Shown here piece by piece: positions 1 through 22,406 of a DNA stretch of 22,406 nucleotides. Source of the DNA: a virus; the IMG/VR virus record IMGVR_UViG_3300020159_002253, positions 1 through 22,406 of that record; one strand, written 5' to 3'. The number at the start of each line of letters is the position of its first letter. Positions within the stretch are counted from its first letter, which is position 1. The notes under the pieces were generated by a model. That model was not told where the DNA came from. It searched no databases and saw nothing but the letters and a program-made list of their open reading frames with translations. The translations under genes were made by a program, and so were the position numbers.

Positions 1-140
1 AAGTGAATATCATAAGTCCTTGCATATAAATGACTTAGGAACAAAATTAAATGGCAGTCCTCAATTGGCACAAGATTTCCTTACGCGCGCGCGTATTAAT
101 ATTAATAGTTACAAGCACCTTAGTAATAATCATATATCAA
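1..140. other. AT-rich non-coding DNA at the window edge
   Basis: No reading frame with a ribosome binding site is visible here. The stretch is AT-rich. It contains a weak 6-bp dyad (TAAGTC at 13-18 against GACTTA at 32-37) and the two overlapping palindromes at 82-107 that are listed separately. The gene upstream lies outside the window. This may be the end of a longer regulatory region feeding the structured element at 141-240. Confidence 0.5.
82..107. repeat. Two overlapping 14-bp perfect palindromes
   Basis: TACGCGCGCGCGTA (82-95) is a perfect palindrome with a ten-base alternating CG core. It overlaps by two bases a second perfect palindrome, TATTAATATTAATA (94-107). The first can adopt Z-form or cruciform structure under supercoiling, and the second is a typical shape for a dimeric protein site or an easily melted segment. 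No function is assigned. They lie just upstream of the structured segment at 141-240. Confidence 0.6.
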
Positions 141-240
141 CAGACTGAGACTTCCCTGCCAGACTGAACGCAGTCTCGTGAGGGGGAACCGGAGGGGTGC
201 GCAGCACGCCCCGCAGGTTTCCCCGGCTACCCGAAAAGCC
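141..240 (+). ncRNA. Putative structured non-coding RNA or leader
   Basis: A GC-rich island in AT-rich DNA with stacked complementary segments. AGACTG (161-166) pairs with CAGTCT (171-176) around the loop AACG. GGGGGAACC (182-190) pairs with GGTTTCCCC (216-224) as nine pairs with one G-U. Inside it GGGGTGC (194-200) pairs with GCAC and CCC of 204-212 around GCA with one bulged G. GGCT (225-228) can pair with AGCC (237-240). CAGACTGA occurs twice (141-148, 160-167), and GAGACT (147-152) can also pair with AGTCTC (172-177), so alternative folds exist. There is no U-run directly after it, so it is not an obvious terminator, and it does not fit a tRNA. It could be a stable small RNA, the leader of the 364 operon, or a DNA-level structure. 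The strand is inferred only from the neighbouring genes. Confidence 0.4.
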
Positions 241-303
241 TTATTACTTATTAATAAGCACTATTACTAGTTACTTATTACTAATTAGCTTATTACTAAT
301 TAA
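241..303. repeat. Degenerate 15-bp AT-rich tandem repeats, about four copies
   Basis: The 14-mer CTTATTACTAATTA occurs at 274-287 and 289-302, giving a period of 15. Two weaker copies precede it (about 244-258 and 260-273). The array sits between the structured element at 141-240 and the ribosome binding site of the gene at 364. Iteron-like or operator-like use is possible, but no binding protein can be named. Confidence 0.55.
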
Positions 304-363
304 CCTTTTTTTGTGCCATATTCTGGGATCATCGTACAATGGTTCGTACAGGAGGGATTAGAA

Positions 364-540
364 ATGGACTTGAAGAGTATTGGTGTTGAAGTGCTTTCCG
401 AATATACCGCTAGGGCGATAGACGAATTGGAAAAGAAGGGTGAACCCAGGACCATTGACAATATACGGTCTTTGAGGGATAAGCTCTATTCCAGGGATAT
501 TGAGATTGCGTCTATAGTAAATGGCATGAAGATGAAGTAG
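364..540 (+). CDS. Hypothetical protein, 58 aa
   Basis: I do not recognise the family. The start is the ATG at 364, because AGGAGGG at 350-356 lies seven bases upstream. A GTG at 313 would extend the frame but would bury that strong ribosome binding site inside the gene. The product is short, charged and probably helical, with no Cys, no signal peptide and no membrane segment. Its stop (TAG 538-540) shares its last base with the GTG of the next gene, so the two are probably translationally coupled. It is the first of four overlapping genes that end with a RusA-type resolvase, which suggests an early or DNA-metabolism operon. Confidence 0.65.
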   Translation: MDLKSIGVEVLSEYTARAIDELEKKGEPRTIDNIRSLRDKLYSRDIEIASIVNGMKMK

Positions 541-839
541 TGGCTGTTAGGGACCGCTTGGGTCCGATGTACGCCGGGGATGACCCCGGCTATCGGCCCA
601 AGCTCACTTGGATGCGTTCTGTTTGTTCATGGAGAGACTGTATGCGCCAGGAATTTACCGGAGAGGGTAACGATAGGGTCGAAGACATATTGAGATTTAT
701 TAACTCTGATTATATTGACCCTACAAAGATGTGGATTACTGTTGAGGATTGCAAGCTTGTCCTGGCGCATTGCGAATCCGAGCGTAAGAGGTTGTCTAGT
801 GAGGTTTCAGAGATACTGTCTGAGGGATGGGACCGATGA
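540..839 (+). CDS. Hypothetical protein, 99 aa
   Basis: Family not recognised. I take the GTG at 540, which overlaps the previous stop as TAGTG, the same arrangement seen at 19114 in this genome. An ATG at 567 is the alternative, but it has no good ribosome binding site at normal spacing. The protein is charged, with four Cys spread over its length (about residues 29, 34, 69 and 77) and a helical, Glu/Arg-rich C-terminus. The stop TGA (837-839) overlaps the ATG of the next gene (836) as ATGA. There is no membrane segment. A role in phage DNA metabolism is suggested only by the shared operon with the RusA gene. Confidence 0.6.
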   Translation: MAVRDRLGPMYAGDDPGYRPKLTWMRSVCSWRDCMRQEFTGEGNDRVEDILRFINSDYIDPTKMWITVEDCKLVLAHCESERKRLSSEVSEILSEGWDR

Positions 840-994
840 TCGGTCCAGCTTGGATTCCATGCCCTGAAGAATGCGGTGACTACTGGTGCAATATTCACCA
901 GCAGCATACCGGGGATTGTGACTGCCCGCCCATCGAGGAGTGGGACACAGACCCGTATGGTAACCAAGACGAAGGCCCAGCACATGCAGGATAA
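836..994 (+). CDS. Small Cys-rich phage protein, 52 aa
   Basis: The frame opens with an ATG in an ATGA overlap with the previous gene and closes at TAA 992-994, eleven bases inside the RusA start. It carries five Cys (residues 9, 13, 18, 28, 30) and His 21 and 24, followed by the segment DCDCPPIEEW and then DPYGNQ. From memory, short phage proteins with a Cys-x-Cys-Pro-Pro/Pro-x-Glu-Glu-Trp core occur in many tailed phages without known function. The Cys/His pattern suggests metal binding, which is an inference. The overlaps on both sides leave almost no untranslated DNA and support it being a real gene despite its size. Confidence 0.65.
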   Translation: MIGPAWIPCPEECGDYWCNIHQQHTGDCDCPPIEEWDTDPYGNQDEGPAHAG

Positions 995-1448
995 GAACAT
1001 TTTAGACATTCTTGGTACTCCTTTATGGAGTATCACTATGCCAATACCGCCTTCGACTAACTCGTTATTCATGCCTGTTGCCACTAAGGGCAGGTCAAGG
1101 ATGGTTATAACCAAGGAATATAGGGAATGGCGCAAGTCTCTTGATCTGATCGAATGGAAGGACGCGCCTATATTCACTCACAAAGTATTTATTGTTGTTG
1201 AGGTAAGGCCAGGACCTACGCTATCGGACAAGGCAGATGCTGACAACCTGGCTAAAGCCCCGGTGGATGCCCTAGTGAGGCATCAGGTATTGGTGGATGA
1301 TAATAGGGATTATGTTAGGGGTGTAATGACCTACTTTGGTAGCCCCATCGATTCACAAGCCGAAGGGTTCGCCATCGTCTCCATCTTTGGTGAGTGGGTT
1401 CTCAACGGCAAGCATCAGGAACCTGCCCTGTTTGATGGCTACCAATAG
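984..1448 (+). CDS. rusA-like: RusA-like Holliday junction resolvase, 154 aa
   Basis: RusA-family nucleases are dimeric Mg-dependent endonucleases that cut four-way junctions, in phages to resolve recombination or replication intermediates. The hallmark DADNLAKAPVDAL begins at residue 85, with a DD pair at 105-106. E. coli RusA uses Asp70, Asp72, Lys76 and Asp91. Asp85, Asp87, Lys91 and Asp106 here match with a constant offset of 15, so the active site looks complete. The N-terminal PIPPSTN segment (residues 20-26) is the usual start of the fold. I choose ATG 984 over a GTG at 876, because 876 would overlap the 52-aa gene almost entirely and because GAAGG (971-975) lies upstream of 984. The length is typical, with a C-terminal tail of about 25 residues of unknown role. 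Confidence 0.88.
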   Translation: MQDKNILDILGTPLWSITMPIPPSTNSLFMPVATKGRSRMVITKEYREWRKSLDLIEWKDAPIFTHKVFIVVEVRPGPTLSDKADADNLAKAPVDALVRHQVLVDDNRDYVRGVMTYFGSPIDSQAEGFAIVSIFGEWVLNGKHQEPALFDGYQ

Positions 1449-1450
1449 TC

Positions 1451-1536
1451 GATGCGGAAAAGCCAACACATTACATTAAAAAGCGATGCGGAAAAGTGGA
1501 TGCGCCTGGGTAATAATCAATGCGGAAAAGCTTTCG
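1451..1536. repeat. 34-bp-period array of GATGCGGAAAAG, three copies
   Basis: GATGCGGAAAAG occurs at 1451-1462 and 1485-1496 and, with one change (AATGCGGAAAAG), at 1519-1530. The spacing is exactly 34 bp both times, while the DNA between the copies is unrelated. The third copy continues as GCGGAAAAGCTTTCG (1522-1536), identical to 4304-4318. AAAGCTTT gives a short dyad in that copy. The pattern resembles iterons or spaced operators rather than slippage repeats. Confidence 0.7.
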
Positions 1537-1841
1537 TTTTATGACATAGGGGGTAGTTTAAAAAATGGAAATTTTTGAGAGAGAATTTGAGTTTTAAGGA
1601 TAATTGCTACAAGATTAGTAGAATATATGCTAGGCATGGCCAGGAAAGATACTTGGCGAATACCTTGAAGATGATGTGAATATAAACGGACAATGAGCGT
1701 ATTTAATTATGATTGCTGATTTCAAGCAAAATACGAAGATAACTTGGAATTAATCGTCAAAGAACAATAAATACATTCTAGGTAGTAATTTAGAAAAAAT
1801 CCTGGATATGCAAAGGCGTATGTCAGCATATATGCTCACTC
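1537..1841. other. AT-rich non-coding stretch, possibly a gene remnant
   Basis: No convincing gene. A ten-codon frame from ATG 1565 ends at TAA 1595, and the neighbouring frame then stays open to about 1678 with a plausible protein-like sequence but no ATG or ribosome binding site. This could be a decayed small gene or chance. AGCATATATGCT (1825-1836) is a perfect 12-bp palindrome next to the alternating tract that follows. Confidence 0.4.
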
Positions 1842-2042
1842 AAGCACACACATGCCTATAGGCACATATGGACGCACACACACATACACACACGGACATA
1901 TGCCCGTATATACGAGCAGGCGCACACGCCCGCAGACGCATACGCTTGCGCGAGCGAGCGCACACACACACGCGCGCAAGCGCACACGCGCAGGCACACA
2001 CGCGCACACGCACGCCTGGGCACGCGCACACATGCGTGTATA
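1842..2042. repeat. About 200-bp alternating pyrimidine-purine tract
   Basis: Almost every step alternates pyrimidine and purine, built from mixed CA, CG and TA dinucleotides rather than one pure microsatellite. The + strand carries CA and CG and very little TG, so the strands are asymmetric. TGCCTATAGGCA (1853-1864) is a perfect palindrome inside it. Such tracts are classic Z-DNA formers under negative supercoiling. Reading frames are open on both strands here but encode only His/Thr/Arg/Ala or Cys/Val/Arg/Ala low-complexity sequence without ribosome binding sites, so I do not call genes. Confidence 0.75.
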
Positions 2043-2237
2043 GCAAGGCTGATGCCTGGATATCAAACCATATTCCCTGATATCACTATGCGGATTATTA
2101 CTTTTTAGTAAGGTAGTGTTTTTGTGGGCTTGTCTTGCTTGTGGCCTGCCGATAAGATGAATGGGTGGACGGTAAACCGCCGCCATTGTTTGTTTCTGAT
2201 ATCAGCTGATATCAGTAGGATAGGAAGGGATAGTGAA
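2043..2237. promoter_or_regulatory. Upstream region with paired CTGATATCAG palindromes
   Basis: The perfect 10-bp palindrome CTGATATCAG occurs twice back to back (2196-2205, 2206-2215), 22 bp before the start at 2238. Two more GATATC sites lie at 2059-2064 and 2079-2084. A dimer-binding operator controlling the 2238 gene block is the simplest reading, but no regulator gene is identified. I see no convincing -10/-35 pair. Confidence 0.45.
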
Positions 2238-2570
2238 ATGATAGCAAGCAAGTCAAATGATAGACTCAGCAAACTATTGCCAGATTGGATTATCGAGAAC
2301 AGGCCGTGGTATAGCATGATGCTAAACCTAGCTATAGATGGCGATAGAAATGCTATCTTGCGAGAGCTGCAGCATAATGATCCTAACGGTTGCTATACCG
2401 ATAGGCTTTGTTATAGCGAGTTCCGTAAGATTATGTCAGAAGATGACGCGATATGGCAAGTGGCACATGAGGTGCTATCTCAAGCTAGGGATCTTAATGG
2501 CGATATAGTTTCTTTTATCAGGAGTGGTGTTTTTGATAGCTTCTATGGCGATGCTTCTATCGGTGGTTGA
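2238..2570 (+). CDS. Hypothetical protein, 110 aa
   Basis: Family not recognised. The ATG at 2238 follows AGGAAGGGA (2222-2230) at good spacing. The upstream extension to 2124 would run through the paired palindromes and has no ribosome binding site. The protein is soluble, mixed helical and acidic toward the C-terminus, with only two Cys and no signal or membrane segment. It is the first gene of a block (2238-4672) whose coding DNA is unusually rich in GATA/TATC, AGC and GCT words. It may be an early phage gene, but its context gives no specific function. Confidence 0.6.
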   Translation: MIASKSNDRLSKLLPDWIIENRPWYSMMLNLAIDGDRNAILRELQHNDPNGCYTDRLCYSEFRKIMSEDDAIWQVAHEVLSQARDLNGDIVSFIRSGVFDSFYGDASIGG

Positions 2571-2619
2571 TTGTTGATATCTTGTGTTTATAACTTTAAA
2601 TGGAAGGATAGGATTAGTC

Positions 2620-3420
2620 ATGAAAAGCAATAAGGTGACAGGTTTTTGTTTCTACAATGGGCCAAGTGAGATCGACGGCAAGCCGATTATGGGCGTTGCT
2701 ATCTTTGATAGCACAAACCGTAAGACTGGCAATATGGTGCAAACCTATATAATGCGAAGTGATATCTCCCCTACTATTGCTGCTAGCAATGGTGAGGATG
2801 AGTCTATCTGTGGCAATTGTGCCTATAGGAAGCGCAACATAAAGATATGGCACCCTAAAAAGGGATGGCTTAATGCTAACAAGCGTAGGTGTTATGTTAA
2901 CTTGGGTCAGGGCCCGTTAGCAGTTTATAAAAGTTTCTGCAAAGGCAACTATCCTGATATCAGCAGCAATCCAGGTTTACTGCAAAAGATATCAGGTGCA
3001 ATGCTAAGGCTAGGGACTTATGGCGATCCTATGGCTATTCCATATCAGTCCTGGCAGCCGTTATTGCAAGCTGATATCCAAGGCCACACGGGCTATAGCC
3101 ATCAATGGGACAATGATAAGCTTGCCTTGCCTTGGATAGGTAAACTGATGGCTAGTGTAGAGAATGCTAGCCAAAGGTTGCGTGCGATAGCAAAAGGATG
3201 GCGCGTATTTCAAGTGCTGAATACTTGGGATGATTCTGCTAGCAATGGATTAGGCGTGTGTCCATCTAGCAAAGAGTATATAGCAAAGACTGGTAAGAAG
3301 ATACCATGCTCAAGCTGCAAGCTATGCAATGGTAGCAAAACCAATATCGGTATAAAGGGGCATGGTCCGTTTTGGTCTGACGATAGCGAGCCATCTACTG
3401 CTCGCATATCCTTGCTATAA
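2620..3420 (+). CDS. Conserved Cys-rich phage protein, 266 aa
   Basis: From memory this resembles an uncharacterised family in actinophages and other phages and plasmids, recognised by CYVNLGQGPLAVYK (residue 91 on) and RLGTYGDP (130 on). Seven conserved-looking Cys cluster in two groups: CGNC (64-67) with Cys91, and Cys214 with C-x2-C-x2-C at 230-236. This spacing suggests a zinc or iron-sulfur site, which is an inference. HTGYSHQW (156-163) and KGWRVFQV (192-199) are further motif-like segments. The start is ATG 2620, twelve codons inside the longest frame, with AGGATAGGA just upstream. Three GATATC palindromes lie inside the gene. Enzymatic activity is unknown. Confidence 0.75.
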   Translation: MKSNKVTGFCFYNGPSEIDGKPIMGVAIFDSTNRKTGNMVQTYIMRSDISPTIAASNGEDESICGNCAYRKRNIKIWHPKKGWLNANKRRCYVNLGQGPLAVYKSFCKGNYPDISSNPGLLQKISGAMLRLGTYGDPMAIPYQSWQPLLQADIQGHTGYSHQWDNDKLALPWIGKLMASVENASQRLRAIAKGWRVFQVLNTWDDSASNGLGVCPSSKEYIAKTGKKIPCSSCKLCNGSKTNIGIKGHGPFWSDDSEPSTARISLL

Positions 3421-3448
3421 TCACTATTGAAAGGATAGGAGGTGCTAT

Positions 3449-3730
3449 ATGTGCATATCATTAGAAGAATTCGTTGCTAGCAAGATACCATTCAAATATA
3501 GCGACTTGTCATCTTCGTTTATCTTTGGCAACCATATCGATATGGGCGATAGTGGCTTTGCTTACTTGCCCTGGATATGTGATAGCAAGATAAATACATG
3601 CTGCTATATCTTGAAAAGAACTGATAGCAATGGATGGTTTCTGTCTATCGCCAATTGCCAGTATGAAAGCAATAGCATAGAAGAGCTAGAGAAAGTGCTG
3701 TACGAGTGGGCTGTTGATGAGTTTGTATAA
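3449..3730 (+). CDS. Hypothetical protein, 93 aa
   Basis: Family not recognised. A strong ribosome binding site (AGGATAGGAGG, 3432-3442) sits six bases before ATG 3449. The protein is acidic, with an aromatic-rich middle and a C-terminal helix (YESNSIEELEKVLYEWAVDEF). That layout is common in small phage proteins that bind other proteins, but no motif identifies it. TTGCTAGCAA (3474-3483) is another perfect 10-bp palindrome inside the coding sequence. It lies 28 bp after the Cys-rich gene, in the same presumed operon. Confidence 0.65.
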   Translation: MCISLEEFVASKIPFKYSDLSSSFIFGNHIDMGDSGFAYLPWICDSKINTCCYILKRTDSNGWFLSIANCQYESNSIEELEKVLYEWAVDEFV

Positions 3731-3757
3731 CAGGAACCTGGAAGGAGATATATAGCT

Positions 3758-4018
3758 ATGCAAGAGTATATGTTTTGGTATGTGGATTTATCGGGAAGAG
3801 ACAATAGCTATTTTATGTCAGCAGATGATGCTAGAGAGCTATTGCGTGATGAACTTGCCGATCTAGAGATGTCACTATTTGACTACACATATAAATGTGA
3901 AGAGATAGATGACTTTGTATATAACCCGATAGATGGTAATGAGTGGAATGAAGAAGGTTCTTTCAAGATAGTATGCGTAGCTAAGAAAAGCTTGCGCCGT
4001 ATGAAAGGTGGTAAGTAA
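3758..4018 (+). CDS. Acidic hypothetical protein, 86 aa
   Basis: Family not recognised. GGAAGGAGA (3739-3747) precedes ATG 3758 at normal spacing. The product is strongly acidic in its first 75 residues (many Asp/Glu, for example DELADLEMS and CEEIDDF), then ends in a basic tail (KKSLRRMKGGK). An acidic small protein in an early phage region could be a DNA mimic or inhibitor of a host enzyme, but nothing here proves that. Its stop TAA overlaps the next ATG as TAATG (4016-4020), which suggests coupled translation. Confidence 0.65.
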   Translation: MQEYMFWYVDLSGRDNSYFMSADDARELLRDELADLEMSLFDYTYKCEEIDDFVYNPIDGNEWNEEGSFKIVCVAKKSLRRMKGGK

Positions 4019-4242
4019 TGTCTAGCAACCTGGCACCCGGTGATATCAAAAGAGTTGTAACTCTATGGACTAAGATGCATCGTATCAACGAAGCTATCGA
4101 TAGGGTTAAGGCTGATATCAAACTTAGCAAGCAAGTATCAACTGATATCGCCCTGGCGAGGAAGGCTATAGAAGTTGCTATCAATGGCTTGTCTAGTGTA
4201 GCGTTTACTGGCATATCTAAATATCAGGATAAGGAGGCATAG
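4018..4242 (+). CDS. Small helical protein, 74 aa
   Basis: Family not recognised. The start ATG 4018 overlaps the previous stop, and AGGTGG (4006-4011) is a suitable ribosome binding site. The protein is basic and predominantly helical by composition (KRVVTLWTKMHRINEAIDRV, then ADIKLSKQVSTDIALARKAI), possibly a coiled coil. Three GATATC sites occur within 225 bp of coding DNA. The stop codon (4240-4242) falls inside the first copy of the 62-bp repeat that begins at 4236, so the gene end and the repeat have evolved together. Confidence 0.55.
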   Translation: MSSNLAPGDIKRVVTLWTKMHRINEAIDRVKADIKLSKQVSTDIALARKAIEVAINGLSSVAFTGISKYQDKEA

Positions 4243-4366
4243 CGGAAAAGCTTGCGTGTATATCAAACGCGCGGTTTTAGATATTGGAAAGTTTCTAGGC
4301 ATAGCGGAAAAGCTTTCGCCTGTATCTAGTACGCATATTCAGAAATCGGAAGTTTTCAAGGCATAA
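4236..4366. repeat. 62-bp tandem repeat carrying GCGGAAAAGCTT
   Basis: GGCATAGCGGAAAAGCTT occurs at 4236-4253 and 4298-4315, and the rest of the 62-bp unit is partly conserved (TGTAT, an ACGC, then GGAAR-TTT-). A third copy starts at 4360 but keeps only GGCATA. The core GCGGAAAAGC is the same element as in the 34-bp-period array at 1451-1536, and GCGGAAAAGCTTTCG (4304-4318) is identical to 1522-1536. The array fills the gap between the genes ending at 4242 and starting at 4397. No terminator T-run is present. Confidence 0.7.
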
Positions 4367-4396
4367 CCAAAGATATCAAGGGATAGGAGTTTTACC

Positions 4397-4672
4397 ATGA
4401 ATGAATCACATAATGCACACGAAGCTAGTGTTACTATCAGGACTCTTCAGAATATTGCCAAAGAGTTATATCTGATACAAAACTGGACGGAGGATATGTT
4501 CGAGTATAGGCCTGGCAAGGGTGAAGATATCATCAACGAAGATATTGCTAAGATAAAGCAAGCAATTGGTGGTAAGAGCTATGACACTATAACCGCCCTG
4601 GTAGACAAGATAAGGTCTATAACGGTCGGCATAGAGCTTGCTATACGGAGTGAGTATTCTGATATGTTCTGA
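4397..4672 (+). CDS. Hypothetical helical protein, 91 aa
   Basis: Family not recognised. ATG 4397 is preceded by AAGGGATAGGAG (4378-4389) at acceptable spacing. The protein is mostly helical, with alternating hydrophobic positions (TIRTLQNIAKELYLIQNW and ITALVDKIRSITVGIELAI), no Cys and no membrane segment. It resembles the 74-aa protein at 4018 in composition and in containing GATATC within the coding sequence, but I see no clear homology between them. It is the last gene before the operator-like array at 4673-4900. Confidence 0.6.
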   Translation: MNESHNAHEASVTIRTLQNIAKELYLIQNWTEDMFEYRPGKGEDIINEDIAKIKQAIGGKSYDTITALVDKIRSITVGIELAIRSEYSDMF

Positions 4673-4900
4673 TAAGACCTGGTAGTAATTGATATCAGAA
4701 TATATCTTCCCGTAGTATTCTGATATCAAACTATATCCGCCCTGGCAATTGATATCAAATGCTATAGATCCATATAGATCCATATAGATTGATATCAGGG
4801 CCAGGGCTACCGATATACCGTGATATCAGGCCTGGCGGCCTATAGCTTTGACAGTTTACCCGATATATCAGGCATAATATCTGATATCAGGACTGTTTAT
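4673..4900. promoter_or_regulatory. Array of TGATATCA palindromes, six sites
   Basis: Non-coding DNA holding GATATC at 4691, 4722, 4751, 4791, 4822 and 4883, nearly all as TGATATCA. TTGATATCAGAATA (4689-4702) and TATTCTGATATCAA (4716-4729) are a perfect 14-bp inverted repeat with a 13-nt spacer. TTGATATCAA (4749-4758) and CTGATATCAG (4881-4890) are 10-bp palindromes. CCTGG or CCAGG flanks several sites. Three near-identical decamers, with CATATAGATC as consensus, stand in tandem at 4761-4790. This looks like an operator, origin or partition-type array. Which one cannot be decided from sequence. Confidence 0.6.
4848..4878 (+). promoter_or_regulatory. Candidate sigma70-type promoter
   Basis: TTGACA (4848-4853) is a perfect -35 hexamer. 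CATAAT (4873-4878) matches five of six -10 positions, but the spacer is 19 bp, longer than the optimum. The likely start point would fall on the CTGATATCAG palindrome at 4881-4890, and another TGATATCA site lies upstream at 4821-4828, so repression by a palindrome-binding protein is plausible. It would drive the gene at 5034. Confidence 0.35.
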
Positions 4901-4956
4901 TGTGGGCGCGGTTTTAACCTTACAAAAAAGTAATGTAAAGTAGGGTTTACCGTTTT

Positions 4957-5004
4957 CCGATAGTTTGTTTTGATATCCAAAGGTTAACCATTTCGGTTGG
5001 CCGG
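4957..5004. promoter_or_regulatory. Upstream regulatory unit, copy A
   Basis: CCGATA, then TGTTTT, then AGGTTAACC (4981-4989) followed by CGGTTGGCCG (4994-5003). The same order and spacing recur at 5488-5536 before the next gene. The 23-bp core beginning AGGTTAACC differs at only two positions between copies. GGTTAACC is a palindrome and AACC...GGTT can form a small hairpin. It probably controls transcription or translation of both small genes in the same way. Confidence 0.55.
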
Positions 5005-5029
5005 AACGGAACGGAACGGAACGGAGCGG
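5002..5029 (+). repeat. CGGAA pentanucleotide repeat overlapping a ribosome binding site
   Basis: CGGAA occurs four times in tandem (5002-5021), followed by CGGAG and CGG. The variant unit supplies the GGAG (5023-5026) that lies seven bases before ATG 5034. Changes in repeat number would alter the leader next to the initiation site. Each unit also offers a weak GGAA pairing site for 16S rRNA, so the repeat may act as a multiple docking site. Confidence 0.65.
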
Positions 5030-5033
5030 TAAG

Positions 5034-5411
5034 ATGATTAAGATTAAGCGGGACATGGCCAACGAAACCCTAACAAAGCTACGGAATTGGTGTTCGGACC
5101 AAACTGGCACAATAGCTTGGCCGTCATCGTTCAACAGTCTTACCGAGCAAGTATGGTATTCCGAACACAAAGACAAAGACGGTGGTTGGGAAGTCGGCTT
5201 CACAATAACGGCAAGACCTAGGGCCGCTTATTTCAATTTCAGCTTGGCCGTATATGTGAGAGATTCGGTCGGGGCTTATACCTCAACGGAAGTCGACCTA
5301 TCGAGTATTAAAAAGAATGGCAAACAAGTTTGGTCCAACTATGCTGAGGATATGTATCGGTCAATGAAATACCTTTGCCGATCACAAGTTGAATTTATGA
5401 CAAAGAAATAA
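5034..5411 (+). CDS. Hypothetical protein, 125 aa
   Basis: Family not recognised. The start ATG 5034 is fixed by the GGAG embedded in the CGGAA repeat. The protein begins with a basic, helical stretch (about residues 1-25) and then reads like a beta-rich domain with alternating polar and hydrophobic residues (WEVGFTITARP, YFNFSLAVYVRD), ending in a helix. There is no signal or membrane segment. It is a single-gene unit: the duplicated regulatory element and a candidate promoter lie upstream, and a strong hairpin terminator lies 21 bp downstream. Confidence 0.65.
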   Translation: MIKIKRDMANETLTKLRNWCSDQTGTIAWPSSFNSLTEQVWYSEHKDKDGGWEVGFTITARPRAAYFNFSLAVYVRDSVGAYTSTEVDLSSIKKNGKQVWSNYAEDMYRSMKYLCRSQVEFMTKK

Positions 5412-5432
5412 AATACCTACGATCCGCCAGCC

Positions 5433-5467
5433 AAGCCCAGCCCCTAAAACGGCTGGGCTTTTTTTTT
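5433..5467 (+). terminator. Intrinsic terminator, copy A
   Basis: AAGCCCAGCC (5433-5442) and GGCTGGGCTT (5451-5460) form a perfect 10-bp stem with an 8-nt loop (CCTAAAAC), followed by seven more T to 5467. It ends the 5034 gene. The same stem and nearly the same loop recur at 5798-5829. Confidence 0.9.
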
Positions 5468-5487
5468 AAGCTGGGCTTGCGTCATTG

Positions 5488-5536
5488 CCGATAAGCTGTT
5501 TTAATCCTTATCAGGTTAACCAATTCGGTTGACCGC
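5488..5536. promoter_or_regulatory. Upstream regulatory unit, copy B
   Basis: Second copy of the element at 4957-5004, with CCGATA, TGTTTT, AGGTTAACC (5513-5521) and CGGTTGACCG in the same order. In this copy GATAAG (5490-5495) and CTTATC (5507-5512) form a perfect 6-bp dyad with an 11-nt spacer, an operator-like shape. TTGCCG (5486-5491) is a possible weak -35. It stands upstream of the gene at 5565. Confidence 0.5.
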
Positions 5537-5564
5537 TAAGGATAGGAACGGGAAGGATAGAACC

Positions 5565-5777
5565 ATGCCAAGCTTAACGGTTGTGCCCGCATACGGCAGG
5601 GATTATAAAACACAAAAAGATGCCAAGGCCGCATGGGCTGAAGGTAAAGACTTTGTTATTAGCTGCCTGTTTTCCCCTGACGATGGCCGCTATGTGAACA
5701 AGTCGGACGCACCCAAAGGTTATTTCATAAATATAAGGTTTAAGAAGAATGCTGGGCTGGTGGTGATTAAAACCTGA
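5565..5777 (+). CDS. Conserved small phage protein, 70 aa
   Basis: The start ATG 5565 follows GGGAAGGA (5550-5557). An in-frame TTG at 5529 lies inside the regulatory unit and is unlikely to be the start. The protein opens LTVVPAYGRDY and continues with KDFVISCLFSPDDGRYVNKSDAPKG and NIRFKK; from memory this pattern (VPAYGRDYK..., KDF, D-G-x-x-x-NKSD, NIRYKR) recurs in short uncharacterised phage and plasmid proteins of about 70 aa. It is a compact, basic, probably alpha/beta protein with no catalytic signature. It has its own copy of the duplicated upstream element and its own terminator, so it is expressed as a one-gene unit. Confidence 0.7.
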   Translation: MPSLTVVPAYGRDYKTQKDAKAAWAEGKDFVISCLFSPDDGRYVNKSDAPKGYFINIRFKKNAGLVVIKT

Positions 5778-5778
5778 T

Positions 5779-5914
5779 CCCAGCCCCAGCCCAGCCCAAG
5801 CCCAGCCCTTAAAACGGCTGGGCTTTTTTCGTTTACCCTTAAAAAGCCATTTCATCCGTAATGGGCGATCCCAGCCCAGCCCATACCAAAGCCCAGCCCA
5901 GCCCAGCCCCGCCC
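5779..5914 (-). repeat. C-rich CCCAG arrays, quadruplex-prone on the complement
   Basis: Two runs of closely spaced CCC tracts (5779-5808, six tracts; 5870-5914, eight tracts) arise from repeats of CCCAG/GCCCA. On the minus strand they read as GGG runs separated by 2-8 bases, satisfying the usual quadruplex pattern twice over. Scattered further copies continue to about 6034. The first run also contains the 5' arm of terminator copy B. Confidence 0.7.
5798..5829 (+). terminator. Intrinsic terminator, copy B
   Basis: AAGCCCAGCC (5798-5807) pairs perfectly with GGCTGGGCTT (5816-5825) around an 8-nt loop (CTTAAAAC), followed by four more T. The stem is identical to copy A at 5433. Here several extra CCCAGCC copies just upstream could pair with the 3' arm instead, so alternative hairpins are possible. 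Confidence 0.88.
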
Positions 5915-6084
5915 ATAACGCATTCTAGGGCCATTCCCAGCTAAGATAAACCTATCTGATTAATGCCCAGCCCAGTAGGCTACCGTTCCCAAGCTTACAA
6001 TCTAGCAAGGTTTTACTTGGCACCCAAGCCCAGGGCAACCATTACGCATCTTTATAGTCTTTTAATATTTGAACGCGGCTATAT
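5915..6084. other. Non-coding spacer with scattered CCCAG motifs
   Basis: No gene, RNA or dyad of note. Isolated GCCCAG copies occur at about 5965-5974 and 6026-6033, as if decayed from the adjacent array. Base composition falls from GC-rich to AT-rich toward 6084. Confidence 0.4.
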
Positions 6085-6085
6085 G

Positions 6086-6187
6086 GTAGTATTCTACTAT
6101 TAAGATCTTAATTCTATTAATAGTAGTAGTATATAGTCTAGTAGTTTAGTAGTGAGATAGTAGTAGTGGGAAGAATACTATACTACC
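6086..6187. repeat. TAGTA-rich inverted and direct repeats
   Basis: CTACTATTAA (6095-6104) and TTAATAGTAG (6117-6126) are a perfect 10-bp inverted repeat. TTAAGATCTTAA (6100-6111) is a palindrome overlapping it. TAGTAG or TAGTA units then recur to about 6168, and GAATACTATACTACC (6172-6186) is roughly complementary to GGTAGTATTC at 6086. The region could hold an origin, an operator cluster or a supercoiling-sensitive late promoter region. Confidence 0.5.
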
Positions 6188-6529
6188 AATATCCTTAATA
6201 GCTTAATAGTCTTCTACTCTTTTTATCTAGATTGTAGTTATCGGTTAGTGCCAGTCAAGGGGGATAAAAATAATCTTTTATTATTTCTATCTACTAGGGT
6301 GCTTATTAAGGATTCGCACATTAGGGATAAAAAAAGTATTTTTATATTCATACGGAAATCATCGCATATTCGGGGGCCAGGCCTTTCACCACCTCACTAT
6401 TTAACACACTTTTTAATAGCTTACCCATATTAACATTATACTAGTCAATACGGAAATTTGCACTATGGGGTATCTTTTAATAATGCATTACAATATAAGT
6501 GAGGTGTAATTTTTTGGGAGAAAATTTTT
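6188..6529 (+). promoter_or_regulatory. Late operon leader with possible promoter
   Basis: AT-rich DNA upstream of the terminase genes. A weak promoter candidate is TTGCAC (6458-6463) with TAATGC (6481-6486) at 17 bp, but the -10 is poor and other late phage promoters can depend on activators. GGGAG (6515-6519) is the ribosome binding site for ATG 6530. A 61-codon frame at 6248-6433 starts at GTG without a ribosome binding site and I do not call it. Confidence 0.3.
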
Positions 6530-7072
6530 ATGGCATACAACGAGCGCAGCGGAATACCCAACATCAGCAGCCTGGTGGAAGTGCCAACAGAGGACCGCAA
6601 ATCGGTCATCAAGGAAGCCAAAGACCGCAAAAGCAGACCTGCAATTACCCAGTTAACAAATGAAGAGATTATAGGTTCTCTTAAGAAATGCAGAGGTCTT
6701 TACTACCTAGTTGCACATCATTTAGGTGTTAGCAAAGGCGCGCTGTCCTACCGTATTGCAAACGATCCTGAGCTTGAGGCAGTAGCGAAGGATGAGCGCG
6801 GTAGGATGTTGGATGTTGCCGAGACTAAGCTTATGGAAGCCGTAGAGGAAGGGCAGCAATGGGCTATCCAGATGATCCTCAAAACGCTTGGTAGAGATCG
6901 CGGCTATGTGGAGCGTCAGGAGATAGCGTCTGTTTCCCAAGTTCGTCTACAAGTGGTGGAGGAAATTGTTGATGCAAATTCCTCACCGGATGTTACGATA
7001 GGCGTCAATATCCCAAGCGGTGCATACAAGCCAAAACTCCCAGAGAGCTTCGACGATGCCTCCGAAACCTAG
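6530..7072 (+). CDS. terS: Terminase small subunit, 180 aa
   Basis: Small terminases form ring oligomers that recognise the packaging site and recruit the large subunit. Here residues about 43-80 form a helix-turn-helix (EEIIGSLKKCRG, then HHLGVSKGALSYRIANDP). They are followed by a helical oligomerisation segment with the typical AETKLMEAVEEG and the end motif LGRDRGYVER near 120, all common in this family. The start ATG 6530 has GGGAG at 6515-6519. The C-terminal 45 residues are Pro/Ser-rich and probably contact the large subunit. It overlaps the next gene by 14 bp, as usual for terminase pairs. Confidence 0.85.
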   Translation: MAYNERSGIPNISSLVEVPTEDRKSVIKEAKDRKSRPAITQLTNEEIIGSLKKCRGLYYLVAHHLGVSKGALSYRIANDPELEAVAKDERGRMLDVAETKLMEAVEEGQQWAIQMILKTLGRDRGYVERQEIASVSQVRLQVVEEIVDANSSPDVTIGVNIPSGAYKPKLPESFDDASET

Positions 7073-8354
7073 AGGTATAGCTCCGAAGGACCAAGCGGTT
7101 AATAAGTCTGAACTGAAGACTATTACCCGCACGGTAAAGCTGCATCGCATCCAGCATGACTTCCATCACTCCCAGGCCCTCTACCGTGGCTTTGTGGGCG
7201 GTATCGGTTCAGGCAAGTCCTATGTGGGTGCTTACGACCTTTTGCGCCGTGCAATGAGCGAGGAGGGGCGCGGCAGGCTTTACATGGTCATTAGCCCAAC
7301 CTATACGGTCCTTCAAGACGCAACCATGCGTACTATCTACCAGATTGCCGATGACTTGGAGATAACCAAGGAGAAATGGAAACAGCCTCCCCGCTTGGTC
7401 CTTTCAAACGGGTCAGAAATTATCTTCCGTTCAGGTGACGATCCAGACAAGCTGCGAGGCCCGAACCTTTCGGGTATCTGGATGGATGAGGCAAGCCTGA
7501 TGGAGGATGAGGTTTTCAATATCTGCATTGGCCGCCTTCGTGAAGGCGGGCGCATGGGCTTCCTGACTGCCACATTTACACCCAAGGGTATGGGGCATTG
7601 GACATACGATGTATTTGGTAGGGGTGACCGGGAGAATACGGCACTATTCAGGTCTAAGACTTCACAGAATCCTTTCTTGGCGCGTGAGTTTGTTGGGGCG
7701 GTCTCAAAGCAGTATTCAGACAGACAGGCCAACCAAGAGCTTGACGGGGAATTCGTAGATCAGGAAGGTGCGGAATGGCCTAACTCGCACTTTGGTGATC
7801 ACATATGGGTCGATGAATTTCCAAAAAACGAATACATAAAAATAAAGACCTTGGCCCTGGACCCATCCAAAGGCAAGGATGCCAGGCATGGTGACTATTC
7901 AGCAATCGTCAGGCTGGCTCGTGACTTCAAAGGAATTCTATACTGTGATGCCGTACTTCAACGGGCAGATTCAGAAAGGCTAATAGAGAAATTCATAAAG
8001 GAATCATATGAATTTGAACCAGATGCAATGGTTCTTGAGACAAACCAGTTTCAGCACCTATTGGCAAAGCAAATAATCCAAGAATCAAAAAATCAAGGAA
8101 TAGATATTCCAATTATCCAACTTTACAATACCATTAACAAGGATGTGCGTATCAGGAGACTCGGACCTCATCTCGCCAACCACACTATCCGATTTCGGAG
8201 ATCAGAGGGTTCCAGGCTCCTAGTTGCACAGCTGCGTGAGTTCCCGCTCGGAAAGTTTGATGATGGGCCTGACGCACTTGAGATGGCATTACGGTCTATG
8301 ATTTCTATCTGGAACAACCGGAGGAATCATACGACAAGGAGAATTATCGCATGA
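7059..8354 (+). CDS. terL: Terminase large subunit, 431 aa
   Basis: ATP-driven DNA packaging motor and genome-end nuclease. Walker A is GGIGSGKS at about residues 48-55, Walker B with the catalytic Glu is IWMDEAS at about 141-147, and the coupling motif is TATFTPKG at about 171. The C-terminal RNase H-like nuclease shows the acidic residues in LALDPSKG (about 267-274), VLETNQF (about 326-332) and FDDGPDALEMAL (about 400-411). All functional parts look intact. I use ATG 7059 rather than a GTG at 7020, which would overlap terS by 53 bp. The stop overlaps the portal ATG as ATGA (8351-8354). Confidence 0.95.
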   Translation, partial: PPKPRGIAPKDQAVNKSELKTITRTVKLHRIQHDFHHSQALYRGFVGGIGSGKSYVGAYDLLRRAMSEEGRGRLYMVISPTYTVLQDATMRTIYQIADDLEITKEKWKQPPRLVLSNGSEIIFRSGDDPDKLRGPNLSGIWMDEASLMEDEVFNICIGRLREGGRMGFLTATFTPKGMGHWTYDVFGRGDRENTALFRSKTSQNPFLAREFVGAVSKQYSDRQANQELDGEFVDQEGAEWPNSHFGDHIWVDEFPKNEYIKIKTLALDPSKGKDARHGDYSAIVRLARDFKGILYCDAVLQRADSERLIEKFIKESYEFEPDAMVLETNQFQHLLAKQIIQESKNQGIDIPIIQLYNTINKDVRIRRLGPHLANHTIRFRRSEGSRLLVAQLREFPLGKFDDGPDALEMALRSMISIWNNRRNHTTRRIIA

Positions 8355-10582
8355 GCGTATGGAAACAAATCATCGACTTCATCCTTCCTGGAAGAGCAAG
8401 TGCCCCAGCATCAAGTGAGCATGGAAAAAAAGTCCGAAGACCTTTGCGAGAATCGACTCTCACAAGTGATTTCTGGCTTTCTAATTATGTCGATCTACTG
8501 GATCGTTTTAGGGATGGCGGGGTATTTGCTTACCCCATCTCAAACCCACAAGACCGCCGATACGGTTCAAACTTCCCGTTCTGGTACTCGGAACAGCAAC
8601 TAAGCGTTATCCGCGCCCAAGCTAGACTAGTTGCAACTACCAGCCCAAATGCTTTGGGTCTGCTAAACGGTCTTTGCTCTTATGTGGTAGGTCCTGGATA
8701 TAACTACCATGTTTCTCCTAAGAGCGACAAGAGCGTAGAAGAGTCAACAGTTGCAGCTTGCCAAGCTAAGATCGACAGGTTTATAAACGAAAATGACTGG
8801 TCGAATTTTGAACAAGAAATATTTACAAGGTCTAGAACTGATGGAGAAACATTCCTCCGTTTGTTCCCGCAACCTTCAGGTCGAATGCTGATAAGGACTA
8901 TTGAGCCGGAACAGATAATTCAACCACCAGGAGAAGACTTCTCCAACTGGTCATATGGTATCCAGACTGACCCGGATGATGTATTTAACATCATGAATTA
9001 CCATGTGAATTATTTTGCTCCAAAGGGCGAAGATTTAGAACATGATTCAACACCAAGCACTCCGCAGGGCGAGATCGTAAGTGTTGACAGGATCGTGCAT
9101 ATTAAGTGCAATGTTCCTCGCGCCATCAAACGGGGTCTATCGGATTTTAGCTACGAGACTTTGGAAACATTCAACATCGCATCCAAGCTGCGCCGTAACC
9201 TCGGTGAGGGTGCATCGGTCCAATCGGCCATTGCTGCCGTGCGCCAACACGATGCCGCTTCTCACGCCCAAGTGGAAGCGTTCGTCGAAGAGAATATTGA
9301 TTATTCTGTGGCCCAGGTTCCTACTGGACGGGCAACTGATTATCAACGGATTGAACCTGGAACATTCCTCGATATTCCGAAGGGAATGAACTATGTGAAG
9401 CCTCCTGGTGCGGATTCTGCAAAAGACCACTTAGATATCTTCCAAGCCCTTCTACGCTCGGCTGGCAACCGACATAACGCACCAGAGTGGTTGTCATCTG
9501 CCAATGTGTCTGGCGCAAATTATGCCTCCTCGTTGACAGCAGAATCGCCGTTCTTAAGGAACTGCGTTCGCCTTCAATCAATGTATAGAAGTCACTTCAA
9601 GAAAATTATGACTGAGGTAATTAGGAACTCAGCCGAAATGGGCGAGTTGCCTATAAACATACTGGACTTGGTTGATATTGTGGTAACCCCGCCAGCAGTT
9701 GAAGCAAGAGACAAGATTGCTGATTCTCAATCCGACCAGACCTACTACACAATTGGGGCTAAGTCTATCCAGACTATCTCTCAAGAGCGCGGTTTAGATT
9801 TCGAGCAAGAGCAGCATAATATTGAGCAAATGCAAGAGAAGATGGCAAACGAATCTCTTGCAGGGCAAGACCCAAGTGCCCAAATGTCTGACTCCGCTTT
9901 GAACGGACTCCAAATTGAAAACTTGGTTGGTATCGTTATGCGTGTTGCAACTGGACAAATTCCTGTCGATGTTGGCCGCGCGGTTGCTCAAGCAGTATTC
10001 CCGTTGATGCCAGAAGATCAGATAGCCAACATATTCCCAGATTCTTTGGAAGGTTCGCAAGAACCTGCTCCAAAGTCCGCTGCACCTCCAAAAGCGGTAA
10101 AAGGATCGCCTACTGGCATGGATAGAGACCTTCGCCTTGGTCAGACATTTGGCAGGGTATCAGCAGCTTCAGCACTTGGTGGGGCAAGGAAATCTGATGA
10201 CGGAAGTCCTCCAGTACCTAAAGCTGTCAAGGAATCCCTGCAAGAAGATGTTAAAGGGAAATATGATCACATTGAATTTCACCCTCCAAAGCAAGTGCGT
10301 AGTGCCGCAAGCAAAGGACTAAAGCTCCGTGAAAAGTATGGGCGAGGCGGTACAGCTGTTGGTCTTGGAAGAGCCAGGGACATTGTCGCCGGGAAGGAAA
10401 TGACCCCTAAAGTAATCAACAAGATGGTTTCTTTCTTTGCTCGTCATGAAGTGGACAAGAAGGGCGAAGGCTGGGGTAAGGATTCGGCTGGGTACATAGC
10501 CTGGCTATTGTGGGGTGGAGATTCCGGCTGGGCTTGGGCAAAGAAGGTTCAAGGCCAAATGGAAGCCGCTGATAAAAAATGA
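8351..10582 (+). CDS. Portal protein with extra C-terminal domain, 743 aa
   Basis: The portal is the dodecameric ring at the capsid vertex through which DNA is packaged and the tail attached. The first ~500 residues have portal character: an N-terminal segment before FWYSEQQLSVIRAQAR (about residue 75), LCSYVVGPGYNYHV, a long helix-rich middle, and a wing/stem region with FLRLFPQPSGRMLIRTIEP. Its position between terL and a Mu-F-like gene fits. After a low-complexity linker (about 570-635) comes an independent domain (about 640-738) starting HPPKQVRSAASKGLKLREK and ending GYIAWLLWGGDSGWAWA. From memory, this small domain recurs in phage head proteins with unknown role. At 743 aa the protein is longer than most portals because of this extension. 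Confidence 0.9.
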   Translation: MSVWKQIIDFILPGRASAPASSEHGKKVRRPLRESTLTSDFWLSNYVDLLDRFRDGGVFAYPISNPQDRRYGSNFPFWYSEQQLSVIRAQARLVATTSPNALGLLNGLCSYVVGPGYNYHVSPKSDKSVEESTVAACQAKIDRFINENDWSNFEQEIFTRSRTDGETFLRLFPQPSGRMLIRTIEPEQIIQPPGEDFSNWSYGIQTDPDDVFNIMNYHVNYFAPKGEDLEHDSTPSTPQGEIVSVDRIVHIKCNVPRAIKRGLSDFSYETLETFNIASKLRRNLGEGASVQSAIAAVRQHDAASHAQVEAFVEENIDYSVAQVPTGRATDYQRIEPGTFLDIPKGMNYVKPPGADSAKDHLDIFQALLRSAGNRHNAPEWLSSANVSGANYASSLTAESPFLRNCVRLQSMYRSHFKKIMTEVIRNSAEMGELPINILDLVDIVVTPPAVEARDKIADSQSDQTYYTIGAKSIQTISQERGLDFEQEQHNIEQMQEKMANESLAGQDPSAQMSDSALNGLQIENLVGIVMRVATGQIPVDVGRAVAQAVFPLMPEDQIANIFPDSLEGSQEPAPKSAAPPKAVKGSPTGMDRDLRLGQTFGRVSAASALGGARKSDDGSPPVPKAVKESLQEDVKGKYDHIEFHPPKQVRSAASKGLKLREKYGRGGTAVGLGRARDIVAGKEMTPKVINKMVSFFARHEVDKKGEGWGKDSAGYIAWLLWGGDSGWAWAKKVQGQMEAADKK

Positions 10583-11661
10583 CAAATCAGGAAGTGCTAT
10601 TTAACTCTGAAATAGCATCAAGGATTGGCATCATCCATCTGGAAAGCCAGCATAAGGTAAACTTGCTGGCAAGACAGGTGCTTGGCCTAATACAACAAAG
10701 AAAAAAATGGGCATTGATGCCCCATAACTTGGCAGATCAAAACTCTGTCAGAAGCCATATTGAGGGAATTTATACAGATATAAATTCCTTCATGTACAAA
10801 AGACTACCGGCAATGCTCGACAAGCATTCAAAAGAGATTCAAGAATGTCTGTCAATAATGCTTGATACAAGAGAAATACTTGAAGCAAAAAGGACGATAA
10901 ACAAGACAATATTCCCTGGTATTCCCAAAGACAAAATCATGCAGATCGTGATGAATCAATCGATACCTTCAAGAATATTTAAAAAAATGCAGGCTTCTGG
11001 ATCATCCCCATCAGTAATTGAAAGACTAATTGCAATCCAAGCAGACCCGGCAAAGCGTCTGACTATGGTGCGGGCATACTTTGACAAGATGCGTAACAAC
11101 GCATATGCCATCGCCCGTACTGGAATGTCAGCAATGGTCTCGAAAGTTGGCAGGGTTGTTTACGAATCTCTGCCAACAGACCTAGTTGGCTTTCAAGTTC
11201 ACGGAATATTAGACGACAGAATCAGGCCTGAACATCGTGAGCGCAATGGCACAATATATTTCAAAAAACCAAGGTACGGTGAACCTGGATTTGATCAGAT
11301 GCCAAATCCTCCATATGAGGCAGACGGAACAATAGCCTACAACTGTCGATGCTGGGTAACGCCAATAATGAAAACAGATGCAAAAAAGTTTTTTGATTTC
11401 AAAGGTAGGATAATTCCTGACGCAAAAATATTTAGCAAATGGTTTTCTGTGGCAACAAAAGAAAGGCAAGTCTTGGCAATTGGTGTTAAAAGGCATCAAG
11501 CTGCCTCAAAGAGGTTAAAACCTGGAGAAAAGCTTGAATGGCATCACCTATTAAATCCAATATCTGGAATGCTGCTGGATACAGAGTCAATCAAGGGTGA
11601 AAATGAGGCAAAAAGGTCCGAAAGAATTAAAAAAGCAAAAAAAGTTATTACTGGGGCTTGA
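10579..11661 (+). CDS. Mu-F/SPP1 gp7-like head morphogenesis protein, 360 aa
   Basis: This family is a minor capsid component that in SPP1 (gp7) binds the portal and affects DNA release. The diagnostic C-terminal motif is present at about residues 213-265: ILDDRIRPEHRERNGTI, then PPYEADGTIAYNCRCW, with the conserved His and the Cys-Arg-Cys. The N-terminal ~200 residues are helical. A tail after residue 270 (KRHQAASKRLKPGEKLEWHH) is not part of the core motif. The start overlaps the portal stop as ATGA. The coding DNA is more A-rich than its neighbours, with several A-runs. Confidence 0.9.
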   Translation: MTNQEVLFNSEIASRIGIIHLESQHKVNLLARQVLGLIQQRKKWALMPHNLADQNSVRSHIEGIYTDINSFMYKRLPAMLDKHSKEIQECLSIMLDTREILEAKRTINKTIFPGIPKDKIMQIVMNQSIPSRIFKKMQASGSSPSVIERLIAIQADPAKRLTMVRAYFDKMRNNAYAIARTGMSAMVSKVGRVVYESLPTDLVGFQVHGILDDRIRPEHRERNGTIYFKKPRYGEPGFDQMPNPPYEADGTIAYNCRCWVTPIMKTDAKKFFDFKGRIIPDAKIFSKWFSVATKERQVLAIGVKRHQAASKRLKPGEKLEWHHLLNPISGMLLDTESIKGENEAKRSERIKKAKKVITGA

Positions 11662-11667
11662 CAGAAT

Positions 11668-13071
11668 ATGTCAAACTATCATTATAGCGATATGCAAAGT
11701 ATTCAATTGCTAACAGAAGACCTAAGCGGGGTTGTCGCATTTACTGGACAGTCCATCAACAAGCGTCTGCATGTTGATAGGGAAAAAGGCATCATCAAAG
11801 GCGTAAAAATTATTGGGTTCAACTCCCAAAACGGTAGAAAATATACGCCTGAAGCTTTAAAAGAAGCCGTACCAATGTACGAAGGAATCAAGGTAAACAT
11901 AGATCATCCTGAAAATGGGCCAACTCAACAGCGTTCCTCCCATGACAGGTTTGGCAAGTTTATCAATGTGCGGTTCCAAGAAAACGAAGGGGTTTTTGGT
12001 GACCTTCTTTACTTGAAGAACCATCCCTTGGCAGAATCCGTATGTGAAGCTGCTGAACGGGAAGAGCTAAATGATGTATTTGGAATGTCGCACAATGCCC
12101 AAGGTGAGGGTATGGTGGACAAAAAGAATGTTTTTGTGGTTTCAAAAATAACGGAAGTTCGCCATGTCGATCTCGTCGCAGACCCGGCAACGACTAAATC
12201 GCTTACGGAATCGCAATCGCCAGCAGAGCAAGAAACAGAAGAAGCAGCTGGGAGTGGAGTTCGTTACAAGAGTAAAAGACAAGCTGTGGGCGCAAAAAGA
12301 AAATTCACGAAAGCAAAAAGCAAGGGAGCGGTAAAGCCTACTGGTACGCTCAAGGAGGCTGAGGTGGAACCGGACAATAAGGTTTCTGTCAGCAAAAACG
12401 AAAGATTTAAAGAAGAATTGCATACAAAAGTCATGCGAATTCTTTGCAGAAATGACACGGCTGATGACAAAAAAGCTGACGAACTAATTGATTTGGTATC
12501 TAAAGAAATTGGGGGCAAAGAGATGGACACTACAGAAAGTCTTGAAGAGACCAAAAACATGGAATCTCAAATTGAAGAAGCGAAAGACCCTGACATGGAT
12601 GACAAGAAGTCTACCAAGGTAGACTCTTCAAAAGATGAGGATGAGATTGAGGAAGGTTCCTCAAAATGTGAGAAATGTGGTTCTTCTTATTCCAAGATGG
12701 AAGCAAAAGAAGAAGAAGACGAAGACGAGGAAGACGAAGGTCACGAAGACGAGAAGCAAGACAAGAAGATGATGAAAAAAGAAATCAAGAAGGCTATGAA
12801 AGAGTCAAAAGACCCTTCCGAGCGGCTTGCATATTATGAAGCGAAAGAAGAGATTCGCGAAATTTGCGAAGCCAACAATATTGATTTTGAAGAAGCATTT
12901 GTTGATGACCTTTCGGGTTTGGCTCGCGCCTCGAAGGAGCGTTTGATTAAGCGGATGGCTACTGCATCCGCAAAGCCCAAATGTTCGCCCACTCAGGCTA
13001 CATTCCAAGAGTCTAAGAGTGGATCGAAATTGCCAGAGGGTGAGTCTCTGTTCCGTTGGTTGTCTAACTAA
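11668..13071 (+). CDS. Prohead protease fused to scaffold-like domain, 467 aa
   Basis: Residues about 30-185 form a prohead serine protease: KVNIDHP with the likely catalytic His80, DRFGKFINV, LLYLKNHPLAESV, GMSHNAQG with the likely nucleophile Ser141, and EVRHVDLVADPATT supplying the likely third residue. This fits the herpesvirus/HK97-type assembly protease fold that cleaves scaffold and capsid during maturation. The remaining ~280 residues are strongly charged, with Glu/Lys/Asp runs near 350-375 and helical segments, like a scaffolding protein; no separate scaffold gene is present before the capsid gene. A lone CEKC pair sits near residue 333. The gene starts six bases after the previous stop, with a weak ribosome binding site. 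Confidence 0.87.
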   Translation: MSNYHYSDMQSIQLLTEDLSGVVAFTGQSINKRLHVDREKGIIKGVKIIGFNSQNGRKYTPEALKEAVPMYEGIKVNIDHPENGPTQQRSSHDRFGKFINVRFQENEGVFGDLLYLKNHPLAESVCEAAEREELNDVFGMSHNAQGEGMVDKKNVFVVSKITEVRHVDLVADPATTKSLTESQSPAEQETEEAAGSGVRYKSKRQAVGAKRKFTKAKSKGAVKPTGTLKEAEVEPDNKVSVSKNERFKEELHTKVMRILCRNDTADDKKADELIDLVSKEIGGKEMDTTESLEETKNMESQIEEAKDPDMDDKKSTKVDSSKDEDEIEEGSSKCEKCGSSYSKMEAKEEEDEDEEDEGHEDEKQDKKMMKKEIKKAMKESKDPSERLAYYEAKEEIREICEANNIDFEEAFVDDLSGLARASKERLIKRMATASAKPKCSPTQATFQESKSGSKLPEGESLFRWLSN

Positions 13072-13093
13072 TTTTAGAAAGGGGTATTGAGCA

Positions 13094-13633
13094 ATGAGTA
13101 CGACTTTTGGTGGGGCCAGGCTTTACAAACCAGCAACTGATACGGTTATGAATCTGCCTAGCGCAGCTTCGACCGCCATCACTCCTGGTGATCTACTGTT
13201 TTGGGACACAACTAACAAGGTTCTTAAACCTTTTGATGCTTATGTGGCAACTGGAACGGTTAACACCGATCAAGCTGCTATCCGCGCGGTTTTCGCTGGA
13301 GTGGCTCTCCAAGGCAAATTGGCGGCTGATGCTAGTGCTGGTTACCCAGCTTTCAACGGTGAAGGCATCACCTTCACGCCTGATGCCCTGTATGAGGCTA
13401 CTTGTGCAGCAGCAACTTTCGAGCCCGGCGATCTGGTTGCAGCTTCGGTTGCAGCAACTGCTGGTGCGGGCAATGTTGCCGCACAGAGCGTTGTGAAGAC
13501 CACCGATTCTGGTGAGGCACTTGGTTATGTGGTTGAGCGTTATGCATCGAATACCACATCGGTGCGAGTGCGGTTGATCGGGCGTTGGTCGCCTTACAAC
13601 TTCGCTGATTACAACACCATCACCTCGGCCTGA
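13094..13633 (+). CDS. Head decoration protein (probable), 179 aa
   Basis: The small Ala/Thr/Val-rich beta protein directly before the major capsid gene is typically a capsid decoration or stabilising protein. The sequence shows the usual features of such proteins (ITPGDLLFWDTTNKVLKP, FAGVALQGK, FEPGDLVAA, GYVVERYASNTTSVRVRLIG), resembling proteins annotated as DUF2190-like. That assignment is from memory and not confirmed. AAAGGGG (13078-13084) lies nine bases before ATG 13094. Codon use is GC-richer than in the early genes, consistent with high late expression. Confidence 0.75.
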   Translation: MSTTFGGARLYKPATDTVMNLPSAASTAITPGDLLFWDTTNKVLKPFDAYVATGTVNTDQAAIRAVFAGVALQGKLAADASAGYPAFNGEGITFTPDALYEATCAAATFEPGDLVAASVAATAGAGNVAAQSVVKTTDSGEALGYVVERYASNTTSVRVRLIGRWSPYNFADYNTITSA

Positions 13634-13663
13634 TCCCTAACACAATAAGAAAGGTACTGATCC

Positions 13664-15007
13664 ATGAACACGCTTAAGCTTCGCAACCTGTACGAGTCAC
13701 GAGTCAAGGAAGGCAATGGCCGCTGGCGTTTCCTGACGGAGATGCGCCAAGGCTTGGGTCTTTGCGACAAGGATGGCAATGACAACCGGGATTTCGCCGG
13801 TAACCTGAAACTGTCCGAGCGCAGCTTGCGCCCTGAGCAGTTCAGCCTGCAAGAGTTGGCCGAATCTATTATCGGTCCAAGCTGGCGTTCGCTGTTCAAT
13901 CCCGATTCACGGGCACTTGGACAGTACACCCAAGCTGCATCGATGATGGAAAACAACGGCTACGCTGGTGACAAGCGGGCCTTGTTGGAAACCACCGGAT
14001 TCGGTCTTGACCCATCCGCCTTCCTCAACATCAACACCTTTACCGCTATTGTTGGCGGTCTGGTGGAAGTCAAGATTCTGGAAGCGTTCCAGAACCCTGC
14101 CCTGATTGCTGATCGTCTGATGCCCGTCGAAGCTACCAAGCTTAACGGTCAGAAGATCATCGGTGTTCAGAACATTGGTGATCGTGGTCGCAAACGCGCC
14201 CCCGGTGAAACCCATACCAGGGCTCAGTTCGGTGAGCGTTGGATTCAGACCCCAGAGACCCGTGAAAACGCACTCGCCATCGATGTGCTGAAAGAAACGG
14301 TGTTCTTTGACCTGACTGGCCAAATCCTCCAGCAGGCTGGCAATGTTGGTCTTGAGCTTGCATACCGCAAGGAGCTGGAAGTTATTGACACCATCATCGG
14401 TGTGAATAACTCCTTTATCTACAACGGTACTGGCTACAACACCTACCAAACCAGCCGGACCTTGGGTGTTCTGAATGCCCATACCAACCAGTTGATCGAC
14501 TGGACCTCGCTCCAATCGACCGTTCTGCTGTTCTCCCGGATGGAAGACCCCCATACCGGCAAGCGTCTGTTGATCACGCCGAACACGATCTTGGTGAATC
14601 CCGCCAAGCTTGCAACGGCTAACCTGATCGTGGGTGCTAACGGAACCGAAAGGCGTACTGCCCCAGGTTCAAGCATGTCTGGTACTGATATCCTTAACAT
14701 CAGCACCGGAAGTGGTAACCCATACTCCGGTCAATTCCAAGTTCTCTCCAGCCCTCTGTTTGAGCAACGCGCTCTGGCAGCGGATGGTCTGAACCTGAAC
14801 CAAGGCAACTCTGATGGCTTGTGGTTCATGATGGAAGCTGGCAAGAGCTTTAAGTACATGCAGAACTACCCGCTGACCGTTCAGCAGGCTGCACCTAACC
14901 AGTACGAAATGCTGGATCGCGGTATCGTTGCAAGCTACTTTGCCAACGAGCGCGGTATCCCAAGCGTTTGGAGTCCTTGGCATGTTGTCAAGAACAACAA
15001 TGCCTAA
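13664..15007 (+). CDS. Major capsid protein, 447 aa
   Basis: Assigned from position (after protease/scaffold and decoration genes), size and character: an N-terminal charged helical segment (about 1-60) that may act as the cleavable delta-like region, then a long HK97-fold-like body with ALLETTGFGLDPSAFLNINT, VEVKILEAFQNPALIADRLM, RENALAIDVLKETVFFDLTG, a nucleotide-free beta-rich middle, and a C-terminal FANERGIPSVWSPWHVVK. Synonymous codon use is distinctly biased to C-ending codons (acc, aac, ctg, cgt/c) compared with adjacent genes, as expected for the most abundant virion protein. GAAAGG (13649-13654) precedes ATG 13664. Confidence 0.85.
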   Translation: MNTLKLRNLYESRVKEGNGRWRFLTEMRQGLGLCDKDGNDNRDFAGNLKLSERSLRPEQFSLQELAESIIGPSWRSLFNPDSRALGQYTQAASMMENNGYAGDKRALLETTGFGLDPSAFLNINTFTAIVGGLVEVKILEAFQNPALIADRLMPVEATKLNGQKIIGVQNIGDRGRKRAPGETHTRAQFGERWIQTPETRENALAIDVLKETVFFDLTGQILQQAGNVGLELAYRKELEVIDTIIGVNNSFIYNGTGYNTYQTSRTLGVLNAHTNQLIDWTSLQSTVLLFSRMEDPHTGKRLLITPNTILVNPAKLATANLIVGANGTERRTAPGSSMSGTDILNISTGSGNPYSGQFQVLSSPLFEQRALAADGLNLNQGNSDGLWFMMEAGKSFKYMQNYPLTVQQAAPNQYEMLDRGIVASYFANERGIPSVWSPWHVVKNNNA

Positions 15008-15024
15008 TTAGAGGTAATGAGCTA

Positions 15025-15222
15025 ATGCAACCCACCCAGCAAAAGCCTCAAGTATCTCAGCCGGTAATACGCCCTTGGGAAGTCTCAGGAATGGGACTCC
15101 CAAGGGTGTTTATCCAAGCCTATACGAGAGAGCAAGCAAGAAACGAGTATCGCATTCGTTTCGGTCTGCACGAATCAAGGCCCGTTACAGCAACGGAGTA
15201 TAAAGATGGCAGCGGAAAGTGA
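15025..15222 (+). CDS. Small hypothetical protein, 65 aa
   Basis: The start ATG 15025 has GAGGTAA (15011-15017) upstream; longer versions begin inside the capsid gene. The segment VSGMGLPRVFIQAYTREQAR followed by EYRIRFGL has the look of a short beta-alpha module that I recall after capsid genes in Planctomycetota prophages, without known function. It overlaps the following gene by 17 bp. A role in head completion is suggested only by position. Confidence 0.6.
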   Translation: MQPTQQKPQVSQPVIRPWEVSGMGLPRVFIQAYTREQARNEYRIRFGLHESRPVTATEYKDGSGK

Positions 15223-15424
15223 TCTTGATGCTGCTGTAGACAACTTGGCCGCCGCTATAAGGCAGGCGACAATTGATCCCAAGCCAAACTACACGGTTGA
15301 CGGTCAAACCGTTAACTGGGGCGATTATCTGCATATTCTAACAACAAAAATGAGTGTTTTGGTTAAAGCCCGCCAGCTTGTAGCTGGTCCGTACCAACGC
15401 ATGACGAGGATGAAATCCAAATGA
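15206..15424 (+). CDS. Small helical protein, 72 aa
   Basis: Family uncharacterised. The protein has a helical N-terminus (LDAAVDNLAAAIRQATID), then PKPNYTVDGQTVNWGDYL, then a second helix and a basic end; small proteins with this SVDG/TVDG-x-x-VxWGEYL-like centre occur after capsid genes in related prophages (recalled, not searched). GGAG (15197-15200) precedes ATG 15206, which overlaps the previous stop. It ends in an ATGA overlap with the next gene (15421-15424). It is possibly a small head-tail adaptor. Confidence 0.65.
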   Translation: MAAESDLDAAVDNLAAAIRQATIDPKPNYTVDGQTVNWGDYLHILTTKMSVLVKARQLVAGPYQRMTRMKSK

Positions 15425-15738
15425 AATACGCAATAATCAATACTACCACCATAGGCGACAATGCTATCGTTCCGGCAGTCGCAGGCAAGAGAATCAAGGT
15501 TCTTCACTACACCGTTGGGTGTGATCAGAACATTGACATTTATTGGAAATCCAACTCAACCAGGATTTCAGGTCCAATCTTCTTAGCTTCCAGCACCTCG
15601 ATTTCTGCCGGATATGGCGCGGCATCTCCAGCCGGTTTCGTTGCAATGCTAGAAACTGGTGTTGGCGAAGCTTTGAATCTAAATCTAAGCGGCGCAAAAA
15701 CTGTTGGTGGTCACATCACTTACTTGGTGATTGATTAA
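15421..15738 (+). CDS. Beta-rich structural protein, 105 aa
   Basis: Beta-sandwich-like sequence: GKRIKVLHYTVGCDQNIDIY, WKSNSTRISGPIFLASSTSI, then GFVAMLETGVGEALNLNLSG and HITYLVID. This pattern of a small knob-like domain (…LSxxxxVxG…ITY) is common in virion proteins such as decoration or neck/fibre proteins, but its role here is not known. Its start overlaps the previous stop as ATGA and its own stop overlaps the next ATG as TAATG, so translation is coupled along the connector genes. Confidence 0.65.
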   Translation: MKYAIINTTTIGDNAIVPAVAGKRIKVLHYTVGCDQNIDIYWKSNSTRISGPIFLASSTSISAGYGAASPAGFVAMLETGVGEALNLNLSGAKTVGGHITYLVID

Positions 15739-16361
15739 TGGCTAGTTTTGGTCCTGTATTAATATTGAAATACGAGGACGAAAAGTCCTTGGGTACTCGC
15801 GTTACCCAAGGAATGATGGAAGTTTTCTCCGAAGAGAAATCACCAAAGGAAACAGTTAAAGCACTTGGAAATAATTGGTGGAATGTAAGCAGCTTGTTCA
15901 ATTATGTTGTGAATCTGTTTAGCGGTAGAGCAAAGCCAAAGGATGTTCCAAAAGAATACAAGACAGTAAAGTCCGAACTTGTTCCAACTGAGATTGAGGA
16001 AAAGTTCAAGGTAAACAAGAAGCAAAGTAAGAAAGAATTGAAGTTAGTTGCCGATAAGATTGTTGCAAAGCACAAGCAACTAATTTCAAGAACACACCCT
16101 CCAGCATCAACTCCTGGCGAATATCCAGCCATGCGTTCTGGAACCTTGCATAGGTCAATATCGACCAGATGGGGTACTCAAAACGAAATCAAGGTTGGAT
16201 ACTCAGGCATCAAGGGGCCAACCGGGAAGCCCATCAATTATTCGCAAAAGCTTGCGGATTCTGGGCGTTTAAGCCTTATAGATACCGCCAATGCCATGAA
16301 GGGCATGACGACAGCCAGCAATAGGGAATTGCGCTGGGAATTTACCTATGAGTATGTCTAA
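15738..16361 (+). CDS. HK97 gp10-like tail completion protein, 207 aa
   Basis: The segment PPASTPGEYPAMRSGTLHRSIS (about residues 121-142) followed by KVGYSGIKG and NYSQKLADSGR is the pattern of HK97 gp10-like proteins (PPA-x-PGE-P-x-x-R-x-G-x-L-R-x-S-I), which complete the head-tail joint. The N-terminal ~115 residues, with charged KFKVNKKQSKKELK, are longer than in short family members. TAATG overlaps join it to the genes on both sides. Position after capsid and before the terminator/tube genes fits. Confidence 0.8.
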   Translation: MASFGPVLILKYEDEKSLGTRVTQGMMEVFSEEKSPKETVKALGNNWWNVSSLFNYVVNLFSGRAKPKDVPKEYKTVKSELVPTEIEEKFKVNKKQSKKELKLVADKIVAKHKQLISRTHPPASTPGEYPAMRSGTLHRSISTRWGTQNEIKVGYSGIKGPTGKPINYSQKLADSGRLSLIDTANAMKGMTTASNRELRWEFTYEYV

Positions 16362-16693
16362 TGTTAGATATATCAAACGACCACCTCATATTTGACAATA
16401 CTGAAACGGTAACGCTTCAGAACCAAGGCGAGAACGCATTAATCGTCACCAATGTGGTGCGAAGACCAGCAGTAATGCAGTTGAGCGACAGCAACGGCAA
16501 TTCTTGGTACGCAGCAGCAGTTGAATTCTGGGTTTGGAAGACTGAACTCCCAGTTCAATTCACGCCCAAGGTGAATGCTAAGATAACTGACTATCTGGGC
16601 AAGCATTACACAGTTGATTCGATTGATGACGGTGCGCTGCGAACAAGATGGGCAATTAAAGCCACATCTTTGGCTGGTGAAGGGATTAATTAA
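16361..16693 (+). CDS. Head-tail connector/stopper-like protein (probable), 110 aa
   Basis: A small protein between the gp10-like and tail terminator-like genes. It is beta-rich, with ALIVTNVVRRPAVMQ, then NSWYAAAVEFWVWKTEL and DYLGKHYTVDSI. The position and size fit the stopper/connector class that seals the portal channel and receives the tail, but no motif is diagnostic. It starts in a TAATG overlap with the previous stop and ends in another, and there is no independent ribosome binding site of note, so coupled translation is likely. Confidence 0.55.
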   Translation: MLDISNDHLIFDNTETVTLQNQGENALIVTNVVRRPAVMQLSDSNGNSWYAAAVEFWVWKTELPVQFTPKVNAKITDYLGKHYTVDSIDDGALRTRWAIKATSLAGEGIN

Positions 16694-17130
16694 TGCCTAG
16701 CATATTCTGGGATATCCTATATGCAACGAAATTAAGGTTGGAAACCATTCCTGGCATTCCAACTGTGAAGATACGCAAAAAGCCAATTCTCCTCCAAGAA
16801 GATGCAATCCCGCTAATTATCCTGACTCCAGGTAAAGAAGTAGTTGGGATGGAGGCTTTCCCAAATGTTGTGGAATACATATACGAGGTCCAGATTTCAA
16901 TAATTCGAGCTGGAAATCGTATTTATGAAACAGATGTTGAACAATTTTTGACTCTCAGGCAATCCATAAGGAATGTCCTTTATCAACCAGTATTGCCTTG
17001 GGCTTCTACTGTACTTGATAGTATTATTGAAACAAATCCTGCTTTTGATATTGTTTCAGGTGAGTCATTCAACTACGATATTTCTGGTATGGTAATCCGC
17101 TATAAGAGCATTGAGGAGCGGGTAAGCTAA
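16693..17130 (+). CDS. Tail terminator-like protein (probable), 145 aa
   Basis: An alpha/beta protein with a long N-terminal helix (about 1-20), a beta strand region (AIPLIILTPGKEVVGMEAFP) and a helix containing DVEQFLTLRQSIRNVLYQP. This resembles the layout of tail terminators (lambda gpU-type, HK97 gp10 neighbours) that cap the tube after length control. The gene lies two genes before the tube protein, as usual. The identification rests on position and layout, not a signature. TAATG overlaps occur on both sides. Confidence 0.55.
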   Translation: MPSIFWDILYATKLRLETIPGIPTVKIRKKPILLQEDAIPLIILTPGKEVVGMEAFPNVVEYIYEVQISIIRAGNRIYETDVEQFLTLRQSIRNVLYQPVLPWASTVLDSIIETNPAFDIVSGESFNYDISGMVIRYKSIEERVS

Positions 17131-17657
17131 TGGCTACATCTTTTACGCTAGACGGTTTCACTTGGGAAGCTACGGTTAATTCCGCAAGCACCAGCATGAA
17201 TCTTTCTTGGAGTCAGCAAAAAACGACTTCTGGTTTTACAGCTGTTAGCCAAGGTCCAGACTCAATATCTTTATCGGTAAGTCCTTCCTTGACGGGATTG
17301 ACTCCGATGAACATAGTCTTTAGCGAGACAAGGACTCTTGCTGCTGCCGGTAGCAAGACCTACGACTTCACGACAGCTGGTTCTCTTTACGACCTAATTG
17401 GCCAGCCATTAAATCTTTCCAGAGTGTTCTCTGTTGGACTAGTTTCCACTACTGGAACAATTGTATTTGGCCCAGGCGCATCCAACGGACTTGAATGGTT
17501 CCTTGGTGGAACAACGCCAAGCATAACGCTAACCGAAGGGGCTGGATTCCTCTTCACCTCTGGTACGCCCACCACAGTTAGTGGAACCGATAAAACAATC
17601 ACGGTTTCTTCTTCCGCTGGTGCTACTTATAAAATAGTCATTTTTGGAGGTCAGTAA
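17130..17657 (+). CDS. Structural protein, beta-rich, 175 aa
   Basis: Family not recognised. The sequence is dominated by Ser/Thr/Gly and short beta strands (FTLDGFTWEATVN, SISLSVSPSLTGL, TGTIVFGPGASNGLEWFLGG) and ends ITVSSSAGATYKIVIFGG. There is no Cys, no long helix, no signal peptide. It lies between the tail-terminator-like gene and the tube gene, so a virion role (tail decoration, neck or tube component) is likely. Its 3' end holds the GGAGG (17646-17650) used by the tube gene at 17660. Confidence 0.6.
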   Translation: MATSFTLDGFTWEATVNSASTSMNLSWSQQKTTSGFTAVSQGPDSISLSVSPSLTGLTPMNIVFSETRTLAAAGSKTYDFTTAGSLYDLIGQPLNLSRVFSVGLVSTTGTIVFGPGASNGLEWFLGGTTPSITLTEGAGFLFTSGTPTTVSGTDKTITVSSSAGATYKIVIFGGQ

Positions 17658-17659
17658 TC

Positions 17660-18103
17660 ATGGCTTATTACGCAGGGAAAACAGGCTTCCTTACTATCAC
17701 CCCGTCCGGTGGAACAGCAACTAGCCTTCACTTAGAAGAGTGGGGTTTGGAGCTTGAAACCGATGAGGTTGAATTCACCAACTTTGAAACATATGGTTTG
17801 AAAGCACTACTTGGTGGAATTCGCGGTGGAACTGTTAGCGGTTCTGGCACTCTAGAGAGTGTTACCGCTGGAACTATTATGACCGCATACCAAGCTGGAA
17901 GCGGAAAAATTGTCCAGATCGAACTTGGGTTAAATATAACTGGATCAATTGGCATTAATGTTCATGCTGTTCTAACCGGATTGACAATTGGAAACAATGT
18001 CAAGGAGAAGGCGACATTTGAATTCTCAGCTTCCCTAAGCAATATGGAAACCACAACATTCTTGCCAGTTGCCCTTCAGAATCAGGCCTTGACAATTGGC
18101 TAA
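17660..18103 (+). CDS. Major tail tube protein (probable), 147 aa
   Basis: A short beta-rich protein upstream of the chaperone and tape measure genes, where long-tailed phages encode the tube subunit. It opens YYAGKTGFLTITPSGGTAT and continues with LEEWGLELETDEVEFTNFE, then GIRGGTVSGSGTLE, the Gly-x-Val-x-Gly-type strand pair common in tube proteins, and ends with a self-complementary beta strand (KEKATFEFSASLSNMETTTF). GGAGG at 17646-17650 gives it a strong ribosome binding site. The next gene looks like a diverged paralogue. Confidence 0.75.
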   Translation: MAYYAGKTGFLTITPSGGTATSLHLEEWGLELETDEVEFTNFETYGLKALLGGIRGGTVSGSGTLESVTAGTIMTAYQAGSGKIVQIELGLNITGSIGINVHAVLTGLTIGNNVKEKATFEFSASLSNMETTTFLPVALQNQALTIG

Positions 18104-18127
18104 TTAATGTGATTGGAGGGGAAGACG

Positions 18128-18643
18128 ATGCCGTTTTACCTGGGAAAAGGTTCGCGCATCGTCTTCACCTCTTCAACTCGCCCTGGTACGATTTTAATTT
18201 TACAAGCTGATACATGGAACCTTGAATTCAAAGGGGAATCCGTCAGGGTTCCAACTATTGAACCGCTTCGTACTGAGAACATTGTCGATAACCTTGATAA
18301 TAAAAAAGACTGGAAAAATTACGGAATCCCAACCTATGTGATGAGTGGCGGGATCAGGGAAAGCAAAGTAAAAATTCACGGTTTTCATTACTACGACACA
18401 ACCGTTAGTATCAATGACGGTCCAAGAACACCGATAATTAACGAAGAAGGCAAGCTGGAAATTTTTTATACAAAAGGTGCCCAGCATCCAATTCTAAATT
18501 CAAAAGCTGTCCTTTATAAGATAGAAAAATGCATAGTCACATCTGTAGCCTTTGACATGACGGTAACAGGATGTTTAGAATATGATTTAGAGATAGAATC
18601 TACTTCTGTCGATCTGGATTACTCGCCCCACCCGAAGGTATAG
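18128..18643 (+). CDS. Second tail tube-like protein, 171 aa
   Basis: The start is ATG 18128, six bases after GGAGGGG (18115-18121); a TTG at 18113 is less likely. The N-terminus (FYLGKGSRIVFTSS, then ADTWNLEFKGESVRVPTIEP) follows the tube protein's opening (YYAGKTGFLTITPS, then EEWGLELETDEVEFTNFE) closely enough to suggest gene duplication. The middle (GIRESKVKIHGFHYYDTTVS) and end differ. It could be a minor tube subunit, a tail terminator-proximal ring, or a distal adaptor. It is less Gly/Ser-rich and more charged than 17660. Confidence 0.65.
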   Translation: MPFYLGKGSRIVFTSSTRPGTILILQADTWNLEFKGESVRVPTIEPLRTENIVDNLDNKKDWKNYGIPTYVMSGGIRESKVKIHGFHYYDTTVSINDGPRTPIINEEGKLEIFYTKGAQHPILNSKAVLYKIEKCIVTSVAFDMTVTGCLEYDLEIESTSVDLDYSPHPKV

Positions 18644-18646
18644 AAA

Positions 18647-19114
18647 ATGTCTACTGGCATCCATACCCTGTCTGATTCACTTGGCACCTCTGGAGGAGCA
18701 ATTGAATGGAACTGCTCCAAGGGAAACAAGTATAAGTTCTCCCTGCTAACCTTGGCCAAGCAATCTGAGTTTGAAAGAGCGATTGAAAGAAAGTCGCTTG
18801 ACAAGATCAGGAACATGAAAGACCTCCTTGATAAGGAGGAATATGACATTGCAATTGGGAACGCTTTGAAAGCAATCTCGGTTGGAGAGTTTTGCTTCGG
18901 CAAAGATCGATGCACCGAAGAGCTTCGTACTTTCTGGGGTGTTTCAACCATCCTTGCGATATTGGCAGGTATTGATCCAAACCAGGCTAGCACCCTGATG
19001 CATGAAAACTCTGATGTTGGACAGCTTGTAGAAACCATCGTTGAACGATCCTTCCCGGTGGCGGTGGGAAAGTCCAAGGAGGGAAAGTCGAAGAACCCAA
19101 TTGGCCCCAGTTAG
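18647..19114 (+). CDS. Tail assembly chaperone, 155 aa (frameshift donor)
   Basis: Counterpart of lambda gpG: a helical protein between tube and tape measure that guides tube polymerisation on the tape measure. It has a short N-terminal strand region, then helices (LLTLAKQSEFERAIERK, TEELRTFWGVSTILAILAGI) and a low-complexity tail. Near the 3' end are two in-frame lambda-type slippery heptamers G-GGA-AAG (19066-19072 and 19081-19087). A -1 slip at either enters the frame of the next ORF without a stop and gives a fused product of about 250 aa, the equivalent of lambda gpGT. The normal stop overlaps the next GTG as TAGTG. Confidence 0.85.
   Translation: MSTGIHTLSDSLGTSGGAIEWNCSKGNKYKFSLLTLAKQSEFERAIERKSLDKIRNMKDLLDKEEYDIAIGNALKAISVGEFCFGKDRCTEELRTFWGVSTILAILAGIDPNQASTLMHENSDVGQLVETIVERSFPVAVGKSKEGKSKNPIGPS
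19066..19087 (+). promoter_or_regulatory. Tandem -1 ribosomal frameshift sites
   Basis: GGGAAAG occurs at 19066-19072 and 19081-19087, both in register as X-XXY-YYZ with 0-frame codons GGA AAG. This is the heptamer used by phage lambda for gpG-gpGT. Only four codons separate the two. Slippage at either site reads on as VEEPNWPQL and then into the 19114 frame (19114 minus 18647 is 2 mod 3, i.e. the -1 frame). No obvious strong downstream hairpin was seen by eye. Confidence 0.85.
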
Positions 19115-19398
19115 TGGCTAATTTAGTCGATGAGCCGTACTGCTTGTCGATGGATGAAATATCGAAATTGACGATGCGCCAGATCGTTCTGATCTATTTC
19201 AGGGATAGAGACAGAAAGACTGGCGCACCTAAAAGAATTGATCCGACTTGGAGTACTCGCGAACCAGAACAAGAAGATGACCTTGAGGACGCAAAGAAGC
19301 AATTCTTCTCAATAGGCAGTTTCCTTGGAAGGTCTTATGAGGACTTGCAGGCGGAATGGGAGAAGATGATCAATGGCGAACCCAGCGGTAAATCTTGA
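19114..19398 (+). CDS. Tail assembly chaperone extension (frameshift acceptor), 94 codons
   Basis: Counterpart of the lambda T part of gpGT. The frame is open well upstream of GTG 19114 and is most likely read only after a -1 slip at 19066-19087, because no ribosome binding site precedes the GTG. Residues PYCLSMDEISKLTMRQI, then VLIYFRDRDR, form the helical start typical of these extensions, followed by an acidic region (EPEQEDDLEDAKKQFF). Its 3' end overlaps the tape measure start by 26 bp. It could also be translated separately from the TAGTG overlap at low level. Confidence 0.75.
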   Translation: MANLVDEPYCLSMDEISKLTMRQIVLIYFRDRDRKTGAPKRIDPTWSTREPEQEDDLEDAKKQFFSIGSFLGRSYEDLQAEWEKMINGEPSGKS

Positions 19399-21535
19399 GA
19401 CTTGTGCAATAGCACTTGATTTAATTCAAGATGCCATTGGGGAATCATCAAAATACTACTCTGCAATTTCTGGCACTTCGTCAAAAATTCTATCGGAAAT
19501 GCAGAATGTAAACGCTGGCATTGAATTGCTTAACGAAGTAATGTCAGACCTGTCTTCCAAAATGTCTTCTCTGTCTCAAACATTATCAGAGAAAATAACC
19601 AAGGATTCAGAGACAAAGAGCGTTCCAGATAGCGCAAAACCTGAAAGCAAAGACTCTGTCAATGTTGAAGCCGTCATTAAGCCTAACGATATTAACAGGC
19701 TTATAACTGCGATTGATAATGCTGCGTCTCAAATATCAACAGTAAACACTTCTGTTTCTGGAATAGTTTCGGGCATTTCCACCGTAGACAACACAATCAA
19801 GGTTGCTGCAAACGGACTGTATCAGCAACTTGCCAGGGTGAATAACAACCTGGTTGGGGTTACTCAATCACTAAATGTTTCTTCTTCAGCTTCTATTACA
19901 AACATAGAGTCTGGCGTTAATCAGATTTCCGTATTAACTTCAAGCATTGACGGAACCATTCATGGAATTTCCGCAGACATGACATATATGCTTGCAGCAT
20001 TAACTAATGTACACGATAGGCTGCAAGAACTGTTCATGATTAGTTCAATATTAATTAATATTGAAGCAAATACAAATAATTCAAATACACTTTTAAATTT
20101 ATTAATATCTGCTGTTCAAAATTTGAATTTGAGCGGATCAGGTACAACTATAAACATAGTTCCAATAGTTTCAGAGTTGCAAAACATTTCCAGCCTAATT
20201 AAAGAGCTTGACAGAACTTTGGTAATGGTTGGAAACAACATTGTAGCGCAAATACAGATGATTCCGGCGGCTGGAGGAACTATTACACTTAGCGGAATTG
20301 AAACAAGATTGGATATGGTTATCACTCTTCTGGACAATGTGAACAACTGGCTTGATACGGTAAATCAAACAATAATTGGCGGAATTGATATTTCTGATGC
20401 AAGAAGTCTTGGAACTCAAGACATTCTTATTAAGGAAATGTCAAATTTGCTGCAAGGAATACAGAACAACAACAACAATAATAACAACAATAGAAGGCAA
20501 GAGTACAACGGTGGAAGGAACGCGTCTCCTAACCTTCGCCCATTCTTGGATAGTCTTAGGGGCGGAATAGTAACCGCAACAATGGAAGGTGGCAAGCAAT
20601 TAGTAAATATATTCAACGCAATAAAATCCACCGCTTCTAGCGGCGGGGCAATGGGATTAATGGGTGGTGCCGTTAGTGCTTTTGCAGCACTCCCAGGGGC
20701 GTTGGGATCAATTGTTGACTTAGCATCAAAGTTTGTTTCTGCCTTAGACCCGGCGGTAATGCAGCAGTTACAGCTTGCTTTTTCTGACCTTATGGCAGTT
20801 GTTGGCATTGGATTGAGGCCAATAATCCAAGCGGTTATTCCAATTGTCAGGGGTTTTGCAAACGCATTGAAGCCGGTAATGGATGCATTGGCCCCTGTCA
20901 TGCAAGAGCTTGGCAATGCTCTAATCGATATCGCAATCCCCTACATCTACATTTGGGCCAATGCGCTATTCAGCATGATTCCTGTCATAGAAAGCATCAT
21001 CCCATTGTTTGTTGACTTTGCTGAAATGCTGGCAGAAAGCACACCAATTTTAACCTTCGTATTTGATATGCTTGCAAGGACATTAAACCTTTTGATTGGA
21101 GTTTTTTATACCGTTCTGGCAGCACTTAAGAATTTTGCTGCTGTAATCATAGACATTGGCGCAGGTCTTGTTAGCTGGTTTAGCAAGTCTAAATCTGAAG
21201 GAATGAAAGGCGCAGCAGACGCATTAAGGAGAAGCGCAGACAAGAGCGCGGAGTCTGCTTACAAGGCATTTACAAGAGCAGTAACTCCAGGGAAAAAGCT
21301 TGATCTTAGTAGGAAAGAAGACACTACTGGTATGGCAGCAAAGCAGGCCAGCTACTCTGGGATTGCCGATCTTGGAAAGAATGTTATGCAAGCGGCGTTT
21401 GGTTCTTCTAGTCAGGAAGCCGCTTTGAACACCGCAAACAACACCAAGAGAATGGCAGATGGCATGGATACACTAGTTGCAAAAATGGGCGCAAGGCCTC
21501 AACCAGAACAACGAATGGCGGGGGTTCGCAGATAA
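19373..21535 (+). CDS. Tape measure protein, 720 aa
   Basis: Sets tail length and is ejected ahead of the DNA. The position after the chaperone pair, the length and the layout are typical: ~365 N-terminal residues of heptad-like Ser/Ile/Asn-rich coiled coil, a run of nine Asn (365-373), a hydrophobic Gly/Ala-rich part (about 395-610, for example GGAMGLMGGAVSAFAALPGA and LMAVVGIGLRPIIQAVIPIV) likely to insert in the host membrane, and a charged C-terminal region. At roughly 1.5 Å per residue this predicts a tail near 110 nm, using the usual lambda-type rule. No lysozyme or peptidase domain is seen. The stop overlaps the next ATG as TAATG. Confidence 0.85.
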   Translation: MANPAVNLETCAIALDLIQDAIGESSKYYSAISGTSSKILSEMQNVNAGIELLNEVMSDLSSKMSSLSQTLSEKITKDSETKSVPDSAKPESKDSVNVEAVIKPNDINRLITAIDNAASQISTVNTSVSGIVSGISTVDNTIKVAANGLYQQLARVNNNLVGVTQSLNVSSSASITNIESGVNQISVLTSSIDGTIHGISADMTYMLAALTNVHDRLQELFMISSILINIEANTNNSNTLLNLLISAVQNLNLSGSGTTINIVPIVSELQNISSLIKELDRTLVMVGNNIVAQIQMIPAAGGTITLSGIETRLDMVITLLDNVNNWLDTVNQTIIGGIDISDARSLGTQDILIKEMSNLLQGIQNNNNNNNNNRRQEYNGGRNASPNLRPFLDSLRGGIVTATMEGGKQLVNIFNAIKSTASSGGAMGLMGGAVSAFAALPGALGSIVDLASKFVSALDPAVMQQLQLAFSDLMAVVGIGLRPIIQAVIPIVRGFANALKPVMDALAPVMQELGNALIDIAIPYIYIWANALFSMIPVIESIIPLFVDFAEMLAESTPILTFVFDMLARTLNLLIGVFYTVLAALKNFAAVIIDIGAGLVSWFSKSKSEGMKGAADALRRSADKSAESAYKAFTRAVTPGKKLDLSRKEDTTGMAAKQASYSGIADLGKNVMQAAFGSSSQEAALNTANNTKRMADGMDTLVAKMGARPQPEQRMAGVRR
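20465..20491 (+). repeat. AAC/AAT trinucleotide repeat encoding nine Asn
   Basis: Nine consecutive Asn codons (six AAC, three AAT, mixed) inside the tape measure gene, between the coiled-coil part and the hydrophobic part. It probably forms a flexible linker. The mixed codons suggest the tract is old or selected rather than a fresh slippage product. Confidence 0.8.
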
Positions 21536-22406
21536 TGGCTATTGAGAAAGCATCCAAAGAATTGCTGGAGATGTTCGACAAGATATCTCCGTCAAAAGCA
21601 TCTTTTCAAACAGATGGTGGTTCAGCAACAATGGATTTCATCATCAGTAGGGATTTCCTCCCTAGCATGGTGAGCGAAATATTGGGAAGCGTTTATAAGG
21701 TTGGAGACAAGAGCGGAAGGCTGGTTAGGAAGTTGCCAGCCGCGCATCCTTATTACGATTGGTTGTATGCATCAAAGATCAACAACATTGAGGGTATCGA
21801 CCCATATGGCAGGCAGCTTGGTGAAGACCATCAGACAAATAAAAGTCTGAATTACATATACGACTTTATGACATACAATAAATACAAGGTTCAAATTCAG
21901 TTTGAACCAAGACCTTATTTGATGGTGAATGATGATGACTTGAAGGGGCAAGCTCAGGAACTTAAGTGGTACTACAACACCAAGGACGAGTTTATTAAAT
22001 TTAGTGATCCAAGAGAATACTTGAGATTTGTTGACTTGGAATGCGAACCTAACGCTGAATTCCTATCTAGTCCACAAGGTCAGTTCTTCTTTAAGACCAA
22101 AGATAATGCTGCTCCAGGTGGCGTGGGGAATGCTGCTACACCTGTATCAAATCAGAATGGTGGTGGAATTAACCTCCTGATTGTAAAACGAAGAATCAAG
22201 ATGACTTGGTTTTTTGTGCCCTATGAAATTGTTTTCGCAGAAAATATCACAGATGGACTTGGCAAGGTTAATCAGTATAGTTTTTATGGATTCCCACCAG
22301 GCTCCCTTCTCTTGGAAGGTACTGAGGTAAAACGGTATCCACCACCAGAGCAGTTGATTAAGTCAGACCCTATAAACGGTGGTCCGGTAGCTCAGAAGCT
22401 TTGCGA
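21535..22406 (+). CDS. Tail protein downstream of tape measure (partial, 290 codons in window)
   Basis: The frame opens at ATG 21535, overlapping the tape measure stop as TAATG, and stays open to the window end. No stop is reached, so the C-terminus is missing. Recognisable stretches are RKLPAAHPYYDWLYASKI (about residue 63), then a beta-rich middle (YKVQIQFEPRPYLMV), then IKMTWFFVPYEIV and KVNQYSFYGFPPGSLLLEGT near the end. From memory, proteins with the core VNQxxFYGxPPGSLLL occur at this position in Planctomycetota prophages. Function is not established; the position after the tape measure suggests distal tail or hub. Confidence 0.7.
   Translation, partial: MAIEKASKELLEMFDKISPSKASFQTDGGSATMDFIISRDFLPSMVSEILGSVYKVGDKSGRLVRKLPAAHPYYDWLYASKINNIEGIDPYGRQLGEDHQTNKSLNYIYDFMTYNKYKVQIQFEPRPYLMVNDDDLKGQAQELKWYYNTKDEFIKFSDPREYLRFVDLECEPNAEFLSSPQGQFFFKTKDNAAPGGVGNAATPVSNQNGGGINLLIVKRRIKMTWFFVPYEIVFAENITDGLGKVNQYSFYGFPPGSLLLEGTEVKRYPPPEQLIKSDPINGGPVAQKLC

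Follow-up and report, generated by a model that had tools for sequence, protein, structure and literature searches.

Helix-phased short palindromes fill an exchangeable gene cassette in an uncultured phage

How is a single small palindrome distributed along a phage genome in which it clusters? In the window analyzed here—all 22,406 nucleotides of the IMG/VR record IMGVR_UViG_3300020159_002253, from an uncultured phage—one family of small palindromes is dense within and between the genes of a ~3-kb block. The sites are in excess, confined to the block, largely strand-symmetric, and phased along the DNA helix, and the block, which sits between RusA and terminase, belongs to a cassette that is exchanged among relatives. 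The helical phasing and the membership in an exchangeable cassette are new relative to the first-pass annotation of this DNA, which had described a local cluster of GATATC. The parts of the cassette and its flanks are as follows:

876..1448, + strand: left flank gene encoding a Holliday junction resolvase (RusA-like); syntenic counterpart at L143 7116-7535
2050..4985, no strand: MTAK block, 161 [A/C]TA[T/G] sites (55 per kb), phased at ~10.25 bp, genic and intergenic
2059..2214, no strand: left non-coding part, GATATC at 2059, 2079, 2198, 2208
2061, 2071, 2081; 2200, 2210, 2221, 2231, 2242: left-part MTAK positions, in steps of 10-11 bp
2238..2570, + strand: cassette gene, 110 aa, without significant family match
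2620..3420, + strand: cassette gene, 266 aa, phrog_2554 (gp88/DUF7227-like, Cys-rich)
3449..3730, + strand: cassette gene, 93 aa, without family match
3758..4018, + strand: cassette gene, 86 aa, without significant family match
4018..4242, + strand: cassette gene, 74 aa, without significant family match
4235..4358, no strand: non-coding tandem pair, two 62-bp copies, 73% alike, containing MTAK sites
4397..4672, + strand: cassette gene, 91 aa, without family match
4680..4985, no strand: right non-coding array, GATATC at 4691, 4722, 4751, 4791, 4822, 4883, 4972 (steps 31, 29, 40, 31, 61, 89)
6530..7072, + strand: right flank gene, putative terminase small subunit, named by its position ahead of the large subunit; homologues present in all relatives
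7053..8354, + strand: right flank gene, terminase large subunit, the query for finding relatives

Relatives of the 2620..3420 product occur in phages of Roseobacter, Klebsiella, and Mycobacterium; a close-match search of IMG/VR with this protein gave none. Stretches adjacent to the block have local words of their own: CA/CG at 1840-2046, CGG/GGCC at 4986-5430, AGCCC at 5430-5980, and TAGTA at 5980-6530. When genomes were scanned with the terminase, the only matches were at 34-35%, in Anaerolineae and Gemmataceae MAGs, a distance at which no host can be named.

How strong is the excess, and how local? By exact count, GATATC occurs 26 times in the 22,406 bp. The first-pass tally, made by eye, of 21 sites in 2059-4977 (starts 2059-4972) was correct, as were its zero before 2059 and its five after the block (9434, 14687, 16711, 20927, and 21582). 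Outside the block, 5.0 sites are expected and 5 observed. All 12 occurrences of TGATATCA lie within it. Against Markov chains of orders 1, 2, and 3 trained on the block itself, the 21 GATATC compare with 1.4, 4.2, and 11.3 expected (p<0.001, <0.001, and 0.004) and the 12 TGATATCA with 0.2, 0.5, and 1.8 (p<0.001 each); both words thus exceed what local composition, the explanation that the annotation had set against its own claim, would give. Three other palindromes said to be frequent there, TTGCTAGCAA, CTATCGATAG, and ATATCGATAT, are present only once each. ATCGAT is not enriched (2 in the block, 6 outside); CTATAG (6 and 2) and GCTAGC (4 and 1) are. The order-3 model accounts for roughly half of the GATATC sites, and at that order the excess of GMTAKC (37 vs. 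30) is no longer significant; the 4-mers ATAT, ATAG, CTAT, and CTAG thus carry much of the GATATC excess.

GATATC is the tip of a wider bias toward (G)[A/C]TA[T/G](C)—here "MTAK," a class defined on the window itself—with the forms GATATC, GATAGC, GCTATC, and GCTAGC, the core [A/C]TA[T/G], and TGMTAKCA as the best form of the site. As the earlier annotation had held for GATATC, the bias runs through coding and non-coding DNA alike: within genes, MTAK sites number 111 vs. 78 (sd 5). It is largely strand-symmetric, with similar counts for most words and their reverse complements. TA steps are twice as dense in the block (98 vs. 49 per kb). The enriched sites have G and C at their flanks (GATAGC, GCTAGC), and A is avoided two positions ahead of TA; ACTA/TAGT shows little enrichment (25 vs. 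17.8), and TTA, TAA, and GTA show none in the block. An RNA-level motif or a pure codon effect is excluded by the strand symmetry, the non-coding occurrence, and codon shuffles.

Are the sites arranged with respect to one another? Distances between site pairs peak at 10, 21, 31, 41, 51, and 61 bp, a period of about 10.25 bp, and the phasing is coherent over at least 100 bp. At lags of 8-60 and of 60-110, none of 500 gap shuffles reached the period of 10.25-10.45. Phasing was 7.9 in the window and 7.0 in the relative L106, compared with a maximum of 4.38 among 686 control windows of 3 kb. When only coding DNA was considered it was 5.71 vs. 1.08 (sd 0.65) for codon shuffles, a value reached in 0 of 4,000, and it thus goes beyond what amino acids and codon usage account for. 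The coding-only phasing of L080, a record picked up by a TGATATCA pattern, was not significant (p 0.1-0.17). The flanks of phased pairs are no more alike than those of unphased pairs, which rules out slippage copying as the source of the phased pairs.

Relatives carry exchangeable cassettes at the same rusA-terminase locus. In some, the cassette is MTAK with different genes; in others it is rich in AAGCTT, AATT, CTAG, or TTTTG, and the word differs between relatives even when the flanks are 87-95% identical. The first-pass annotation had looked to close relatives for enrichment at this locus: some lack the GATATC word there, but most of those examined favor another word in its place. The MTAK class itself recurs with unrelated cassette genes, as L106 and L095 have the same class and period as the window and cassette genes without homology to those of the window. 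The gp88 gene of L106 holds 57 MTAK per kb, and its 79 homologues 11 per kb. Between two relatives, 52 of 56 MTAK sites are kept (about 12 hits expected), with P about 0.01 in a test that keeps the clustering of mismatches, which supersedes a version with independent mismatches (P 0.0002); conservation of the sites is modest, and mismatch rates per column are similar inside and outside them. In another relative, L124, all 25 AAGCTT sites fall within 4 kb and none in the other 17 kb available, and AAGCTT conservation between L124 and L121 is not above chance. Phasing was looked for in the AAGCTT, AATT, CTAG, and TTTTG of the other cassettes, and none was detected. Relatives' cassettes start with degenerate short-period arrays of 9, 10, 13, and 18 bp. 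Neither the block nor the L106 array had distant DNA matches in 50,697 phage records.

What could maintain such a pattern? Our best explanation, which we put at about an even chance, is that the block is a distributed cooperative binding array through which a dimeric DNA-binding protein coats an exchangeable cassette. The block is one allele of an accessory-gene cassette between the rusA and terminase genes, its DNA, genes included, bearing dense near-palindromic short sites on one helix face. One dimer would occupy each palindrome, and neighboring bound dimers would cooperate along that face, coating or wrapping the cassette into a nucleoprotein unit. Such coating would most likely keep the cassette genes silent or organized until they are needed, its effect on expression being our guess. 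A protein as the selective agent, coating as its mode of action, and its candidate identity are all inferred. Among the meanings suggested by the first-pass annotation, sites for a binding protein are the best supported, given that they are phased inside and outside genes, symmetric between strands, and modestly conserved; against this option, no RHH_1 or Arc (Pfam) match was found in 17 records of the phage family, the window included, most of them fragments and the block-bearing ones incomplete.

The reader could be a ribbon-helix-helix (RHH) protein. Two unrelated phages carry 10-bp TGMTAKCA arrays, one at the promoter of an Arc-family gene (L141) and the other spanning the beginning of a gene that matches RHH_1 weakly (L149). 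Like Arc/RHH operator arrays, the block has TGMTAKCA-like sites at one-turn spacing. FitA, likewise an RHH operator system, has the operator half-sites TGCTATCA and TGATAGCA. In the Arc, Mnt, and RelB operators, short palindromes place dimers on one DNA face, as proposed here (RelB: PMC2812701), although they cover a promoter and not 3 kb of genes. Because close relatives with near-identical flanks favor other words, the reader should be encoded by the cassette or by the host. The gp88/DUF7227 protein was judged unlikely as reader: the L106 protein as modeled by AlphaFold (pLDDT 89) matches gp88-like viral proteins, and nothing in the PDB matched it significantly (best E 0.026; top hits mostly barrel enzymes). 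A bolder version of the coating reading, which we hold to be less likely than not, is that each cassette allele writes all of its DNA, genes included, in its own word dialect (MTAK, AAGCTT, AATT, CTAG, or TTTTG), each with a cognate protein that recognizes, coats, and controls the cassette; this would amount to an addressing code superimposed on the genes, with the MTAK dialect also set to the helix.

The rival that survives best, in our view somewhat unlikely, is mutational word amplification (cryptic simplicity), in which slippage or template switching copies short motifs, cassettes drift to their own vocabulary without any reader, and genes accept the words where protein function permits. 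The window's neighboring stretches with their own local words, the short-period arrays of 9, 10, 13, and 18 bp, and the unphased dialects of other cassettes all fit this process, whereas helical phasing in coding DNA without flank likeness, recurrence of the MTAK class and period in cassettes of unrelated genes, and the modest site conservation (52/56) argue against it. The biased mutational process raised by the first-pass annotation is a possible account of relatives with unphased words and does not simply explain the helical phasing. A replication origin, with the sites as iterons for a phage initiator over an unusually long region, is improbable. Helical-step TGATATCA clusters do lie inside genes that, by eye, resemble replication organizers in unrelated phages (L065, L019, L079, and L084), and spacings of 10, 11, 20, 30, and 33 bp recur across 80 unrelated loci with clustered TGATATCA. 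However, 3 kb across six genes far exceeds those clusters, no initiator gene was recognized in the window cassette, and phages whose flanks are nearly identical differ in their word. Iteron arrays share the short repeats at helical spacing but are short and near-identical, whereas the block's sites are degenerate across six genes.

Slightly less probable again is a target for a host xenogeneic silencer or nucleoid protein of known type (H-NS, MvaT, Lsr2, or Rok) reading flexible TpA steps. H-NS, MvaT, and Rok prefer such steps (PMC6212790), which the block has doubled, and phages can encode proteins of this type (PMC7074111). However, these silencers mostly want AT-only sites, or AACTA/TACTA in the case of Rok (PMC6212790), and the block shows neither trait: its sites contain G/C and avoid A two before TA, ACTA/TAGT is hardly enriched, and TTA, TAA, and GTA are without enrichment. 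A modification or recognition tag—a cassette-specific palindrome (GATATC, AAGCTT, AATT, or CTAG) serving as methyltransferase target or, like uptake-sequence dialects, as exchange tag—is in our view very improbable. The palindromic nature of several cassette words and the concentration of AAGCTT in 4 kb of L124 fit it; against it, a general family scan of the cassette proteins turned up no methyltransferase family, a tag does not need helical phasing, TTTTG is non-palindromic, and MTAK is degenerate.

How does such a cassette compare with known systems? The stoperators of cluster A mycobacteriophages (L5, Bxb1) are likewise many and dispersed, some of them genic, with a lineage-specific consensus and a phage protein as reader (PMC6550527, PMC9283540). 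Their sites, however, are asymmetric, 13 bp long, and number at most about 30 per genome in one main orientation, whereas the block has symmetric 4-8 bp sites, 161 in 3 kb, helix-phased and in one cassette only; its symmetric core lacks the stoperator trait. The phi29 p6 complex similarly organizes long phage DNA through a helically repeated pattern, p6 reading bendability, but p6 recognizes no specific sequence and makes contacts each 12 bp, in contrast to the defined word and 10.25-bp period here (PMC10899789); a 12-bp period without a sequence word is not what the block shows. HIP1 of cyanobacteria, to which the first-pass annotation had likened the cluster, is also a strongly over-represented palindrome of coding and non-coding DNA. 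HIP1 is genome-wide, whereas the block's word is limited to one cassette (2.9 kb hold 21 of its 26 sites) and switches among close relatives, and the likeness fails as kinship.

Known phage operator systems comprise tens of sites, mainly at promoters or in intergenic DNA. Here, short helically spaced sites saturate whole genes, and this DNA-level signal has enough force to shift both codon choice and amino-acid content; should a protein read it, coding DNA would here carry a nucleoprotein code. The switch of word at one locus between close relatives with nearly the same flanks offers natural experiments for finding the reader. It also calls for caution, as local k-mer signatures in phage genomes may reflect cassettes, not hosts. 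Overall, the pattern at this locus suggests swappable DNA segments built for coating by a putative DNA-binding protein.

How closely is GATATC confined to one part of the window? The first-pass annotation had reported a dense local cluster, and exact counting over the 22.4-kb contig bore it out: 21 of 26 sites fall at 2059-4977, and all 12 copies of TGATATCA lie inside the 2050-4985 stretch (the block). Local composition does not account for either excess, which persists when the Markov model is fitted to the block itself (orders 1-3: 1.4, 4.2, and 11.3 GATATC and 0.2, 0.5, and 1.8 TGATATCA expected); outside the block, 5 GATATC were observed against 5.0 expected. The observation is thus genuine, and larger than first reported. 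The accompanying claim that other palindromes are also frequent there fell away, the three 10-bp palindromes named occurring once each.

Compared with the rest of the window, the block's top 3-mers are ATA, CTA, and ATC, with no enrichment of TTA or GTA, and its top 6-mers include CTATAG, TGATAT, GATATC, TATCAG, ATAGCA, TAGCAA, and GCTAGC; most words are strand-symmetric. The enriched core is [A/C]TA[T/G] (MTAK; fuller forms GMTAKC and TGMTAKCA); G is favored and A disfavored at the adjoining outer base. MTAK occurs 55 times per kb in the block vs. 12 past position 6500. The six block genes contain 111 MTAK, compared with 78 (sd 5) after within-gene synonymous codon shuffling and 41 (sd 6) under structural-gene codon usage. 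The excess over both nulls indicates that the bias works at the DNA level, spilling into codon and amino acid choice.

At the block's left edge, where relatives carry short-period arrays, purines and pyrimidines mostly alternate over ~200 bp (1840-2046; alternation 0.79), in CA, CG, and TA steps, and the stretch is possibly Z-DNA-prone. To the right, 4986-6530 is a series of consecutive stretches with local words of their own: CGG/GGCC comes first and includes (CGGAA)n at 5005-5030, AGCCC surrounds the gene at 5529-5777 (stretch 5430-5980), and TAGTA follows at 5980-6530.

Are the MTAK sites arranged with respect to one another? Distances of 10, 20/21, 30/31, 41/42, 51, and 61 bp are in excess, giving a period of 10.25-10.45 that fades by ~150 bp; none of 500 gap shuffles matched it at lags 8-60 or 60-110. 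The phasing statistic is 7.9 in the window and 7.0 in the related IMG/VR locus L106, vs. a mean of 0.81 (sd 0.68, maximum 4.38) in 686 3-kb windows from other viral contigs. In the window's coding DNA alone it reaches 5.71, where codon shuffles give 1.08 (sd 0.65; 0/4,000); a cruder first test at a single fixed period was borderline (P = 0.066). Flank similarity is no higher around phased than around unphased pairs (0.28 vs. 0.27), which argues against tandem copying. MTAK was defined on the window itself, and the independent phasing tests are the relatives, of which L080 (L106 reversed) was found through its TGATATCA pattern.

A terminase search recovered 50 IMG/VR loci, ~40 of them close. 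Contigs reaching far enough share the order rusA, small genes, variable cassette, and small and large terminase subunits. L005, at 99.8% identity to the window, begins at 5391, so the block lies outside its coverage. L080/L106, L095, and L097 carry MTAK cassettes, and L143 (= L127) has a related CTAG/TAGC form. Word class and period (10.05-10.3) agree between the window and L106 despite unrelated cassette genes, with no homology detected at the DNA or translated level. The cassette starts of L106, L143, and L126 are noncoding arrays with an MTAK unit every 10 bp; without the array, phasing is still significant in L106 (0/300) and L143 (P = 0.010), and in L080 coding DNA alone it is not (P = 0.1-0.17). 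A 13-bp tandem repeat, GGCCCTAGCCTGT, immediately follows the array in L143 (8440-8560) and L126 (705-780), and L119, L123, and L105 have degenerate 9- or 18-bp arrays at the matching position.

Cassettes are exchanged between flanks that stay alike. L106 and L119 match at 95% in the left flank and at 78-87% in the right, with unrelated DNA in between, and L124, L143, and L126 share both flanks at 87-92% around differing cassettes of ~3.7, 4.1, and 2.8 kb. Other cassettes over-represent AAGCTT (L124, L121), AATT (L105), CTAG/TAGCTA (L143), or TTTTG/CAAAA (L119, L123, L126). All 25 copies of AAGCTT, the HindIII word, in the L124 sequence fall at 4.5-8.5 kb (cassette at 4425-8106), leaving 17 kb free of it, and all 24 in the L121 sequence fall in the cassette at 2874-6300. 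Coding AAGCTT exceeds codon usage in both (17 vs. 5.1, sd 1.9; 16 vs. 5.3), AATT in L105 (59 vs. 50) and TTTTG in L119 (14 vs. 8.9) do so more weakly, and in L126 the TTTTG excess is not significant. Phasing was not detected for any of these other words and is therefore confined to MTAK cassettes. The largest cassette genes are:

gp88/DUF7227/phrog_2554, in the window, L106, and L124
DUF932, in L143 and L126

The L106 gp88-type gene carries 57 MTAK per kb vs. 11.0 (sd 6.3) in homologues from 79 other loci; thus, the word travels with the cassette and not the gene. This largest gene is an unlikely DNA-binding reader of the sites, its product appearing enzyme-like and unlike a DNA binder.

Functional sites had been expected to stay while their flanks drift. 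Over 797 aligned bp of L095 and L106, 52/56 MTAK are kept, where ~12 would be expected to be hit with mismatch clustering preserved (P ~0.01). Mismatched columns are similarly frequent within (16/210) and outside (44/587) sites, so support from conservation is modest. For AAGCTT, conservation between L124 and L121 does not exceed chance.

What might read such sites? Three TGMTAKCA at exact 10-bp steps occur in only five contigs in all IMG/VR, two of them from the window's phage family. In L149, one of the other three, the array covers the beginning of a gene whose match to RHH_1 (ribbon-helix-helix, RHH) is sub-threshold. In L141, which came from a four-unit GMTAKC search, the promoter of an Arc-family gene carries the array (PF03869, 31 bits, above cut-off). 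Arrays in L138, L147, and L148 had no comparable RHH/Arc-gene support. Recurrent spacings of 10, 11, 20, 30, and 33 bp were seen across 80 other loci that have clusters of TGATATCA. Together, these arrays and spacings mark TGMTAKCA at helical steps as a recurrent kind of protein-binding site, for which RHH proteins are one candidate reader.

At L141 9174-9270, a promoter (TTGACA...TATGAT) that diverges from the Arc-family repressor gene carries a TGMTAKCA unit each 10 bp. Clusters of TGATATCA at 10/20-bp steps lie within similar genes (MPNRLxKESIC...) in L065 (4584), L019 (7367), L079 (10858), and L084 (7954); these look like phage replication organizers, and the clusters may represent an origin inside an initiator gene, as in lambda. 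In an unrelated phage, L087 (6572-7050), four clusters of TGATATCA (3+4+4+4) at 11-bp steps resemble iterons or a partition site.

The main rival is a local mutational process that amplifies words, because neighboring stretches of the window have their own words and the other cassette words are unphased; we consider it rather unlikely. The block does not fit stoperators, HIP1, p6-type complexes, or known xenogeneic-silencer targets in their defining features. RHH operators match the block in site and spacing, but the RHH protein is missing here: RHH_1 and Arc gave no match in 17 records of the family, among which the block-bearing ones are incomplete. Our best reading, to which we give about an even chance, sees in the block a distributed array of binding sites, set in phase with the helix and carried on an exchangeable cassette.
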